Positions 1 to 64,000 of a DNA stretch of 64,000 nt are shown piece by piece. Both the position numbers and the translations under genes were made by a program. Below the pieces are notes generated by a model, which was given only the letters and a program-made list of their open reading frames with translations, was not told the origin of the DNA and ran no database searches. Location of the stretch: the NCBI RefSeq assembly GCF_026967925.1, contig NZ_JAPVBI010000001.1, positions 186,001 to 250,000 of the forward strand, in the 5' to 3' direction. How positions within the stretch are numbered: the first letter of the stretch is position 1; each line of letters begins with the position of its first letter. Origin of the DNA: Modestobacter sp. VKM Ac-2985. GTDB taxonomy: Bacteria; Actinomycetota; Actinomycetes; Mycobacteriales; Geodermatophilaceae.

Positions 1-352
1 CCTCCACGTCCTTGAGCGTCACGTGGGCACGGACCTTGGAGCCGACCGGCACCGGCGCGGGGAACCGGACCTTGTTCAGCCCGTAGTTCACGCCCATCTT
101 CGCGTCGGTGATCGTGTAGGTCTGGGTGACCAGCGGCACGAGCAGCGACAGGGTCAGGTAGCCGTGGGCGATCGGGCCGCCGAACGGGCTCTCGGCCTTG
201 GCCCGCTCCACGTCGACGTGGATCCACTGGTGGTCCCCGGTGGCGTCGGCGAACAGGTTGACCGCCTCCTGGGTCACCTCGTGCCAGTCGCTGGTGCCCA
301 GCTCCTGGCCCTTCAGCGCGGGCAGTTCGGCGATCGTCGTGGTGGTGCTCAT
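1..352 (-). CDS. MaoC-family (R)-specific enoyl-CoA hydratase, 3' end cut by the window
   Basis: This is the first 117 residues of a hot-dog-fold hydratase; the C-terminus lies outside the window. The segment FADATGDHQWIH carries the hydratase-2 Asp and His at residues 40 and 45, the same spacing as the catalytic pair of mycobacterial Rv0130-type dehydratases, followed by a GPIAHGYLTLSLL helix. Such enzymes hydrate trans-2-enoyl-CoA to (R)-3-hydroxyacyl-CoA in the cytoplasm. The ATG at 352 overlaps the stop of the upstream acyl-CoA synthetase by 4 nt (ATGA), which implies translational coupling. With the SDR, amidohydrolase and ligase it forms one minus-strand catabolic operon. Family assignment is firm; the substrate is unknown. 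Confidence 0.9.
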   Translation of the reverse strand, partial: MSTTTTIAELPALKGQELGTSDWHEVTQEAVNLFADATGDHQWIHVDVERAKAESPFGGPIAHGYLTLSLLVPLVTQTYTITDAKMGVNYGLNKVRFPAPVPVGSKVRAHVTLKDVE

Positions 353-1893
353 GCGTCCTCCTCGGTTGGCGCGTACATCTGTCGCAGGTCCGGCTTGCGG
401 ATCTTGCCGGTCGCGGTCTTGGGCAGCTCGTCCACGTAACGGACCTCCTTGGGCACCTTGAACCCGGCAAGCCGTTCCCGCAGTGCGGCGCGGAGCGCGT
501 CGGCGTCCCGGGGTGCTCCGGGCACGGGGACGACGACGGCCAGGCCGACCTCGCCCCAGTGCGGGTCGGGGGTGCCGATCACCGCGACCTCCTGCACCTC
601 GGGGAGCTCCAGCATCACCGACTCGACCTCGGCCGGGTACACGTTCTCCCCGCCGGAGATGATCATGTCCTTGTAGCGGTCGCGGATGTAGAGGTAGCCG
701 TCGGAGTCGGTGGAGCCGGCGTCCCCGGAGTGGTACCAGCCGTCGACGATCGCGGCCGCGGTGGCCTCGGGCGCGTTCCAGTACCCGGCCATGACGTTCG
801 GCCCGGACAGCACGATCTCGCCGACCTCGCCCGGCGGGCACTCGGTCCCGTCCGGCCGGACGACCCGGACGTCGGTGAAGAACTGCGACTTCCCGGCGGA
901 CCCGACCTTGGTCACCGCGTCCGCGCTGTCCAGCGCGGTGCCGGCCGGGGCCGTCTCGGTCATCCCGTAGGCCTGCTGCACGGTCACCCCGCGCTCCAGC
1001 CAGGTGCGCAGCAGCGGCAGGGGGAGGGGTGCGCCGGCGGCGCCGATGGTGCGCAGCGCCGACAGGTCGAGGGTGCCGAAGCCGGGCTGGCGGCTGAGCG
1101 CGTCGAGCATCGTGGGGACGGCGAAGAACGACGTCACCCGCTGCTCGGCGATGACCGCGAGCGTCGCCGGCGGGTCGAAGCCCCGGACCAGCACGACGCA
1201 GCCGCCGCGCAGCAGGGTCGGGTTGAGCGTCCCGTTCAGCCCGCCGATGTGGAACAGCGGGGCCAGGGCCAGGGTGCGCTCGTCCGGCGTGAAGTCGAAG
1301 CCCAGCACCTGGCTCATGCACGACCAGGTCATGTTCCCGTGGGTGAGCACCGCGCCCTTGGGCCGCCCGGTGGTGCCGGAGGTGTACATGACCAGGCAGA
1401 CGTCGTCGAGGGTGACCAGCTCGTCGCGCAGCACCGGCTCCGCCTCCGCCAGCAGCGTCGCCCAGTCCAGCGAGTCGGCGCCACCGGCCAGTGGGGGCTC
1501 GGCGGCCACCCAGTGCCGGACGGCGGGCAGGGCCGCGCGGAGGGTGTCCGCCGTCGCCCCGTGCTCCCGGCCGTGCACGACCAGGGACGCCCCGGAGTGC
1601 TCGAGCACGTACTGCGCCTCGGGCGGGGTGAACCGGGCGTTCACCGGCACCCAGATCGCGCCCAGCTGGCCGCAGGCGTAGAGCACCTCCAGCCCGGCGG
1701 GGTGGTTCGTGCCGAACCACGCGACCCGGTCGCCGCGCTGCACGCCGAGCTCGGCCAGCGCGGTGGCGGCCCGCCGCACCCGCAGCGCGAACTCGCCGTG
1801 CGTCGTCGTCGTGCCCTCGAACCACAGCGCCGGCTTGTGCGGTGAGCTGCGCAGCCGGCGCTCGGGCCAGGAGCCCAGTCCGGCGTTCCTCAC
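349..1893 (-). CDS. Acyl-CoA synthetase (AMP-forming, FadD-like)
   Basis: A 514-residue member of the adenylate-forming ligase family, activating a carboxylic acid to its CoA thioester with ATP. The P-loop YTSGTTGRPKG lies at about residues 170-180, followed by a YGMTETAP motif, the DGWYHSGD motif, and the C-terminal hinge and lysine region (RYKDMIISGGENVYP, and KTATGKIRK near the end). The GTG start at 1893 overlaps the amidohydrolase stop as GTGA. A much longer open frame continues upstream but only because it shadows the amidohydrolase. Position in the operon (SDR, amidohydrolase, ligase, MaoC) suggests it primes an acid for beta-oxidation-like steps. Chain length or ring specificity cannot be read. 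Confidence 0.93.
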   Translation of the reverse strand: MRNAGLGSWPERRLRSSPHKPALWFEGTTTTHGEFALRVRRAATALAELGVQRGDRVAWFGTNHPAGLEVLYACGQLGAIWVPVNARFTPPEAQYVLEHSGASLVVHGREHGATADTLRAALPAVRHWVAAEPPLAGGADSLDWATLLAEAEPVLRDELVTLDDVCLVMYTSGTTGRPKGAVLTHGNMTWSCMSQVLGFDFTPDERTLALAPLFHIGGLNGTLNPTLLRGGCVVLVRGFDPPATLAVIAEQRVTSFFAVPTMLDALSRQPGFGTLDLSALRTIGAAGAPLPLPLLRTWLERGVTVQQAYGMTETAPAGTALDSADAVTKVGSAGKSQFFTDVRVVRPDGTECPPGEVGEIVLSGPNVMAGYWNAPEATAAAIVDGWYHSGDAGSTDSDGYLYIRDRYKDMIISGGENVYPAEVESVMLELPEVQEVAVIGTPDPHWGEVGLAVVVPVPGAPRDADALRAALRERLAGFKVPKEVRYVDELPKTATGKIRKPDLRQMYAPTEEDA

Positions 1894-2771
1894 CGCAACC
1901 CCAGGGCCACGATCGCGTTCTCCTTCATGATCAGCGGCCGGACCTCGTCCTTGATCTCCAGGGCCTCGAAGTCGCGGATCCAGCGCTCGGGGCGCAGCAG
2001 CGGGTAGTCCGAGCCGAAGAGCACCTTGCGCTTGAGCATCGTGTTCGCCGCGCGGACCAGCTGCGGCGGGAAGTACTTCGGTGACCAGCCGGACAGGTCG
2101 ATGTAGACGTTGGCCTTGTGGGTGGCCACCGAGATCGCGGCGTCCTGCCAGGGCACCGACGGGTGGGCCATGATGATCGTCAGGCCCGGGAAGTCGGCGG
2201 CGACGTCGTCGAGCAGCATCGGGTCGGAGTAGCGCAGCTTGATCCCGCGCCCACCGGGGAGCCCGGCGCCGATCCCGGTCTGCCCGGTGTGGAACAGCGC
2301 CGGGACGCCGAGGGACTGCAGCTCCTCGTACAGCGGGTACACCGCACGGTCGTTGGGCAAGAAGTCCTGCAGGCTGGGGTGGAACTTGAACCCCCGCACC
2401 CCGTGCTCCTGCACCAGCCGGCGGGCGGCGCGGATGCCGGCCACCCCGCGCGCCGGGTCGATCGACCCGAACGGGACGAGCACGTCGGGGTGCTCCGCGG
2501 CGAGGTCGGCGATCTCCTCGTTCGACAGCGTCAGCTGCCCGGTGGCTGCCTCGGCGTCGACGGTGAAGACGACCGCGGCCATCTTCTTGTCCCGGTAGTC
2601 CGCAGCGATGTCCGGGACGGTCGGGTCGTACGGGTCGCCCTTGAAGTACTGGCTGGCGGCGGCGTTGAGCTCGTCGTCCAGCGCGAGGTGCCCGTGGGAG
2701 TCGGCGTGCACGTGGACGTGCACGTCGATCGCGACCAGCGCGTCCAGGTCCAGCCCGGTCGGGGCCGTCAC
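1890..2771 (-). CDS. Amidohydrolase-2 family metal-dependent hydrolase/decarboxylase
   Basis: A 293-residue TIM-barrel protein of the amidohydrolase-2 (ACMSD-like) family. Visible elements are the N-terminal metal motif AIDVHVHVHADSHG, GFKFHP, LFHTGQ, IIMAHP and the late FGSDYPLL aspartate, in the order expected for this family. Members decarboxylate or hydrolyse aromatic and cyclic acids. The GTG start at 2771 overlaps the SDR stop (GTGA) and the stop overlaps the ligase start, so three genes are translationally chained. The sequence contains ASQYFKGDPYDPTV, in the region where many homologues contact substrate. Whether it is a decarboxylase or a hydrolase is not decidable here. Confidence 0.88.
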   Translation of the reverse strand: MTAPTGLDLDALVAIDVHVHVHADSHGHLALDDELNAAASQYFKGDPYDPTVPDIAADYRDKKMAAVVFTVDAEAATGQLTLSNEEIADLAAEHPDVLVPFGSIDPARGVAGIRAARRLVQEHGVRGFKFHPSLQDFLPNDRAVYPLYEELQSLGVPALFHTGQTGIGAGLPGGRGIKLRYSDPMLLDDVAADFPGLTIIMAHPSVPWQDAAISVATHKANVYIDLSGWSPKYFPPQLVRAANTMLKRKVLFGSDYPLLRPERWIRDFEALEIKDEVRPLIMKENAIVALGLR

Positions 2772-3676
2772 TGGGGAGGCTCCGGCAGCTGCTGGCCGAC
2801 GGTCTGGTGCGCCGCGGCGAACCGCTGGGGCCACACGTCGGCGATGGCGTCGGGCGACCAGCCGGTGCCGTCGGCGAACTCGACGACGACCTCGGTCGGG
2901 TGGGTCCACAGGGCCAGCCGGTCACCGCCGATGCCCACGGCCTGCCCGGTGATCCCGGCCGCGGCGTCGGAGGCGAGGAAGGCCACCAGGCCGGCGGCGT
3001 CCTCAGGACTGCCGAAGCCCAGCTCCTGACGGGCGTAGGCCGGCAGCGGGTCGCCGGCTGCGAGGGCGTCGACGTAGGGCTTGAGGAAGGGCACGGTCTC
3101 GGTCATCGCGGTGGCGGCGACCGGGACGACGGCGTTGACGGTGATCTCGGCCCGGGCCAGCTCCATCGCCCAGGTGCGCACCATGCCGACGATCCCGGCC
3201 TTGGCGGCGGCGTAGTTGGTCTGGCCGAAGTTGCCGACCTGGCCGGTGGGGGAGCCGATGCAGATGATCCGGCCGCCCTCGCCCTGCTCGCGCATCCGCA
3301 CTGCGGCGGCGCGGGTGCAGGTGAAGGTGCCGCGCAGGTGCGTGGTCAGCACCGCGTCGAACTGCTCGTCGGTCATCTTCCACAGCGTGGTGTCGCGCAG
3401 GATGCCCGCGTTGTTGACCAGCACGTCCAGCCGGCCGAACTCCGCCACCGCCCGGTCGACCAGGGCCTGGGCGGCCTCGCTGCTGCCGACGGCGACGACC
3501 TCGGCGACGGCTGTCCCGCCGGCCGCGGTGATCGAGGCGACGGCCGCCTCGGCGACGGCGGGGTCGACGTCGTTGACGACGACGGCGGCCCCGTGGCGGG
3601 CGAGCTCGGTGGCGTAGGCGAGGCCGAGGCCCCGCCCGGATCCGGTGACGACGGCGACCTTGCCGGTCAGGTCCAT
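2768..3676 (-). CDS. Short-chain dehydrogenase/reductase, 3-hydroxyacyl-CoA-dehydrogenase-like
   Basis: A 302-residue classical SDR with the TGSGRGLG cofactor loop near residue 10, the NNAG motif, a catalytic serine in ICIGSPTG and the YAAAK motif. It resembles the dehydrogenase domain of bacterial multifunctional beta-oxidation proteins in the stretch VLVNNAGILRDTTLWKM, and it has a C-terminal extension of about 50 residues (ALWTHPTEVVVEF onward) typical of that subgroup. The ATG at 3676 follows a clear GGAGC ribosome site; upstream in-frame codons were rejected for that reason. It is the first gene of the operon reading SDR, amidohydrolase, ligase, MaoC. NAD(P)-dependent oxidation of a hydroxyacyl-CoA or cyclic alcohol is likely. 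Confidence 0.88.
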   Translation of the reverse strand: MDLTGKVAVVTGSGRGLGLAYATELARHGAAVVVNDVDPAVAEAAVASITAAGGTAVAEVVAVGSSEAAQALVDRAVAEFGRLDVLVNNAGILRDTTLWKMTDEQFDAVLTTHLRGTFTCTRAAAVRMREQGEGGRIICIGSPTGQVGNFGQTNYAAAKAGIVGMVRTWAMELARAEITVNAVVPVAATAMTETVPFLKPYVDALAAGDPLPAYARQELGFGSPEDAAGLVAFLASDAAAGITGQAVGIGGDRLALWTHPTEVVVEFADGTGWSPDAIADVWPQRFAAAHQTVGQQLPEPPQ

Positions 3677-3743
3677 GGGTGCTCCTTCGTTCGACGCCGT
3701 GGTGGCGACGGTTGGGGACATCTGGTGGGTCGGTGGGTGGGTG

Positions 3744-4616
3744 TCACGGGCCGGGTGCGGCCCGGATCGCCCGGGTCAGGGCGGCCTCGGCCCCGGGCCG
3801 GAGTGCGGCGAACGTCCGCCGGTAGAGCTCGGTGCTGCGGGCGGCCGGCCAGTCCGGGCCGAGGTGGCGCGCGGGGAGCCCGGGGTCGGTGCCCAGCAGC
3901 CGGAGCCAGTCGGCGATGAGCAGGGTCGCCCGCGCGAGCTCGCTGAGCTGCTCCGGTGGGGTGCTCCAGGCCTGCAGGAAGAGCCGGTGCGCGGCGAGCA
4001 CGGCCGGGACGTCCCAGGCCCGGTGGACCATCCCGTCGACGTCGGTGCCCGGCAGCGGCTGCGCGGCGAACCAGTCGGCCAGCCCGGCGGCGTCCTCCAG
4101 GCCGGCCTCGGCGAAGACCTCTGCGACGTCGACCGTGCCCGGGGCGATCCACAGCCCGTCGCGCAGCCCGCCGAAGCCCGCCCACGCCAGCCGGGAGCGC
4201 ACCCGGTGCCGGAGGTCGCGCAGGCTCTCCGGCATCGAGTAGCTCAGCAGCGTCCAGCTGCCCTCCGGGTGCTCGAACGGGGTGGGGGAGTCGACCCGTC
4301 GGCCGGCCCGGCTCAGCACCCCCTCGCTCAGGGCGGTCAGCTGGTAGCGCGCGGTCCGCCCCACCTGCGACCGCTCCAGGAGGCCGCGGTGGGTCATCCG
4401 CTTCAGCGTGGCCCGGGCGGCGGCCTCGGTGACGCCGAGCTCCCCGAGGAGGTCGAGCAGCACCACCGCCGGCAGCGGGGGCACCTCCCGGCCCTGCACG
4501 AGACCGCCGAGGAAGCCCAGCAGCAACGACTGGGGCCGGTGCGGCCCGTCCGCCCCGCGGTCGGCCGGCGCCGGCTGGGTGCTCACGGCTGTGCCCACGT
4601 CCGCAGTCGCCTCCAC
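3744..4616 (-). CDS. PaaX-family transcriptional regulator
   Basis: A 290-residue protein with an N-terminal winged-helix segment (SLLLGFLGGLV to LLERSQVGRTARYQLT, about residues 30-95), the PaaX central domain (SWTLLSYSMPESLRDLRHRVRSRL) and a PaaX C-terminal domain with LYRRTFAALRP. PaaX proteins repress phenylacetate and related aromatic catabolism and are released by the CoA-thioester intermediate. It is transcribed towards the SDR-amidohydrolase-ligase-MaoC operon and away from the Liv transporter operon, so it probably controls both. The shared 150-nt gap holds an inverted repeat and a promoter-like sequence. The inducing acyl-CoA is unknown. Confidence 0.88.
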   Translation of the reverse strand: MEATADVGTAVSTQPAPADRGADGPHRPQSLLLGFLGGLVQGREVPPLPAVVLLDLLGELGVTEAAARATLKRMTHRGLLERSQVGRTARYQLTALSEGVLSRAGRRVDSPTPFEHPEGSWTLLSYSMPESLRDLRHRVRSRLAWAGFGGLRDGLWIAPGTVDVAEVFAEAGLEDAAGLADWFAAQPLPGTDVDGMVHRAWDVPAVLAAHRLFLQAWSTPPEQLSELARATLLIADWLRLLGTDPGLPARHLGPDWPAARSTELYRRTFAALRPGAEAALTRAIRAAPGP

Positions 4617-4629
4617 AAGACCCCCCCGT

Positions 4630-4706
4630 CCGAGCCGCCGGGCGGCGGCTCGGGCACAAAGCTAGACAACTCCTTGACGCGCGTCGAGACCCTCTCTAGC
4701 TTTCCT
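4630..4706. promoter_or_regulatory. Divergent control region: hairpin, GCTAGA/TCTAGC inverted repeat and promoter-like boxes
   Basis: Between the PaaX-type regulator and the transporter operon. A perfect 10-bp stem (CCGAGCCGCC at 4630-4639, complement at 4644-4653) lies in the regulator's leader. Further on, GCTAGA (4661-4666) and TCTAGC (4695-4700) form an inverted repeat around TTGACG (4674-4679), which has a TAGCTT box 17 nt downstream (4697-4702) reading towards the transporter. The overlap of the repeat with the putative -10 and -35 boxes fits an operator. No experimental support; box assignment is inference. Confidence 0.5.
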
Positions 4707-4768
4707 GTGACACGGACCACGTCGGGCGAGCACCGCTCGGCCTCTCGGAGCGACCAGGAAGGACGGCG

Positions 4769-6331
4769 ATGACCGAACCGCTGCTGAGCGTCGAGCACCT
4801 CGACGTCTCCTACGACGGCGCCGTCCAGGCGTTGCGCGACGTGTCGCTGGAGGTCGCGGCCGGGTCGGTCGTCGCCGTCCTCGGCTCCAACGGCGCCGGG
4901 AAGACGTCCCTGCTGCGGGCGGTCTCCCGAGCCCTCGGCTCCTACGGCGGCGCGGTCACCGGCGGCACGATCCGCTACCAGGGCGTCGACCTCGCCGGGG
5001 TGGACACCTCCACGGTGGTCCGGCGCGGGCTGGTCCAGGTGCCCGAGGGGCGGCGCGTCTTCCGGGACCTCACCGTGGAGGAGAACCTGCGCGCCGGCGG
5101 GTTCACCGTCCGTGACGCGAAGGCCCGGGACGAGGCCCGGGACCGGGTCTTCGACCTCTTCCCGGTGCTCGCCGAGCGCCGCACCCAGCTCGGCGGGCTG
5201 CTGTCCGGCGGCCAGCAGCAGATGCTGGCGATGGGCCGGGCGCTGATGACCTCCCCGCAGCTGCTGCTGCTGGACGAGCCCTCGCTCGGTCTCGCCCCGC
5301 TGCTGGTCGACCAGATCGGCGAGATCGTCACCACGATCAACGCCCAGGGCACCGCCGTCCTCCTCATCGAGCAGAACGCGGTGATGGGCCTGCGCGTCGC
5401 CGACCGGGCCTACGTGCTCGAGGTCGGCCACGTGACCGCGTCCGGCAGTGCCGACGAGCTCGCGGCCAGCGACGACGTCCGGCAGCGCTACCTGGGCGCC
5501 GCCGCGCCGGAGCGTCCCGCGGCCGTCGTCGTCACCGAGCCGGGGATCCCGACCGCGGAGGCGCCCAAGCGGCTCGCCGTCGAGGGGCTGACCGTGCGGT
5601 TCGGTGGCATCGCCGCACTGTCGGAGGTCTCCTTCGCCGTCGAACCCGGCACCGTGCACGCGCTGATCGGGCCGAACGGGGCGGGCAAGTCCACCTGCAT
5701 CAACGTGCTCGGCGGCGCCTACCGCGCCACCGAGGGCCGGGTGACCTACGGCGGGGACGAGCTGACCGCGCTGCCCTCCCACCGGACCGCCGGGCTGGGC
5801 GTCGCGCGGACCTTCCAGAACATCTCGCTGGCCCTCGAGGACACCGTCGAGGACAACCTGCTGGTCGGCCGGCACCGGCTGATGCGCTCCGGTGTCCTGG
5901 CCAGTGCCCTGCGCACGCCCGGGGCCCGCCGCGAGGAGCGCGCCCACCGGGCGACCGTGCGCGACATCGCCGACCTGCTCGGCCTGGGCCCGCTGCTGCA
6001 GGTGCCCGTGCACGGCCTGTCCTACGGCAACCGCAAGCGCGTGGAGATGGGCCGGGCGCTGGCCGCCCGACCGTCCCTGCTGCTGCTGGACGAGCCGGTC
6101 GCCGGGATGACCCACGGGGAGTCGCAGGAGATGGCCGAGACGATCCGCCAGGTGCGCCGGGACCTGGGGCTGTCGGTGCTGCTCGTCGAGCACGACATGC
6201 CCTTCGTGATGGGCCTCGCCGAGCAGGTCACCGTCCTGGACTTCGGCAAGAAGATCGCCGAGGGCACCCCGGCCGAGGTCCAGCGCGACCCCGAGGTGCT
6301 CCGGGCCTACCTCGGGGCGTCGGCGGCGTGA
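4769..6331 (+). CDS. Fused LivF-LivG ABC transporter ATPase (branched-chain amino acid type)
   Basis: A 520-residue protein that joins two complete ABC ATPases. The first half is LivF-like: Walker A GSNGAGKT at 39-46, LSGGQQQM signature, LLLLDEPSLGLAP. The second is LivG-like: Walker A GPNGAGKS near residue 301, ARTFQNISL, a variant LSYGNRKRVEMGRAL signature, LLLLDEPVAGM and the LLVEHDMPFVM switch. A Pro/Ala linker (about 245-270) joins them. In most bacteria these are separate polypeptides, usually encoded G then F. A single chain gives a pre-formed heterodimer energising the permeases encoded next. Long central Leu/Asp tracts show no frame break, so this is a genuine fusion and not two genes. 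Confidence 0.93.
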   Translation: MTEPLLSVEHLDVSYDGAVQALRDVSLEVAAGSVVAVLGSNGAGKTSLLRAVSRALGSYGGAVTGGTIRYQGVDLAGVDTSTVVRRGLVQVPEGRRVFRDLTVEENLRAGGFTVRDAKARDEARDRVFDLFPVLAERRTQLGGLLSGGQQQMLAMGRALMTSPQLLLLDEPSLGLAPLLVDQIGEIVTTINAQGTAVLLIEQNAVMGLRVADRAYVLEVGHVTASGSADELAASDDVRQRYLGAAAPERPAAVVVTEPGIPTAEAPKRLAVEGLTVRFGGIAALSEVSFAVEPGTVHALIGPNGAGKSTCINVLGGAYRATEGRVTYGGDELTALPSHRTAGLGVARTFQNISLALEDTVEDNLLVGRHRLMRSGVLASALRTPGARREERAHRATVRDIADLLGLGPLLQVPVHGLSYGNRKRVEMGRALAARPSLLLLDEPVAGMTHGESQEMAETIRQVRRDLGLSVLLVEHDMPFVMGLAEQVTVLDFGKKIAEGTPAEVQRDPEVLRAYLGASAA

Positions 6332-6356
6332 ACGACAGCGGAGCGGAGACCCCGAG

Positions 6357-7250
6357 ATGAGCTACTTCCTCACCCAGGTCCTCAACGGCCTGTCCTACGG
6401 GCTGGTGCTGAGCCTGATCGCGGCCGGGTTCGCCATCGTCTTCACCTCGACCGGGGTGCTGAACTTCGCGCACGGCTCGATCGTGCTGCTGGGCGCGTAC
6501 CTGGTCGCGGTCCTGCACCCGACGATCGGCTTCTGGCCCGCGATGCTGGTGGCGCTGTTCGGTGCGGCGCTGGTCGGGGTGCTGATCAACGCGCTCCTGG
6601 TGCGCAACCTCGCCGATCCCACGCCCGGGGCCGCGGCCATCCTCATGCTCGGGGTGGACATCGTGCTGCTCACCGAGCTGACCCGGCGGATCGGCAACCA
6701 GGTGCTCCCGGTCGGCGCGCCGTGGGGGGCCTCGGTGGTCCGCTTCGGCGAGATCGCGCTGCCCACCGGACGGGTGGTGGCGGCCGGGGTGACGGTGGTC
6801 GCGTTCGCCGCCCTCTGGTACCTCTTCTCCCGCACCGATCTCGGCGTGGGCATGCGGGCCGCGGCCGCCGACGGCCCGACCGCCTCGCTGATGGGCATCC
6901 GGCTGTCCCGGACGGCGGCCACCGGCTGGGCGCTGGCCGGGGTGCTGGCCGCGGTCGCCGGCGTCTTCCTCACCTCCTTCCCCTCGCCGGGAGTCGCCCC
7001 GACGATCGCGCTCAGCGCCTTCGCGGCGATCCCGGCGTGGGTGCTCGGCGGGTTCGACTCGGTGCCCGGGGCTGTCGTCGGCGGCCTGCTCATCGGGCTC
7101 ACCAGTGCCCTGGTCACCGGCTACGAGGGCGACCTCGAGCACGTCCTGGGCGCCGGGTTCGGCGAGGTCGCGCCGTACGTGGTCATGATCGTCGTCCTGC
7201 TCGTGCGGCCCTCGGGCCTCATGGGCAGCAAGGAGGCCGTCCGTGTCTGA
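6357..7250 (+). CDS. LivH-type permease of a branched-chain-amino-acid-like ABC importer
   Basis: A 297-residue integral membrane protein with roughly eight hydrophobic segments and the family motif NGLSYGLVLSLIAAGFAIVF at its N-terminus, plus GVLNFAHGS, which matches LivH proteins. It forms the inner-membrane channel together with the LivM protein encoded next. Start ATG at 6357 lies 25 nt after the fused ATPase stop, and its 3' end overlaps the LivM start by 8 nt. In catabolic clusters such importers commonly carry aromatic acids or other amphipathic acids instead of amino acids, which the neighbourhood favours. Confidence 0.92.
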   Translation: MSYFLTQVLNGLSYGLVLSLIAAGFAIVFTSTGVLNFAHGSIVLLGAYLVAVLHPTIGFWPAMLVALFGAALVGVLINALLVRNLADPTPGAAAILMLGVDIVLLTELTRRIGNQVLPVGAPWGASVVRFGEIALPTGRVVAAGVTVVAFAALWYLFSRTDLGVGMRAAAADGPTASLMGIRLSRTAATGWALAGVLAAVAGVFLTSFPSPGVAPTIALSAFAAIPAWVLGGFDSVPGAVVGGLLIGLTSALVTGYEGDLEHVLGAGFGEVAPYVVMIVVLLVRPSGLMGSKEAVRV

Positions 7251-8454
7251 TCTCCTCCGTCGGCTCGGCGGTCTCGCGCTCCTCGTCGTCGCCCTGGCGC
7301 TGCCCCTGGTGCTCAACGACTTCTGGCTGCAGACCGGGCTGTTCGTGATGGCCGCGGCCATCGGGGCGGTCGGGCTCACCCTGCTGGTCGGCGTCGCCGG
7401 GCAGCTGTCGCTGGGGCACGCGGCCTTCGCCGCGATCGGCGCCTACGTGTACGCGTGGTCCACCGGTGAGACCACGACGTCGGTCACCGGCGGGGGTCTG
7501 CCCCCGCTGCTGGGGCTGGCGCTGGCCGCGCTCGTCGCGGCGGGGGTGGGCGCCGCCTTCTCGCCGGTGGCCGGCCGGCTGCGCGGCATCTACCTCGGCC
7601 TGGCCACCCTGGGGCTGGTCTTCATCGTCCGGCACCTGCTGCTCAACCTCACCGACTGGACCGGCGGGTTCACCGGCCGGTCGGTCGAGTCCTTCGCACT
7701 CGGCGGGTTCAGCTTCAGCAACCGCGACCCCGACTACCTCGCCGTCGGTGGCGTGGAGTTCGAGGGCCTGCACCGGCTCTGGTACCTCTTCCTCCTGCTC
7801 GCGGTCGTGGCCTGCTGGCTGGCCGGCAACCTGCGGGCGAGCCGCACCGGCCGGGCCTGGGCCAACGTGCGTGACTCCGAGACGGCGGCGGCCGCCATGG
7901 GCATCGGGGTGGCCCGGGCGAAGGCGGCGGCCTTCGTCGTCTCCTCCGCCTACGCCGGGACCGCCGGCGCGATGCTGGCGCTCGCCTACGGCCGGGTCGC
8001 GCCGGACGTCTTCTCGCTGACCGCGTCGGTCGACTTCCTGGTGATGATCGTGCTGGGCGGGCTGGGCTCGGTGGCCGGTGCGGTCGTCGGCGCGCTCTTC
8101 GTGACGGCGTTGCCGCTCGTGCTGGCCGAGTACAGCTCGGCGCTGCCCTTCCTCGCCGCCCCCGGTTCGGGCGGCCTGGACCCCTCGACGGCCTCCCGGA
8201 TCGTCTACGGGGTGGCGATCATCGCCGTCCTGGTCTTCCTCCGCGGCGGTCTCGCCGGCGCCGGTCGCCGACTCCGGCACCGGCTCGGGGGCGGCGGTCC
8301 CTCCGGCGACGCCGGCACCACCGACCCGGACACCCCCGGTCCCGGCCCCGCCGGCCGCACCGCACCGGCCTCCGGCACCACCGACCCCAGCACCCCCGAC
8401 GGCAGCCACCCGGCCGCGGTCACCCACCCCCGGTCGAAGGAGACCACCCGATGA
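7243..8454 (+). CDS. LivM-type permease with a Pro/Thr/Gly-rich C-terminal tail
   Basis: A 403-residue membrane protein of the LivM family: many hydrophobic helices, the GQLSLGHAAFAAIGAY motif near residue 60 and LGGLGSVAGAVVGALF late in the protein. The GTG start at 7243 lies inside the LivH gene, and the stop overlaps the start of the binding-protein gene (ATGA at 8451). The last ~60 residues after the final helix are low-complexity (Gly, Pro, Thr, Ser, Asp), longer than usual for LivM and without recognisable domain; they are probably a cytoplasmic tail. Confidence 0.92.
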   Translation: MSDLLRRLGGLALLVVALALPLVLNDFWLQTGLFVMAAAIGAVGLTLLVGVAGQLSLGHAAFAAIGAYVYAWSTGETTTSVTGGGLPPLLGLALAALVAAGVGAAFSPVAGRLRGIYLGLATLGLVFIVRHLLLNLTDWTGGFTGRSVESFALGGFSFSNRDPDYLAVGGVEFEGLHRLWYLFLLLAVVACWLAGNLRASRTGRAWANVRDSETAAAAMGIGVARAKAAAFVVSSAYAGTAGAMLALAYGRVAPDVFSLTASVDFLVMIVLGGLGSVAGAVVGALFVTALPLVLAEYSSALPFLAAPGSGGLDPSTASRIVYGVAIIAVLVFLRGGLAGAGRRLRHRLGGGGPSGDAGTTDPDTPGPGPAGRTAPASGTTDPSTPDGSHPAAVTHPRSKETTR

Positions 8455-9719
8455 AGCACCTGCCCCGCACCTGTGCGCTGACCGCCGCGGCCGTCACGAT
8501 GCTCTCGCTGGCCGCCTGCAGCACCACGGACCCGGACGCGTCGGGCGGCAGCGGCGGCGGTGCCGAGGGTGACGTGACCACCGGCAGCGGGGTCACCGAC
8601 TCCGAGATCACCGTCGGCATGCTCACCGACCTGTCGGGGCCCTTCGCCGCGGGCGCCGCGGTGCAGGTCACCCAGACCAACGCCTACTGGGACCAGGTCA
8701 ACGCCGACGGCGGGGTCTGCGACCGGGACGTCGTGGTCGACGTGCAGGACCACGGCTACGACCCGCAGCGCGCGGTCACCCTCTACCGGAGCATGGCGCC
8801 GGACGTCATCGCCCTGCAGCAGGTCCTCGGCGGCCCGACCAGCGCGGCCGTGCTGCCGCTCGCCGAGCAGGACGACGTGTACGTCGGCGGCGTCGGGTGG
8901 ACCGGCTCCGCGCTGCAGTACGAGAACAACCAGCTCCCCGGCGCCAGCTACGCGATCGAGGCCGCCAACGCCGTCGACTACCTGGTCGACGAGCTCGGTG
9001 TGCCCGAGGGCGGGAGCATCGGCGTCGTCTACTTCGCCGGGGACTACGGCGGCGACGCCCTGGCGGGGGCGGAGCACGCCGCGGAGGAGCGGGGTGTGGA
9101 GATCGTCGCCCAGGAGATCACCTCGCAGACCACCGACCTGTCCGCGCAGGCCTCGGCGCTGGTCCAGGCCGACGTGGCCGGCGTCGTGCTCGCCGCCGCG
9201 CCCACCCAGCTCGCCTCGCTGGCCGGGGTGCTGGCGACCCAGGGGGCCGACGTCCCGATCGTCGGGATGAACCCGACGTTCAACCCCTCGCTGCTGGGCA
9301 GCCCGGTCGCGGACGCCCTGCTGGCCAACGCCTACAGCATCACCAGCGTGGCGCCGTACGCCTCGGACGCCCCGGGCGTCCAGGCCGCCAACGAGCTGTA
9401 CGCGAGCGTCGCCCCGGACGGCGACCTGGGCTGGGAGGTCCCGCTGGCCTACGTGCAGGGCGAGCTGCTCCGGCAGGCGCTCGAGGGTGCCTGCGAGTCC
9501 GGCGAGCTGACCCCGGAGGGCGTCGTCGCCGCGCTGCAGGAGAGCTCCTCGGTGGACACCGACGGTCTGCTGCCCGACGGGCTGGACTACTCCCAGGCCG
9601 GGCAGTCGCCCACCACCACCGTCTACGTCTCCAAGGTGGACGCCGACGCCGAGGCCGGGCTGGCGCTGCTGGAGGAGTTCAGCGGCCCCAGCGCGGAGTC
9701 CTTCTCCTACGGGGGCTGA
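8451..9719 (+). CDS. Substrate-binding lipoprotein of the Liv-type importer
   Basis: A 422-residue periplasmic-binding-protein type I of the LivJ class. The N-terminus has a lipoprotein signal peptide ending in LAAC at residues 16-19, then a Gly/Ser linker and the start of the fold (SEITVGMLTDLSGPFAAGA). The segment NQLPGASYAIEAANA and GVVYFAGDYGGDALAG are typical of this class. It would be tethered outside the membrane and deliver ligand to the LivH/LivM channel. Translation is coupled to LivM by the ATGA overlap. Ligand is not predictable, but the catabolic context favours an aromatic or alicyclic acid. Confidence 0.92.
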   Translation: MKHLPRTCALTAAAVTMLSLAACSTTDPDASGGSGGGAEGDVTTGSGVTDSEITVGMLTDLSGPFAAGAAVQVTQTNAYWDQVNADGGVCDRDVVVDVQDHGYDPQRAVTLYRSMAPDVIALQQVLGGPTSAAVLPLAEQDDVYVGGVGWTGSALQYENNQLPGASYAIEAANAVDYLVDELGVPEGGSIGVVYFAGDYGGDALAGAEHAAEERGVEIVAQEITSQTTDLSAQASALVQADVAGVVLAAAPTQLASLAGVLATQGADVPIVGMNPTFNPSLLGSPVADALLANAYSITSVAPYASDAPGVQAANELYASVAPDGDLGWEVPLAYVQGELLRQALEGACESGELTPEGVVAALQESSSVDTDGLLPDGLDYSQAGQSPTTTVYVSKVDADAEAGLALLEEFSGPSAESFSYGG

Positions 9720-9722
9720 GCG

Positions 9723-11270
9723 GTGCCGGCGCTGGCGGTGAGCGAGCTGCGGTCGCCGGGCGTCGGCCTGGGGGAGGGCGTGCTCGGCGACGTCCTCTCC
9801 CGGGCGGTCCGGGAGGGGCCCGAGGACCTGCTGCTGAGCACGCCGGCCACGGGCGAGACCTGGACGGCGGCCGAGCTGCTGGCCGACGCCCGGGCGGTGG
9901 CCGCCGGGCTGCTGCGTGACCGGGCGCCCGGTGCCCGGATCGCCACCTGCCTGGGCAACGGGCCGGCGCCGGTGCTGCTGCAACTGGGCGTCGCGCTGGC
10001 CGGGATGACCCTGGTGCCGGTCAACCCCCGGTCCCGGCCGGCCGAGCTGGAGCACGCCCTGCGGCTCTCCGGCGCGGAGTGCGTCGTCGCCGCCGAGGAC
10101 GTCGCCGGCAACCCGGTGGCCGACCTCTGCGCGGCCGTCGCCGGCGTCGAGGTCGTCCGGGTCGGCGCCGACTGGCGGGCCGCCCTGCCGGCGGCCGTGC
10201 CGGGGGAGCTGCCGGTCGTCGACCCCGACAGCCTCGCCCAGGTGCAGTTCACCTCCGGCACCACCGGCCGGGCCAAGGGCGTGCGGATCACCCACCGCGC
10301 CATGGTGGTCACCGGGCACGCCTTCGCCGCGCGGCTGGGGCCCACCGCCGGGCGGACCTGGTGCAACCCCATGCCGCTGTTCCACACCGCGGGCAACGTG
10401 CTCGGGGTGGTCGGGGCGTTGTGGGCGCGGGCCGAGCACGTCGTCCTGCCGTTCGCGCCGGGGCCGGTGCTGCAGGCGCTGGCCGACCGCCGGGTGACCA
10501 TGCTGTCGGCGGCCCCCACCCTGCTGGACCTGCTGGCCGCCCACGGCCCGCCCGAGCTGCCCGACCTGCGCGTGCTCTTCACCGGCGGGATGACGGTGAC
10601 GCCGGCCTTCGTCGACCGGGTGGAGCAGGTCTTCGACGCGCGGCTGTCGATCACCTTCGGCATGACCGAGACCTGCGGGGCCGTGCTGCAGACCGCGCCG
10701 ACCGACCCCGACCCGATGCGCCGGGAGACCGTCGGCGCGCCCCTGGCCGGCACCGACGTCCGGATCGCCGGCCCGGACGGTGACGCCGTGCCGCCCGGGA
10801 CGCCGGGGGAGCTGTGGGTGCGCGGCGCGCGGATCACCCGCGGCTACCTGGACGACCCGGCCGCGACCGCCGCGGCCATCGACGCCGACGGCTGGCTGCA
10901 CACCGGCGACCTGGCCGCGATGGACGCCGGTGGCGCCTGCCGGGTCGTCGGCCGGCTCAAGGACATGATCAAGACCGGCGGGGAGAACGTCTCCCCGGTC
11001 GAGGTCGAGGAGGTGCTGGCCGAGCACCCGGACGTCGCCCGGGCCGCCGTGGTCGGGGTGCCGGACGAGCGGTGGGGAGAGCTGGTGGTGGCCTTCGTCG
11101 TCCCGGCGGGCGGTCGGGACCCGCACCCGGCCGAGCTGACCGAGCACTGCCGGGAGCGGTTGTCGCCGTTCAAGGTGCCGCGCTCCTGGCGGGTGGTGGA
11201 CGAGCTGCCGATGACCGCCTCGGCCAAGGTGCAGCGCGCCGAGCTGCGCCGGATCGCGGCGGCGCTGTGA
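9723..11270 (+). CDS. Acyl-CoA synthetase (AMP-forming), second copy
   Basis: A 515-residue adenylate-forming ligase. It shows FTSGTTGRAKG at about 176-186, the TFGMTETCGA motif, DGWLHTGDLA, and RLKDMIKTGGENVSPVEVEE followed by the catalytic-lysine region TASAKVQRAEL. GTG start 4 nt after the binding-protein stop; the 3' end overlaps the next gene (GTGA). Placement directly after the transporter suggests it activates the imported acid at once, trapping it as a CoA thioester. It differs clearly from the ligase at 349-1893, so the two probably act on different intermediates. Confidence 0.92.
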   Translation: MPALAVSELRSPGVGLGEGVLGDVLSRAVREGPEDLLLSTPATGETWTAAELLADARAVAAGLLRDRAPGARIATCLGNGPAPVLLQLGVALAGMTLVPVNPRSRPAELEHALRLSGAECVVAAEDVAGNPVADLCAAVAGVEVVRVGADWRAALPAAVPGELPVVDPDSLAQVQFTSGTTGRAKGVRITHRAMVVTGHAFAARLGPTAGRTWCNPMPLFHTAGNVLGVVGALWARAEHVVLPFAPGPVLQALADRRVTMLSAAPTLLDLLAAHGPPELPDLRVLFTGGMTVTPAFVDRVEQVFDARLSITFGMTETCGAVLQTAPTDPDPMRRETVGAPLAGTDVRIAGPDGDAVPPGTPGELWVRGARITRGYLDDPAATAAAIDADGWLHTGDLAAMDAGGACRVVGRLKDMIKTGGENVSPVEVEEVLAEHPDVARAAVVGVPDERWGELVVAFVVPAGGRDPHPAELTEHCRERLSPFKVPRSWRVVDELPMTASAKVQRAELRRIAAAL

Positions 11271-12037
11271 GATCCGGACTGCTGGCCGACCTCGCGGCCG
11301 AGGGCGAGGCGCTGGAGAGGCTGCTCGTCCCGTCGGCGTCCACGGACTGGGCCCGGCCCACCCCCGCGGCCGGGTGGACCGTCGCCCACCAGGTCGCCCA
11401 CCTGGCTTGGACCGACGAGGTGGCCCTGCTGGCCGCCACGGACCCGGCCGCCTTCGCCGTCCGGGCCGCCGGGGAGCCGGCCGACGCCGTCACCCGCGGC
11501 GCCGAGGAGGGGGCGGCCGACCCGCCCGCGGCGCTGCTGGCCCGGTGGCGGACCGGCCGGGGAGCCCTGGCCGAGGCCCTCGCGGCCGTGCCCGACGGCA
11601 CCCGGCTGCCCTGGTTCGGCCCGCCGATGAGCGCGGCGTCGATGGCCACGGCCCGGCTGATGGAGACCTGGGCGCACGGCGTGGACGTCGGGGACGCCCT
11701 CGGCCGCCCGCCCCACCCCTCCGCCCGGCTCGACCACGTCGCCCACCTCGGCGTGCGCACCCGGGCGTTCGCCTTCGCCGCGCACGGCCGGCCGGCGCCC
11801 ACCGCCCCGATCCGGGTCGAGCTGACCCGCACCGACGGCTCGCGCTGGACCGACGGGCCGCCCGACGCCGGACAGTCGGTCACCGGGCCGCTGCTGGACT
11901 TCTGCCTGCGGGTCGTCCAGCGCCGTCCCCGGACTGCCCTGTCCCTCGTCGCGGTCGGCTCGGACGCCGACGCGTGGCTCGACGTGGCGCAGGCGTTCGC
12001 CGGCCCGCCGGGACGGGGCAGCGACGGTCTTCCGTGA
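11267..12037 (+). CDS. TIGR03084-like / maleylpyruvate-isomerase-fold protein
   Basis: A 256-residue cytoplasmic protein of the DinB/MDMPI four-helix-bundle type. The N-terminal part (LLADLAAEGEALERLL, GWTVAHQVAHLAW) and the METWAHGVDVGDALG segment match the actinobacterial TIGR03084 family, whose members have candidate metal-binding histidines (H in VAHQVAHL and TWAHG). Its function is not established; members sit near acyl-CoA and aromatic-degradation genes. The start is GTG at 11267, overlapping the ligase stop as GTGA. This is the last gene of the transporter operon. Confidence 0.8.
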   Translation: MRSGLLADLAAEGEALERLLVPSASTDWARPTPAAGWTVAHQVAHLAWTDEVALLAATDPAAFAVRAAGEPADAVTRGAEEGAADPPAALLARWRTGRGALAEALAAVPDGTRLPWFGPPMSAASMATARLMETWAHGVDVGDALGRPPHPSARLDHVAHLGVRTRAFAFAAHGRPAPTAPIRVELTRTDGSRWTDGPPDAGQSVTGPLLDFCLRVVQRRPRTALSLVAVGSDADAWLDVAQAFAGPPGRGSDGLP

Positions 12038-12062
12038 GGCGGAAGGAGGGCTGTCCTCCGCC
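12038..12062 (+). terminator. Putative terminator hairpin after the transporter operon
   Basis: GGCGGA-a-GGA at 12038-12047 pairs with TCC-TCCGCC at 12054-12062, giving nine base pairs with one bulge and a 6-nt loop, starting directly at the stop codon of the preceding gene. There is no T-run, which is common in high-GC actinobacteria. Confidence 0.5.
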
Positions 12063-12077
12063 GTGACTGCCGTCACG
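12062..12077. promoter_or_regulatory. Operator-like inverted repeat upstream of the Rieske oxygenase
   Basis: CGTGAC (12062-12067) and GTCACG (12072-12077) form a perfect 6-bp dyad with a 4-nt spacer, 38 nt before the oxygenase ATG. It could be a binding site for the IclR regulator encoded at the end of this group. This is inference from symmetry and position only. Confidence 0.35.
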
Positions 12078-12115
12078 CTGGGGGAGTCGAAGAGGACACC
12101 AGCGGGAGGAACACC

Positions 12116-13207
12116 ATGACGTCGATCGTCCGGAACCAGTGGTACGTGGCCGCCTACGGCCGAGAGGTCGGCCGCGAGCTGTTCAGCCGCACGATCTGCG
12201 GGGAGTCGATCCTCTTCTGGCGGACCGAGGCCGGCGAGGTCACCGCGATGAGCGACCGCTGCGTGCACCGCCGGTTCCCGCTCTCGCAGGCGCCCAGTCA
12301 CCTGGTCGGCGACACCGTCGTCTGCGGCTACCACGGCTTCACCTACGGCGCCGACGGCGGCTGCGTGGCCGTGCCCGGCCAGACCCGGGTGCCGCGCACC
12401 GCCCGGCTGAAGAGCTACCCGGTGGTGGAGCAGGACAGCTTCGTCTGGGTGTTCATCGGCGACGCCGAGAAGGCGGAGAGCGTCACGATCCCGCGGGCGC
12501 CGTGGCTGGCCCAGGAGGGCTGGACGACGGTCAGCGGCATGGAGCCGCTCGCCGCCCGGGCCAGCCTGCTGGTGGACAACCTGATGGACCTCTCGCACGA
12601 GACCTACCTGCACGGCGGGTACATCGGGACGCCGGAGGTGGCGAACACCCCGATCACCACCGAGGTCGACGACGCCGCCGGGGTCGTCTACGTCAGCCGG
12701 CACATGGCCGACGCGGAGTGCCCGCCGTTCTACGCCAAGAGCACCGGCATCACCGGCCGGATCACCCGCTGGCAGGACATCGAGTTCACCCCGCCATGCC
12801 TGTACAAGCTGCACAGCCGGATCGCCCCGGTCGGGGTGCTGCCCAACGACGACGGCACCGACCCGGACGCCTTCCACGTCGAGGTCGTCTACGCGATCAC
12901 CCCGGAGACGGAGTCGACCACGCACGACTTCTGGGCCGTCGCCCGCGACTTCGCCCTCGACGACGAGGGGGTGTCGGAGTTCCTGCGGGAGAGCAACCGC
13001 ACCGTCGTCCTGCAGGACGTCGTCGCCCTCGATGTGCTGGAGAAGGTGCTCACCGGCGAGCCGGACGGCTACCAGGAGCTCTCCATCAACATCGACACCG
13101 GTGGCCTGGCCGCCCGGCGGATCATCGCCCGGCTGGCGGCCGAGGGCGACGGCGAGCAGGCACCTGCCACCCCGCCGGCCCGCACCCCTGCGGCGGCCAC
13201 CCGGTGA
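12116..13207 (+). CDS. Rieske non-heme iron aromatic oxygenase, VanA-like
   Basis: A 363-residue oxygenase alpha subunit. The Rieske [2Fe-2S] ligands are in CVHRRFPL and CGYHGF (C-x-H ... C-x2-H, residues about 46-67). The mononuclear iron site is in DNLMDLSHETYLH, where two histidines five residues apart (H-x4-H) follow an aspartate that bridges the two centres. The VanA-type catalytic domain follows (ISRH-like VSRHMAD, LYKLHSRIAP). Such enzymes O-demethylate or hydroxylate aromatic acids using electrons from a VanB-type reductase, which is encoded two genes on. A strong GGGAGGAA ribosome site precedes the ATG. Vanillate itself is not proven to be the substrate. Confidence 0.9.
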   Translation: MTSIVRNQWYVAAYGREVGRELFSRTICGESILFWRTEAGEVTAMSDRCVHRRFPLSQAPSHLVGDTVVCGYHGFTYGADGGCVAVPGQTRVPRTARLKSYPVVEQDSFVWVFIGDAEKAESVTIPRAPWLAQEGWTTVSGMEPLAARASLLVDNLMDLSHETYLHGGYIGTPEVANTPITTEVDDAAGVVYVSRHMADAECPPFYAKSTGITGRITRWQDIEFTPPCLYKLHSRIAPVGVLPNDDGTDPDAFHVEVVYAITPETESTTHDFWAVARDFALDDEGVSEFLRESNRTVVLQDVVALDVLEKVLTGEPDGYQELSINIDTGGLAARRIIARLAAEGDGEQAPATPPARTPAAATR

Positions 13208-13524
13208 CCGGCGTCCCCGCGCCGCGCGATGGATCGGTCACCCGGCAGCCGGAGCTGCCCGCACCGCGCCAGGTGCTCGAGGGCGAGCGGGTGCTGCGGG
13301 TGAACTGGCTGCCCGGCTCCGACCGGCTGCGCGGCCTGTGCCACTGCGGCGCCGAGGCCGAGGCGTCGGACCCGGTGGAGATGTGGGAGTGGCTGCTGGC
13401 CCACCCCGATCACCCGGCGGACGGCCCGACCGAGCCCCCGGCGACGGGCCCGCTGCCCACCCCACCGGCCCACCTGGTGACCGACCCCCTGGTGATCATC
13501 CGCCGGGTGCCCGTCCCCGCCTGA
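13204..13524 (+). CDS. Small protein of unknown function between oxygenase and reductase
   Basis: A 106-residue protein starting at a GTG that overlaps the oxygenase stop (GTGA), so it is almost certainly translated with it. It has no signal peptide or membrane segment. The only notable motif is a CHCGAEAEASDPVEMWEWLLAHP segment, in which the paired cysteines and histidine could bind a metal, followed by a Pro-rich tail. I do not recognise the family. Position between the oxygenase and its reductase suggests an accessory role such as cluster insertion, electron transfer or substrate handling, but nothing in the sequence proves it. Confidence 0.7.
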   Translation: MTGVPAPRDGSVTRQPELPAPRQVLEGERVLRVNWLPGSDRLRGLCHCGAEAEASDPVEMWEWLLAHPDHPADGPTEPPATGPLPTPPAHLVTDPLVIIRRVPVPA

Positions 13525-13539
13525 CGCCCCTTCCGCGAC

Positions 13540-13601
13540 AGGCATAGGAAGCTTTCCGCCCAGTTTCTCGGCCGAGAGTGGGTGAAAAGCCTCCTATGCC
13601 T
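13540..13601. promoter_or_regulatory. 62-nt nested inverted repeat (operator or attenuator/terminator)
   Basis: An 18-nt left arm beginning AGGCATAGGA (13540) and right arm ending TCCTATGCCT (13601) match with two to three mismatches. The centre is the palindrome TCTCGGCCGAGA (13566-13577). The whole element can fold into one long imperfect stem. It separates the oxygenase pair from the reductase gene, 24 nt before the reductase start, and could bind the IclR regulator or modulate readthrough. Confidence 0.6.
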
Positions 13602-13625
13602 CGCCGTGCCACGACGAGGAGAGAA

Positions 13626-14603
13626 GTGCACAGCACGCATGACGAGGTCGACCTGCGGCTGCAGGTGGCCCGGCGGACGACGGGCGCCGAGGGCGTCGTC
13701 GTCCTCGAGCTGCGCGACCCGACCGGCGCCGACCTGCCGGCCTGGTCGCCCGGCGCGCACATCGACCTGCTGCTGCCCGGTGGGCTGACCCGGCAGTACT
13801 CGCTGTGCGGCGACCCGCACGACCGGGCGGTCTGGCAGATCGGGGTGCTCCGCGAGCCGGCGGGGCGGGGCGGCTCTGCCCTCGTGCACGACCAGGTGCA
13901 GGAGGGCGCGGAGATCGACGTCCGGGGGCCGCGGAACCACTTCGAGCTGGTGCCCGCCCCGCGGTACGTGTTCCTCGCCGGCGGCATCGGCATCACCCCG
14001 ATCCTGCCGATGGCCGCCGCCGCCGAGGAGGCCGGCGCCACCTGGGAGTTCCACTACGGCGGGCGCACCCGGACGTCGATGGCCTTCCTCGAGGCGCTGG
14101 AGGCGCTGGAGGCGAAGACCGGGCACGGCCTGCGGGTCACGCTGCACCCGCAGGACGAGGTGGGGCTGATCGACCTCGACCGCATCCTGGGCACCCCGCA
14201 GCCGGACACCAAGGTGTACTGCTGCGGCCCCGAGCCGCTGCTGGCCGCGGTGGAGCAGCGCTGCGCCGACTGGCCACCCGGGGCGCTGCACGTGGAACGA
14301 TTCGCCCCGAAGGAGCAGGGCGAGCGGGTGCTCAGCGGCGACTTCGACGTCGAGCTGACGCTGTCGGGCACGACGCTGACGGTCCCGCCGGACAAGTCGA
14401 TCCTGCAGGTGGTGGAGGAGGCGGGCATCCCGGTCCTCTCCTCGTGCCAGGAGGGGACGTGTGGCACGTGCGAGACCCCGGTGCTGGACGGGACGGTCGA
14501 CCACCGCGACTCGCTGCTGACCCCGGAGGAGCAGGCGGCGAACGACACGATGTTCATCTGCGTCTCCCGCGCCGCGTGTCCGAAGCTGGTCCTGGAGCTC
14601 TGA
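13626..14603 (+). CDS. VanB-like oxygenase reductase (FNR domain plus C-terminal plant-type [2Fe-2S])
   Basis: A 325-residue phthalate-dioxygenase-reductase-type protein. The N-terminal flavin domain has the RQYSLCGDP motif (FMN binding) and the nucleotide domain has LAGGIGITPILPM; KVYCCGPEPLL ends that domain. The C-terminal ferredoxin domain has CQEGTCGTCETPVL and a later FICVSRA cysteine, the C-x4-C-x2-C ... C set for a plant-type cluster. It passes electrons from NAD(P)H to the Rieske oxygenase encoded upstream. I chose GTG 13626 because of the AGGAGAG just before it; two upstream in-frame codons fall inside the inverted repeat. Confidence 0.9.
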   Translation: MHSTHDEVDLRLQVARRTTGAEGVVVLELRDPTGADLPAWSPGAHIDLLLPGGLTRQYSLCGDPHDRAVWQIGVLREPAGRGGSALVHDQVQEGAEIDVRGPRNHFELVPAPRYVFLAGGIGITPILPMAAAAEEAGATWEFHYGGRTRTSMAFLEALEALEAKTGHGLRVTLHPQDEVGLIDLDRILGTPQPDTKVYCCGPEPLLAAVEQRCADWPPGALHVERFAPKEQGERVLSGDFDVELTLSGTTLTVPPDKSILQVVEEAGIPVLSSCQEGTCGTCETPVLDGTVDHRDSLLTPEEQAANDTMFICVSRAACPKLVLEL

Positions 14604-15370
14604 CCCCGGCCGGGCCGGGCGCGCGGCGGACGGCGGGCAGCAAGCTGCTCGCCGTCCTCGACGCGTTCACCCGGGACCGGCGCGCGCTGACCCTGTCGGA
14701 GATCGCCCGCGCCACCGACGTCCCGCTGTCGACCGCACACCGGCTGATCGCCGAGCTGTGCAGCTGGGGCGGGCTCGAACGCGACCCCGACGGTCGGTAC
14801 CGGGTGGGGCTGCGGCTGTGGGAGCTGGGCGCGCTGGCACCGCGCGGACTGGGCCTGCGGGAGGCGGCCCTGCCGTTCATGGAGGACCTCTACGAGGTGA
14901 CCCACGAGAACGTCCAGTTGGCGGTCCGGGACGGCGTGGAGGTGGTGTTCGTCGAGCGGTTCGCGTCCCGGGACGCGGTCGCGGTCTACACCGAGGTCGG
15001 GGGCCGGTTCGCGCTGCCGCCCACCGGCGTCGGGCTGGTGCTGCTCGCGCACGCACCGCCCGAGGTGCAGGAGCAGGTGCTCGGCTCGCCGCTGCGCCGG
15101 TACACCGCGCAGACGATCACCGACCCGGTGCAGCTGCGTCGGGTCCTGGCCGAGGTCCGTCGCGCCGGGGTGGCGGTCAGCGACCGGCAGGTCACCGACG
15201 ACGCGGTCTCGGTGGCCGCGCCGATCTCCGCCCGCGGCGAGGTGGTCGCGGCGCTGTCGATCGTGGTCCGGGGCAGCTCTCCGGCCGCCGTCCGGCCGAT
15301 GGCGTCCGGCGTCCGGGCCGCCGCGCGGGCGATCAGTCGCACCCTGGCCGGAGGCCCGGCCGAGGGCTGA
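14576..15370 (+). CDS. IclR-family transcriptional regulator
   Basis: An IclR protein with an N-terminal winged helix (SKLLAVLDAFTRDRRALTLSEIARATDVPLSTAHRLI) and an effector domain with GLRLWELGA, ENVQLAVRDGVEVVFVERF and the late AAPISARGEVVAALSIV. IclR regulators commonly control aromatic-acid pathways. The start is uncertain: GTG at 14576 overlaps the reductase gene by 28 nt, while a CTG at 14600 would overlap its stop as CTGA; no ATG, GTG or TTG lies between them and the conserved domain. It is encoded with, and probably regulates, the oxygenase-reductase genes. Confidence 0.85.
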   Translation: MSEAGPGALTPAGPGARRTAGSKLLAVLDAFTRDRRALTLSEIARATDVPLSTAHRLIAELCSWGGLERDPDGRYRVGLRLWELGALAPRGLGLREAALPFMEDLYEVTHENVQLAVRDGVEVVFVERFASRDAVAVYTEVGGRFALPPTGVGLVLLAHAPPEVQEQVLGSPLRRYTAQTITDPVQLRRVLAEVRRAGVAVSDRQVTDDAVSVAAPISARGEVVAALSIVVRGSSPAAVRPMASGVRAAARAISRTLAGGPAEG

Positions 15371-15494
15371 GGTATGGCGCGCTAACGGACTCCCGGAGTT
15401 CTCCCGAAGATCGTCTGGGTGTCACCCGTTGGTCTGCACCGGCGACGGAGAGTTCCCGCGACAGATGCAGCACGGACTATGCGGGAGCGCCTCG

Positions 15495-17186
15495 ATGAGC
15501 CACGACCACGACCACCCCCACCACCACGACCACGACCACGGCCACTCGCACGGTGCGGTCTCCGGCGTGGAGGGCACCTGGGCCGACCCGCAGGCCGACG
15601 ACCCGTTGTCGGTGTCGCGTCGCGCCTTCCTGGCCACCACCGCCGTCGTCGCCGGTGCCGCTGCCGGGCTGGGCAGCGCCGTCGGCGGCGTGGGCCAGGG
15701 GGTCGCTGCCGCCGCCGGCGCCGGGACGACGGCGAACGCCTGGACCGGGCGCACCCGGTACTACGCCGGTGACCACCACATCCACACCAAGTACTCGCCG
15801 GACGCGCAGTACGACGTGGCGACGCAGATCATCAAGGGCCGGCAGTACGGCCTGGACTGGATGGTCATCACCGACCACGGTGGCGTCGCGCACCAGAAGC
15901 TCTCGATCGACAAGATCACCCCGGAGATCGAGAAGGTCCGCCGGCAGTACGCCGGCACGATGATCTACCAGGGCCTGGAGTGGAACATCCCGGGCGCCGA
16001 GCACGCCACGGTCATGCTGCCCCCGGGCAGCGCGACCGTCGACATCCTGAAGGCCTTCGAGGCCGGCTACGACGGCAGCGCGCTGGCGGCCAAGGGCGTG
16101 ACCGGGAACGTGGAGCCCTACGCCATCGACGCCCTGAAGTACCTGGACAACCAGGTGCGCAACCGGCGCACCGAGATCGCGCTGATGTTCGCCAACCACC
16201 CGAGCCGGCAGGGCATCGACAGCCCGCACGAGATCCGCAACTGGCGGGACGCCGCCCCGCAGGTCGCCGTGGGCATGGAGGGCGCGCCCGGTCACCAGGC
16301 CGCCGGCATCCCGACGTCGCAGGGCGGCCCCGGCAGCGGCCGCGGCTACTACGACAACGCCGGTGCCAACCCCACCCGGTTCCTGCCCTACCCGCCGGAG
16401 TCCTACCGCACCTTCGGTGGCTTCGACTGGATGACCGCCACCGTCGGTGGCCTCTGGGACTCGCTGCTGGCCGAGGGCAAGCCCTGGTGGGTCACCGCGA
16501 CGTCGGACTCGCACCGGGTCTTCCGGGACACCCGCATCCAGGGCCCGCTGGACTTCAACGCCAACGGCACCAAGGGCGATGCGGTCGACACCGGCCGTCC
16601 GATCACCCAGTACGGCGACTTCTGGCCCGGCCAGTACAGCAGCACCCTCGTGGGCTCGGACTCCCGTTCCTACGTCGGGATCATGCAGGGCCTGCAGGCC
16701 GGCAAGGTCGTCGCCGTGCACGGCCGGATCATCGAGGCCCTGGACGTGCGGGTCCGCTCCGCGAAGGACGGCGACCCGCAGGGCGCCACGCTCGGTGGCC
16801 GCACCTGGGTGCGCCGCGGTGGTGACGTCACGGTGACCATCACGGTCAAGGTGGCCGGTGGCGCCAACGCCAACGGCGACGTGCCCAAGCTGGCCAAGGT
16901 CGACGTCATCAGCGGCCCGGTCACCGGTGCCGCGTCCGACCGGGACGTCTTCACCGCCCCGGAGACCGCCGTCGTGAAGACCTTCGAGGTCGGTCGCGGC
17001 CGGGCGCAGTGGACGTTCGAGCACACGTTCACGAACGTGGAGCGGTCCTTCTACGTGCGCCTGCGGGGCAGCGACGGCAACCAGCTGGACGCCGCCGGCA
17101 ACCCGCTGATGGACGTCGTCGGGGACGCGAACCCGTGGGAGGACCTCTGGTTCTACGCCAACCCGGTCTTCGTCGACGCCGTCTGA
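15495..17186 (+). CDS. Tat-exported PHP-domain metal-dependent phosphoesterase-like protein with a His-rich leader
   Basis: A 563-residue protein. Residues 1-20 contain ten histidines alternating with Asp/Gly/Ser. A twin-arginine signal follows (SRRAFLATTAVV with a long Ala/Gly hydrophobic stretch), so the mature protein should be exported folded. The mature part starts with a PHP-type motif GDHHIHTKYSPDA and continues with VITDHGG and FANHPSRQG, giving a set of metal-binding His/Asp. The C-terminal third (about 420-563) looks like beta-sandwich sequence (DVTVTITVKVAGG, SFYVRLRGSDGN). Predicted hydrolase activity is inferred from the fold. ATG 15495 has GGGAG upstream. It overlaps the next gene by 1 nt. 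Confidence 0.83.
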   Translation: MSHDHDHPHHHDHDHGHSHGAVSGVEGTWADPQADDPLSVSRRAFLATTAVVAGAAAGLGSAVGGVGQGVAAAAGAGTTANAWTGRTRYYAGDHHIHTKYSPDAQYDVATQIIKGRQYGLDWMVITDHGGVAHQKLSIDKITPEIEKVRRQYAGTMIYQGLEWNIPGAEHATVMLPPGSATVDILKAFEAGYDGSALAAKGVTGNVEPYAIDALKYLDNQVRNRRTEIALMFANHPSRQGIDSPHEIRNWRDAAPQVAVGMEGAPGHQAAGIPTSQGGPGSGRGYYDNAGANPTRFLPYPPESYRTFGGFDWMTATVGGLWDSLLAEGKPWWVTATSDSHRVFRDTRIQGPLDFNANGTKGDAVDTGRPITQYGDFWPGQYSSTLVGSDSRSYVGIMQGLQAGKVVAVHGRIIEALDVRVRSAKDGDPQGATLGGRTWVRRGGDVTVTITVKVAGGANANGDVPKLAKVDVISGPVTGAASDRDVFTAPETAVVKTFEVGRGRAQWTFEHTFTNVERSFYVRLRGSDGNQLDAAGNPLMDVVGDANPWEDLWFYANPVFVDAV

Positions 17187-17779
17187 TGACCGCCTCGCTG
17201 ACGGCACTCTGGTGGGGCGGGGCGCCGGCGGACGACCAGATCGCCGACGCCCACCTCCTGGCGGCGGTCGACGAGGCGCTGTCCGGCTCGGGCGCCGAGG
17301 CGGAGCTGGTCTGCACCCACGTGGACAGCTCCGCTCCGGCGCCCCGGGTCGGCGTCTCGGTCCGGCTGACCGGGGAGCCGGCCGACCCGGCGGCGACCCG
17401 ATCGGCCCTGGCCCGGGCGCTGGCCGGCCCGGTGGTGGCCGGCGGGACCGAGGACGCCGAGGTCGCCGGGGCGGCCCGGACGGCGCTGCGCGAGGCCGGT
17501 GCCGGTGAGGCCGGCCGGGCGATCCGCTTCCCGGGCTCGGCCTCGATCACCGGGCGGGTCTCCGTGGCCGACCTGATCGCCGCGACCGCGATCGACCAGG
17601 TCGTCGGGATCGGCGTCGAGTCGGCCGGCACCGATGTCGTGGACACCGGGCCGAACGGGTTCCTGCGGCCACGGTTCTCCGGCGGCCGGCTGGCCCTGCT
17701 GGTCGAGCGGGCGGCCGGGGGCGTGCTCCAGCCGTTCGAGATCGAGAACCCGCACGAGTGCTGCGAGGGCGGTCACTGA
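17186..17779 (+). CDS. Unknown protein coupled to the PHP-domain protein
   Basis: A 197-residue protein, Ala/Gly-rich, without signal peptide or membrane segment, whose ATG shares one base with the preceding stop (TGATG). Visible features are LWWGG near the start, LSVADLIAAT-like helices and a C-terminal HECCEGGH that could bind metal. I do not recognise the family. Tight coupling to the PHP-type exported protein suggests they act together, possibly in metal delivery or assembly, but this is only inference. Confidence 0.72.
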   Translation: MTASLTALWWGGAPADDQIADAHLLAAVDEALSGSGAEAELVCTHVDSSAPAPRVGVSVRLTGEPADPAATRSALARALAGPVVAGGTEDAEVAGAARTALREAGAGEAGRAIRFPGSASITGRVSVADLIAATAIDQVVGIGVESAGTDVVDTGPNGFLRPRFSGGRLALLVERAAGGVLQPFEIENPHECCEGGH

Positions 17780-17789
17780 CCGACTCCCT

Positions 17790-17819
17790 GGGGGGCAGAA
17801 ATGGCCATTTCTGCCCCCC
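17790..17819. terminator. Perfect 30-nt palindrome between convergent genes, probable bidirectional terminator
   Basis: The segment reads the same on both strands: six G, then CAGAAATGGCCATTTCTG, then six C. It lies 10 nt after one stop codon and 7 nt before the stop of the opposing gene, ideal for terminating both transcripts. Its 22-nt core recurs exactly at 37279-37300, and the AATGGCCATTTC centre also at 24193-24204. Confidence 0.75.
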
Positions 17820-17826
17820 GGGGCCC

Positions 17827-18123
17827 TCAGACCGCCGGGGTGGCGAAGCCGATCTCCTTGTCGGCGACGCACGCCGGGAAGGTCTCGAACACCCGGGCCC
17901 GCTCGGGGGAGTCGTGGTAGACGTCCTCGACCCGGCGGAACTCGTCCTGGTCGCCGTCGTGTGCGACGGCCCAGGTGAAGGTCTGGTGCTCCTCGTCGGC
18001 CAGGGCGAACAGCACCCGGAAGCCGTACTGCTCGCGCACCGGCAGCAGGGTCGGGAACCAGGCCAGGAAGTCGGCCATCCGGCCCGGTTCGAGCACGTAT
18101 CGGCGCAGCTGCACGGTCTCCAT
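17827..18123 (-). CDS. NIPSNAP-family small protein
   Basis: A 98-residue protein of the dimeric alpha/beta-barrel NIPSNAP type: METVQLRRYVLEPGRMADFLAWF at the start and FTWAVAHDGDQDEFRRVEDVYHDS in the middle are typical. The molecular role of the family is not settled. The ATG at 18123 follows an AGGA ribosome site. It stands alone, convergent with the unknown gene ending at 17779 and divergent from the NUDIX gene. Confidence 0.82.
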   Translation of the reverse strand: METVQLRRYVLEPGRMADFLAWFPTLLPVREQYGFRVLFALADEEHQTFTWAVAHDGDQDEFRRVEDVYHDSPERARVFETFPACVADKEIGFATPAV

Positions 18124-18207
18124 GTCGCAATCCTGCCCGTCGTCGTCCGGCGGCACCGCCGGCCGGTGCCTGTGCGGTCGACCGGCGACCCACGGCAGAC
18201 TGTCGGT

Positions 18208-18681
18208 GTGCGCTCCCCGACGGACGGCTGGACGACCTGCGCCCTGGGCCACCGGCACTGGGGGCTGGCCGGCGCGGCCGGCCTGCTGCTGCACCGGCCG
18301 GGTGCCGGTGGGATCGAGGTCCTCCTGCAGTTGCGGGTCGAGTGGTCGCACCACGGCGGCACCTGGGGCACCCCGGGCGGTGCGCTGCACCCGCAGGAGT
18401 CCCCGGCCGACGGCGCGCTGCGCGAGGCGGCCGAGGAGCTCGGGTTGCGCCCGGCGGACGTCGTCCTGGGCGTGGAGTCCGTCGACGACCACGGCGGCTG
18501 GGTCTACACCACCGTCCTGGCCACGCCCGCCGGCGTCCTCGAGCCCGACGACCTGGCGTTGACCGAGGAGAGCGCGGGCGTCGGCTGGTTCCCCGTGGAC
18601 GCCTTGCCGGTGCTGCACCCGGGGTTCGCCGCGGCCCTGCCGGTGCTCATGCACGCGTTGACCGGCTCCGCCGCCTCATGA
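18208..18681 (+). CDS. NUDIX hydrolase
   Basis: A 157-residue MutT-like protein with a complete NUDIX box: G-x5-E-x7-REAAEELGL within GGALHPQE ... REAAEELGL (residues about 62-84), the metal-binding helix that cleaves nucleoside diphosphate derivatives. The domain starts at VRSPTDGWTTCALGHRHWGLAGAAGLLL. The start is GTG at 18208. It overlaps the following membrane protein gene by 4 nt (ATGA). Substrate is unknown; possibilities include damaged nucleotides or coenzyme diphosphates. Confidence 0.9.
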   Translation: MRSPTDGWTTCALGHRHWGLAGAAGLLLHRPGAGGIEVLLQLRVEWSHHGGTWGTPGGALHPQESPADGALREAAEELGLRPADVVLGVESVDDHGGWVYTTVLATPAGVLEPDDLALTEESAGVGWFPVDALPVLHPGFAAALPVLMHALTGSAAS

Positions 18682-19352
18682 CCGGACGGCAGACCGCAGC
18701 CCGGGTCCACTGGACGGTGCTGGCACTCGTCGTCGCGGCCTGCCTCGTGACGTCCCTGACGCGCACCCTGGTCGAGACGTCGGGCGGCCGCACCACCGTG
18801 GTGACCGAGCTGATCCGGTGGCTGAGCCTGTTCACCGTCTGCAGCAACCTGCTGGTGCTGGCCGCTGCGACGTCCCTGGCGCTCGACCCGGTGCGCTCCG
18901 GTCGCCTCTGGCGGGTGCTGCTGCTGGACGCGCTGCTGGCCATCACCGTCACCGGGTTGGTCTTCTCGGTCCTGCTCTCGCCGACCGTGGACCCCGCCGG
19001 GGTGACCGTGTGGACCAACCTCGTGCTGCACTACCTGTCCCCGCTGGCCATGGTCGTCGGCTGGCTGGTCTTCGGGCCGCGGCCGCGGATCACCGGCGGC
19101 ACGGTCGCCTGGGCGATGCTCTTCCCGGTGGGCTGGATCGGCTGGACGATGTGGCACGGCGCGCAGAGCCGCTGGTACCCCTACTTCTTCCTGAACGCCC
19201 GCGACCTGGGTCTCGCGATCGCGTTGCGGAACACCGCCCTCGTCGTCCTCCTGGCGCTGGTGTTCCTGCTCGTCTACTGGGCGGCCGACCGGTGGCTGCC
19301 GGCCACCCCCGACCGCCCCCGCGAGCCGCAGGGCGCCGCCACGACGGGCTGA
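18678..19352 (+). CDS. Pr6Pr-family integral membrane protein
   Basis: A 224-residue protein with about six hydrophobic helices (VLALVVAACLVTS, FTVCSNLLVLAAATSL, LLLDALLAITVTGLVF, LVLHYLSPLAMVVGWL, VAWAMLFPVGWIGWTMW, NTALVVLLALVFLLVYW). The FTVCSNLLV and NLVLHYLSPL motifs match the Pr6Pr family, whose function is unknown. It is translationally coupled to the NUDIX hydrolase upstream. The short C-terminal tail is Pro/Arg-rich and presumably cytoplasmic. Confidence 0.85.
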   Translation: MTGRQTAARVHWTVLALVVAACLVTSLTRTLVETSGGRTTVVTELIRWLSLFTVCSNLLVLAAATSLALDPVRSGRLWRVLLLDALLAITVTGLVFSVLLSPTVDPAGVTVWTNLVLHYLSPLAMVVGWLVFGPRPRITGGTVAWAMLFPVGWIGWTMWHGAQSRWYPYFFLNARDLGLAIALRNTALVVLLALVFLLVYWAADRWLPATPDRPREPQGAATTG

Positions 19353-19388
19353 CCACGGGCGGGTCGGCGGCCATCCGTGCGGCGGCGC

Positions 19389-20183
19389 TCAGCCCACGGT
19401 GACGGTGACGGTGACCAGCCGGTGGTCGCCGAGTGGCAACTGCCGGACCTCGGGGCGCTGCGGGTCCAGGCCGGCCGGGCCGAGGACGTGGTCGAACTGC
19501 ACCCGGGGGGCCGGCGCGGGGTAGCTGAGCTCGCGGACCAGCCGCGGCGCGCCGAACACCCGGGCCGGCACCCCACCGACGAGGTTCAGGTCGCCGGCCA
19601 GCACGACCGGGCCGGGGAGCTGGGCGCACCACCGGCGCAGCCGGTTCAGCTGGCGCAGCGCGGTGTGCGGTGCGAACGAGAGGTGGGTGCTGACCACGGT
19701 GCAGTGCTCCAGCTCCGCTGCGATCGCCAGGCGCGGCTCGTCGGGGAACCACCACCGGCGCAGCTGCCCGGTGCGCGGATCGGTGGCCCGCAGCGGGAGC
19801 CTCGCCCGCCCGGCGCCCAGCGCCAGCACCGACCAGCGCTGCACGGGCAGCCGGCTGACCAACGCGATCCCGTAGTGCGGACCGGTCAACGTCTCCCAGG
19901 ACCCGCGCAGCACCGGCGGGTCGACCGGCGTCCAGCTGCGGAAGGGGTCGGGGGTGCCGGCGACGGCCGCGGCGAACCGCCAGTCGGCGGCGCCCAGCCC
20001 GGCGGCCACCTCGGCCGGCTGGTCGACACCGTGCGAGCGCGGCTGGCCGACGTCCACCTCCTGGACGGCGAGGACGTCGGCGTCCACCCCGGCGACCGCG
20101 GCCCGCAGCCCGGCGGCGTCGAGCGAGCGCCCGACGCCGTCCCGGCCGGAGGCGAGGTTCAGCGTCCCGACCCGGAGTTCCAT
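19389..20183 (-). CDS. Endonuclease/exonuclease/phosphatase-fold protein
   Basis: A 264-residue protein with the EEP order of motifs: an N-terminal Asn in VGTLNLASGRD, QEVD glutamate, STHLSF histidine, AGDLNL Asp/Asn pair, FDHVLG and the final GDHRLV His. These make a Mg-dependent phosphodiesterase site as in DNase I-like and inositol phosphatase-like enzymes. No signal peptide is present, so it is predicted cytoplasmic. ATG 20183. Divergent from the menB-like gene across a gap holding a strong hairpin. Substrate (nucleic acid, phospholipid or sugar phosphate) cannot be told. Confidence 0.88.
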   Translation of the reverse strand: MELRVGTLNLASGRDGVGRSLDAAGLRAAVAGVDADVLAVQEVDVGQPRSHGVDQPAEVAAGLGAADWRFAAAVAGTPDPFRSWTPVDPPVLRGSWETLTGPHYGIALVSRLPVQRWSVLALGAGRARLPLRATDPRTGQLRRWWFPDEPRLAIAAELEHCTVVSTHLSFAPHTALRQLNRLRRWCAQLPGPVVLAGDLNLVGGVPARVFGAPRLVRELSYPAPAPRVQFDHVLGPAGLDPQRPEVRQLPLGDHRLVTVTVTVG

Positions 20184-20209
20184 GCCGCCATCAGACCAGT
20201 CCGGTGGTA

Positions 20210-20246
20210 CTTGTGCTCTGCTCACCCGTGGTGAGCAGAGCACAAG
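20210..20246. promoter_or_regulatory. Perfect 16-bp inverted repeat between divergent genes
   Basis: CTTGTGCTCTGCTCAC (20210-20225) and its complement (20231-20246) enclose a 5-nt spacer; pairing can extend another 4-5 bp outward with a G-U pair. Because both flanking genes point away, a terminator role is unlikely. An operator for a dimeric regulator, or a leader hairpin of the menB-like mRNA, is more plausible. Confidence 0.5.
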
Positions 20247-20306
20247 GTGCCGGAGGGCACCTGGTCGGCGAGGCGGGGGGAGGGCCGGGCAGCTAGGTTC
20301 GGGCTC

Positions 20307-21197
20307 GTGAGTGCCCGCGCCGACGTGTCCGAGATCTTCGACCCCACCGCCTGGCGGCCGGTCGAGGGCTTCGAGCAGCTGACCGACGTCACCTACCACC
20401 GCGCCGTGGACGCCGGGGTCGTGCGGATCGCGCTCGACCGGCCCGAGGTGCGCAACGCCTTCCGCCCGCAGACGGTCGACCAGCTGCTCGCCGTCTTCGA
20501 GCACGCCCGGCTGGCCACCGACGTCGGCTGCGTGCTGCTGACCGGCAACGGCCCGAGCGAGAAGGACGGCGGCTGGGCGTTCTGCTCCGGCGGCGACCAG
20601 CGGGTGCGCGGGAAGTACGGCTACGAGGCCGGCGACGGCGCGACCGGCAGGCTGCACATCCTCGAGGTGCAGCGGCTCATCCGGTTCATGCCGAAGGTCG
20701 TCGTCTGCGTCGTCCCCGGCTGGGCGGCCGGTGGCGGGCACAGCCTGCACGTGGTCGCCGACCTCACCCTCGCCAGCGCCGAGCACGCCCGCTTCAAGCA
20801 GACCGACGCCGACGTCGGCAGCTTCGACGGCGGTTTCGGCTCGGCGTACCTGGCCCGCCAGGTCGGGCAGAAGTTCGCCCGGGAGGTCTTCTTCCTCGGC
20901 GAGGAGTACTCCGCCGAGGAGGCGCACCGGATGGGCATGGTCAACCGGGTCGTGCCGCACGCCGAGCTCGAGGCCACCGCGCTGGACTGGGGGCGCCGGA
21001 TCGTCGCCAAGAGCCCGACCGCCCAGCGGATGCTCAAGTACTCGTTCAACCTGATCGACGACGGCCTGGTCGGTCAGCAGCTGTTCGCCGGGGAGACCAC
21101 CCGGCTGGCCTACATGGCCGAGGAGGCCGTGGAGGGCCGGGACTCGTTCCTGGAGAAGCGCCCGGCCGACTTCTCCCGCTTCCCCTGGCACGCCTGA
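20307..21197 (+). CDS. menB: 1,4-dihydroxy-2-naphthoyl-CoA synthase (MenB)
   Basis: A 296-residue crotonase-fold protein that closely follows MenB: DRPEVRNAFRPQTVDQL, WAFCSGGDQRVRG, the oxyanion-hole region VPGWAAGGGHSLHVVADLTLAS, FKQTDADVGSFDGGFGSAYLARQ, and KKSPTAQRM-like KSPTAQRMLKYSFN. MenB cyclises O-succinylbenzoyl-CoA to dihydroxynaphthoyl-CoA in menaquinone synthesis. GTG 20307 was chosen; upstream in-frame residues lack family similarity. No other men gene is visible in the window, so it is probably near, or split from, the men cluster. A small unknown gene follows 12 nt later. Confidence 0.93.
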   Translation: MSARADVSEIFDPTAWRPVEGFEQLTDVTYHRAVDAGVVRIALDRPEVRNAFRPQTVDQLLAVFEHARLATDVGCVLLTGNGPSEKDGGWAFCSGGDQRVRGKYGYEAGDGATGRLHILEVQRLIRFMPKVVVCVVPGWAAGGGHSLHVVADLTLASAEHARFKQTDADVGSFDGGFGSAYLARQVGQKFAREVFFLGEEYSAEEAHRMGMVNRVVPHAELEATALDWGRRIVAKSPTAQRMLKYSFNLIDDGLVGQQLFAGETTRLAYMAEEAVEGRDSFLEKRPADFSRFPWHA

Positions 21198-21209
21198 AGG
21201 AGGACGAAG

Positions 21210-21542
21210 ATGATCGTCGAGGTGATCGGTGGCGCCGACGAGGTCCCCGAGGTGCGGGTGGCCGACGTCGACGACGTGGCCCGGCTGCACCTGGCCGTGG
21301 GCGCGCTGACCGACGAGGACGTCGACCGGGCGTTGCGTGACGCGGGCATGGGCCGGCTGACCGACGGTGACACCGCGCTGCTGGACGTGGCGGCCCTGCG
21401 CGCCGCGGCCGGTGCCCGGGCGACCGCCGACGACTGGGCGCAGGACTTCGACCGGATGGTGGCGCAGGCCGTCGAGAAGGGCTGGACCGCGGACGACGGA
21501 GCCAGCCTGCAGGTGCACGTGGAGCCCGCCGCGTCGGCCTGA
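21210..21542 (+). CDS. Small hypothetical protein downstream of menB
   Basis: A 110-residue acidic protein (many Asp, Ala, Val), preceded by an excellent AAGGAGGA ribosome site 5 nt before its ATG, 12 nt after menB, so it is very likely expressed in the same transcript. It contains no membrane segment, cysteine or recognisable motif; the N-terminal stretch MIVEVIGGADEVPEVRVADVDDVA suggests a beta-alpha start. I do not recognise the family and give no function. Confidence 0.7.
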   Translation: MIVEVIGGADEVPEVRVADVDDVARLHLAVGALTDEDVDRALRDAGMGRLTDGDTALLDVAALRAAAGARATADDWAQDFDRMVAQAVEKGWTADDGASLQVHVEPAASA

Positions 21543-21571
21543 AGCCGGTGCGCCGCCAGTGTGATCTCGAT

Positions 21572-21603
21572 GTGGAGTCGCTCGGTTGTTGTGGTCACTC
21601 CAC
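21572..21603. promoter_or_regulatory. Inverted repeat upstream of a TetR gene, candidate operator
   Basis: GTGGAGT (21572-21578) and ACTCCAC (21597-21603) form a dyad with an 18-nt spacer, 22 nt before the TetR start codon. TetR regulators often bind such dyads in their own promoter. Position and symmetry only. Confidence 0.4.
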
Positions 21604-21624
21604 TTGTGTGGGCACGATTGCACG

Positions 21625-22251
21625 GTGACGACGACCGAACGGCCTCCGCGACCCGCCGGCGCACGCCCTCCGGGCCGTCCGCTGTCCTCGGAGCTGTCCG
21701 ACCAACTGGTGGCCGTGGCGGTGGAGATCCTCGCCGACGAGGGCTGGGGGAGGCTCAACAGCGACCGCGTCGCCGCCCGTGCCCGGGCCGGCAAGGCCGG
21801 CATCTACCGGCGGTGGCCGACGATGGCCGCGCTGGCGCGGCATGCCCTGAGCACTGCCCCGCTGGTGGAGCTGCCGGCCGACTCCGGGTCGCTGCGCGGT
21901 GACCTCTGCGAGCTGCTGGCCCGCTGGACCCGGCCGCTGGACCGGGCCGAGCGCGCGGCGGCGAGCCTGATGGGCGCGGCGCGGCACGACGACGACCTGC
22001 GCGCCGGCCTGGAGGAGGCGCTGGTGCTCCCGCTGGCCGGTGTCGTGCGGGAGATCTCGGCACGGGAGGCCACCCGCGGGCGTGAGCTGTCGCAGCAGCG
22101 GGTCGCGCTGCTCGGCTCGGTGGTCCAGGCGCTCTGGTGGCAGCGGTACACGACCTTCGGTCCGGTGCCGATGAGCACCCCGCAGGTCGAGCAGCTGGTC
22201 ACCGACGTGCTGCTGCCGATCGTCGCGCCCGAGCAGCTGCCGGCGGGCTGA
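21625..22251 (+). CDS. TetR/AcrR-family transcriptional regulator
   Basis: A 208-residue regulator. The DNA-binding helix-turn-helix is in the first 70 residues: LVAVAVEILADEGWGRLNSDRVAARARAGKAGIYRRWPTMAALARHAL, where KAGIYRRW is the recognition helix. The C-terminal domain resembles the TetR_C_11 class (LLARWTRPLDRAERAAASLMGAARHD) and should bind an unknown ligand. GTG 21625 preferred over an upstream in-frame ATG because that ATG lies inside the inverted repeat. It converges on another TetR gene with only 5 nt between stop codons. Confidence 0.88.
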   Translation: MTTTERPPRPAGARPPGRPLSSELSDQLVAVAVEILADEGWGRLNSDRVAARARAGKAGIYRRWPTMAALARHALSTAPLVELPADSGSLRGDLCELLARWTRPLDRAERAAASLMGAARHDDDLRAGLEEALVLPLAGVVREISAREATRGRELSQQRVALLGSVVQALWWQRYTTFGPVPMSTPQVEQLVTDVLLPIVAPEQLPAG

Positions 22252-22256
22252 GCCCC

Positions 22257-22928
22257 TCAGTCGATCCGCACGTCCAGCTGGCGGGCGAGTCGGCGCACGC
22301 CGTCCTCCAGCATGGCCAGGGTGGCGACCGTGGTCGCGTGCTCCGGTCCGTGCGCCTCGCCGGGCTCCGCGCCGAGCACCTGCCGGCGGTGCGAGAGCAC
22401 CAGCACCCGGCCGGCCACGAGGAACAGCCCGGCCGCCAGGCGGCTGAGCACGTCGACCGCTGCGCCGTCCGGCTGGCCCGATGCCGAGAGCGCTGCCGCG
22501 AAGGCCGTGGCCACCCGCCCGCCGGCCTGCTCGACCAGGGTCCGCTCGCGTTCCTGCAGGCTGGGGGTCCGCGCCAGGGCCTCCAGGTAGTGGCGGCTCT
22601 CCGGCCGCGACTCCTGCTCGAGCAGCTGGTGGAGGTCCCGCTCCACGAAGTCGCGCAGGGCGGCGAGCGGGCCGGTGCCGTCCGGTCGGGCCGCGACGGC
22701 GGCGGCGACCCCCTCGACCCACGGCGTCCGGCCGTCGAAGAAGAGTGCTTCCTTGCTCTCGAAGTGGTTGAAGACGGTCTGCACCGCGACGTCGGCGGCG
22801 GTGGCGACGTCGGCGATGGTCACCGCGTCGAAGTCGCGCTCGGTGAACAGGCGCTGCGCCGCCGCGCGGATCTCCGCCCGGGTCTGCGCCTTCCGGCGTT
22901 CCCGGCGCCCCCCTGCGGCCGTGTCCAC
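22257..22928 (-). CDS. TetR-family transcriptional regulator next to the alcohol dehydrogenase
   Basis: A 223-residue TetR protein with a clear helix-turn-helix (RAEIRAAAQRLFTERDFDAVTIADVATAADVAVQTVFNHFESKEAL), where VQTVFNHF is the recognition helix. It is divergently transcribed from the zinc alcohol dehydrogenase (140-nt gap), so local regulation of that enzyme is likely. GTG 22928 taken as start; longer in-frame sequence upstream has the look of untranslated DNA. Ligand unknown. Confidence 0.87.
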   Translation of the reverse strand: MDTAAGGRRERRKAQTRAEIRAAAQRLFTERDFDAVTIADVATAADVAVQTVFNHFESKEALFFDGRTPWVEGVAAAVAARPDGTGPLAALRDFVERDLHQLLEQESRPESRHYLEALARTPSLQERERTLVEQAGGRVATAFAAALSASGQPDGAAVDVLSRLAAGLFLVAGRVLVLSHRRQVLGAEPGEAHGPEHATTVATLAMLEDGVRRLARQLDVRID

Positions 22929-23068
22929 GGTGGTCAATGTAGAGCGCTGCTCACCGTGTCCGTGGCTGCGAGAGCCGGCCGGGTGCTGTTCGGGGATGGC
23001 ACTGGGTGCCACCCGGCGTCGGACCCCTTAGCGTGGGCCCCGTCACGTTCGAGGCGGGGAGACGGTGG

Positions 23069-24175
23069 ATGAGGACGCACGGTGCGGTGCTGCGGGGTCC
23101 CGGCGACTGGGAGGTCGCGGAGCTGGAGCTGGTCGACCCCGGACCGGGGCAGGTGCTGGTCGAGATGGCCTACGCGGGCCTGTGCCACTCCGACGAGCAC
23201 CTGCGCTTCGAGAGCCAGCGCTACCCGATCGTCGGCGGGCACGAGGGCGCCGGCGTCGTCCAGGCCGTCGGGACCGGCGTCGCCGGCCTGCAGCCCGGCG
23301 ACCACGTGGTCACCTCCTTCCTGCCGGCGTGCGGCCACTGCCGCTGGTGCGCCACCGGCCGCTCCAACCTCTGCGACCTCGGCGCGACCATCGGCACCGG
23401 GCAGCTGCCGGACGGGACCTGGCCGTTCCGGCTGGACGGCGAGGAGCTCGGCGGCTTCTGCATGGTCGGTGCCTTCGCCCAGCACTCGGTGCTGTCCCAG
23501 TTCTCCTGCGTCAAGATCGAGCCGCACCTGCCCCTGGACGTCGCCGCGCTGATGGCCTGCAGCGTCCCGACCGGCTGGGGGTCCGCGGTGAACGCCGGGC
23601 CGGTGCGCCAGGGCGACGTCGTGGTGGTCGTCGGCACCGGCGGGGTCGGCTGCAACGCGGTGCAGGGCGCGGCGATGGCCGGCGCGGGGGCCGTCGTCGC
23701 CGTCGACCCGGTCGCCTTCCGCCGCGAGTTCGCCCAGACCCTGGGCGCCACCCACGCGGTCGCGAGCACCGAGGAGGCGGCGGGCCTGGCGAAGCAGCTG
23801 TCCCGCGGCACCGGGGCCGACGTCGTCATCCTGGCCACCGGCACGACCAGCCCGGAGATCACCGGCGGCGCCTACCGCTGCCTGGGCAAGGGCGGCACGC
23901 TGGTGCTCACCGGCCTGGCCGACCACACGATGGCGACCACCGTCGCGCTGCCCGGGAACATCACCACCGTCTACGAGCAGCGGGTCCAGGGCGCGCTGTA
24001 CGGGATGTGCAACGCCTACCGGGACATCCCGCGGCTGCTGCGGCTCTACGAGGACGGCGCGCTCGAGGTCGAGTCGCTGATCACGAAGCGCTACTCGCTG
24101 GACGAGGTCAACCAGGGTTACCAGGACCAGCGCGACGGCACGGTCATCCGCGGCGTCCTCCAGCACCAGCACTGA
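23069..24175 (+). CDS. NDMA-dependent (mycofactocin-type) zinc alcohol dehydrogenase
   Basis: A 368-residue medium-chain dehydrogenase. Catalytic zinc ligands are in GLCHSDEHL and GGHEGAG; structural zinc cysteines are in ACGHCRWCATGRSNLC; the Rossmann motif is VVGTGGVGCNAVQGA. The MRTHGAVLRGPGDWEVAELELVDP start and the GTIGTGQLPDGT-like insert (TIGTGQLPDGTWPF) match the Rxyl_3153-type NDMA-dependent subfamily. Such enzymes keep a non-exchangeable NAD and pass electrons to mycofactocin, which implies that the organism makes this redox peptide. Start supported by GGGGAG. Divergent TetR gene probably regulates it. Confidence 0.9.
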   Translation: MRTHGAVLRGPGDWEVAELELVDPGPGQVLVEMAYAGLCHSDEHLRFESQRYPIVGGHEGAGVVQAVGTGVAGLQPGDHVVTSFLPACGHCRWCATGRSNLCDLGATIGTGQLPDGTWPFRLDGEELGGFCMVGAFAQHSVLSQFSCVKIEPHLPLDVAALMACSVPTGWGSAVNAGPVRQGDVVVVVGTGGVGCNAVQGAAMAGAGAVVAVDPVAFRREFAQTLGATHAVASTEEAAGLAKQLSRGTGADVVILATGTTSPEITGGAYRCLGKGGTLVLTGLADHTMATTVALPGNITTVYEQRVQGALYGMCNAYRDIPRLLRLYEDGALEVESLITKRYSLDEVNQGYQDQRDGTVIRGVLQHQH

Positions 24176-24178
24176 GCC

Positions 24179-24218
24179 ACCCCTGAGCCACCAATGGCCA
24201 TTTCGGTGGCTCAGGGGT
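24179..24218. terminator. Palindromic terminator-like element with AATGGCCATTTC centre
   Basis: ACCCCTGAGCCACC (24179-24192) pairs perfectly with 24205-24218 around a 12-nt centre AATGGCCATTTC, itself mostly self-complementary. It begins 3 nt after the dehydrogenase stop, so it probably ends that transcript. A short direct repeat (CTGAGCCACC) overlaps the stop codon. Confidence 0.65.
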
Positions 24219-24250
24219 GATCGTCCGGGCGGCTGGGCAGGGCATCGGGC

Positions 24251-24916
24251 ATGGCTGAACCCACGATCGCCGTCATGGACGTCGACGGCACCCTCGTCGA
24301 CTCGAACTACCAGCACGCCCTGGCCTGGTACCGGGCGCTCCGCTCGCTGGGGGAGACCTTCCCCGTCTGGCGCATCCACCGCCTGATCGGCATGGGTGGT
24401 GACCAGCTCGTCGCCGCCCTCGGCGGGGAGGAGGTCGAGCGGCGGATCGGTGACGAGGCCCGGGACAGGTGGGTGGCCGAGGTCGACCCGATGATCGACG
24501 AGATCACCCCGCTGCCCGGCGCCCGCGACCTGCTGGTGGCGATCAAGGAGCGCGGGCACCGGCTGGTGCTGGCCAGCTCGGGCAAGGCGAAGCACGTGGA
24601 GGTCTTCCTCGACCTCCTCGACGCCAGGGACCTCGCCGACGCCGTCACCGACAGCAGCGACGCCGAGTCCTCCAAGCCGGAGCCGGACCTGCTGCAGGTG
24701 GCGCGGCGCAAGCTCGACGCCGCTGACGACGCGCCCAGCGTGATGATCGGTGACTCGGTGTGGGACGTGGTGGCCGCCAAGAACGCCGGGATGCCGGCGA
24801 TCGTCGTCCGCTCCGGTGGCTTCGGGGACGACGAGCTCCGCGACGCGGGTGCGGTGGGGATCTACGACACCCCGGCCGACCTCGCGGCCGCCCTGGACGA
24901 CACCCCCCTCGCCTGA
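24251..24916 (+). CDS. HAD-superfamily phosphatase
   Basis: A 221-residue HAD hydrolase of subfamily IA. The four motifs are visible: VMDVDGTLVDSN (nucleophile Asp), LASSGKAKHVE (Ser), SSKPEPD (Lys) and MIGDSVWDVVAAKNAGM (acidic loop). The helical cap lies at residues about 18-80. Such enzymes dephosphorylate small metabolites; phosphoglycolate-like or sugar-phosphate substrates are possible. It stands alone between two intergenic hairpins. Confidence 0.9.
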   Translation: MAEPTIAVMDVDGTLVDSNYQHALAWYRALRSLGETFPVWRIHRLIGMGGDQLVAALGGEEVERRIGDEARDRWVAEVDPMIDEITPLPGARDLLVAIKERGHRLVLASSGKAKHVEVFLDLLDARDLADAVTDSSDAESSKPEPDLLQVARRKLDAADDAPSVMIGDSVWDVVAAKNAGMPAIVVRSGGFGDDELRDAGAVGIYDTPADLAAALDDTPLA

Positions 24917-24933
24917 GAGGGCTGCCGCGGGAG

Positions 24934-24989
24934 GCACTGTGCGGTGTGGGCCCGTTCCCGGCCGGGAACGTGCCTTCATCGCACAGTGC
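24934..24989. terminator. Nested inverted repeat between convergent genes
   Basis: GCACTGTGCG (24934-24943) is complementary to 24980-24989, and the centre holds the 18-nt perfect palindrome beginning CGTTCCCGG (24953-24970). The whole can fold into one long imperfect stem. It lies between the HAD stop and the GpgS stop (genes converge), so a bidirectional terminator is the simplest reading. The architecture resembles the element at 13540-13601. Confidence 0.6.
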
Positions 24990-25001
24990 TGGGGACGCTC
25001 C

Positions 25002-25994
25002 TCAGCCGACGACGCCGGCGCGGAGCGAGGCGTACTCGTCGACGGCGCACATCGGCGGCCGCTCGTCGACGGCGACGGTGTGGCTCTTCGGCACGAAGCC
25101 GCGGCCGTCGTGGGCGAACTGGGTGAGCAGCCCGCCCGGCTCGAGGCGGCGCCGGTCCGGCCGGCCCCGCTCGGCGCGGGACAGCACGGTGGAGACGATC
25201 TGGCCGGCCATCGTGCCCAGCGCCTCGTCGGTCTGGTGGGAGTGGGTGCGGGTGCCGAGGTCGACCTGGGCCAGCCCGTTGAGGCCGCAGACCTGCAGCA
25301 GGTCGACCAGCAGCCCGACCTCCACGCCGTAGCCGGAGACGAACGGCACCTGCTCCAGGGCCGAGCGCCGGCCGGCGTACTCGCCGCCCAGCGGCTGCAC
25401 GAACCCGGCCAGCTCGGGCCACAGCGCGTTCAGCAGCGGCCGGGCGGTGAGCTCGGTGACCCGGCCGCCACCGGCCGGGCGGTGCTCGCCGTCCACGGAC
25501 AGCGGGCGGGTGTAGCAGCCCTTGACGTACTCGACGCGCGGGTCGGTGAGCAGCGGCACGAGCAGCCCGGGCACGTAGTGGCTGACGTCGCCCAGCAGGT
25601 CGGAGTCGATGAAGACGATGAGGTCGCCGGTGGTGGCCGCGAGCGACTTCCACAGCGCCTCGCCCTTGCCCGGGCGGTCGCCCTGCATCGGCAGGACGTC
25701 GCCGGCCGCGACGACCTCGGCGCCGGCCGCCCGGGCGACCTCGGCGGTCGCGTCGGTGGAGTGGGAGTCGATGACGAGGAGCTCGTCGATGAGGGGGACG
25801 CCCTCGACCCAGCGCTCGGCCAGGTCGCGGACCAGGACCCCGACGGTGGCCTCTTCGTTCCGCGCCGGCAGGACGACGCTGATCCGGTGCCCGCCGCGGC
25901 GCTTGGCCAGCAGCAGGGCGTCGACGTCGATCTCGGCCAGCGAGGTGGCCGACGTGGTGCGGTGCTCGAACCAGGCGCGGGCGTCAGGTCGCAT
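25002..25994 (-). CDS. gpgS: Glucosyl-3-phosphoglycerate synthase (GpgS)
   Basis: A 330-residue GT81-type glycosyltransferase. It carries ISVVLPARNEEATVGVLV, a GDRPGKGEALWKSLAATTGDLIVFIDSDLLG stretch with the metal/UDP-glucose-binding Asp-x-Asp, GGGRVTELTARPLLNALWPEL, LGGEYAGRRSALEQVPF and SGYGVEVGLLVDLL, all diagnostic of mycobacterial Rv1208-type GpgS. The enzyme makes glucosyl-3-phosphoglycerate, the first step of methylglucose lipopolysaccharide or glucosylglycerate synthesis, an osmolyte route. Start ATG 25994 gives a length near that of homologues; GTG 26030 is possible. Confidence 0.93.
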   Translation of the reverse strand: MRPDARAWFEHRTTSATSLAEIDVDALLLAKRRGGHRISVVLPARNEEATVGVLVRDLAERWVEGVPLIDELLVIDSHSTDATAEVARAAGAEVVAAGDVLPMQGDRPGKGEALWKSLAATTGDLIVFIDSDLLGDVSHYVPGLLVPLLTDPRVEYVKGCYTRPLSVDGEHRPAGGGRVTELTARPLLNALWPELAGFVQPLGGEYAGRRSALEQVPFVSGYGVEVGLLVDLLQVCGLNGLAQVDLGTRTHSHQTDEALGTMAGQIVSTVLSRAERGRPDRRRLEPGGLLTQFAHDGRGFVPKSHTVAVDERPPMCAVDEYASLRAGVVG

Positions 25995-26146
25995 CGGCCC
26001 ACTGTCGAGCACCACACCCACCTCCGGCACGTCGGCGGGGCGTCGTTCACATGAACTTCACGTTCCCCCTGGATCAGAGCCTGACTGCTGCCCGGGGACC
26101 CGGCAACTCACACGTGAGCGGCGGGGGCGGGCGGCTGCGCCGGGTG

Positions 26147-26959
26147 TCAGGGGGAGGTGCCCAGGGCGGGCAGGACCACCGGGGCCCCAGGGGCGGTGCG
26201 GGCCACCGTGGTCGCCGAGCCGGCGGCGGCGACCGCGGCCGCGAAGTCGCGGGGTGGTTCGACGAGCAGCGCCCGCATCCGGGCCCGCCACGGGTTGGGC
26301 AGTGAGGTCAGGCCGGCGACGGCGAAGGTGCCCCAGTGCACCGGGACGGCGACGCTCGGGCGGAGCAGCGCCACGGCCCGGGCCGCACCCGCCGGGTCCA
26401 GGTGGCCGGGGCCGAGCGAGGGGCCCCAGCCCCACACCGGCAGCAGGGCGACGTCCACGCCGTCCGCGCCGAGGTCGGCCATCCCGGGGAAGAGGTCGGT
26501 GTCGCCGGCGGCGTAGACGGTGACGCCGTCCCCGGAGAGCAGGTGCCCGATGGCCGGGGCGTGCGGGCCGTGGGTCAGCAGCGGCCCCCAGCGGTGGGCG
26601 GCGTGGTCGGCGGGGGTGGCGGTGACCGTGAGGCCGCCGTCGGTGAGGCTCTCGCCGGCCCCGAGCTCGGTGACGGCGGTGAAGCCGTGCCGGGTGAGCC
26701 ACCGGCCGGCGCCGCGGGGGACCACGATCGGCGTGCTGCGGCCCAGCCGGCGCAGGGAGGGCAGGTGCAGGTGGTCGTTGTGCAGGTGCGAGACGACCAC
26801 CAGGTCGACGCCGGCCCAGGCCTCCGGCTCCAGCCGGGGGACCACCCGCCGCAGCGGGCCCAGCCGGTGGGTGAGCAGCGGGTCGGTGAGCACCGTGCGG
26901 CCCGCCAGCTCGACCCGGACGGTCGAGTGGCCCAGGAAGCGCAGGGACGGCGCGGTCAC
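26147..26959 (-). CDS. Metallo-beta-lactamase-fold hydrolase (UlaG/UPF0173-like)
   Basis: A 270-residue MBL-fold protein. Motif HLHNDHLH supplies the first metal site; later PADHAAHRWG, YAAGDTDLFPGM and VHWGTF provide the other ligands. The order and the lack of a signal peptide fit the cytoplasmic L-ascorbate-6-phosphate-lactonase-like / NAPE-hydrolase-like group rather than antibiotic resistance enzymes. GTG 26959 overlaps the stop of the diguanylate cyclase gene (GTGA), so it is translated as the third gene of the c-di-GMP operon. Substrate unknown. Confidence 0.86.
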   Translation of the reverse strand: MTAPSLRFLGHSTVRVELAGRTVLTDPLLTHRLGPLRRVVPRLEPEAWAGVDLVVVSHLHNDHLHLPSLRRLGRSTPIVVPRGAGRWLTRHGFTAVTELGAGESLTDGGLTVTATPADHAAHRWGPLLTHGPHAPAIGHLLSGDGVTVYAAGDTDLFPGMADLGADGVDVALLPVWGWGPSLGPGHLDPAGAARAVALLRPSVAVPVHWGTFAVAGLTSLPNPWRARMRALLVEPPRDFAAAVAAAGSATTVARTAPGAPVVLPALGTSP

Positions 26960-29583
26960 CGGGTCAGTGTCGCGCCGACCACCCGCCCGGGCACGGGCAG
27001 TGGCGCGATCACCGCGGGACCGGGGTGGCGCAGCAGGTCGGCCACCTCCGCGGCGGTCAGGCCGGTCGGCAGCACCGGGCCGGTGACGGCGACCACGCCC
27101 TGCACGCGCAGCTCGTGGAGCAGTTCTCGGGAGGTGATGTCCTTGACCACCGTGGACACCTCGAAGTCGCGGGCGCTGCGGCCGATCGCGCCGAGCAGCT
27201 CCAGCGTCCGGTCGTGGTTGCCGCCGGCCGACAGGTCGCGGACGTCGACCATCACCATCTCCAGGGGCAGCCGGGCGAGCTGCGACCACAGGGTGGAGCC
27301 CATGCCGTAGTCGTCGAGCCCGAGCCGGACGCCGGTCCGGTGCACGGCGTGCAGCGCCGGGATGAGTGCTGCGGAGGAGGTCTGCAGCACCTCCTCGGTC
27401 ACCAGGAGGGTGAGCCGGGGAGGAGCCAGGTCGGCCGCGGCGAGCGCCACGGCCACCTCGCCGGGCAGCTCGTCGGCCTGCACCAGCCCCGCGGGCAGGT
27501 CGACGGCGACGAGCAGCTGGTCGTCGAGGGCGACCACGTCGGTGCAGGCGCGGGTGATCAGCCACTGCTGCAGCGCGGCGGTGCAGCCCTGCCGTTCGGC
27601 GGCGGCCCACAGCTCGGCGGCGGGCAGCGTGCCGAGCTCGGGGTGCTCCCAGACCGGCTGGGCGTGCAGCGCGGCGAGGATCCCGGTGTCGCCGTTGGCG
27701 ATGGTGTCGAAGCGGAGCTGGACCTCGCCGTCGGCCAGGGCGGTGGCGACCGAGCTGCTGGCCGCGGCCTGCGCCACCCGGTCCTCGGTGTGCAGCCGCC
27801 AGCAGCCCTTGCCGGCCCGCTTGGCGGCGCCGAGGGCGGCGTCGGCCTGACGGAAGGCGAGCTGACCGCCCCCGGGGTGGACCCGGCAGAGGCCCACGCT
27901 GGCGCCGACGGTGAACGTGCGGTCGCCGATCCGGCAGGGCCGGGCGAGCGCCTCGACCACCCGCTGGGCGGCCTCGACGGCGGCGTCCTCGGCCCCGGCC
28001 AGCAGCACGGCGAACTCGTCGCCGCCGAGGCGGGCGACCAGGTCGTCGGCGCGCAGCAGGCCCTGCAGCCGCCGGGCCACCTCGACCAGCAGCAGGTCGC
28101 CCGCCTCGTGGCCGGCGGAGTCGTTGACCGCCTTGAACCCGTCGAGGTCGAGCACCAGCAGGGAGCGCTCGCCGGTGGTCGCCGACCCGGTGGCCATCTC
28201 CTGGAAGAGCAGTGCGCGGTTGGGCAGCCGGGTGAGGTGGTCGGTGAACGCCATCCGCTCGAGCTCCCGCTCGCGGCGTTGCCGGGTGGTCACGTCCCGC
28301 AGGTGGAGCAGCCGCCGTCCGCTGCCGGGGCGCTCGTGGTGGCTGACCTCCAGCTCCCGACGCTCGCCCTCGGGGCCCTGCAGCCGCAGGTGGACCACGG
28401 GGGAGGTCCCGCCGGCCGCGGCGGTCAGCTCGCGGCGGACGCGGGAGCGGTCCTCCTCGTGCAGCAGGTCCAGCAGGGACGGGCGCAGGTCGGCCGCCGC
28501 GGCGATCCCGAGCAGGGTCCGGGCCGCCGGCGAGGTGAACTCGAGGCGGAGGTCGGCGTCGACGATCGCCACGCCGTCGGAGCTGGCCTCGACCAGGCCG
28601 CGGAAGTCCTCCTCGCTGCGGAGCAGGTCCTCCTCGATGCGGTCGCTGTCCCGGATCCGCATGAACAGCCGCGCCAGCAGCAGGAGGACCACCACGGCGG
28701 TGCAGGCGAGCGCGCCGTCGGAGAGGCGGAGGTCCACCAGCAGGGCGGTCACCAGGGTGAGCGGCACCCCGACCAGCGCCAGGACGTCGACGACCACGCC
28801 CGCCGAGTTCACGGTCGGGGTGGCGTCGGCGGGGGAGGGCCCGGCCGGGACGGCGCTGGCCAGCTGGACGGCGTGCACCCCGGTGACCAGCGCACCGGCG
28901 ATCACGACGTCGGCTGCCGCGGACCACAGCCCGGTCGGCTGCACGAGGTGTGCGGCCAGCAACGCCGAGGCGAGACCCAGGAGGGCGGTCATCAGGATCA
29001 CCGCGGTCGCCGGGCGCCGGAGTGCTGCGGCCGACACCGTGCACAGCGCCCCGACGACGCCCACGGCCACCGCGGGGTAGATGCCGTAGGCGAGGACGAA
29101 GGGCTGCAGGTCCGGCCGGATCGCTCCCGGCGTCAGCGCGGGGGCCAGCACCAGGACGTCGGCGACGACGACGAGGGCGAAGGCCACCATCACCCCGTCG
29201 ACCACCAGGACCGGCCAGCGGGTGCCGCGGACCCGCGCGCCGATCAGCGCGGCGCTCACCGTCGGGACCAGCGCGGCGACGAGGAGGACGACGCCCGCGC
29301 CGAACCGGCCCTGCGCGCCCCCGACCCCCAGCCCGGTCACCAGGCTGGCGCACGCGAGGAGCAGGGAGCTGAGGCCCAGCAGCTGCCAGGGCAGCCGGTC
29401 CGGGCGGGCCATCCGCCGGGTCAGCCGGCTGCAGCGCCAGGCCGCCCAGGTCGCGACCGCGGTCAGCACCAGGTTGTCCCACTGCGGCACCGCCCCGGGC
29501 GGGCTGACCGGCACGGTGAGGGTCAGCGCGACCAGCGCGACCAGCAGCACCGGTGCCAGGTGCGGACGCCGGGCCCCGGTCAC
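26956..29583 (-). CDS. Membrane diguanylate cyclase: MASE-like TM domain, PAS, intact GGDEF, degenerate EAL
   Basis: An 875-residue protein. About ten hydrophobic helices fill residues 1-290; a PAS-like domain follows (DFRGLVEASSDGVAIVDADLRLEF); then a GGDEF domain with FTDHLTRLPNRALLF and an intact ARLGGDEFAVL at about residue 519. The last 270 residues align with an EAL domain but its motifs are broken: no E-A-L/R (ILAALHAQPVWEHPELG), LDDYGMGSTLW in place of DDFGTGYSSL, VDVRDL in place of the K-x-D motif. So it should make c-di-GMP but not degrade it; the dead EAL may bind or regulate. Translationally chained (GTGA) on both sides. Confidence 0.9.
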   Translation of the reverse strand: MTGARRPHLAPVLLVALVALTLTVPVSPPGAVPQWDNLVLTAVATWAAWRCSRLTRRMARPDRLPWQLLGLSSLLLACASLVTGLGVGGAQGRFGAGVVLLVAALVPTVSAALIGARVRGTRWPVLVVDGVMVAFALVVVADVLVLAPALTPGAIRPDLQPFVLAYGIYPAVAVGVVGALCTVSAAALRRPATAVILMTALLGLASALLAAHLVQPTGLWSAAADVVIAGALVTGVHAVQLASAVPAGPSPADATPTVNSAGVVVDVLALVGVPLTLVTALLVDLRLSDGALACTAVVVLLLLARLFMRIRDSDRIEEDLLRSEEDFRGLVEASSDGVAIVDADLRLEFTSPAARTLLGIAAAADLRPSLLDLLHEEDRSRVRRELTAAAGGTSPVVHLRLQGPEGERRELEVSHHERPGSGRRLLHLRDVTTRQRRERELERMAFTDHLTRLPNRALLFQEMATGSATTGERSLLVLDLDGFKAVNDSAGHEAGDLLLVEVARRLQGLLRADDLVARLGGDEFAVLLAGAEDAAVEAAQRVVEALARPCRIGDRTFTVGASVGLCRVHPGGGQLAFRQADAALGAAKRAGKGCWRLHTEDRVAQAAASSSVATALADGEVQLRFDTIANGDTGILAALHAQPVWEHPELGTLPAAELWAAAERQGCTAALQQWLITRACTDVVALDDQLLVAVDLPAGLVQADELPGEVAVALAAADLAPPRLTLLVTEEVLQTSSAALIPALHAVHRTGVRLGLDDYGMGSTLWSQLARLPLEMVMVDVRDLSAGGNHDRTLELLGAIGRSARDFEVSTVVKDITSRELLHELRVQGVVAVTGPVLPTGLTAAEVADLLRHPGPAVIAPLPVPGRVVGATLTR

Positions 29584-32279
29584 GTCGCCGGCCCGTCGTC
29601 CCCGGCCCGGAGCAGGCTGGGCAGGCCCGCGGCCGACGTGGGCACGGGTGCCCCACCGAGCCCGGGGAGCTGGGTGGTCAGCGCGGACCGGTCCAGCGGC
29701 CGGGCCAGCAGGTAGCCCTGGATGAACCGGTGGCCCATGTCGCGGAGCAGCTGCAGCTCGGTCGCCGTCTCGACGCCCTCCACCACCACGACCAGACCCA
29801 GGCTGGTGCCCAGGTGCAGCACGGAGCTGCACAGCGCCCGGCGCTGCGGGTCGGTCTCGACGTCGGCGAGGAACTGCCGGTCCATCTTCAGCACGTCGAT
29901 CGGCAGGCCGACGAGGTAGGCCAGCGAGGACCAGCCGGTGCCGAAGTCGTCGACGGCGATCCGGACGCCCAGCCGCCGCAGGGCCGCCAGGTCGTCGGTC
30001 ACGTGCTCGTCGTCCAGCAGCACCGACTCGGTGATCTCCAGGACCAGCCGGGAGGCGGCCAGCCCGCTGGACCCCAGGGCGTGCAGCACGTCGGCGACCA
30101 GCTCGCCGCTGCGCACGTGCCGCGCCGAGACGTTGACCGCCACCCCGAGGTCCGGGTGGGGGAGCGCGGCGACCGTGGCGGTGGCCTCGGCCAGCACCCA
30201 CCGGCCCAGTTCGGTGATCAGCGCGGACTCCTCGGCCAGCGGCACGAACTCCGCCGGGGACACCTCGCCGTAGGTCGGGTGCCGCCAGCGCAGCAGCGCC
30301 TCGACCGAGACGGTGCGGTGCAGCGCCAGGTCGACGACCGGCTGGTACGCCAGCCGCAGCTGACCCTCGGCGAGTGCCCGGAGCAGGTCGGTGCGCAGCG
30401 TCTCCTCGCGGTGCTGGGTGATCCGGAGCGCGTCGGAGTGCCGGCGGACCCGGCCGGGGCCGGCGGCGCGGGCGCTGCGCAGCGCCAGGTCGCCCCAGCG
30501 CAGCGCCTCCCCGGCGTCCGCACCGGCGTCCAGGGACGTGACGCCGGCGGCGGCGGTCAGCCGCAGCGTGCCGCTGCCGGTGGACACCGGCTCGACGGCG
30601 GCGACCAGCCGGCCGGCGATGACCTCGGCGTCGGCCACCGTGCCGGAGACCAGGACGGCGAACTCGCTCGCCCCGGAGCGGGCCAGCCAGTCGTCGCCGC
30701 GCAGCGCCCGGGCGAACCGGGTGGTCAGCTCGCGCAGCACCGGGACGTCGTCGCCCGCGGGCAGACCGTCCACGCCCAGCACGACCAGGGAGGCGCTGCC
30801 GGCCGAGGGGGTGCCGGCCGCGGGGGCACGCAGGGCGGCGGCGAGCCGCTGGGTCAGCGCCGAGCGGTTGGGCAGGCCGGTGGTGGGGTCGCTGGTGCTG
30901 AAGGTCGGCAGGGGGTCGGCCGGCTGCGGGACGCTCGCGCTGACGTCGCGGCAGTAGAGCACCAGGGCGCCCACGTCGGGGTCGCCGCGCAGGTCGCGGA
31001 CCTGGGACTGGATCAGCAGCCAGCGACCGTCGAGGTGCCGCACCCGCGCCGTCCGGGTCTTGGTCTCCGAGGGGTCGGCCGAGGTGGCGCTCAGCGCGGC
31101 GACCAGGCCCGGGGCGTCGTCCGGGTGGACGGCGGCGGCGATCGAGCGGCCGACGATGCGCTGCGGGTCCAGGCCGAGCAGCGCGGTGATGGCCGGGGAG
31201 ACCCACTGCACCTGCAGCTGGTCGTCGAGGATCAGCACCGGGTCGGCGCTGCCGCGCACCAGCGTGCGGAAGTAGGCCTCGCTGCGCTGCAGGTCACGGG
31301 TGAGCCGCTGCTGGGTGCGCCAGGACACCGCCTGGTGGGCCAGCAGGGCGACCAGCCCGAGCGTGCCGAGCGTCGTTCCGAAGACGGTGAGGGTGCCGGT
31401 GACCGGGACGCTGAGCAGCAGCAGCGAGCCGCCGGCCAGCGCGGTGGCGTGCGGGAGCAGTGCGCCGAGGGTGGAGCCGGCCGCGTTCCCGCGGTCGGTG
31501 GTGGGCCGTGGCCGGTCGGCGCGGCAGGCGACCACGAGGAGGGCCATGCCGAGGACGCTGAGGGCGCAGGCCAGGTACTGGACCGGACCCGGCCCGGAGG
31601 CGATCGAGGAGCAGGCGCCGGCCAGTGCGGTGGCGACCTGCGAGGCGAAGAGCAGCCAGCCGACGGGGCGCTGGACGGCCGGGCAGATCGCGATGAACAC
31701 CAGGGAGAAGCCGGTGCCGACGGCGATGCTGGACAGCAGGGCGAAGAGCGCGACCGTCTCGGACAGGGAGAGGAGCCCCTCCCGGCCGATGGTCAGGTGG
31801 TACAGCGTGTGCACGGTCAGCAGGTCGGCGAGCACGAACAGGACGAGCATCGTGGCGACCTGGGCCCGCGCGGCCCGCAGCGAGGCACGGTCGAGCATCC
31901 GGAGGATCGCGACGACCACCAGCAGGTGACCGGGGAGGCTGCCCAGTGCGGTCTGCCCCCAGGGCAGCACCGCCCCCGCGGCCAGCGCGCCGAGGGCGCT
32001 GACGCCCACCGAGACGACGTACCAGCGCCAGCCGGCCGGGTGGGCGCTCCGCCGCCCGGCGTGGGTGAGCAGGACCAGGGCACCGGCGACGGCCAGGAAG
32101 TTCGCCGTCACGGCGACGGTGACCGAGGTCGGGGCGGGCAGCAGGCCGGCGGAGAGGGTCGCGAGGGCGGCGAGGACGGCGAGGAGCAGTGGTCGGGTCA
32201 GCGTGCGGACGGCGGCCGGGCCGCCCCGCGTCGGAGCGACCACGGCCCGCGTCGGTGCGGTGAGGGCTCCGGAGGTCAC
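29580..32279 (-). CDS. Membrane c-di-GMP phosphodiesterase: TM sensor, PAS, degenerate GGDEF, intact EAL
   Basis: An 899-residue protein with about ten N-terminal hydrophobic helices, a PAS domain (AYFRTLVRGSADPVLILDDQLQVQW), a GGDEF-like domain in which the signature reads SGASEF (about residue 534) so it cannot cyclise GTP, and a C-terminal EAL domain with all catalytic elements: VEALLRWRHP at ~659, AVNVSARH, EITESVLLDD, VDDFGTGWSSLAYL, LKMDRQF and VVEGVETATEL. It is therefore predicted to hydrolyse c-di-GMP. It is directly upstream of, and overlaps (GTGA), the gene for the complementary cyclase. ATG at 32279. Confidence 0.9.
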   Translation of the reverse strand: MTSGALTAPTRAVVAPTRGGPAAVRTLTRPLLLAVLAALATLSAGLLPAPTSVTVAVTANFLAVAGALVLLTHAGRRSAHPAGWRWYVVSVGVSALGALAAGAVLPWGQTALGSLPGHLLVVVAILRMLDRASLRAARAQVATMLVLFVLADLLTVHTLYHLTIGREGLLSLSETVALFALLSSIAVGTGFSLVFIAICPAVQRPVGWLLFASQVATALAGACSSIASGPGPVQYLACALSVLGMALLVVACRADRPRPTTDRGNAAGSTLGALLPHATALAGGSLLLLSVPVTGTLTVFGTTLGTLGLVALLAHQAVSWRTQQRLTRDLQRSEAYFRTLVRGSADPVLILDDQLQVQWVSPAITALLGLDPQRIVGRSIAAAVHPDDAPGLVAALSATSADPSETKTRTARVRHLDGRWLLIQSQVRDLRGDPDVGALVLYCRDVSASVPQPADPLPTFSTSDPTTGLPNRSALTQRLAAALRAPAAGTPSAGSASLVVLGVDGLPAGDDVPVLRELTTRFARALRGDDWLARSGASEFAVLVSGTVADAEVIAGRLVAAVEPVSTGSGTLRLTAAAGVTSLDAGADAGEALRWGDLALRSARAAGPGRVRRHSDALRITQHREETLRTDLLRALAEGQLRLAYQPVVDLALHRTVSVEALLRWRHPTYGEVSPAEFVPLAEESALITELGRWVLAEATATVAALPHPDLGVAVNVSARHVRSGELVADVLHALGSSGLAASRLVLEITESVLLDDEHVTDDLAALRRLGVRIAVDDFGTGWSSLAYLVGLPIDVLKMDRQFLADVETDPQRRALCSSVLHLGTSLGLVVVVEGVETATELQLLRDMGHRFIQGYLLARPLDRSALTTQLPGLGGAPVPTSAAGLPSLLRAGDDGPAT

Positions 32280-32373
32280 GGGTCAGTTGTCGGGACCCGG
32301 GCCGCCGGACTGCAGGGGTGGCGGGGGCGACTCACCCGAAGGGGCGGGGGACCTCCTGTTCAGTGGCGCCGGT

Positions 32374-32637
32374 TCACCAGCGCAGGGGCTGGGTCGCCCG
32401 GGAGTCCGCGGTGCGGCAGACCCGGCAGTGACCCCAGGTGACGATCCGCAGCGGGCTGCTGGGCTCGCCGCACTCGGGGCACTCGACCATCGCCTCGGCG
32501 CCGGCGGGAGCTCCGGCGGCCGGCTGGGCGCGGCCCGCGTGGACGGTCGGGTCGCCGGCGCAGGGGCAGCCGAGGTCGGTCTCTGGACAGCGTGCGTGGT
32601 CGGTTGCGATGGGGCGCCTCCTGGTGTCCCCGATCAC
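32374..32637 (-). CDS. Small Cys-rich zinc-ribbon-like protein
   Basis: An 87-residue protein (if GTG 32637 is the start) with seven cysteines: CPETDLGCPC early and MVECPECGEPSSP ... WGHCRVC late, the latter making a C-x2-C ... C-x2-C zinc ribbon. No RBS is obvious, so the true start could be the internal ATG at the second motif. Small ribbons of this kind are often regulators or RNA-polymerase-associated; no function can be assigned. Divergent from the formate dehydrogenase genes and 94 nt upstream of the c-di-GMP operon. Confidence 0.5.
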   Translation of the reverse strand: MIGDTRRRPIATDHARCPETDLGCPCAGDPTVHAGRAQPAAGAPAGAEAMVECPECGEPSSPLRIVTWGHCRVCRTADSRATQPLRW

Positions 32638-32774
32638 GCTACTCAGCTGCACCAGCCCCCCGCCCCCGAACACCACGTCGTCCGGCCGGGGGAGCCGGCG
32701 GGTCGTCCGCCGGCGTGCGACCCGCCGGACGCCTGAGCGCGCGCGTGGCGCGGACGGGTGGCAAGCTCTTCGGC

Positions 32775-35700
32775 GTGAAGACGTGGCTGGATGCATGGCC
32801 GGTGTTCCGGCAGCTGACGGGTCCTGATCCGCTGGGGCGCGGCAAGGCCGCCCGCAGCAAGGCGACCGAACAGGTGGTCAGCCGCACGGCCACCGCCGAC
32901 AAGGTGGTGCAGACGGTCTGCCCGTACTGCGCGGTGGGCTGCGGCCAGCGGGTGTTCGTCAAGGACGAGCAGATCGTGCAGATCGAGGGCGACCCCGACT
33001 CGCCGATCAGCCGCGGGCGCCTGTGCCCCAAGGGCAGCGCGACCAAGCAGCTGGTCACCAGCCCGAGCCGGGTCACCACGGTCAAGTACCGCCGTCCGCA
33101 CGGGACGGAGTGGGAGGACCTCGAGCTCGACACGGCGATGGAGATGATCGCCGACCGCGTGCTCGACGCCCGCCGCAAGGGCTGGCAGGACGAGGTCGAC
33201 GGCCACGCCGTCAACCGCACGCTGGGCATCGCGAGCCTCGGCGGCGCGACGTTGGACAACGAAGAGAACTACCTGATGAAGAAGCTGTACAGCGCCATGG
33301 GCGCGGTGCAGATCGAGAACCAGGCCCGCATATAGCACTCTGCGACGGTCCCCGGTCTGGGGACCTCGTTCGGTCGTGGCGGCGCCACGAACTTCCAGCA
33401 GGACCTGGTGAACTCCGATTGCATCGTGATCGAGGGTTCGAACATGGCCGAGTGCCACCCGGTCGGCTTCCAGTGGGTCATGGAGGCCAAGGCGCGGGGC
33501 GCGAAGATCGTCCACATCGACCCGCGGTTCACCCGCACCAGTGCGCTCGCCGACCTGCACGTCCCGCTGCGCGCCGGCACCGACATCGCCTTCCTCGGTG
33601 GGCTGATCAAGTACGTCCTGGACAACGACCTGGACTTCCGCGAGTACGTCGTCGCCTACACCAACGCGGCGGCGATCCTGCGTGAGGACTTCCAGGACAC
33701 CGAGGACCTCGACGGCCTGTTCTCCGGCTTCGACCCCGAGACCGGGCAGTACGACGAGACCACCTGGCAGTACGAGGGGGTGAACGTCCCGGCCTCGGCC
33801 GGTCAGCGCTCGCCCAGCCAGCCCGGTGGGTCGGCCTTCCGGGACGACGGCGACCGGCCCGACGACGCCGCGGACGACGGCACCGACGACGAGACCGAGG
33901 ACGTCAAGGAGGCCGACCAGCAGCAGGGTGCCCAGGGGTCGGCCGACATCCACGGCAAGCCCATGCGGGACGAGACGCTGCAGCACCCGCGCTGCGTCTT
34001 CCAGGTGCTCAAGCGGCACTACGCCCGCTACACCCCCGAGATGGTCAGCGACATCTGCGGCATCGAGCCGGAGGTGTTCCTCAAGGTCGCCGAGTGGGTC
34101 ACCGCCAACAGCAACCGCGAGCGGACGACGGCGTGGGTCTACTCGGTGGGCTGGACGCACCACACCGTGGGCGTGCAGTACATCCGGACGGCGGCGGTGC
34201 TGCAGGCGCTGCTGGGCAACATGGGCCGCCCGGGTGGCGGGATCCTGGCGCTGCGCGGCCACGCCAGCATCCAGGGCTCCACCGACATCCCGACGCTGTT
34301 CAACATCCTCCCGGGCTACATCCCGATGCCCCACGCCCAGCAGCACACCGACCTGGACAGCTTCTGCGCCTCCAGCGACGACCGGGTGGGCTTCTGGGGC
34401 AACATGCGCGCCTACACCACGAGCATGCTCAAGTCCTGGTGGGGCGACGCAGCGACGGCGGAGAACGACTTCGCGTTCAACTACCTGCCCAAGATCTCCG
34501 GTGACCACGGCACGTACACCACGGTCGCCGACATGATCGAGGGCAAGGTGCCCGGCTACTTCCTGGTGGGGGAGAACCCCGCGGTGGGCAGCGCGAACGG
34601 GCGCATGCAGCGCTTCGGGCTGGCCAACCTGGAGTGGCTCGTCGTCCGCGACCTGCAGATGATCGAGTCGGCGACGTTCTGGAAGACCGCCCCGGAGATC
34701 GAGACCGGGGAGCTGGTCACCGAGGACATCGCCACCGAGGTCTTCTTCATGCCCGCGGCCACGCACGTGGAGAAGGAGGGCACCTTCACCCAGACGCAGC
34801 GGCTGCTGCAGTGGCGGCACAAGGCGGTCGAGCCGCCGGCCGACTGCCGCAGCGACCTGTGGTTCTACTTCCACCTGGGCCGCAAGCTGCAGGAGCGGCT
34901 GGCCGGGTCCACCGACCCGCGCGACCGCCCGCTGCTGGACCTCGTCTGGGACTACCCGACGCACGGGGAGCACGACGAGCCCGACGCCGACGCCGTCCTG
35001 CGGGAGATCAACGGCTGGGGTCCGGACGGCGAGATGCTCTCGACCTACCTGGACATGAAGGACGACGGGTCGACCACCGGCGGCTGCTGGATCTACACCG
35101 GCGTCTACGCCGACGGGGTCAACCAGGCCGCCCGGCGCAAGCCCGGCCGGGAGCAGGACTGGGTGGCCGCCGAGTGGGGCTGGGCCTGGCCGTCGAACCG
35201 CCGGGTGCTCTACAACCGCGCGTCCGCCGACCCCGACGGCAAGCCGTGGAGCGAGCGGAAGGCCTTCGTCTGGTGGGACGAGGAGGCCGGGAAGTGGACC
35301 GGTCACGACGTCCCCGACTTCGAGGCGACCAAGCGGCCGGACTACGTGCCGCCGGAGGGCGCGGTCGCGCAGGCGGGCATCGGCGGTGCCGACCCGTTCG
35401 TCATGCAGGCCGACGGCAAGGCCTGGCTGTACGTGCCGGCGGGGCTGGCCGACGGCCCGATGCCGGCGCACTACGAGCCGGCTGAGTCGCCGGTGGAGAA
35501 CGCGCTCTACGGCCAGCAGGCCAACCCGGGCCGGGAGGAGATCCACGCCGCCTACAATCGGGGCAACCCGCCGCGCAGCGAGGTCTACCCGTTCGCGATG
35601 ATCACCTACCGGTTGACCGAGCACCACACCGCCGGGGCGATGAGCCGCACGCTGCCGTACCTGTCGGAGCTGCAGCCGGAGTTCTTCGTCGAGGTCAGCC

Positions 35701-36095
35701 CGCAGCTGGCCGAGACGCGCGGTCTGGAGAACGGCGGCTGGGCGACGCTGATCAGTGCCCGGGCGGCGATCGAGGCCCGGGTGCTGGTCACCGAGCGGAT
35801 GCGGCCGATGAAGGTCAAGGGCGGCCAGGTCGTCGAGACGATCGGCATCCCGTACCACTGGGGTGAGCAGGGGCTGTCCACCGGCGACTCCGGCAACGAC
35901 CTGTTCGGCGTGGTCATGGACCCCAACGTGCACATCCAGGAGTCCAAGGTCGCCACCTGCGACATCCAGCCCGGGCGGCGTCCGCGCGGCAAGGCGCTGG
36001 TGCAGTTCGTGGAGGACCACCGGATCCGGGCGGGCGTGCAGTCGGGGCTGATCCCCAGCGGCGGCCGGGTCCCGGTCGAGGAGGGGACGAGCTGA
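32775..36095 (+). CDS. Formate dehydrogenase alpha subunit, selenoprotein with in-frame TAG as Sec codon
   Basis: A 1106-residue molybdopterin (W/Mo-bis-MGD) formate dehydrogenase if the TAG at 33333-33335 (codon 187) is read as selenocysteine. The [4Fe-4S] cysteines are at residues 49, 52, 56 and 84 (CPYCAVGC ... RLCPKG). The TAG falls exactly where FDHs have Sec or Cys: ENQARI-x-HSATVPGLGTSFGRG; the frame is open on both sides and both halves match FDH throughout (FGRGGATNFQQDL, HVDPRFTR-like HIDPRFTRTSALAD). A Asp/Glu-rich insertion lies near residues 340-395. No Tat signal, so the active site faces the cytoplasm. Standard gene callers would split this into two ORFs. Start GTG 32775; GTG 32745 is an alternative. 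Confidence 0.93.
33333..33368 (+). promoter_or_regulatory. UAG selenocysteine codon and downstream SECIS hairpin
   Basis: TAG (33333-33335) is followed 11 nt later by a perfect 7-bp stem, GGTCCCC (33347-33353) with GGGGACC (33359-33365), and loop GGTCT (33354-33358). Three more pairs (CGA 33343-33345 with TCG 33366-33368) extend it past a single bulged C. The loop starts 18 nt after the stop codon. From memory, E. coli fdhF has the same GGUCU loop at the same distance from its UGA. Bacterial SECIS elements need a loop G-U bound by SelB, which this has. UAG decoding of Sec has been reported for Geodermatophilus and Blastococcus. Confidence 0.88.
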
Positions 36096-36145
36096 TGCGG
36101 CACGTCCCGATGGAGTGCGACCCGATGGAAGAGGAGCGCTCGTGA
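36095..36145 (+). other. 16-codon mini-ORF bridging fdh alpha and beta genes
   Basis: ATG at 36095 shares a base with the alpha-subunit stop (TGATG) and its TGA stop (36143-36145) overlaps the GTG start of the beta subunit. The peptide is MRHVPMECDPMEEERS. Overlap at both ends suggests a coupling device for stoichiometric translation, although a coincidence in a short gap cannot be excluded. Confidence 0.3.
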
Positions 36146-37266
36146 CCACCGTGAGCTCGGCGAGCCCGGCGCTCACCGGCAACGACCCGGCCAACCGGCT
36201 GTTCGGTCCGCTGCCCGACGTGAGCGGCGAGGCCGGTTACGAGGAGGACCACCCGGCGCGGGTGGGCTTCTTCACCGACACCTCGGTGTGCATCGGCTGC
36301 AAGGCGTGCGAGGTCGCCTGCAAGGAGTGGAACACGCTCCCGATGGACGACGCGGACGGCAACCGCGACGCCATGGCGCTGACCGGGATGTCCTACGACA
36401 ACACCGGCATGCTCGGTGCCAACTCCTGGCGGCACGTGGCGTTCGTCGAGCAGAGCCGCGCCGTCGACCTGCCGATGCCCGGGATCGGGCTGCCGGGAGC
36501 AGGTGCGCAGGGTGCTGCCGCACCCGCCGCCGGGTGCGGCAGTGGCGGCGGGGGCTGCGGGAGTGGCTCGGGCGACCCGCACGCCACCTCGGCCGGCGGC
36601 AACGCCGACGGGGTGGGGATGGCCCAGTCCAGCGTGCTCAACGCCGAGGCGCTCAGCGAGTTCGACCCGCAGACCGGTCAGTCGGCCGACCGGGAGATCC
36701 GCTGGCTGATGTCCTCCGACGTCTGCAAGCACTGCACCCACGCCGGCTGCCTGGACGTCTGCCCGACCGGGGCGCTGTTCCGCACCGAGTTCGGCACCGT
36801 GGTCGTGCAGGGCGACATCTGCAACGGCTGCGGCTACTGCGTGCCGGCCTGCCCCTACGGCGTCATCGACCAGCGCAAGGAGGACGGCCGGGTCTTCAAG
36901 TGCACGATGTGCTACGACCGGCTGACCGACGGGCTGCAGCCGGCCTGCGCCACCGCGTGCCCGACCCAGTCGATCCAGTTCGGCGACCTCGATGAGCTCC
37001 AGGCCCGGGCCGACGCCCGGCTGGCCACGCTCAAGGAGCAGGGCGTCGAGACCGCCCGGCTCTACGGGCGCGACGAGGACGACGGCGTCGGCGGCGCGGG
37101 GGCCTTCTTCCTGCTGCTCGACGAGCCGGAGGTCTACGGGCTCCCGCCGGACCCGATCGTCACCACCCGGGACCTGCCGTCGATGTGGAAGCACGCCGTC
37201 GGCGGGGCGGCCATGGTCGTCGGCTTCGCACTCTCCGCCGTGCTCGGCTCGAGGCGCTCCCGATGA
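36142..37266 (+). CDS. Formate dehydrogenase beta subunit, four [4Fe-4S] clusters, C-terminal membrane anchor
   Basis: A 374-residue FdhB/HybA-type ferredoxin subunit. Four cysteine groups are visible: CIGCKACEVACKEW (C50, 53, 56, 60), CKHCTHAGCLDVCP, CNGCGYCVPACPYG, and CTMCYDRLTDG ... CATACP, sixteen cysteines for four clusters. A Gly/Ala insert with extra cysteines (CGSGGGGCGSG, about residues 120-160) lies between the first and second group. The C-terminal HAVGGAAMVVGFALSAVLG is a single membrane helix. GTG 36142 follows GAGGAG. It links the catalytic subunit to the membrane NrfD-type subunit encoded downstream. Confidence 0.93.
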   Translation: MTTVSSASPALTGNDPANRLFGPLPDVSGEAGYEEDHPARVGFFTDTSVCIGCKACEVACKEWNTLPMDDADGNRDAMALTGMSYDNTGMLGANSWRHVAFVEQSRAVDLPMPGIGLPGAGAQGAAAPAAGCGSGGGGCGSGSGDPHATSAGGNADGVGMAQSSVLNAEALSEFDPQTGQSADREIRWLMSSDVCKHCTHAGCLDVCPTGALFRTEFGTVVVQGDICNGCGYCVPACPYGVIDQRKEDGRVFKCTMCYDRLTDGLQPACATACPTQSIQFGDLDELQARADARLATLKEQGVETARLYGRDEDDGVGGAGAFFLLLDEPEVYGLPPDPIVTTRDLPSMWKHAVGGAAMVVGFALSAVLGSRRSR

Positions 37267-37278
37267 CCGACGTCCGTG

Positions 37279-37300
37279 GGCAGAAATGGCCATTTCTGCC
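37279..37300. promoter_or_regulatory. Perfect 22-nt palindrome inside the formate dehydrogenase operon
   Basis: GGCAGAAATGG (37279-37289) followed by its exact reverse complement; 12 nt after the beta stop and 21 nt before the next start. The same 22-mer forms the core of the terminator-like palindrome at 17790-17819. Inside an operon it may act as an mRNA-processing or partial-termination element that lowers expression of the membrane subunit. Confidence 0.55.
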
Positions 37301-37321
37301 GCCATCAGAGGGGCTGTTCCT

Positions 37322-38422
37322 GTGACCGAGGGACTGGCGACGCCGGGCGCGGGCTGGCGGCGGGCCGACGGCCCGCCGGCGCAGGCGCGGGAGAAGAAGC
37401 GGCGCAAGGGCGGCCGCCGCGGTGGCGGCCGGGACGGCGACCCGACCGTCGACGAGGCCGAGTTCACCTCGTACTACGGCCGGCCGATCATCAAGCCGCC
37501 GGTGTGGAAGACCCCGGACGTGCCGCTCTACCTGTTCCTGGGTGGTGCGGCGGGCACCTCGGCGGTGCTCGGCGCGATCGCCGACGTCACCGGTCGCCCG
37601 GCGCTGACCCGCGCCGCGCACTACACCGCCGGTGGCGGGGCGTTGGCCTCGGTCGTCTGGCTGATCCACGACCTCGGCCGGCCGGCGCGCTTCCTGCACA
37701 TGCTGCGGGTGATCAAGCCGACGTCGCCGCTGTCGGTGGGCTCCTACATCCTGGCGCCGTTCAGCGCGCTCACCGCGGCGACTGCGGGGCTCCAGCTGCT
37801 GGAGGCCTTCCCGAAGCTGCAGGTGCTCGGGCTGACGCGGATCGCCGGCTGGTTCCCCGGGCTGCGGAAGACCGTGGGCGGCGTCTCGGCGGTCTTCGGT
37901 GGCCCGATGACCACCTACACGGCGGTGCTGCTGGCCAACACCGCGGTGCCGTCGTGGCACGAGCCGTACAAGGAGCTGCCGTTCGTCTTCGCCGGCTCCG
38001 GGATGGCCGCCGGCGGGGGCATCTGCATGGCGTTCACCCCGGTCGCCGAGGCGGGGCCGGCCCGGAAGATGGCGGTCGCCGGCGCGGCGGTCGAGCTGGT
38101 CGCGATGCACAAGGTCGAGCACGACCACGGCATCGTCGGTGAGCCGTACCAGCTGGGCAAGGCCGGGACGATGATGAAGGCCGCGAAGGCCTGCACCGCC
38201 ACCGGCGCCGGGCTCACCGTGGTGGCCGGCCGCACCCGGGTCGGTGCCGCGGTGTCCGGGGCACTGCTGGCGGCCGGTTCGCTGCTGACCCGGTTCGGCG
38301 TCTTCGAGGCCGGCATGGCCAGTGCCCGCGACCCGAAGTACACCGTCGTGCCGCAGCGGGCCCGGATGGCCGCCCGCGAGGAGCAGAAGCGCCAGGACGA
38401 GGCCAGCACCATCACCCGCTGA
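37322..38422 (+). CDS. NrfD/PsrC-type membrane subunit of formate dehydrogenase
   Basis: A 366-residue NrfD-like protein. After a basic, Gly/Arg-rich N-terminus and the motif FTSYYGRPIIKPPVWKTPDVPLYLFLGG, there are about eight hydrophobic helices (for example ALASVVWLIHDLGRPARFLHML with the conserved D-L-G-R-P). NrfD subunits carry quinone chemistry without heme, so the complex would pass formate electrons to menaquinone. GTG 37322. It is the final gene of the alpha-beta-NrfD operon; a PsrC-like protein fits a respiratory rather than a hydrogen-lyase role. Confidence 0.9.
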   Translation: MTEGLATPGAGWRRADGPPAQAREKKRRKGGRRGGGRDGDPTVDEAEFTSYYGRPIIKPPVWKTPDVPLYLFLGGAAGTSAVLGAIADVTGRPALTRAAHYTAGGGALASVVWLIHDLGRPARFLHMLRVIKPTSPLSVGSYILAPFSALTAATAGLQLLEAFPKLQVLGLTRIAGWFPGLRKTVGGVSAVFGGPMTTYTAVLLANTAVPSWHEPYKELPFVFAGSGMAAGGGICMAFTPVAEAGPARKMAVAGAAVELVAMHKVEHDHGIVGEPYQLGKAGTMMKAAKACTATGAGLTVVAGRTRVGAAVSGALLAAGSLLTRFGVFEAGMASARDPKYTVVPQRARMAAREEQKRQDEASTITR

Positions 38423-38539
38423 GCACGGCGACGACAGCAGCCCACCGACCCGGCACCCCAGGAGGGTGACCGGGCGGTGTGGTCTCGTGCCCCGGTTCGA
38501 GCCGGCTGGCGCGGCTGCGCGGTCGGCGTCCTCGGGTGT

Positions 38540-39508
38540 TCAGGACCGGTCGCTGTGCAGGACCTCGTCGACCGAGCGGCGCGGGGAGCGAGCGACCCGC
38601 AGGCCCTCCCGTGGGTGACCGGCGGCGATCATGGTGATCACGTCCAGGTGGTCCGGGATGCCGGCGGCCGCCCGCAGTCGGCGCGACTGGGCGTTGGCGA
38701 CGGACCAGTTGAGCATGCAGGAGGCGACACCCTGGGCGTGCAGGGCCCACACCAGGGACATCGCGTAGAGGCCGCCGTCGATCCAGCGCTGGTTGCGCTC
38801 GCCTGCGCCGGCGAACAGCTGCGCGTCGACCGTCACGACGATCAGGCACGGGATCTGGTCACGGAAGCCGGCGTTGCCGTTCTGCAGCTCGGCCAGCCGG
38901 GCGATGTCCGCAGGCTCGGAGAAGCTCCACAGCCCCCAGGCCTGGCGGTTGCACACGGAGGGGGAGGACAGGGCCAGGTCAGCGGCACGGCGGACGAGCG
39001 CCATGTCCAGCGGCTCGTCGGCGAAGTCGCGGACGCTGACCCGGCTGCGGAAGAAGGCCTCGACCTCCGCGTCGCCGAGCGGGGCCCAGGCGACGGGGAA
39101 CTTGGTGGGCCCGCCGTCTGTGTGCCGGGTGTGTTCGTGCCACTGGTGGAGGCCGGCGAGGGCGCTGCTGGCGTGGGAGACCACGGCCGGGTCGTGGTCG
39201 GGCAGCTGCTGGTAGCGGGCCAGGTCGCGGTCGAGCCGGGCAGCGGGGGCGGCGCCGAAGTTCTCCCGCGGAGAGCGCAGCGCGAGGCCCTTCTCGATCC
39301 GGTGGTAGTCCTTGGTGATCTGCGCCTCGATCTGCCGGGTCTGCGCCGACAGCGCACTGCGGCTGTCGGTCGCGGCGGAGTACCGGATGTGCCGGCGGCC
39401 ATCGGCGATCGTCTCCCGCCAGATGGCCGCACGGTCGAGCGCGTGCCGCACGTTCAGCCGGAGGCGGGCGCCGGCCAGCCGGCGGAGTCCCTGGTCCTCA
39501 GTGCCCAT
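38540..39508 (-). CDS. Nitroreductase-fold protein with N-terminal extension
   Basis: A 322-residue protein. Residues 1-110 form a basic helical extension (DYHRIEKGLALRSPRENFG is its most conserved-looking part). A nitroreductase FMN domain follows (FRSRVSVRDFADEPLDM, SSPSVCNRQAW, GGLYAMSLVWALHAQGVASCMLNW, AAGHPREGLRVARSPRRSVDEVL). ATG 39508 has a GGAG site. Proteins of this architecture are often seen next to capsule genes, and this one lies at the edge of the polysaccharide locus. Redox substrate unknown. It converges on the NrfD gene. Confidence 0.88.
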   Translation of the reverse strand: MGTEDQGLRRLAGARLRLNVRHALDRAAIWRETIADGRRHIRYSAATDSRSALSAQTRQIEAQITKDYHRIEKGLALRSPRENFGAAPAARLDRDLARYQQLPDHDPAVVSHASSALAGLHQWHEHTRHTDGGPTKFPVAWAPLGDAEVEAFFRSRVSVRDFADEPLDMALVRRAADLALSSPSVCNRQAWGLWSFSEPADIARLAELQNGNAGFRDQIPCLIVVTVDAQLFAGAGERNQRWIDGGLYAMSLVWALHAQGVASCMLNWSVANAQSRRLRAAAGIPDHLDVITMIAAGHPREGLRVARSPRRSVDEVLHSDRS

Positions 39509-39908
39509 GTCGTCTCCGATGGGTCGTTCACCGGTTCGGCTCACACAGGGCCTCATCGCCGAGCTCGGCGGAGTGGTCCGCCGAGGGAGTCGGTCTGCAG
39601 GTGGCCCGGCACGCGGGCACCGTGGTTCGCATCCAGCTGGACCAGGCTCGCCGGACCTGTCGTGCAGGCTCGGGCACAGGCGCGGCGAGGCAGGCCGTGG
39701 TGTCAGGCCCGACTCCGCCGGCGGGCCCGCCCCGGCTGATGATGTCGGACTTCTCCAGTCCTGTCACCCATGCTGCAGGGCACATCCGTCGCACCCGTGG
39801 GCCGAGCCGTCGTGGCGGGGGACGGTGCTCACTGGTGCCGCCCTGGACGGCAGCGCCGCGGTCACCTGCGTGCTGCTGGATCCGCTCGCGGCCCCGTCCG
39901 CTCGCCTG
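39509..39908. other. 400-nt gene-free gap with a terminator-type hairpin
   Basis: Upstream of the nitroreductase gene. The clear element is a perfect 9-bp stem with a 4-nt loop, CTCGGCGGA (39564-39572) and TCCGCCGAG (39577-39585). A 12-nt palindrome GGCGGGCCCGCC lies at 39720-39731. An 88-codon open frame on the minus strand (39528-39794) has no RBS, no motif and typical shadow composition, so I do not call it. Confidence 0.5.
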
Positions 39909-41345
39909 TCAGGGGACGGCGATCGAGTCCGTCGGAGGTGCGGAGGGCTCCGCGGAGGCCGTGTCCCCGGTCGGTCCGGGCGTCGGCCCCGCGCCGGTCG
40001 GCGTCGGTTCCGTGGGCTCTGCCGGATCGGTGGGCGCGGGCTCCGGGTCGGTCGTCGGGCTCGGCGTCGGCTCCGGGGTGGGCTCCGGGGTCGGCGTGGG
40101 CGTCGGGGTCGGTTCCGGGTCGGGGGTCGGCTCCGGGGTGGGCGCGGGTTCCGGGTCGGGGGTCGGCTCCGGGGTGGGCGCGGGCTCCGGGTCGGGAGTC
40201 GGCTCCGGGGTGGGCTCCGGGGTCGGCGTGGGCGTCGGGGTGGGCTCCGGGTCGGGGGTCGGCTCCGGGTCGGTCGGGCTGGGCGTCGGGGTGGGGCGCG
40301 ACACCGTGGGGTCGGCCGGGTCGGCGGGGTCCGTCGGCGTCGGCACGGTGGTGCGGGTGCCCCCGCCGGACCCGGCGTCGTCCGCCGGCGGCTCGTCGTC
40401 GGTCACGGCGGGAGGCGGCACGGTCGACGGCTCGCTGGTCGTGGCGCCCGGCGAGGTCGCGGGTGGGGTGTCGGTCCGGCCCGGCTCGTCCGTGACCGTG
40501 CCGGGTCGACTGTCCGTGGCGGGCTCCGGCGACTGGTCGCGGGTGTCCGTCTGCACGGGATCGGCCGGGGACCCCTCCCAGCCGGGGATGGTGACAGGGG
40601 TGGCGAGCCCGGAGATCGCAGCACCCTGGTTGATGGCCTCCCAGGTGGCCGGGACCTGGTCGGGATTGGCGGCCAGTTGGGCGGAGAGCGGGTCGCTGAA
40701 CCCGAGGCTGCTGCTGGAGCGGGCCAGGACCGGTGCGAGCGCGATGGCCGACAGTGCGGTGAGGGCGAGCAGGCGCTGCGGACCGCGGCCCCGCAGACCC
40801 GGCCGATGGGCCCCTCCCCGGGTCCATGCCGACCCGGTGCGGCGTGCTGCACCGGTCGGCGCTCCGCCCGCGCCGAGGCGCCGGAACGGTCGGTGGGACT
40901 CCGCCGGGTCGGCGACGGTGGCGTACCGCCGCGCTCCTGTGGCGAGGAGGGCACGGTCGGCGGTCCGTCGGGGCGCGCAGCACGCGCCCGCCGCGGCGCC
41001 GGTCACGCGGGGGAGGGACGACCGGCTCGACGTGCCGGGCCGGCGGCGCGGGACGAGCCGTGCCTGCAGGGAGATCCGGTGGACCGGCCCGCGGACGAGG
41101 CGGGCCGTGCCGGCTGCGGTCGTCAGGCGGTGGCGGGTGGTGACGGCACCCGGCCGGCCGGCCGGCGGACGCGAGGCGGGCCTGCGGCGCAGCCTCCGGA
41201 GACGGCCACCGGAGCGGGGAGCGTGCGCGGCGGGGGGCAGCTCGTAGCAGCGGTCCGGTGGCACGTTCGCGACGACGACGTGGAAGACGGCAGCGGCCAG
41301 GAGGCCCAGCACGGGCCAGGCGACCAGCAGCCACCACCACGCCAC
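39909..41345 (-). CDS. Membrane-anchored Pro/Thr-repeat protein, PVLARS family
   Basis: A 478-residue protein of unknown function. It starts with a membrane helix (VAWWWLLVAWPVLGLLAAAVFHVVV), then a 150-residue Arg/Pro-rich region, then a second hydrophobic stretch ending APVLARSSSSLGF followed by an acidic/polar block (DPLSAQLAANPDQ) and a long tail of PTP, PEP, TPEPTP repeats (about residues 340-440). GTG 41345 chosen because it begins the first helix. The APVLARS ... AANPDQ module recurs in the protein at 42180-43115, so they are paralogues. Pro/Thr tails of this type usually span or decorate the cell wall. Confidence 0.72.
   Translation of the reverse strand: MAWWWLLVAWPVLGLLAAAVFHVVVANVPPDRCYELPPAAHAPRSGGRLRRLRRRPASRPPAGRPGAVTTRHRLTTAAGTARLVRGPVHRISLQARLVPRRRPGTSSRSSLPRVTGAAAGACCAPRRTADRALLATGARRYATVADPAESHRPFRRLGAGGAPTGAARRTGSAWTRGGAHRPGLRGRGPQRLLALTALSAIALAPVLARSSSSLGFSDPLSAQLAANPDQVPATWEAINQGAAISGLATPVTIPGWEGSPADPVQTDTRDQSPEPATDSRPGTVTDEPGRTDTPPATSPGATTSEPSTVPPPAVTDDEPPADDAGSGGGTRTTVPTPTDPADPADPTVSRPTPTPSPTDPEPTPDPEPTPTPTPTPEPTPEPTPDPEPAPTPEPTPDPEPAPTPEPTPDPEPTPTPTPTPEPTPEPTPSPTTDPEPAPTDPAEPTEPTPTGAGPTPGPTGDTASAEPSAPPTDSIAVP
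40039..40290 (-). repeat. Tandem PEPT-type coding repeat in the 478-residue membrane protein
   Basis: DNA built from short repeats such as ggctccggggtggg; on the minus strand it encodes runs of PTPEP, PTPDPEP and PAPTPEPT, including at least two copies of a 12-residue unit PDPEPAPTPEPT. Expected to be a stiff extended wall-spanning stalk and prone to replication slippage. Confidence 0.75.
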
Positions 41346-41462
41346 GGAGTTCCCCCGTCTCGGCCGCTCTGCCCACGCGGCAGGGTCTCGATGCCAAGGT
41401 TCGCCCGGTCGGGCCTCCCCGTCAATCGGGCGTCTCACCTGGTGAGGGATCCGCAGGTGGAG

Positions 41463-41499
41463 CTGCCCCGTGCCGCCGGGACACGGCGGCACGGGGCAG
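41463..41499 (-). terminator. 15-bp hairpin upstream of the Pro/Thr-repeat gene
   Basis: CTGCCCCGTGCCGCC (41463-41477) is exactly complementary to 41485-41499 with loop gggacac. It lies 60 nt downstream of the GGDEF-like gene and 118 nt upstream of the next gene's start, so it can terminate the first transcript. Confidence 0.65.
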
Positions 41500-41523
41500 G
41501 TCTGGAGGTGGCGCCGCGGGGCC

Positions 41524-41553
41524 CGCGTCCACCGCGCCGCTGCGGTGGACGCG
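41524..41553 (-). terminator. 12-bp hairpin right after the degenerate GGDEF gene
   Basis: CGCGTCCACCGC (41524-41535) pairs with GCGGTGGACGCG (41542-41553) around a 6-nt loop, 5 nt after the stop codon. With the hairpin at 41463-41499 it makes a tandem terminator. Confidence 0.65.
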
Positions 41554-41558
41554 CGGCG

Positions 41559-42071
41559 TCAGCGGCGGCTGCCGCGGTAGCGGATGACCCGGCCGCCGCC
41601 GATGCTGCGCGCGGCGGTCAGGCAGAGGGTGGCTCGGCGGTGCACCTCGCTGGGCGAGGTGTCCGGCCCGAGTTCGGCGATGCCGGCGCAGGCGGTGATG
41701 CCGGGGAGGTCGGCGCCGGTGACGACCTCGAGCAGCCGGTCGGCCGCGGTCTCGGCGTCCTGCTCGGCCGCACCCAGCAGCACGGCGAACTCCGACGGCC
41801 CGGAGCGGGCCAGCCAGTCGTCGCCGCGGACGTTCCCCGACAACGCCGCAGCCACCCGGTCGAGCTGGCCGCCCGGCAGCGGCCAGCCGGTGTCCCGCCG
41901 GAGCAGGCCGACCAGCACGAGCGTCACCGGGGAGAGGCCGGGCGCTGCCGCATGGTCGGCCATCCGGCCGAGCAGGGTGGCTCGGGTGGGCAGCAGGGTG
42001 ACGGCGGCGGTGGCCGGGAGGTCGGGCGGTGACTCGACCTCGTCGGCGACCGGGGTTGCGGCGATCGGCAT
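41559..42071 (-). CDS. Stand-alone degenerate GGDEF-like protein
   Basis: A 170-residue soluble protein consisting of a shortened GGDEF-type fold. The signature site reads RGDDWLARSGPSEFAVLLG at about residue 83-101, nearly identical to RGDDWLARSGASEFAVLVSG in the phosphodiesterase at 29580-32279, and lacks the catalytic GGDEF. No sensor, membrane or EAL part is present. It cannot make c-di-GMP; a GTP- or c-di-GMP-binding or protein-binding role is likely. It lies between the two paralogous Pro-rich membrane proteins. Confidence 0.72.
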   Translation of the reverse strand: MPIAATPVADEVESPPDLPATAAVTLLPTRATLLGRMADHAAAPGLSPVTLVLVGLLRRDTGWPLPGGQLDRVAAALSGNVRGDDWLARSGPSEFAVLLGAAEQDAETAADRLLEVVTGADLPGITACAGIAELGPDTSPSEVHRRATLCLTAARSIGGGRVIRYRGSRR

Positions 42072-42179
42072 GGCGGGGATGTCGTCGTCCTGGAGGCTCG
42101 GGTTGAGGCCAGCGACCGCCAGGCTGCCCCGTTGGAGGGAGCGGTCGCTGCTCGCCGGTCCGGTCGACCCGGCAATGGC

Positions 42180-43115
42180 TCAGGGGGCGACGAGGGAGCC
42201 GTCCCCCTCGGTGACGGCGCTGGCGGCTGCGCCCGCCGCCGAGGAGGGCGCGGTGGCGGTCCCGCTCGGTGCCGGACCGGAGGGCAGCGGCGCGACCGCC
42301 GTCTCCAGCGCGCCCGAGGACGACGACGGGGTCGGGCTGGGCTGCGGCGAGGACGGCGGCGGGTCAGGGGTCGGGGCGACCTCGCGCGACTGCTCGTCGG
42401 CCGTCGGGGCGTCCGAGGTCTCCGGGGCGCTGGTCCCGGGGGTGCTGACACCGGTCGGCGTCGCACCGACGGGCACGGGTGCTGCCGGGCCGGGCCCGGC
42501 CGGCGTCGGCTCCGTCGGTGCGGCCTCGACCTCGGTCCCGGCCTCGGCCGGCTGACCGGCCGACGGGCTGTCCGCGGGGGAGCCAGGCGCGGGACCGGTG
42601 GTCGGGGCACCGGCGGTGCCGGGTGCGGAGCGGTCCGCCCGGGCGGTCGGGCCGGCCGGTGGTGGGCGCTCGGGCAGCGCCGTCTCCGGGGCGGGACGGC
42701 CCGCGGCGGGGGAGGCGCGGGTCGGGCTGGGCGATGCGGCGCCGGTCAGCGCTGCCCGCGTGTCCTCGGCCTGGTCGGGGTGGGCGGCGATCTCGGCGGC
42801 GACGGCGTCGTGCAGGCCCAGGGTGCTGGTGGACCGGGCGAGCACCGGGGTCGCGGTGATGAGCAGCAGGGTCGCGCCGGCGAGCACCCGCTGCGGGGTG
42901 CGACTGCGGCGGCGGCGGCGCGCGTCCGGGTGCGAGCTCGGCGCCTCGTCCGCCGCGTGGCGTCGTCGCACGGGCAGCGGCGGAGAGGTCGGGAGCGGGG
43001 GCAAGGACGGCTGCGCGAGGACCCCGCGGTGTCGGCCGGTCTCGGCAGGGGCCGAGGGTGCCTGGACCTGGCGGTGGCGGCCCGACGTCTCTGGGCCAGG
43101 TCGATCGGTGTGCAC
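42180..43115 (-). CDS. Pro/Ser/Ala-rich membrane protein, PVLARS family paralogue
   Basis: A 311-residue protein with a basic N-terminus, one hydrophobic segment near residues 77-91 (VLAGATLLLITATPVLARSTSTLG), the module TPVLARSTSTLGLHDAVAAEIAAHPDQ and a long low-complexity Pro/Ala/Ser/Thr tail. This module closely resembles APVLARSSSSLGFSDPLSAQLAANPDQ in the neighbour at 39909-41345. GTG 43115; weak RBS. No enzymatic motif. It is probably a single-pass wall- or surface-associated protein of the polysaccharide locus. Confidence 0.66.
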   Translation of the reverse strand: MHTDRPGPETSGRHRQVQAPSAPAETGRHRGVLAQPSLPPLPTSPPLPVRRRHAADEAPSSHPDARRRRRSRTPQRVLAGATLLLITATPVLARSTSTLGLHDAVAAEIAAHPDQAEDTRAALTGAASPSPTRASPAAGRPAPETALPERPPPAGPTARADRSAPGTAGAPTTGPAPGSPADSPSAGQPAEAGTEVEAAPTEPTPAGPGPAAPVPVGATPTGVSTPGTSAPETSDAPTADEQSREVAPTPDPPPSSPQPSPTPSSSSGALETAVAPLPSGPAPSGTATAPSSAAGAAASAVTEGDGSLVAP

Positions 43116-43662
43116 GGTCCTGCGTTCCCCTCTCGCGCCGGCCAGGAGCCGACGACGGGAAGGTAGTTGTCGTAGCAGCGTGTGCCTAGATGACTACGGC
43201 GTGTCGGTGTCGACACGCTGTATCGCTCATCCCGGGTCTCGAGTCGAACCCGCGATGAGCGTGCGCTGACGATGGGCACGAGACGCGCTGGACCCCGTGG
43301 CCGCGGACGCTCCGGCCGGGACGGCTGCAGAGGCGCCAAGGCCCTGTGCCTGGTCGGGAACTGGGTCCCCTTGTGTGGCGGAGACCGCCGCGTGACCCAT
43401 TTCACGTGCAAGTGCACAGGTGAACGGGAGATGCCATGCGGGGGTGTTGATTGCAGTGAGTATTGGCTAGATGACTAGGCGTACCCGATGAATGATCTGG
43501 CGACGCGGATTGGTCGGACGCCAATTCTCTCGGGGTGCCGCGTTCACGACAGTTTCGTTACGGTCACCTCTGCCGGTCGGACAGCGCAGTCATCGGTCCG
43601 TCTCAGACATGGCTACCAGGTCACGCCCCCTCCACGGCGTAGGCCGCCCGGGGGTGCACTGC
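43116..43662. promoter_or_regulatory. 547-nt divergent control region of the polysaccharide locus
   Basis: It separates the Pro-rich membrane protein (minus) from the sugar transferase (plus) and is less GC-rich than the genes. Two copies of CTAGATGACTA (43186-43196 and 43467-43477) are each followed by a GGCGT within a base. Other dyads: GCGTGTC ... GACACGC (43199-43218) containing GTGTCGACAC; a hairpin CGCTCATC ... GATGAGCG (43224-43261); TTCAC ... GTGAA (43401-43424). Together these indicate a regulated bidirectional promoter. No coding feature supported here. Confidence 0.5.
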
Positions 43663-45201
43663 ATGAGCATGATCGACGAGCGCAACAGCGCCGTCCGTAC
43701 TCGACGCCGCTCGGCGTCGAAGCACCGGTCGCAGGACCCCCGGCGCCGGACGTTCGCACTGTCCCGGCTGCGCGGTGAGGGCACCCTGGCCCGCCGGGCC
43801 TGGCGGGCCGAGTACGTGCAGCGCATCGCGATCGGCGACACGGTCGCAGCCGGGCTCGCCGCGGGTGTCGGCTACCTGACCCGGTTCGGGCCCGAGGGGA
43901 TGGCCTTCAACTCGCAGCCCTCACTCTGGATGGCTGCGATCCTCCCGGTGGCCTGGGTGGGCCTCATGCTCGTCAGCCGCAGCTACGAGGAGCGCTTCCT
44001 CTGGGTGGGCCCGGAGGAGTTCCGCCGGGTCTTCTCCGCCGCGATCCTGCTGCTGGCCCTCGTCGGCACGGTCTCCTGGGCCTTCAAGCTCGAGCTCGCC
44101 CGGGGCTTCATCGTGGTCGCCCTGCCCCTGGCCACCGGCCTGTCGCTGCTGCAGCGCTACGCGCAGCGGCAGTGGCTGCACCGCCGTCGCGGTGAAGGGC
44201 GTTTCCTGCAGACGGCGATCATCGTCGGTCACCGCAGCGGGGTCACCGCGCTGCACGCGCAGATCGACCGCGAGGCCTATCACGGCTACCGGGTGATCGG
44301 CTGCTGCCTCCCGGCTGCCCCGCAGGGCGAGTCCCCGGAGGCCTTCGACGGACTGCCGGTGCTCGGCACCCTCGAGGAGGTGGTCGACGTCGTCCATGCG
44401 TACGAGGTCGACACCGTCGCGGTGCTGCCCTCCCCGGAGCTGGACGGGCCGGCCCTGCGCCGGCTGGGCTGGGACCTGGAGAAGACCCGCGCCGAGCTGT
44501 TGCTGGCTCCTGCGGTCACCGAGATCGCCGGCCCTCGGGTGCGCATCCGTCCGGTGTGCGGGCTGCCGCTGCTGCACGTGGAGCGCCCCGAGCTGCGCGG
44601 CGTCCGTCGGCTCACCAAGGAGTCCTTCGACCGGGTCTCCGCCACGCTGGGGATCCTGGTCATCCTGCCGGTGCTCCTCACCCTGGCCCTGGCCGTCGGG
44701 CTCACCAGCCGCGGCGGGGTCTTCTACCGGCAGGAGCGCGTCGGCCGGGACGGGCAGACCTTCGGGATGCTGAAGTTCCGCACCATGGTCTCCGGCGCCG
44801 ACCGGATGGTGCCCGACCTGGCCGCGCAGAGCGACGGCAACGGCGTGCTGTTCAAGATGAAGGGCGATCCGCGGGTCACCCCGGTCGGCCGGGTGCTGCG
44901 CCGCTACTCCCTGGACGAGCTGCCGCAGCTGCTCAACGTGCTGCGCGGTGAGATGTCCCTGGTCGGCCCCCGCCCGCCGCTGCCCACCGAGGTCGAGCGC
45001 TACGGCTTCGACATGCACCGCCGCTTCCTGGTCAAGCCCGGGATCACCGGGCTGTGGCAGGTCAGCGGACGCTCCGACCTCTCCTGGGACGACTCGGTGC
45101 GCATCGACGTCCGGTACGTGGAGAACTGGTCGCTGGCCTTCGACTTCATGATCCTGTGGAAGACCGTGGGTGCCGTCTTCCGCGGCTCCGGCGCCTACTG
45201 A
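43663..45201 (+). CDS. Undecaprenyl-phosphate sugar phosphotransferase (initiating glycosyltransferase, WbaP/WcaJ type)
   Basis: A 512-residue polyisoprenyl-phosphate hexose-1-phosphate transferase. The N-terminal half has about five membrane helices and a CoA-binding-like domain (QTAIIVGHRSGVTALHAQI); the C-terminal catalytic half has FYRQERVGRDGQTFGMLKFRTM, RRYSLDELPQLLNVLRGEMSLVGPRPPLP and KPGITGLWQVSGRSDLSWD. It attaches the first sugar phosphate to undecaprenyl phosphate to start repeat-unit synthesis. Start ATG 43663 (a second in-frame ATG is six bases on). A perfect terminator hairpin follows the gene. Confidence 0.93.
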   Translation: MSMIDERNSAVRTRRRSASKHRSQDPRRRTFALSRLRGEGTLARRAWRAEYVQRIAIGDTVAAGLAAGVGYLTRFGPEGMAFNSQPSLWMAAILPVAWVGLMLVSRSYEERFLWVGPEEFRRVFSAAILLLALVGTVSWAFKLELARGFIVVALPLATGLSLLQRYAQRQWLHRRRGEGRFLQTAIIVGHRSGVTALHAQIDREAYHGYRVIGCCLPAAPQGESPEAFDGLPVLGTLEEVVDVVHAYEVDTVAVLPSPELDGPALRRLGWDLEKTRAELLLAPAVTEIAGPRVRIRPVCGLPLLHVERPELRGVRRLTKESFDRVSATLGILVILPVLLTLALAVGLTSRGGVFYRQERVGRDGQTFGMLKFRTMVSGADRMVPDLAAQSDGNGVLFKMKGDPRVTPVGRVLRRYSLDELPQLLNVLRGEMSLVGPRPPLPTEVERYGFDMHRRFLVKPGITGLWQVSGRSDLSWDDSVRIDVRYVENWSLAFDFMILWKTVGAVFRGSGAY

Positions 45202-45243
45202 CGCAACCGGCGGGCGCTCGTCGCCTCTGCCACGGGACCACCC

Positions 45244-45272
45244 CTGCCGCTCCGGCCTGGCCGGAGCGGCAG
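45244..45272 (+). terminator. Terminator hairpin after the sugar transferase
   Basis: CTGCCGCTCCGGCC (45244-45257) pairs perfectly with GGCCGGAGCGGCAG (45259-45272), 14 bp with only one base between, so the apex opens. It lies 43 nt after the transferase stop. Confidence 0.72.
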
Positions 45273-45380
45273 GCTCGCGTCCACCGCCGCGTTGCGGGCT
45301 CGCGTCCACCGCCCGCGCCGCAGGCCAGGGCGCCCGCCGCCGTCGAGTGCCCGCACCGGCCGAGCGTGCACTGATGACAG

Positions 45381-45412
45381 CGACCCTCTCGGGCGGTCGC
45401 CCGAGAGGGTCG
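45381..45412. terminator. Second hairpin before the convergent tyrosinase genes
   Basis: CGACCCTCTCGGGCG (45381-45395) is complementary to 45398-45412, a 15-bp stem with two bases between. It lies 31 nt from the end of the cofactor gene (minus strand), so it probably serves the opposing transcript. A direct repeat GGCTCGCGTCCACCGC occurs between the two hairpins. Confidence 0.72.
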
Positions 45413-45443
45413 TTGAGGTCGGTGGCGTCCGGTCAGGACGCCG

Positions 45444-45767
45444 CTAGATGATCAGCAGCCCGGCGTCCTCGGCCTGGATGACGGCCTCGATGAGCTTGCG
45501 CGGCGACTTGTACGTCCCGAAGGGGAGCAGGTGCGTGGCGTACCCGTCGAGCATCCGCTCGAGATGGACCCCGTGCCGGCCGTTGATCACGGCGTGGGCG
45601 CTCTTCCCGACCTTCTGGATCACGACCGCGCGCCCCCGGGCCGAGAAGCGTTCCTCGCCTGCGGCGGCAGCGGTCGGCATGTCGTCGAACGGCGGGATGC
45701 CGGTCACGGCCACCGCCGTGCCGACCGCGGCCACGGAGGCCCCCACCATGAACTGTCTGCGGTCCAT
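45444..45767 (-). CDS. Tyrosinase cofactor (MelC1-like) with Tat signal
   Basis: A 107-residue protein starting MDRRQFMVGASVAAVGT, a twin-arginine-type signal. The C-terminal part (GRAVVIQKVGKSAHAVINGRHGVHLERMLDGYATHLLPFGTYKSP) resembles the Streptomyces MelC1 caddie protein, which delivers copper and takes tyrosinase out via Tat by piggyback. It starts 13 nt after the tyrosinase stop, with AGGAGG between. The order is tyrosinase then cofactor, opposite to the Streptomyces melC1-melC2 order. The gene ends with TAG, showing that UAG still terminates ordinary genes here. Confidence 0.88.
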   Translation of the reverse strand: MDRRQFMVGASVAAVGTAVAVTGIPPFDDMPTAAAAGEERFSARGRAVVIQKVGKSAHAVINGRHGVHLERMLDGYATHLLPFGTYKSPRKLIEAVIQAEDAGLLII

Positions 45768-45780
45768 GAGCCCGGTCCTC

Positions 45781-46665
45781 CTAGACGTAGCGGTAGGTGA
45801 GTCGGTTGATGTCCAGGACGTCGGCCGGCGTCCGCGGCACGACCAGGCCCTGCATCGTGTCGTTGAGGTTGTGGCCCGTCGGGCCACCGGACACCGGCTG
45901 GTAGTTGGTGATGCCGCGCATCCCCTGCCAGACCCACCAGAGCCGGTCCACGTTGCAGTGGGTCAGCCAGAAGACCGGGTCGTTCGGCGAGGTGCCGGCG
46001 AGCATGTCGCCGCCCACCCACCGGTGCACCAGGTTGTGCATGCGGGGGCCTCCGGACCAGCCCTCCATCCGGTTGCGGAACGTCGCGACGCTGGCGTCCC
46101 AGGGGGACCGGTCGTAGGTGGAGTAGCGGTCGATGGCGTCGGTGACCTGTGACGGGGGCGGCAGCCCGCGTGAGCCGCGGGGGTCGCGGCCGAGGAGCCG
46201 GATCAGGCCAGGAGTGGGACGCGGGACGACGGCGCCGGTGCTGTTGTTCACGATGAGCGCCACCCAGTGCGCGAACGGGCCGTTGAGCACCCGGTTGCCC
46301 CGGGCCGGGTCGCCGTCGCCGCCGATGCCCCCGGCGGTCCACAGCCGCGAGCGTCGCGGGTCGCCGCCGTTGAGGCGTGCCTCGTCCTGCCACCGCCAGT
46401 AGGGCATGCCCTCGATCGACGGGTCGACGGCCTGCAGGGCGTTCTCCATGTCGAGCAGGGTCGCCCGGTGCCACGGGAGGAAGGCGGGTGCGCGATGGGC
46501 CGCGTTGCGGGTGGAGCCCGCGGGCGTCGCGATGCTCATCGCCTCGACGTGCTTGCGGATGAAGTGGTCGTAGGTGCCGTTCGCCTTCAGCACGTTGAAC
46601 GCGGAGGTGAGTCGCTGCACCTCACCTGCGGACAAGCTCAGGATGTTCCGTCTCGTCCCTGTCAT
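45781..46665 (-). CDS. Tyrosinase (type-3 copper monooxygenase)
   Basis: A 294-residue tyrosinase. CuA histidines are at residues 39, 57 and 66 (FIRKHVEAM, NAAHRAP, LPWHRATLLDME); the CuB site is MHNLVHRWVGG and NDPVFWLTHCNVDRLWWVWQ. The enzyme oxidises monophenols to quinones and so makes melanin. It has no signal peptide of its own, consistent with piggyback export by the cofactor protein. ATG 46665 chosen by homology to MTGTRRNIL-type starts. Stop is TAG. The pair sits inside a polysaccharide locus, so melanin may be deposited in or on the matrix. Confidence 0.92.
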   Translation of the reverse strand: MTGTRRNILSLSAGEVQRLTSAFNVLKANGTYDHFIRKHVEAMSIATPAGSTRNAAHRAPAFLPWHRATLLDMENALQAVDPSIEGMPYWRWQDEARLNGGDPRRSRLWTAGGIGGDGDPARGNRVLNGPFAHWVALIVNNSTGAVVPRPTPGLIRLLGRDPRGSRGLPPPSQVTDAIDRYSTYDRSPWDASVATFRNRMEGWSGGPRMHNLVHRWVGGDMLAGTSPNDPVFWLTHCNVDRLWWVWQGMRGITNYQPVSGGPTGHNLNDTMQGLVVPRTPADVLDINRLTYRYV

Positions 46666-47071
46666 CAGGAACACGCCCTTTCCACGGTGCCTCGCACGAG
46701 ATCCTGAGTCGTCGACCGATCCCTGGTCTCGGGTGTCGGCCGGACTCGCTGACGAGACGGTGGCCCGAATGGCGACGAAGGGCGTGGTGCGAGCATGCGC
46801 GCCCCTTCGACAACGGTTGACGGCAACACAGCAGAGTGCAATTCGACCGCCATTGATCCGCACGGGGAGTGCGAACTGGGTGGTCGACCACTCGTCAAGT
46901 CGTCGACACCATAGCCACACATGTACGTGCTAAGGACGAGGGCCGGCGTGCACTTCTTTCCGTGATCACGGAGTCACGATGCGCATTTCCCGCTGTCACT
47001 CAATGCGCACATCGGATGACGCATTGGTGGTGCGTCGCCGGGCCCGGGCCCGTCTCCGGGGGCCGGCAGAC
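46666..47071. other. 406-nt gap between tyrosinase and the GT4 gene
   Basis: It is the tyrosinase promoter region and the 3' end of the next minus-strand gene. A 12-nt palindrome GTGGTCGACCAC lies at 46880-46891, about 215 nt upstream of the tyrosinase start. Near the distal end TGCGCATT (46980-46987) and AATGCGCA (47002-47009) form an 8-bp dyad, 65 nt past the glycosyltransferase stop, possibly its terminator. No gene supported. Confidence 0.5.
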
Positions 47072-48124
47072 TCAGTCGGTCTGCGTGGTGCCCGGGCCGG
47101 ACGGACGGCGGTCGGCGAGCGCGGCGAGCCACAGGTCCTCGACCCGGGGGAACACCGCCTCGGCGCTGAAGCGCTCCTCGAACGCCTGCAGGGCCGACGC
47201 GGCCAGCTGCGACCGGCGCTCCGGGTCGCTGAGGACCGACTGCAGGGCGGCCCGGAACGCCTCGGCGTCCCCGGGCGGGACGACGATGCCGTGCTCGTCT
47301 GCGAGCACCGCGGCGATGCCCCCCACGTCGGTGGAGATCACGCAGTTGCCACGGGCCATGGCCTCCAGGATGAACATCGGCATGGCCTCGTCCCGGGAGG
47401 GCAGCACCGCGATGCGGGAGCGGTCCAGCAGCGCCATGAGCTCCTCGTGCGCCAGCGAGCCGGCCATCGTGAGCCCGCCGATGCCCGGACGCACGAGGTC
47501 GGCGTCCTGGACCGGCCCGGCCACGACGAGCTGCCAGCCCGGGGCGTCGATCCGGGACCACGCCTCCTGCAGGACGTCGATCCCCTTGCGGTGCGACACG
47601 ACGCCGCCGAAGACCACCAGGTCCTCCTTGGCCGTGGGCGCGCTGGAGGGGATCGCGTTGGGGATCAGCACCACCCGCTCGGCCGGCACGAAGCGGGCCG
47701 CCACCTCCGAGGACTCGGTCGACAGGCTGATCACCCGGTCCGCGCCGCGCAGCGCCCAGCCGGTCAGCCGCGGGTGTGCGGCGGCGAAGGCGGCGAAGGA
47801 GCTGCCGTGCAGGTGCGCCACCGTGGCGATCCCGCGCGCGTGCGCCACCCGCATCAGCGCACCCTCGCGGAGGAACGAGCCGCGCTCGGACACGTGTGCC
47901 ACCACGACCGAGGTCCGCCGGGGCAGCCGCAGCACCCGGGCCAGCGCGCCGGTCGCCTTCACCAGGGCCGCCCGCACGTCGTGCGGGTTCCCCCGGGAGG
48001 TGATCACCGCGACGTCGACCCGCGGGAACGGCCAGGCCAGGTAGCCGTTCATGACCTGCGTCATCCCGCCGGGGATGTCGCCCACGCGGCCCAGGTGGTG
48101 CACCGTCGGTCGGGACGTCACCAC
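47072..48124 (-). CDS. Glycosyltransferase family 4
   Basis: A 350-residue GT-B glycosyltransferase. The N-terminal part has TVHHLGRVGDIPGGMTQVMNGYL, an HLHGSSFAAF segment (acceptor side) and SEVAARFVPAERVVLIPNAIP. The C-terminal nucleotide-sugar domain shows VVFGGVVSHRKGIDVLQEAW, AVLPSRDEAMPMFILEAMARGNCVISTDVGG with the E-x7-E signature. It builds the repeat unit. Start GTG 48124 (48121 is also possible) immediately after the pyruvyl-transferase stop. Acceptor and sugar unknown. Confidence 0.88.
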   Translation of the reverse strand: MVTSRPTVHHLGRVGDIPGGMTQVMNGYLAWPFPRVDVAVITSRGNPHDVRAALVKATGALARVLRLPRRTSVVVAHVSERGSFLREGALMRVAHARGIATVAHLHGSSFAAFAAAHPRLTGWALRGADRVISLSTESSEVAARFVPAERVVLIPNAIPSSAPTAKEDLVVFGGVVSHRKGIDVLQEAWSRIDAPGWQLVVAGPVQDADLVRPGIGGLTMAGSLAHEELMALLDRSRIAVLPSRDEAMPMFILEAMARGNCVISTDVGGIAAVLADEHGIVVPPGDAEAFRAALQSVLSDPERRSQLAASALQAFEERFSAEAVFPRVEDLWLAALADRRPSGPGTTQTD

Positions 48125-48126
48125 GG

Positions 48127-49248
48127 TCAGCTCGCGACCGGCTCGGTGGTGGCCGGAGGGGCCGGGGGACGCCCGGACAGCACCTGCCGGATGTCGTCCC
48201 GGTGCCCGCGCAGCCGCCGGCGCGCGTCCAGGAGGGCGCCGAACAGCTCGGCCCGCCGTCCGGCGAGGGCCTCCAACCGGGCCACCAGCTCGTCGGCGGA
48301 GGCGATCGCCGCCGACACGGTCACCCCCGAGATGCCGATGGTGGTGAAGTGCCGGTCCACCTTGTCGGAGCTCTCGACCGGTGAGCCGACCGGCACCGCG
48401 CCCTCGGTGAAGGCGGCGATGACCACGTGCAGCCGGTCCGACAGGACGATCGCGGTGCGGCAGTAGAGCTCGCGCAGTCGGCGCTCCTGCTCGTCGTGGC
48501 CGGTGGGGCCGACCCAACCGAGCACCTGGCCGCCCAGGTCCGCCGCCAGCCGGCGGGTGCGTTCCTCGTCCGTCCACACCTGCGTGACGGCCCAGATCTC
48601 CAGCTCGTGCGCGGCGGCGTACGCCCGGACGCCGTCCAGCCAGGCCTGGCTGGGGTAGGGGCGAGCCGGGTCCTCGCCCCGCATGGAGACGACGAGCGCG
48701 TTCCGCTCGGGAGCGGGGGAGGCGAACCTCGCGACGGCGGCGTCGTCGGCCCCCTCGCCGAAGGCCAGGTCGGGCATCACCGCGCCGGTGCCCATGTACC
48801 GGCCGGTCGCGTCGTCGCGCCACAGCGTCCGGTCCGACAGTGCGATCGACGGGCGCATCAGGGCGCGGGGCACGGCCGCGTAGTTGCGCGTGCCGACCCC
48901 GGCCCGCACCGCCGCGCCGCCGCGCAGCTTCAGCGCCACCAGGAGGGGCAGCAGGGAGAGGTGCTCCTTCATGCCCACGAGGGTCAGCTGGATCTCCCCG
49001 GGCTTGAAGACGTAGGCCGCCTCGCCGCGCACGGCCGAGGCCAGCGCCACCCGGTACCAGGTCCGCAGCGACCGGTAGACGTGGTCTCCCGGCCGCAGCC
49101 CGAGGCCCTCGTCGTAGCCGGCGGGGGAGCCGCCCACGTAGACGTGCAGCTCGCCCACGGGCCGCACCCAGTCGAGGAGCTGACGGCGCAGGATGATGTC
49201 TCCCACGTTCTCGTACTGGCCGCGGCCGATCGCGAACACCTTCGTCAT
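48127..49248 (-). CDS. Polysaccharide pyruvyl transferase, first copy
   Basis: A 373-residue member of the polysaccharide pyruvyl transferase (CsaB-like) family. It begins MTKVFAIGRGQYENVGDIILRRQLL with the G-N-x-GD-like motif, and has RTAIVLSDRLHVVIAAFTEGAVPVG near residue 280 with the R-x-H signature. Such enzymes add ketal-linked pyruvate from phosphoenolpyruvate to polysaccharide sugars, introducing negative charge. ATG 49248. Followed closely by a GT4 gene. A second member is at 56234. Confidence 0.9.
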   Translation of the reverse strand: MTKVFAIGRGQYENVGDIILRRQLLDWVRPVGELHVYVGGSPAGYDEGLGLRPGDHVYRSLRTWYRVALASAVRGEAAYVFKPGEIQLTLVGMKEHLSLLPLLVALKLRGGAAVRAGVGTRNYAAVPRALMRPSIALSDRTLWRDDATGRYMGTGAVMPDLAFGEGADDAAVARFASPAPERNALVVSMRGEDPARPYPSQAWLDGVRAYAAAHELEIWAVTQVWTDEERTRRLAADLGGQVLGWVGPTGHDEQERRLRELYCRTAIVLSDRLHVVIAAFTEGAVPVGSPVESSDKVDRHFTTIGISGVTVSAAIASADELVARLEALAGRRAELFGALLDARRRLRGHRDDIRQVLSGRPPAPPATTEPVAS

Positions 49249-49405
49249 GCGGGCGCCTTTCGGGACGGTGGCGGCGGGGGCGGTGGCGTCGACGGCACCT
49301 CGGGACTCGCAGGTCCGCGGGTCACCTCGACGGCACCCTGGGACGCGCCGGTCCGGCGGCTCACGGAGCCGCAGAACCGTAACGCACCGTGCACGGCCGG
49401 GGCGC

Positions 49406-50377
49406 TCACCGGTCGGCGACGGCCAGCAGCCGGCGGTAGGCGGGGAGGGACACCTTGGCCGACACCGCCAGCGCCAGCCGCTTGGCGTCCCGCCGCCGGG
49501 CCAGCAGCACCAGCTCCCGGACGCCGAGCCGGCCGCGCAGCCGGCGCAGGTGCTCGGCGCTCTGCTCCGGGCTGTAGGACCCCAGGACGGCGTCCTTGAT
49601 CCCGGAGAGGGTGAGGTACCGGGTCACGAAGTACCGGTACTCGGCCGTGTCCGTCGTCCCGGGGCCGACCTGCCGGGCGGCGGACTCGACCGCGGCGCCG
49701 ATGAGCTCGAGGGACTCGGCCCGCTGCGACCGGCTGGTGATGATCGAGGCGCTGCGCACCCGGTACTCGTAGACGGTCACCGGCAGGAAGCCCACCCGGC
49801 GGGCGCCGGCCACCGCCTGGGCGACCATGGCGAGGTCGGACTGCACCCGGGCGGGGGTGAAGTCGATGCTGTCCAGCAGCTCCCGGCGGAACAGCTTGTT
49901 CCACAGGTGCCCGGTGATCCGGCCGGCCAGGAAGAGGCGGAACGCCTCCCGGCCCGGGACGGGCGGGCCGGTCGGCGGCTCGGTGCTGGTCGGTGCCTTG
50001 CCCGACGCGAAGGTGGCGCGCGCGCCGGCGACCACCAGGTCGGTGTCGGGGGAGGCGAGTGCGGCGGCCAGGAGCTGCGCAGCGGCGTCGGGCGGCCAGC
50101 TGTCGTCGGAGTCGACGAACCAGACCCAGTCCGCGGTCGCCTCCCGCACCCCGCGCTCCCGCGCCCGCGCGACCCCGCCGTTCTCCGGCAGGGGGACGAA
50201 CCGGACCCGGGGGTCCCGGTCGGCCGCGGCCCGGGCGATCGCCCGCGACCGGTCGGTGGAGCCGTCGTCGACGACGACCAGCTCGACGTCCACACCCTCC
50301 TGGCCCAGCACCCGGTCGATCGAGTCGGCGAGGTGGGCCTCGTCGTCGTAGACGGGCAGGACGACGCTGATCAGCAC
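49406..50377 (-). CDS. Glycosyltransferase family 2
   Basis: A 323-residue GT-A enzyme. N-terminal MLISVVLPVYDDEAHLADSIDRVL, ELVVVDDGSTDRSRAIA and VWFVDSDDSWPPDAA with the metal-binding D-x-D; an LWNKLFRRELL motif lies in the middle. GTG 50377 with GGAGGAA just before it. The gene ends with a long unclear gap (157 nt) before the pyruvyl transferase. Sugar donor unknown. Confidence 0.9.
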   Translation of the reverse strand: MLISVVLPVYDDEAHLADSIDRVLGQEGVDVELVVVDDGSTDRSRAIARAAADRDPRVRFVPLPENGGVARARERGVREATADWVWFVDSDDSWPPDAAAQLLAAALASPDTDLVVAGARATFASGKAPTSTEPPTGPPVPGREAFRLFLAGRITGHLWNKLFRRELLDSIDFTPARVQSDLAMVAQAVAGARRVGFLPVTVYEYRVRSASIITSRSQRAESLELIGAAVESAARQVGPGTTDTAEYRYFVTRYLTLSGIKDAVLGSYSPEQSAEHLRRLRGRLGVRELVLLARRRDAKRLALAVSAKVSLPAYRRLLAVADR

Positions 50378-50392
50378 GTTTCCTCCGGGAGG

Positions 50393-51058
50393 TCAGGCGT
50401 AGGCAGGGTAGCCGTAGCTGATCAGCTCCGCGTCCTCCCATGGGCGGGCGTACCGGCGCACGAAGCGTTCGGGGTAGGGGAGGGAGAACGGGTGGTCGCC
50501 CTCGACCGTCTGCGGGACGCCGCGGGTCACCGAGGTCACCAGCCCCACGTGGTGCGGCCGGTTGACCTCACCGCGGGAGTAGAAGACCAGTGCACCGGGC
50601 TCCGGGTCCGGGCCCACCCGGCCGGCGCGCTGCAGCTCCGCGTGCAGGGTCACCGGGTCGGCCGTCGTCGGCAGCCCGACGTCGCGCAGCAGCCAGCTGA
50701 CGTAGATGGCGCTCCACGGCTCGGAGGTCTCACCGAACCAGGCGCGCCACGGGCTGCCGAGCAGCCGGCGACCGGCGGTCTGGTCGGCCTCGGCCAGCAC
50801 TGCGTCCAGGGAGCCGGGCACCAGCACCGACGGGGCCGGCGCTGTCGTCTCCGGGGCCGGCGCCGTCACCGGCGGGGCCTCCGGCTGCCCCGGCCGGTTG
50901 ATCCCCGCCACGACGGCCGCACCTCCGGCGAGGACGGCGCCGCCCGCGAGCAGGAAGGCGCGACGGCTGACCGGCCGACCGCCCCGGGCCCGGCCGTGCC
51001 GACCGTCGGGGCCGGTCGGCGGGTCGCCGTGCAGGGACGGGCCGTGCGGGTCGATCAC
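50393..51058 (-). CDS. Tat-targeted CHAP/NlpC-type protein with serine in place of the catalytic cysteine
   Basis: A 221-residue protein. Residues 31-36 are SRRAFL, then a long hydrophobic Ala/Gly segment, a twin-arginine signal. After a Pro/Thr linker the domain begins LDAVLAEADQTAGRRLLG; the position of the papain-like nucleophile in EPWSAIYVSWLLRDVGL is Ser116 where homologues usually have Cys (EPW-C-A). A histidine follows in NRPHHVGLVTSV. So catalysis is doubtful; a binding role or unusual serine chemistry is possible. Overlaps the lyase gene stop (GTGA). Confidence 0.72.
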   Translation of the reverse strand: MIDPHGPSLHGDPPTGPDGRHGRARGGRPVSRRAFLLAGGAVLAGGAAVVAGINRPGQPEAPPVTAPAPETTAPAPSVLVPGSLDAVLAEADQTAGRRLLGSPWRAWFGETSEPWSAIYVSWLLRDVGLPTTADPVTLHAELQRAGRVGPDPEPGALVFYSRGEVNRPHHVGLVTSVTRGVPQTVEGDHPFSLPYPERFVRRYARPWEDAELISYGYPAYA

Positions 51059-52206
51059 GCCGGCACCCCGTTCCGGTAGGAGCCCGGGTCGGCTTCGGAG
51101 ACGGTGCGGGCGATCCGGTGGCCGGTGTGCCACAGGGTCACCCGGTCGAAGCGGCCGGCCACCCGGTAGAGCTGCATGTCGGTCCGGTGGTCCGCGGAGT
51201 CGGGCCGGAGCAGCACCCGGGGCACCTGGAGCCGGCCGTCGGCGAGGTGCATCGGGCGGACCGCCGTGGACTCGCCCTGGTTGACGTGGCACTCCACCCA
51301 GCCGGACCGGATGGACGACGACGCCCGGATCCGGAAGACCACGTCGGTCCACTGCCCGCGGCGGTAGGGCAGGGAGAGGAAGGGGACCGGGTCGCCGGGG
51401 TTCAGCTCGTTGCCCCGCACGCTGAACTCGTCGATCGGGTCGTCGGGGGTGCGGCGCTCGGTGTGCAGCACGAAAGGGGAGCCCTGCTCGTAGGGCGGGC
51501 CGTAGAACTGGAAGACCGCGATGTAGCCGGAGGCGTCGCCACCGGGGGCGAGGACGCCGTCCCGGGGGTGCACGGACGGGAAGTCCGCCGGCGGCAGGAA
51601 GGCGAACCCGACGCAGAACTCGTCACCCTCGCGGATGTTGGACACGCTGGAGGACTGGAACCGCACCGTGGTCGAGGTCGGCTGGTCGCGGTCGCCCCGC
51701 GCGCTGTCCGGCACGGAGACCCGGACGGCCCGCCGCGCCGGCCCGAGCACCGGGTCGGGCTCGACGGAGGCGTACTCGGCCCCGATGACGGCGGTGTTGC
51801 TGGCCAGCCACTGCTCGGTCGAACCGCTGTAGTCCGCCGCCCAGGCCAGCTCCTCCCGCCATCCGCCGGCGGACTCCGCACGCGCGGAGCTGCGGTCGTT
51901 GGCGGTGACGACGGCGACGTACGGCGCCTCGACCCGGATGCCGTCCACGACCGCCGAGGCGGTGATCCAGAAGAGCGCGTCGGCCGGTGCACGGACGTCG
52001 GGGTCGACCAGCTTGCGGGTGGTGTCCCAGCGGACGGCGTACGTCCGGTCGCCCACGGACTCGGCCTGCCGGGTCCCGAACCCGGGGTCCCCGATGGCGA
52101 CCGTGACAGTGCTCACCCGGCTGCCGCCGCGCACCTGGACCCGCACCTCGACCGTGCCCCGCACCCGGGCTCCCGGAGCAGGGCTCAGGATGGCGATCGA
52201 CGCCAT
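51055..52206 (-). CDS. Heparin-lyase-I-like polysaccharide lyase with N-terminal Ig-like domain
   Basis: A 383-residue protein. The first ~105 residues look like an Ig/fibronectin-type beta domain (MASIAILSPAPGARVRGTVEVRVQV ... TYAVRWDT). The rest matches the polysaccharide-lyase family of the heparin-lyase-I type (EEFCVGFAFLPPADFPSV-like EGDEFCVGFAFLP, YIAVFQFYGPPYEQGSPFVLH, RGQWTDVVFRIRASSSIRSGWVECHVN). No signal peptide seen; export may use an unrecognised route. ATG 52206 with GAGGAGGA. A lyase in a polysaccharide locus commonly trims or recycles the polymer. Activity not proven. Confidence 0.75.
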   Translation of the reverse strand: MASIAILSPAPGARVRGTVEVRVQVRGGSRVSTVTVAIGDPGFGTRQAESVGDRTYAVRWDTTRKLVDPDVRAPADALFWITASAVVDGIRVEAPYVAVVTANDRSSARAESAGGWREELAWAADYSGSTEQWLASNTAVIGAEYASVEPDPVLGPARRAVRVSVPDSARGDRDQPTSTTVRFQSSSVSNIREGDEFCVGFAFLPPADFPSVHPRDGVLAPGGDASGYIAVFQFYGPPYEQGSPFVLHTERRTPDDPIDEFSVRGNELNPGDPVPFLSLPYRRGQWTDVVFRIRASSSIRSGWVECHVNQGESTAVRPMHLADGRLQVPRVLLRPDSADHRTDMQLYRVAGRFDRVTLWHTGHRIARTVSEADPGSYRNGVPA

Positions 52207-52503
52207 GCTCCTCCTCGGGGACGGGCGCGGGACGGTGCCACGACGGGCGGCAGGCCAGGGATTTGGCCTTCGTCCAGGGTACGTGCCGGAACGGCTGTGC
52301 CGGCCGCTCACGAGCAGGGGCCCGCCGGACAGGGGCCTGTTGTCGGGTCGCGGCGTCCCCCGTACGGGTGACCCCCGGACGGGCTCGACCGCAGGTCGGC
52401 CCTGGCATCTGTGGTCTCCGGGGGATAGCTTGCGTCTACACCCGTTCCGGTCCTGCGGCTCGGTGCCGACCAAACGTCCCGGTTCTCATGGAGGGCCCAG
52501 CCC
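52207..52503. other. 297-nt divergent gap
   Basis: Upstream of the lyase (minus) and the Tat hydrolase (plus). A TGGCAT ... TAGCTT pair with a 17-nt spacer at about 52413-52441 may be a promoter for the plus strand. I see no gene and no strong repeat. Confidence 0.4.
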
Positions 52504-53424
52504 GTGTCCCGAGTCCACCCGGACGTCCCCGCGTCCGACCTGCCCGCCGTCCGCGGCCCGCTGGCCAGCCGGCGCAGCGTCCTGCTGGGTGCCGCTGCCG
52601 GGCTCGCCGGTGTGGCCGTCGGTGTCGGCCCCGCCCAGGCCGCCCCGGTCTACACGCCGATCCCGAAGCTGCCCGGTGAGGTCTCCCGCAGCGACACCCG
52701 GACCACCCGGATCGGGAAGAAGCAGTACGAGGCGATCGAGGTCGTCTGGGGCAAGGACCGGGCCCGGCTCTACGTGCCGTGGGCGACCCCGCCGAAGGCA
52801 CCGAAGCCCGGCGGCGTGGCCTGGCTGTACCACTCGAACGGCAGCACGCACACCGCGCTCGACGGCGCCTACGCCTACCCCGCCATGATGCTCGTCGACC
52901 GAGGCATGGTGTGCGTCTGCCCCAACTTCGGTGGCAGCACCTGGACGACGCAGACCGCCCTCACCCACCAGGTCAACTGGGACAAGTACATCAGCGGCGT
53001 CTTCAACGTCGGTGTCGCCTTCGCCCGGGCCAACTCCGGTGGCGGCTCGCTGATGACCTACGCCTACGCGAAGAACATGGTCCGCGGGATGCGCGGGATC
53101 TACCTCGCGAACGCGAGCTACGACATGGAGGACCTGTACGCGCGGGACCCCGGCCGGATCGGTCCCCCCTACGGGAACGACCCGGCGCTCGTCGCGGCCA
53201 CGAACCCCGCCCGCATGCCGCAGAGCGCCTGGGCCGGCAAGCGGGTCAAGACCGTGGTGTCCCTCGTGGACCCGCTCCTGCCGCCCGACCGGCACGGCCT
53301 CGCGCTGGCCGCTCTCGCCCAGCCCGTCGCGGCCGACGTCCGCATCCAGTACCACGACCAGGGGCACACCGTGCCGGGTTGGACGCACTCCGACATGGTC
53401 TCCACCTTCTCCTCCTGGCTGTGA
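52504..53424 (+). CDS. Tat-exported alpha/beta-hydrolase-like protein
   Basis: A 306-residue protein with a twin-arginine signal (SRRSVLLGAAAGLAGVAVGVG, residues 23-43, then AQA processing). The mature part starts AAPVYTPIPKLPGEV and contains GGVAWLYHSNGSTH, GMVCVCPNFGG, VSLVDPLLPPDRHG and a terminal DQGHTVPGW histidine, resembling alpha/beta-hydrolases. I could not find a G-x-S-x-G nucleophile, so the enzyme may be atypical. It is extracellular. GTG 52504 follows GGAGGG. First gene of a plus-strand operon in the polysaccharide locus. Confidence 0.75.
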   Translation: MSRVHPDVPASDLPAVRGPLASRRSVLLGAAAGLAGVAVGVGPAQAAPVYTPIPKLPGEVSRSDTRTTRIGKKQYEAIEVVWGKDRARLYVPWATPPKAPKPGGVAWLYHSNGSTHTALDGAYAYPAMMLVDRGMVCVCPNFGGSTWTTQTALTHQVNWDKYISGVFNVGVAFARANSGGGSLMTYAYAKNMVRGMRGIYLANASYDMEDLYARDPGRIGPPYGNDPALVAATNPARMPQSAWAGKRVKTVVSLVDPLLPPDRHGLALAALAQPVAADVRIQYHDQGHTVPGWTHSDMVSTFSSWL

Positions 53425-53442
53425 GCGCCGGTCCCCGGCCTG

Positions 53443-54609
53443 ATGTCCGCTGCACCGAACCCGGTCCGCCGTCCCGCGATCGGCGCCACCCGTGACCGCG
53501 CGAGGAACGTCGTGCGTCGGGCCGGACCGTGGCGTGCCTGGCACCGGGTCCGGCGAGTCGTGATCGGCCGCCGGCCCACGCGTCCGGCGGTCGAGCGGAG
53601 CGACCCCGACCGGCGCCTGGTGGTGCTGCACTCCCTGCGTGAGCCGGACGGCACCACGCAGTACGCCGACCAGATGGTCGAGGGCGCAGCCCCGGACGTC
53701 GACATCCGCTTCTTCGACTGGCAGACGGGGCTGTTCGGCCGGTACGACGTGCTCCACGTGCACTGGCCCGAGCTGCTCATCCGGGACAGCCGGCGGCCGT
53801 GGCGGCGCTTCGCGAAGCGCCGTCTGCTGGAGCTGCTGCTCCTGCGGCTGCGGCTGCGGCGGATCCCGCTGGTGTGGACGGCCCACAACCTCAACCCGCA
53901 CGAGCAGGGCAGCCGGTCCGACCACCGGTCGCTGGGCCGGTTCTACCGGCACGTCGACCTGGTGATCCGGCTCAACCCGGCCAGTCAGGTCACCGCCGGG
54001 CGCGAGACGGTGACGATCCCGCACGGCCACTACCGGCAGCCCTTCTCCCGGTACCCGCAGCCCGAGGCGGAGCCGGGGCGGGTCCTGTACTTCGGCATCA
54101 TCCGGCCGTACAAGGGCGTCGACCTCCTCATCGCGGCCTTCCGCGGCATCACCGGAGACGACCTCCGGTTGCGGATCGTGGGCAACCCGCACCGGGGCCA
54201 GGCCGAGCTGGTGCACGACGCGTGCCAGGGCGACCCCCGCATCGACACCCTGCTCCGCCTGGTGAGCGACGAGGAGCTGGTCGAGGAGATCCGCCGCTCG
54301 CAGCTGGTGGTGCTGCCCTACCGGGGGAGCATGCACAACTCCGGGTCCCTCTTCGCGGCGCTGTCCCTCGGTCGCCCGGTGCTCGTCCCGGAGTCGCCCA
54401 CCAACGCGTCGCTGGCCGAGGAGGTGGGTCCCGGGTGGATCCTGCAGTACCCCGGTGAGCTGACCCCGGAGGTGCTCGAAACGGCCATCGCCTCGACGGC
54501 CTCCCGGCCGAGCGAGGAACCGCGGCTCGACGACCGGGACTGGGCGCGGATCGGGCTCCACCACCGCGACGCCTACCGCCGCGCCCGAGCGCTCAGCGGG
54601 CGAGGGTGA
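53443..54609 (+). CDS. GT-B glycosyltransferase of the polysaccharide locus
   Basis: A 388-residue protein with a basic N-terminus (residues 1-55), then RLVVLHSLREPDGTTQYADQMV, VLHVHWPELLIRDSRRPW, IPLVWTAHNLNPHEQGSRSD, VLYFGIIRPYKGVDLLIAAFRGI and a late LPYRGSMHNSGSLFAALSLGRPVLVPESP. The layout is that of GT-B enzymes related to those that add mannose or glucose to lipid-linked oligosaccharides. ATG 53443. The stop overlaps the flippase start (GTGA). Donor and acceptor unknown. Confidence 0.86.
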   Translation: MSAAPNPVRRPAIGATRDRARNVVRRAGPWRAWHRVRRVVIGRRPTRPAVERSDPDRRLVVLHSLREPDGTTQYADQMVEGAAPDVDIRFFDWQTGLFGRYDVLHVHWPELLIRDSRRPWRRFAKRRLLELLLLRLRLRRIPLVWTAHNLNPHEQGSRSDHRSLGRFYRHVDLVIRLNPASQVTAGRETVTIPHGHYRQPFSRYPQPEAEPGRVLYFGIIRPYKGVDLLIAAFRGITGDDLRLRIVGNPHRGQAELVHDACQGDPRIDTLLRLVSDEELVEEIRRSQLVVLPYRGSMHNSGSLFAALSLGRPVLVPESPTNASLAEEVGPGWILQYPGELTPEVLETAIASTASRPSEEPRLDDRDWARIGLHHRDAYRRARALSGRG

Positions 54610-56237
54610 CCGCCGACCCCCAGGCGAGCAGGGCCCGTCAGCCAGGGCTGGCCGCGGCAGCCTCCCGGGGCGCCGCCGTCACCCTGGGCGGCCAGGGGCT
54701 CCGCGTGTTGGTCCAGCTCCTGGGCATCGTCGTCCTCGCCCGGCTGCTCGAACCGGAGGACTACGGGCTCGTCGCGATCGTGGCCCTGATCGTCGGCTTC
54801 GGCGAGCTGTTCCGGGACTTCGGTCTCTCCTCGGCCGCGGTCCAGGCCACCACCCTCTCCGACGGGCAGCGGGACAACCTCTTCTGGCTCAACACCGGCA
54901 TCGGCGCGGTCCTGGCCGGGCTGGTCTGCGCCCTCTCGCCGCTGATCGCGATCGCCTTCGACGACGACCGGCTCACGCTCGTCACCATCGCCATGTCGGC
55001 CATGTTCCTGCTGAACGGGGTGTCCACCCAGTACCGGGCGATGCACTCCCGGCACCTGCGGTTCGGCAAGCTGGCGCTGTCGGAGATCGGCGGGCAGGTC
55101 GCCGGGGTGACCGTCGGCATCGTGCTCGCCGTCCTCGGGGCCGGCTACTGGGCGCTGGTGGCCCAGCAGCTCACCCAGGGGCTGGTCGCCCAGGTGTTCC
55201 TGGTGGCCACCAACCGGTGGCTGCCGGGCTGGGTGGACCGGCGCGCGTCCGTCCGGCCGTTCCTCGGGTACGGCCTGCCGCTGCTCGGCACGCACCTGCT
55301 CAACTACCTGGGCCGGAACGTGGACGTCGTGGTGCTGGGCGCCCGCTTGGGGGTGGCGCCCGTGGGCATCTACAACCGCGCCGCCCAGCTGGTCACGATG
55401 CCGCTGCTGCAGGTCCAGGCGCCGTCCACCCGGGTGGCCCTGCCGATCCTCTCCCGGCTCCAGGACGACAAGAAGCGGTTCGCCGAGTTCATCAGCTTCG
55501 GCCAGGTCGCGCTGCTGACCCTCATCGGCGGCCTGTTCGCCGCGCTGTTCGCCCAGGCCCCGTCCGTGGTGCTCGTGATGCTCGGGTCGCAGTGGACGGA
55601 GGCGGTGCCGGTCTTCCGGGTGCTGCTCGTCGCCGGGTTCTTCCAGGCCGCCACCTACGCCACCTCATGGGTCTTCCTCGCCAAGGGGCTGACACGGTCG
55701 CAGTTCGTCTACGCGCTGGCGACCCGGCCCGTGCTCGCCGGCCTCATCGTGGTCGGCTCCCTCTGGGGGCTGCAGGGCGTGGCGATGGGCTACGCGGTCG
55801 GGACGGCGCTGGTGTGGCCGGTGGCGCTGCTCTGGATCGCACGCATCTCCGACGCCCCCGCCGGCCGGATGTTCCGCAACGGGCTCCGCACCGGGCTGGT
55901 GTTCAGTGCCGCCTCGGCGCTCTCCTGGCTGTCCACGGTCGCGCTGCCGGCCGACGCGCACGCGCTGCGCCTGGTCGTCGGGGTCGCCGCCGTGGTCGCC
56001 GCGGCCGGTCTCACCGCGTTGGTCTGGCCGACGTTCCGCCGCGACCTGCGCGACATCGCCGGGGTACGACGGTACTTCCGGCGCGGGCAGCGTCGTCCGG
56101 CCGACCGGACGGCGGACGACGCCGCGGAGCCGGTGACCGCGCCGGCCGCCCAGACCGCCGACCCGGCCGCCCTCTCCTCCACCGGCGCGGCGGCCACCGA
56201 CCCGATCACGACACCGAAGGCGGGCTTCGACCGATGA
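54606..56237 (+). CDS. Wzx-type oligosaccharide flippase
   Basis: A 543-residue MATE-like polysaccharide transporter with about 12-14 hydrophobic helices. N-terminal LGGQGLRVLVQLLGIVVLARLLEPEDYGLVAIVALIVGFGELFRDFGLSSAAVQ is the family hallmark, and NVDVVVLGARLGVAPVGIYNRAAQ is typical of WzxC-like proteins. It moves the undecaprenyl-linked repeat unit across the membrane. GTG 54606 overlaps the upstream glycosyltransferase. The last ~60 residues are a disordered tail. Overlaps the second pyruvyl transferase (ATGA). Confidence 0.92.
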   Translation: MTADPQASRARQPGLAAAASRGAAVTLGGQGLRVLVQLLGIVVLARLLEPEDYGLVAIVALIVGFGELFRDFGLSSAAVQATTLSDGQRDNLFWLNTGIGAVLAGLVCALSPLIAIAFDDDRLTLVTIAMSAMFLLNGVSTQYRAMHSRHLRFGKLALSEIGGQVAGVTVGIVLAVLGAGYWALVAQQLTQGLVAQVFLVATNRWLPGWVDRRASVRPFLGYGLPLLGTHLLNYLGRNVDVVVLGARLGVAPVGIYNRAAQLVTMPLLQVQAPSTRVALPILSRLQDDKKRFAEFISFGQVALLTLIGGLFAALFAQAPSVVLVMLGSQWTEAVPVFRVLLVAGFFQAATYATSWVFLAKGLTRSQFVYALATRPVLAGLIVVGSLWGLQGVAMGYAVGTALVWPVALLWIARISDAPAGRMFRNGLRTGLVFSAASALSWLSTVALPADAHALRLVVGVAAVVAAAGLTALVWPTFRRDLRDIAGVRRYFRRGQRRPADRTADDAAEPVTAPAAQTADPAALSSTGAAATDPITTPKAGFDR

Positions 56238-57487
56238 GCAAGGCCATGCAGCGCGCACAGCGGATCTGGCGACGCACGGTGGTGGGGTCGGGGCTGCCCG
56301 GCCTCGTCGACCGCACGATCATCCGCTCCCGGGTGCGCGCCGAACCGGGCGAGCGGGCCGGGCACCTGCTCCTCGCCGCCCCCGGCGGCGGGAACGTGGG
56401 TGACCAGGCGATGCTCGAGGCGGTGCTGGAGAACACCGCCGGACCGGTGACCCTGGTCGTCCCCGACCGCGCCGCGGTGCAGCTGCCCGCGGAGTTCCGG
56501 GAGCGCGTGGAGGTCCTGGAGATCCCGCACCTGGTCTACGGGACCGGGGCCGACCACCGGGCGTCGGTGGCGTCGTTCGGCCGTGCGCTCGCCGGTGCGG
56601 CCCACCTGTCCGTCCTGGGGGCGGACGTGATGGACGGCCGGTACTCGCTGCCGGCGTCGGTGCGCCGGTCCACCCTGGCCCGGGCCGCGGCTCGCGCCGG
56701 GGTCGAGACCCGGGTCATCGGGTTCAGCTGGAGCGACCGCGCCCGGGTCGCGGCGCGGCGGTCGCTGGCTGCCGCGGCTCGCGACGGGGTGCGCCTCCTG
56801 CTGCGCGACCCGATCTCCGCCGGGCGTGCCCGGCGGGACGGGATCGCCCCGGTCGAGGAGGTCGCCGACGTCGTCTTCGCCGCCCGGAGTGTCGACGGCT
56901 CAGCGGCCGACCAGCTGCTGCAGCACGTCACCAAGCCGGTCGCGCTGGTCAACGTCAGCGGGCTGCTGGCCGACCGGATGGACCAGACCGAGGAGTACGT
57001 CCGGATCGTGGCGGCGCTGCGGGAGCGGGGCCTGCACGTGCTGGTCCTCCCGCACGTCGACCGGGCGCAGGCCGGCGACATGGCGGCCTGCGCCGCCCTG
57101 CTGGCGCGGGTGGGGGAGCTGGCCGACGTGAGCGGTGTGCCGTCGATCCTGAGCCCCGCGCAGGTCCGTGGGCTCACCGCGCGGGCGAGCATCGCGGTGA
57201 CCGGGCGCATGCACCTGGCGGTCATGTCGTTCCTGAACGGCGTCCCGGCGATCACGCTGGCGTCCCAGGGCAAGGTCGAGGGCCTCATGCAGCTGTTCGG
57301 GACGCCCGAGCTGCGCATCGACGCAGCCCCCGGCTTCGCGGCGGAGGTGGTCGAGGTGGTCGACCGGGTCCTCCCGGCGGACTCGGCTGCCCGCGAGTCG
57401 ATCCGGCAGGCACTGCCGGGGGTCGTGGCGATGGCGCGGCGCAACACGGCCGACCTGTCGGCGCCCGTCACCACCGGGCAGGCGTAG
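56234..57487 (+). CDS. Polysaccharide pyruvyl transferase, second copy
   Basis: A 417-residue member of the CsaB-like family. GHLLLAAPGGGNVGDQAMLEAVLEN is the N-terminal G-N-x-GD motif; TGRMHLAVMSFLNGVPAITLASQGK supplies the R-x-H signature near residue 320. It likely adds a second pyruvate ketal or acts on a different sugar than the enzyme at 48127. Translation coupled to the flippase by ATGA. Stop is TAG (57485-57487), immediately followed by the next ATG. Confidence 0.9.
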   Translation: MSKAMQRAQRIWRRTVVGSGLPGLVDRTIIRSRVRAEPGERAGHLLLAAPGGGNVGDQAMLEAVLENTAGPVTLVVPDRAAVQLPAEFRERVEVLEIPHLVYGTGADHRASVASFGRALAGAAHLSVLGADVMDGRYSLPASVRRSTLARAAARAGVETRVIGFSWSDRARVAARRSLAAAARDGVRLLLRDPISAGRARRDGIAPVEEVADVVFAARSVDGSAADQLLQHVTKPVALVNVSGLLADRMDQTEEYVRIVAALRERGLHVLVLPHVDRAQAGDMAACAALLARVGELADVSGVPSILSPAQVRGLTARASIAVTGRMHLAVMSFLNGVPAITLASQGKVEGLMQLFGTPELRIDAAPGFAAEVVEVVDRVLPADSAARESIRQALPGVVAMARRNTADLSAPVTTGQA

Positions 57488-58039
57488 ATGGCCGGCAGGA
57501 TGCGTGGCGCGCTCGCCAGCTCGGTGGCCGGCAGCCCGGTCTGGGCCCCCCGTACCCGGGCGCGACTGCTCCGGGCGCTGGGCGTCCGGGTGCACGGCAG
57601 TGCGCGCGTCTACCCGTGGATCCGGTTCATCGGCGGCGTCGACCACCTGGAGATCGGTCGGGGGGCGTTCGTCAACGTCAACGCCACGATCGGTGCCAAC
57701 GCCCGCATCGTCATCGGCGACCGGGTCCACCTCGGCCCCGGGGTCAGCCTGCTGCCCAGCTCGCACGAGGTGGGGGCGCGGGAGCAGCGCGCCGGGGCGT
57801 CGACCAGCGCCCCGATCACGATCGGGGCCGGCGCGTGGCTCGGCGCGGGGGTCACCGTCCTGGGCGGGGTGACCATCGGCGAGGGCTGTGTCATCGCCGC
57901 CGGCTCCCTGGTCAGCTCCGACACCCAGCCCGACGGCGTCTACGGTGGGGTGCCGGCGCGGTTGATCCGCCGACTGGGTCCGTCGGGATCCGAGCCGGCA
58001 TCGTCCCGGGCGGAGTCGACGCCCTCCACGGGAGAGTGA
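57488..58039 (+). CDS. Hexapeptide-repeat (LbH) acetyltransferase
   Basis: A 183-residue left-handed beta-helix acyltransferase. The repeated [LIV]-G-x4 pattern runs through VDHLEIGRGAFVNVNATIGANARIVIGDRVHLGPGVSLL and ITIGAGAWLGAGVTVLGGVTIGEGCVIAAGSLV; YGGVPARLIRRLG is the usual C-terminal signature. It O-acetylates the growing saccharide using acetyl-CoA. Its ATG directly abuts the preceding TAG stop. The final ~25 residues are low-complexity. Acceptor sugar unknown. Confidence 0.92.
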   Translation: MAGRMRGALASSVAGSPVWAPRTRARLLRALGVRVHGSARVYPWIRFIGGVDHLEIGRGAFVNVNATIGANARIVIGDRVHLGPGVSLLPSSHEVGAREQRAGASTSAPITIGAGAWLGAGVTVLGGVTIGEGCVIAAGSLVSSDTQPDGVYGGVPARLIRRLGPSGSEPASSRAESTPSTGE

Positions 58040-58193
58040 ACATCGTCCTCCCAGTCCGCCGGGTGATCACGATCCCCGTACCGTCGGAGCACCGGCTGTT
58101 AGGGTCCGCCCGGATGACAGGCGGGACACCTCGGCAGCACATGACCGGACGCGGTCGGGCGACGGACCGGGCCGCAGGGAGAACGGAACCTCG

Positions 58194-59315
58194 ATGAGCG
58201 CCCACAGTGCGGCCCCCACGACGGGGCGGTTCGCGTGGCTCGAGCCCGTCAAGGGCCTGGCCATCTTCATGGTCATCGCCTACCACGTGACCCTGTACCT
58301 GAAGACGGCGGACGTGGACGCCGTGCTCGGCCGGGCCAAGGCAGTCTTCGAGCTCTTCCCGATGCCGGCGTTCTTCCTGATCGCCGGCATCTTCGCCGGC
58401 CGGCACGGGGCCACGAAGTTCCGCGCACTGTGGAAGCGGCGGCTGCTGCCGCTGCTGTACCTCTACGTCGTGTGGTCGGTCATCCGGACCGTCTTCTACT
58501 TCGTCGTCCCCGGGCTCAACGGCGAGCTCGGCGAGATCCCGGCGACCGACCCGCTGGCGTTGCCGCTGATCCTCTTCTGGCCGAGCAGCAGCTACTGGTT
58601 CCTCTACGCCCTCTTCCTCTTCACCCTCGGCCGCTGGCTGATCGCCCGTGCACCGGTCTGGGCACAGCTGGCCGGCTCCGGGCTGGTCTCCACCCTCTTC
58701 ACCAGCGGTCTGATCGACGCGCAGAACATCGGCTGGAACCGGGTCGGGGCGCTCTTCTTCTTCTTCGTGCTGGGCGCGGTGTTCTCCCGGGAGATCCGGG
58801 ACCTCGTCGCCCAGGCGCGGCCGGTGCACCTCGGGATCGCGTTCGCCGCCCTCGTCGTGTCCACCGCGCTGATCGTGCTGGGCTTCCGCTGGGTGCCGCT
58901 GGTGGTGCTCGTCGGGCAGCTCTCCGCCGTCGCCGTCGGCATCCTGATCGTCCGGCACCTGGTCCGGCTGCCGGGCTTCGGCATCTTCACCTCGATGGGC
59001 CAGGCCAGCCTGAAGCTGTACCTGCTGCACCTCTACGTCATCGTCGTGGCGACCGCGCTGATCGGGCTGCTGGAGCCCGCCTGGCCGCGGTGGCTCGACG
59101 TCATCGTGCAGGTGGCGCTGGTGATCGTCACCGTCGTCGCGTCGTTCGGGCTCGCCCGGCTCACCAGCCGGGTGCGCTGGCTGTACGCCCCACCAGCCTT
59201 CCTCCGCGGCCCACGCCGTCGCGGTGCACGGCAGGACCCCACCCCCAACGACCCCGAGGCGGCGGTCAGCCCGCAGCGCGACCTGACGCCCCGGCCCACC
59301 GAGACGAGGGAATGA
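58194..59315 (+). CDS. Membrane acyltransferase family 3 (OafA-like)
   Basis: A 373-residue integral membrane acyltransferase with about ten helices. N-terminal RFAWLEPVKGLAIFMVIAYHVTLYL contains the family-typical Leu/His region, and KLYLLHLYVIVVATAL resembles the conserved acyl motif near the end. It O-acylates exported polysaccharides. Start ATG 58194 follows a 154-nt gap with a TAGGGT -10-like sequence near 58097. Basic, Pro-rich C-terminal tail. Overlaps the next gene (ATGA). Confidence 0.88.
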   Translation: MSAHSAAPTTGRFAWLEPVKGLAIFMVIAYHVTLYLKTADVDAVLGRAKAVFELFPMPAFFLIAGIFAGRHGATKFRALWKRRLLPLLYLYVVWSVIRTVFYFVVPGLNGELGEIPATDPLALPLILFWPSSSYWFLYALFLFTLGRWLIARAPVWAQLAGSGLVSTLFTSGLIDAQNIGWNRVGALFFFFVLGAVFSREIRDLVAQARPVHLGIAFAALVVSTALIVLGFRWVPLVVLVGQLSAVAVGILIVRHLVRLPGFGIFTSMGQASLKLYLLHLYVIVVATALIGLLEPAWPRWLDVIVQVALVIVTVVASFGLARLTSRVRWLYAPPAFLRGPRRRGARQDPTPNDPEAAVSPQRDLTPRPTETRE

Positions 59316-60325
59316 CGATGCCCCGGGAACTGCCCGAGCTCCGCCCGGGTGCCGAGCGGCGGCTCGTGCTGGCTGCCTCCACCGGCGGTCATCTCGCCCA
59401 GCTGGTGCGGCTGGCCCCGGGGCTCGGCGCGTCGGCCGACTCGCTCTGGATCACCTTCGACACCGCCCAGAGCCAGTCGCTCCTGGCGGGCCGGAACGTC
59501 CTGCACGTGCCCTACATCCGACCGCGGGAGGCGCTGCAGATCGCGCGGGCGTTCCGGTCGATCGTGCCGCGGCTGCGGTCGGAGCACTTCGACGCCGCGG
59601 TCAGCACCGGGTCGGCGCTGGCGCTGGCCGCGCTGCCCGCCGCGCACCTGGCGGGGATCCCGACCCTCTACATCGAGAGCGTCTCGCGGGTGAACGGCCC
59701 CTCCGTCAGCGGCCGGGTCCTGGCCGCGATGCGGTTCGCCCAGCTGCGGACGCAGCACCCGGGCTGGGCGGGCGGCCGCTGGGGCACCCACCCCAGCGTC
59801 TTCTCGGCGTACCGGACGGTGCCCCGGCCGGACCAGCCGGAGGGGCCGCCGCGGTTGTTCATCACCCTCGGCACGCTCCGCGGCTACCCGTTCCACGCGA
59901 TCATCGACCGCATCCTCGAGTTCGGGCTGGCCGACGAGAACACGGTCTGGCAGCTCGGCGAGACGGAGCCCGCGACCGAGCTGCCGGGCCAGGTCCACCG
60001 TGAGGTGTCCGGCGCGGACTTCGACAGGTACGCGCGGGAGGCCGACGTGGTGATCACCCACGCCGGCGTGGGGAGCGTCCTCGGGTTGCTGGAGATGGGC
60101 ATCTCGCCGATCGCGGTCGTCCGCCGCCGCTTCCGCGGCGAGCACGTCGACGACCACCAGCAGCAGCTGGCGTCGCTGATGACGAGCAGCGGCATCGGCA
60201 TCGCCGTCGAGGTGGACGAGCTCTGCCCGGAGGTCGTCGCGGCTGCGGCACGCGTCCGGGTGGAGGTCGATCCCGGTGGGCCCGGCGGGACCGGGACGTC
60301 GCTGTCGGGCGCCGACCGGCCGTGA
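59312..60325 (+). CDS. Alg14/Alg13-like fused glycosyltransferase (GT28 type)
   Basis: A 337-residue protein. The N-terminal half is Alg14-like (LVLAASTGGHLAQLVRLAPGL, STGSALALAALPAAHLAGIPTLYIES). The C-terminal half is Alg13-like (LFITLGTLRGYPFHAIIDRI, VVITHAGVGSVLGLLEMGISPIAVVRRRFRGEHVDDHQQQL). In many bacteria the two halves are separate EpsE/EpsF-type polypeptides. The pair transfers a sugar (often GlcNAc or glucuronate) to the lipid-linked acceptor. A second in-frame ATG lies six bases in. Overlaps the acyltransferase stop. Confidence 0.9.
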   Translation: MTMPRELPELRPGAERRLVLAASTGGHLAQLVRLAPGLGASADSLWITFDTAQSQSLLAGRNVLHVPYIRPREALQIARAFRSIVPRLRSEHFDAAVSTGSALALAALPAAHLAGIPTLYIESVSRVNGPSVSGRVLAAMRFAQLRTQHPGWAGGRWGTHPSVFSAYRTVPRPDQPEGPPRLFITLGTLRGYPFHAIIDRILEFGLADENTVWQLGETEPATELPGQVHREVSGADFDRYAREADVVITHAGVGSVLGLLEMGISPIAVVRRRFRGEHVDDHQQQLASLMTSSGIGIAVEVDELCPEVVAAAARVRVEVDPGGPGGTGTSLSGADRP

Positions 60326-60427
60326 CGGCCGCCGCGCGCCGTGCGGCGTGCGGCGTGCGGTGCGGGCCGGGGGGCGCCCGCCCGACCCACTGACCGCCGG
60401 CCGGGGACGTCGAGGGAGTCGGCCGGC

Positions 60428-62230
60428 TCAGGCGACGGGGTGCCCGGCCTGCGAGATCGTCGTGATCTCGCGGAAGAACTCGTTGTCGTGCATCAGGGCC
60501 GCGGGCTCGTCGATGGCCTGGAGCCGCCCGGCCCCCATCACCATCACCCGGTCGCAGATCGACAGGGTGGACACCCGGTGCGCGACGAGCAGGAGGAGCA
60601 CCTCGCCCTTCATCCGGGCCAGGGACTCCTGGACCGCCTGCTCGGACATGACGTCCAGGGCACTGGTGGGCTCGTCGAGGATCAGCACGTCGGGCCGGCC
60701 GGCCAGGGCGCGTGCCAGGCACAGCCGCTGCCGCTGCCCGCCGGAGATCGCCGAGGCCCGCTGCCCGATGACCGTCTGGTAACCCTCGGGCCAGCTGGAG
60801 ATCTCCTCGTGCAGCGAGGCCTTGCGGGCGGCCTCCTCGACCTCGGCGTCGGTGATGTCGTCGCGGTAGAAGCGGATGTTCTCCGCGACGGTGCCCCAGA
60901 GGAGCTGCGGGCTCTGCGGGACGTAGGAGACGCGTTCCCGCCAGTCGCCGAGCCGGAAGTCGCGGGCATCCTGGCCGTTGACCGTGACGGTGCCGCTGGT
61001 GGGCAGCCGCAGGCGCAGCAGCAGCTGCACGATGGAGGACTTCCCGGCCCCGGACGGACCGACGATGCCGATCACCTCACCGCGGGCGGCCTCGAAGGAG
61101 ACGTCGTGCAGGACGGGCGCCGTGGAGTCGTAGGCGAAGTCCACGTGGGACATGCCCAGCCGCTCGACGCGGGACAGCGGCTGGTCGCCGTCCTGCCGGG
61201 TGTGGCCGGCGTAGTGGTCGAGCGCGCGTCGTAGCCGGCCCATGTAGGGGATCAGCTCGTTCATCCGGGTGGAGGAGGCCTGGATGCGCTGCCCGAAGCT
61301 CAGCGACCGGATCAGGATGAGGACGACGGCGCCGAGCTCGCCGATCGCCGTCGCCCCGGACACGTGGACGATCGTGAGGGCGAGCAGCAGCAGGAAGAAG
61401 GCGACGCTCTGGTAGAGCGCCGGCACCGCCCGGTTGAGGAAGCGGGTCTGCAGGAGCGGACGGTGCACCTCCTGGATCATCTCGTCGACGGCGGCGCGGT
61501 AGGCCCGGTTGGCACCGAAGACCTGGGTCTCCTCGGCCAGCTGCACCATCTCCTGCACGCCCTTGGCGTACTCGACGTTCTCCGCGCTCAGCGCCCGGGC
61601 GTGACCGCGCTGGCGGCGGGCCAGCGGGGCCAGCATCACGAACAGGACCGCCGAGGCCCCGATGAGGATGAGCGCCGTGGGGGCGCTGAGCAGGAAGGCC
61701 GAGGCGAGCAGCGTGAAGAACATGAGGACGGCGCCGATGCCCTCGGAGAGGGTGGTGACCGCCGCCGAGGCCTGGATCGCCTGCGTGGTCATCAGGGACT
61801 GGAAGTGCCCGTCCCGCTCGGCCGACTGGATCGTCCAGGACGCGGAGGTGAACCGCTCGAACAGGTCACGCCGGAGGTCGGCCATCACCGATGCGCTCAT
61901 CGACGCGGGCACGTAGGCCAGCACCACCTGCAGCGCGCCCCGGAAGACCGCCAGCCCCATGCCGATCCCGCACAGGACGAGCAGCGGGGCGCTGAGCTCG
62001 ATCGGGCCCGGGATGGCGTCGACCTGCGTCGTCCCCTGCGAGAGCGCGGTGGCGAGGGAGGCGACGAGCGCCAGCAGGGCGGCCTCGACCAGGCCGGCGA
62101 TCACCGAGCCGCCGGCCATCAGCGCGATCCGGGACTTCGACGAGCCGAGGAAGGGGCCGAACTGCTGCCAGGCTGTCCGGTAGCGCCGGACGACCCTGGT
62201 CGGGGTCGGCCACTGCTTCGGCAGTGACAA
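60428..62230 (-). CDS. ABC exporter (TM-ATPase fusion), type IV fold
   Basis: A 600-residue half-transporter. Six hydrophobic helices fill the first ~320 residues. The ATPase has Walker A GPSGAGKSS, a YVPQSPQLLWGTVAENIRF Q-loop, signature AISGGQRQRLCLARAL, Walker B VLILDEPTSALD and the H-loop LLVAHRVSTLS. It probably exports polysaccharide or a lipid-linked product as a homodimer. I place the start at the TTG 62230 because AGGAGG lies 4 nt before it; GTG 62248 is the longer alternative. It faces the TupA-like gene divergently. Confidence 0.92.
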   Translation of the reverse strand: MSLPKQWPTPTRVVRRYRTAWQQFGPFLGSSKSRIALMAGGSVIAGLVEAALLALVASLATALSQGTTQVDAIPGPIELSAPLLVLCGIGMGLAVFRGALQVVLAYVPASMSASVMADLRRDLFERFTSASWTIQSAERDGHFQSLMTTQAIQASAAVTTLSEGIGAVLMFFTLLASAFLLSAPTALILIGASAVLFVMLAPLARRQRGHARALSAENVEYAKGVQEMVQLAEETQVFGANRAYRAAVDEMIQEVHRPLLQTRFLNRAVPALYQSVAFFLLLLALTIVHVSGATAIGELGAVVLILIRSLSFGQRIQASSTRMNELIPYMGRLRRALDHYAGHTRQDGDQPLSRVERLGMSHVDFAYDSTAPVLHDVSFEAARGEVIGIVGPSGAGKSSIVQLLLRLRLPTSGTVTVNGQDARDFRLGDWRERVSYVPQSPQLLWGTVAENIRFYRDDITDAEVEEAARKASLHEEISSWPEGYQTVIGQRASAISGGQRQRLCLARALAGRPDVLILDEPTSALDVMSEQAVQESLARMKGEVLLLLVAHRVSTLSICDRVMVMGAGRLQAIDEPAALMHDNEFFREITTISQAGHPVA

Positions 62231-62378
62231 CTGCCCTCCTGAGATCACGTGCGCGGCCTGGTCCGGGGCGTCGTCCGGCAGAACCCTACCGTCGGCCTCT
62301 GGCCCTGCCGAGCGTCGTCGACCACACTGCCGTGGGGCCACCTTGCGGCGCGGCCCCCCGTCTGTTGGAGTGTGCGCC

Positions 62379-63254
62379 GTGGCGCCGGTGCCGTTCTCTC
62401 GTCTCGACCTGCAGCGGCTGGTACCCGTACAGCTGCGGCGGGCGAGGAAGTTCTACCTCCGGCACGGTCGGCTCCCTCCGCTGGTGGAGTTCACGACCTT
62501 CAACGACAAGGTGCAGTGGCGGGTCAGCCGGGACCGGCGAGAGCTGCTCCGGACCACCTGCGACAAGCTGGCGATGAAGGAGCACGCGGCCCGGGTCTCA
62601 CCCGGTCTCACCCGGACGCCGGAGACCTACTGGTTCGGCACGGACGTCGCCGAGCTGCGCGACGTGGAGCTCCCCGCGAACTGGGTGCTGAAGCCCAACC
62701 ACGCGAGCCAGCGCGTCATCATCAGCGGTGGCCCCGCCGACGTCGAGACGCTGTCCGAGCAGGTGGCAGGCTGGGTGACCGAGCCGTACTGGCGGCGCAG
62801 CGGCGAGTGGGCCTACCGCACGGCGCGCCCCGGGCTGCTGGTCGAGGAGTTCATCGGCACGCCCGGTGAGGTGCCTGCTGACCTCAAGGTGTTCGTCTTC
62901 GACGGGAAGCCCCGGGTGGTCGCCGTCCACAGCAGGGACGGGGACGTGCACAAGGCCCGCTACTACAGCACCGACTGGGAGCCGCTGCCCTGGACCGGCG
63001 GCTACGCGCCGGGGCCCGACACCGCCCGGCCGGAGCGGCTGGCGGACATGCTGGAGGCGGCGTCCCTGCTCGCCGCGGACTTCGACATGATGCGGGTGGA
63101 CTTCTACGAGCACGACGGGGTGCTGTGGTTCGGGGAGCTGACCCCCTACCCCGCGGCCGGCCTGGCCCGGTACGAACCCGAGCTGGACCGGCTGCTGGGC
63201 AGCTGGTGGGAGCTCCCCGTCACGGGGACGCGAGGGCTGCTCCGCCTCCGCTGA
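62379..63254 (+). CDS. TupA-like ATP-grasp ligase
   Basis: A 291-residue protein of the teichuronopeptide-biosynthesis (TupA-like) ATP-grasp family. Characteristic residues are FNDKVQWRVSRDRRELLRTTCDKLAMKE, PANWVLKPNHASQRVII (ATP-binding lysine), RPGLLVEEFIG, PADLKVFVFDGKPRVVAVHSRDGDVHKA and FDMMRVDFYEHDGVLWFGELTPYP with its metal-binding glutamate. Such enzymes form amide or peptide bonds on cell-envelope polysaccharides. GTG 62379 has GGAG 8 nt upstream. It is the only ligase of the kind in the locus. Confidence 0.86.
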   Translation: MAPVPFSRLDLQRLVPVQLRRARKFYLRHGRLPPLVEFTTFNDKVQWRVSRDRRELLRTTCDKLAMKEHAARVSPGLTRTPETYWFGTDVAELRDVELPANWVLKPNHASQRVIISGGPADVETLSEQVAGWVTEPYWRRSGEWAYRTARPGLLVEEFIGTPGEVPADLKVFVFDGKPRVVAVHSRDGDVHKARYYSTDWEPLPWTGGYAPGPDTARPERLADMLEAASLLAADFDMMRVDFYEHDGVLWFGELTPYPAAGLARYEPELDRLLGSWWELPVTGTRGLLRLR

Positions 63255-63283
63255 GCGGCGACCTGCGCAGTGCACCCCGAGGG

Positions 63284-64000
63284 TCAGGGGCGGGGACGAC
63301 CGGCCAGCGCCCGGGCCCGCCGCCGCGCCTGCCTCGCGAGCCTCCGCCCCCGTACCAGCGCCATGGGGGCGAACTCGTCACGTCGCGTCATGCTGTTCAG
63401 CGTGCACGGTCGGCACACTCCACACGGCCGCCCACCCAGGGGATCGAAGCAGGACCAGTGCAGCTCCAGCAGGTCCAGGAACCCGTGCTCCCGGGCGATG
63501 TCCGCCATGTCCGCCTTCGTCAGGTGGGTGATCGGGAACCGCCAGTACTTGAACAACGCCGCCTCCGGCGTGTCTCGCAGCTGCGGCGGCTCCGAGAAGA
63601 CCAACTCCACCCAGTACCCGGCGGTCATGTCCGGCGTCTCCACCGACATCTCCACGTCCCGCAGCCCCAGGCCCTCGGCCACCCCCGCCAGGAACGTGTA
63701 CTGGGCGCCCATCTTCACCTGCGACCTGATGAGGTCACCGAGTTCGACGACGTGCGGGGGCGGCGGGTGCTCATCGCCGAACACCACCAAGGTCGGCGCC
63801 AGCAGCGACGGGTCCTCCAGGCGTGGGAGCAGCGCCTTGCGGATGGCCTGCATGGCGAGCATCTCGTTGCGGAGGCTGTTCCGGCCCACGTCGATCACGT
63901 AGATCGGTTGCGCCGGCCGCTTCTCGATGAGGGTGAGCTGGAGCAACCGGAACGTGGAGTCCCAACCACCTGTCCAGAGCAGCTTGACCCGGTCCTCGTC
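63284..64000 (-). CDS. QueC-like PP-loop protein, 5' end cut by the window
   Basis: The visible 238 residues start mid-protein at DEDRVKLLWTGGWDSTFRLL, which carries the PP-loop SGG-x-DS-like WTGGWDSTF of the 7-cyano-7-deazaguanine synthase (QueC) superfamily. A C-terminal cysteine cluster SCFDPLGGRPCGVCRPC matches QueC zinc ligands. Genuine QueC makes 7-cyano-7-deazaguanine (preQ0); relatives in envelope loci are of unknown role. The true start is outside the window, so the TTG/ATG inside the visible frame is not used. Confidence 0.78.
   Translation of the reverse strand, partial: DEDRVKLLWTGGWDSTFRLLQLTLIEKRPAQPIYVIDVGRNSLRNEMLAMQAIRKALLPRLEDPSLLAPTLVVFGDEHPPPPHVVELGDLIRSQVKMGAQYTFLAGVAEGLGLRDVEMSVETPDMTAGYWVELVFSEPPQLRDTPEAALFKYWRFPITHLTKADMADIAREHGFLDLLELHWSCFDPLGGRPCGVCRPCTLNSMTRRDEFAPMALVRGRRLARQARRRARALAGRPRP

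Follow-up and report, generated by a model that had tools for sequence, protein, structure and literature searches.

The window analyzed here, a 64,000-nucleotide stretch of the Modestobacter genome (4.72 Mb; nine contigs), corresponds to C1:186001-250000. It contains fdhA, a gene for a formate dehydrogenase alpha subunit (32775..36095, + strand) that comprises 1,106 codons, starts with GTG, and carries an in-frame TAG at codon 187. In a profile search, the fdhA product scored above the cutoffs of NF041513 (1941 bits) and TIGR01553 (963 bits), and it contains the Pfam domains Molybdopterin, Molybdop_Fe4S4, and Molydop_binding. With family models above cutoff and molybdopterin domains, this protein is an FdnG-type formate dehydrogenase. 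Two further ORFs follow on the same strand. One (36115..37266, +; another candidate start lies at 36142) encodes an iron-sulfur (beta-like) formate dehydrogenase subunit with Fer4 domains, although its TIGR01582 score of 134.7 bits is below the model's cutoff of 334.7. The other (36992..38422, +) encodes an NrfD-like membrane subunit (PF03916; 42.4 bits), the true start of which is probably further downstream. A search for RNA families at the gathering threshold found none within the 64-kb window.

The TAG (33333..33335, +) is the predicted codon for a selenocysteine (Sec) at residue 187. A first-pass annotation, made from the letters alone, had described the frame as open on both sides of this codon and its flanking residues as those of the Sec site of formate dehydrogenases, and both descriptions hold. 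Codon 187 is the single in-frame stop before the end of the 1,106-codon gene, and 919 open codons follow it in the translation. In phmmer alignments, the TAG position falls on residue X (Sec) of both 1h0h and 1kqf, which we take to be the formate dehydrogenase of D. gigas and the FdnG protein of E. coli, respectively.

A SECIS-like hairpin (33347..33365, +) lies downstream of the TAG, with the dimensions originally claimed for it: a 7-bp stem (33347-33353 with 33359-33365) that begins 11 nt after the TAG and a GGUCU loop (33354-33358) that begins 18 nt after it. Its single-sequence fold is unremarkable (z = -1.57, with 14 of 200 shuffles as good; z = -1.37 with more flanking sequence), and none of the 33-nt sites folded singly gave a significant energy. 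Because the energy of the lone sequence does not stand out from the shuffles, the support for the hairpin comes from covariation. In an alignment of 36 fdhA sites (19 UAG and 17 UGA sites, with 18 of 37 UAG rows and 1 of 18 UGA rows left out), 96.3% of the cells were paired and the covariation was 0.243, compared with 0.121 for shuffled alignments. The corresponding values for an alignment of 15 UAG sites, eight from fdhA and seven from genes of the UGSC selenoprotein family, were 97.4% and 0.738 (shuffled, 0.245), and 5 of the 7 pairs were changed on both sides. Three of five covariation measures were beyond all 500 shuffles in each of the two alignments. Shuffles did reach the number of pairs changed on both sides (one pair in the 36-site alignment, reached by 497 of 500; 41 of 500 in the 15-site alignment) and the number of further pair types (235 and 51 of 500, respectively). 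The fdhA and UGSC hairpins have their spacing and an RGUNU loop in common in the 15 aligned sites, and they share little stem sequence. A covarying SECIS hairpin is present downstream of the fdhA UAG.

A less favorable explanation of the interrupted frame is that fdhA is a pseudogene, or that the TAG arose through a sequencing error, with only a truncated protein being made. Automatic annotation would end fdhA at the TAG, and decay of the gene is possible in this family, as genome G080 indicates. Against decay, however, stand the long open frame after the TAG and the third-position GC content (GC3) of 0.97 across 37 aligned fdhA genes of the family. The codon itself was followed through a survey of 112 Geodermatophilaceae genomes from 12 genera. 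Some match to FdhA occurs in 110 of them, and in 98 the matches listed include an fdhA match that is at least 66% identical, spans residue 187, and has a single TAG. Comparison with sister species, which the first-pass annotation had named as a check, showed TAG at exactly codon 187 in all 77 family fdhA genes that were read base by base, one gene per genome; for the other 21 of the 98 genomes, the place of the TAG was inferred. The identical codon in 77 of 77 genes, each from another genome, argues against a sequencing error and in practice rules out this whole explanation, which we regard as very improbable. Distant FdhA paralogs (31 to 33% identity) covering residue 187 contained no stop among the matches listed. 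An apparent second in-frame stop in G009 (a TGA in addition to the TAG) was rejected: the gene is intact, the TAG is the only stop before its end, and the TGA was taken as the gene's own stop.

Fourteen genomes lack such a TAG-containing fdhA row among the matches listed (G034, G035, G080, G095, G097, and the nine genomes of genera g6 to g8, G067 to G075). Four of these (G034, G035, G095, and G097) are 67 to 81% complete and carry a tRNA-Sec with a CUA anticodon. G080 (L325 and L084), which is 99% complete, also carries the CUA tRNA-Sec; both of its fdhA copies seem to be disrupted, and their alignment is interrupted at the Sec site or close to it. The codon seen outside the family is a different one. 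In a survey of the order (397 genomes, family members included), 68 of the 73 fdhA rows from other families contained TGA (67 with one TGA and one with TGA plus TAA), 5 contained no stop, and none contained TAG, among the matches listed. The codon was also read in 20 outgroup fdhA genes chosen from the order listing, where it was TGA in 18 and TGC in 2.

The codon directly 5' of the TAG, ATA (33330..33332, +), is likewise invariant in the family genes read (77 of 77). Elsewhere in fdhA, ATA makes up 24 of the 1,489 other Ile codons in 37 family genes (1.6%), and the 20 outgroup genes have ATT (15 genes), ATA (3 genes), or GTG (2 genes) at this position. UGSC genes are free of the ATA constraint, with GAT or GAC as the preceding codon in the 19 sites read. 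The third position is A or T in at least 85% of the 37 fdhA genes at just 4 of the 1,106 codons (186, 194, 201, and 221), counts that are not independent because the genes are related; codon 194 is within the SECIS loop. Codons 201 (33375-33377; CGT) and 221 (33435-33437; GGT) are both conserved, each in 34 of the 37 family genes, despite the high GC3.

The first-pass annotation had seen no sel genes in the window, and the matches above cutoff in the Modestobacter genome indeed all lie outside it. A tRNA-Sec gene with the anticodon CUA (C1:1342216-1342307) scored 64.2 bits against the RF01852 cutoff of 47 and spans 92 nt, counted to the acceptor end. Directly downstream on the same strand are selA (316.6 bits) and selB (279.3 bits, above cutoff), and selD (C1:1333490-1334398; 387.8 bits) is encoded about 8 kb from the tRNA-Sec gene on the strand opposite to tRNA-Sec, selA, and selB. 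All the parts that the first pass had proposed searching for are therefore encoded in the genome, and the situation that it held would speak against Sec, a UCA tRNA-Sec alone or missing machinery, is not what we found. The RF01852 search of this genome gave no UCA tRNA-Sec, since its other four matches are tRNA-Ser and tRNA-Leu.

UAG also retains its role as a stop codon in this organism. RF1 is encoded on C2 (467 bits), and TAG triplets are present at 45444, 45781, and 57485, where three ordinary genes had been said to end. Two of these are the ends of ORFs with Pfam domains (tyrosinase at 45781 and polysaccharide pyruvyl transferase at 57485). The ORF ending at 45444 is doubtful because it lacks a domain and shares sequence with the tyrosinase ORF, which lies on the same strand. 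The two Pfam-domain ORFs and the presence of RF1 bear out the view that UAG is not globally reassigned.

ARAGORN assigns the name tRNA-Pyl to CUA tRNA-Sec genes (e.g., L001:1501-1596), and automatic annotation may therefore report pyrrolysine. Under such a reading, the CUA tRNA would act as a tRNA-Pyl or some other amber suppressor and would insert pyrrolysine or a different amino acid instead of Sec. The present case does resemble pyrrolysine decoding in that a tRNA with a CUA anticodon would read an amber codon. However, the tRNA found here exceeds the cutoff of the tRNA-Sec family RF01852, is encoded directly before selA and selB, and is clearly similar to the UCA tRNA-Sec of sister genera, and the UAG stands at a Sec site in a genome where UAG is still a normal stop. 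Its family and its gene neighborhood, which are not those of a tRNA-Pyl, lead us to reject this reading, the chance of which we put close to nil.

A UAG at the Sec site and a matching CUA tRNA-Sec in the same genome lead us to predict, with a probability of roughly 0.94, that the fdhA TAG at 33333-33335 is read as Sec by this tRNA. In the proposed pathway, SerRS would charge the CUA tRNA-Sec with serine, SelA would convert the seryl-tRNA using selenophosphate from SelD, and SelB would bind the hairpin 11 nt downstream and deliver the tRNA to the UAG. UAG elsewhere would stay a stop read by RF1. Charging, delivery, and Sec insertion at the fdhA UAG are steps predicted from the gene sequences. 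The presence of RF1 means that termination competes with insertion, and the UAG might be decoded inefficiently, the truncated 186-residue product being the intended regulatory outcome under selenium or formate. Yet no sign of a function for the short product was seen in the sequence, and competition from RF2 at UGA is ordinary in other bacteria, according to the accessible part of PMC4513850. We therefore give regulated truncation a slim chance and retain Sec insertion as the preferred reading.

To look at the reach of this Sec apparatus, a covariance model of the hairpin (R1; 33 positions, with only FDH and UGSC sites in its training set) was applied to the Modestobacter genome and gave 23 matches up to an E value of 10. 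The fdhA hairpin, whose own sequence is part of the model, is the best match (E = 2.5e-8). The runner-up (22.5 bits; E = 0.02) lies in a frame that is not coding-like by eye, and no match beyond fdhA was convincing among the 10 frames inspected (the best 6 and 4 others). The UGSC model NF041046 had no match in this genome. Because R1 convincingly finds only fdhA and a UGSC match is lacking, the Sec apparatus of this strain may serve a single gene. In the family survey, 54 of the 112 genomes had NF041046 matches (95 in all), of which 72 contained one TAG and 23 lacked a stop; TGA occurred in none. Thirty UGSC loci (22 with TAG and 8 without a stop) were fetched and checked by motif search. In 19 of the 22 TAG loci, the TAG corresponds to the U of UGSC, the other 3 giving no motif match, and TGC occupies the site in all 8 stop-free loci. 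In G067 and G073, the UGSC matches contain no stop.

The tRNA-Sec matches of at least 64 bits in the 112 genomes were fetched and their anticodons read; weaker matches (about 50 bits) were read in the Modestobacter genome, G072, and G098. A CUA tRNA-Sec is present in 101 genomes from nine genera, including 96 of the 98 genomes with a TAG-containing fdhA among the matches listed. The two TAG-fdhA genomes without a CUA tRNA match, G098 and G099, have completeness values of 72% and 80%, respectively. Seven draft genomes of genera g6 to g8 (G067, G069, G070, G071, G073, G074, and G075; L085-L091) have a UCA tRNA-Sec only, and one genome, G059 (Geodermatophilus sp. LHW52908), has both anticodons. 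No tRNA-Sec match of at least 64 bits was found in G068, G072, G098, or G099, and the weaker ones in G072 and G098 are tRNA-Ser. The seven UCA draft genomes have no fdhA match of the UAG type among the matches listed; a rough search for UGA selenoproteins on the contigs carrying their tRNA-Sec genes yielded only noise.

The change of the anticodon from TCA to CTA is accompanied by a change of the neighboring stem pair from T-A to C-G. For a midpoint-rooted SelA tree, 24 loci were supplied: 18 CUA loci, 4 UCA loci (from g7 and g8, g6 not included), and 2 plasmids. Two of the CUA loci (G105 and G030) yielded no SelA in the fetched flank. In the tree, the 16 remaining CUA rows, two of them partial, are separated from the 4 UCA rows, each group with 100/99 support, and the plasmids fall outside. 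With genera of the family that have a UCA tRNA-Sec, and with no TAG in other families of the order among the matches listed, the codon switch lies inside the family. UGA/UCA likely gave way to UAG/CUA, codon and anticodon together, once, on the branch leading to the nine CUA genera. Some variation was seen around the CUA tRNA-Sec genes themselves. In G105 (L062) and G030 (L068), unlike in most relatives examined, the fetched flank contains no SelA match, and the gene order may differ there. G037 has two CUA tRNA-Sec matches (L071 and L094) on two small contigs, possibly an assembly duplicate.

The genome with both anticodons, G059 (100% complete; 1% contamination), contains the family set, namely, a CUA tRNA-Sec with selA and selB, an fdhA gene with TAG, and a UGSC gene with TAG. 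Its second tRNA-Sec, with the anticodon UCA, is located on contig 17 (NZ_QVQH01000024.1; L078:1169-1263, - strand) and scored 81.8 bits, higher than any other match in the 112 genomes surveyed. At a distance of about 300 bp, on the opposite strand of this contig, is an AhpD-like (CMD) gene of 192 codons (L078:1579-2157, +) with an in-frame TGA in NRCFY-U-MESHA, a CxxU site. The encoded protein exceeds the cutoff of TIGR01926 (112.6 bits) and is below that of the (seleno)protein family NF041238. It is unique among the 112 genomes, the next best match being 40% identical and without a stop.

A scan of 84,980 genomes identified 66 other AhpD-like loci (L219-L284), mostly from Acidobacteria. Among the AhpD-like loci covering the site (n = 63), 62 have TGA and 1 has TGC. 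The 18-nt hairpin sequence CACGCAGAGTTTCTGCGT occurs without any change after the TGA in 56 of 63 TGA loci, G059 included, a conservation that may partly reflect coding constraint because the protein is also conserved there. The conservation of the TGA together with that of the hairpin makes it very likely that the in-frame UGA of the G059 gene is a Sec codon. The gene has a GC3 of 0.68, and the first 20 kb of contig 17 have a GC content of 0.70 and include transposase and integrase-like genes, the remainder of the contig having a GC content of 0.75 to 0.77. We infer that these 20 kb represent an island.

The origin of the UCA tRNA-Sec may be distinct from that of the family set. This tRNA is closest to a tRNA-Sec from an actinobacterial plasmid (78% to Tsukamurella) and at most 64% similar to the tRNA-Sec of 21 of the 22 genomes chosen among the 66 AhpD-like loci, suggesting that the donors of the tRNA and of the protein gene may differ. 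Plasmid relatives of the CMD protein are all less than 60% identical. Plasmids of Arthrobacter (NZ_CP110115.1; L345) and Tsukamurella (NZ_LR134459.1; L346) carry a selB-selA-selC-selD-nrfD-FeS-fdh cassette with a UCA tRNA-Sec, and tRNA-Sec genes thus do sit on mobile DNA. The Arthrobacter plasmid was typed as conjugative. G059 has one SelB above the cutoff, encoded beside the CUA tRNA-Sec. Its CUA and UCA tRNAs are identical over the 30 nt at the 3' end, which comprise the T arm and the 3' strand of the acceptor stem, so that use of one SelA and one SelB by both is plausible. The selB gene of G059 (L082:4709-6484, -) ends in TAG, and hence the factor serving UAG-Sec is itself terminated by UAG. 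As far as can be judged from its genes, G059 has both anticodons and a matching selenoprotein gene for each. We lean slightly toward the interpretation that this strain uses two Sec codons, UAG via the CUA tRNA-Sec and UGA via a UCA tRNA-Sec that arrived by horizontal transfer on a mobile island, next to the AhpD-like CxxU gene, with one SelA/SelB set for both.

The first-pass annotation had called UAG-Sec decoding rare but not unprecedented, which agrees with its publication for Geodermatophilaceae in 2016 and 2017 and with its presence throughout most of the family. UAG-encoded Sec of Geodermatophilus and Blastococcus was reportedly described, with 75Se labeling, by Mukai et al. in 2016 (Angew Chem 55:5337). 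In its accessible sections, the study by Santesmasses et al. (2017; PMC5330540) states, citing Mukai 2016, that a CUA tRNA-Sec occurs in Geodermatophilaceae and, on the basis of three UAG-Sec genomes, that FDH, UGSC, and one AhpC selenoprotein (Blastococcus) use TAG. The same sections describe several tRNA-Sec genes in some genomes and do not mention mixed anticodons. PMC5133445 and PMC10778597 repeat results of the 2016 UAG-Sec paper in the parts available, and the available part of a 2026 review (PMC13188914) does not treat natural UAG. A literature search, with most subscription papers outside its reach, did not turn up any genome described as using both UAG-Sec and UGA-Sec, and a genome with two Sec codons may be new to print.

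The UAG-Sec of Modestobacter fdhA belongs to the published kind. The genomes surveyed here share with the Geodermatophilus and Blastococcus cases the family, the CUA tRNA-Sec, and FDH and UGSC selenoproteins with UAG at the Sec site. The additions made here are the mapping of 112 genomes from 12 genera, the placing of the switch boundary within the family, and one candidate genome with both codons. Canonical UGA-Sec formate dehydrogenases (1kqf and 1h0h) have the enzyme family, the Sec position, the downstream hairpin, and SelA/SelB/SelD in common with the present case, but they depend on a UGA codon, a UCA anticodon, and competition with RF2, in contrast to the UAG codon, the CUA anticodon, and the competing RF1 found here.

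These genomes present a natural change of the Sec codon, in which two unrelated selenoprotein families (FDH and UGSC) have codons that match an altered anticodon, with a hairpin like that of UGA-using relatives and with an ordinary release factor. Because the boundary lies inside one family, sister genera stand before and after the switch, and the order of events is therefore open to study. The two-codon strain raises the testable question of whether SelB selects Sec sites by the hairpin alone, leaving the anticodon free to vary. If the proposed reading of this strain is true, a portable tRNA-Sec of its own would let a UGA selenoprotein gene enter a lineage in which the Sec codon has changed.
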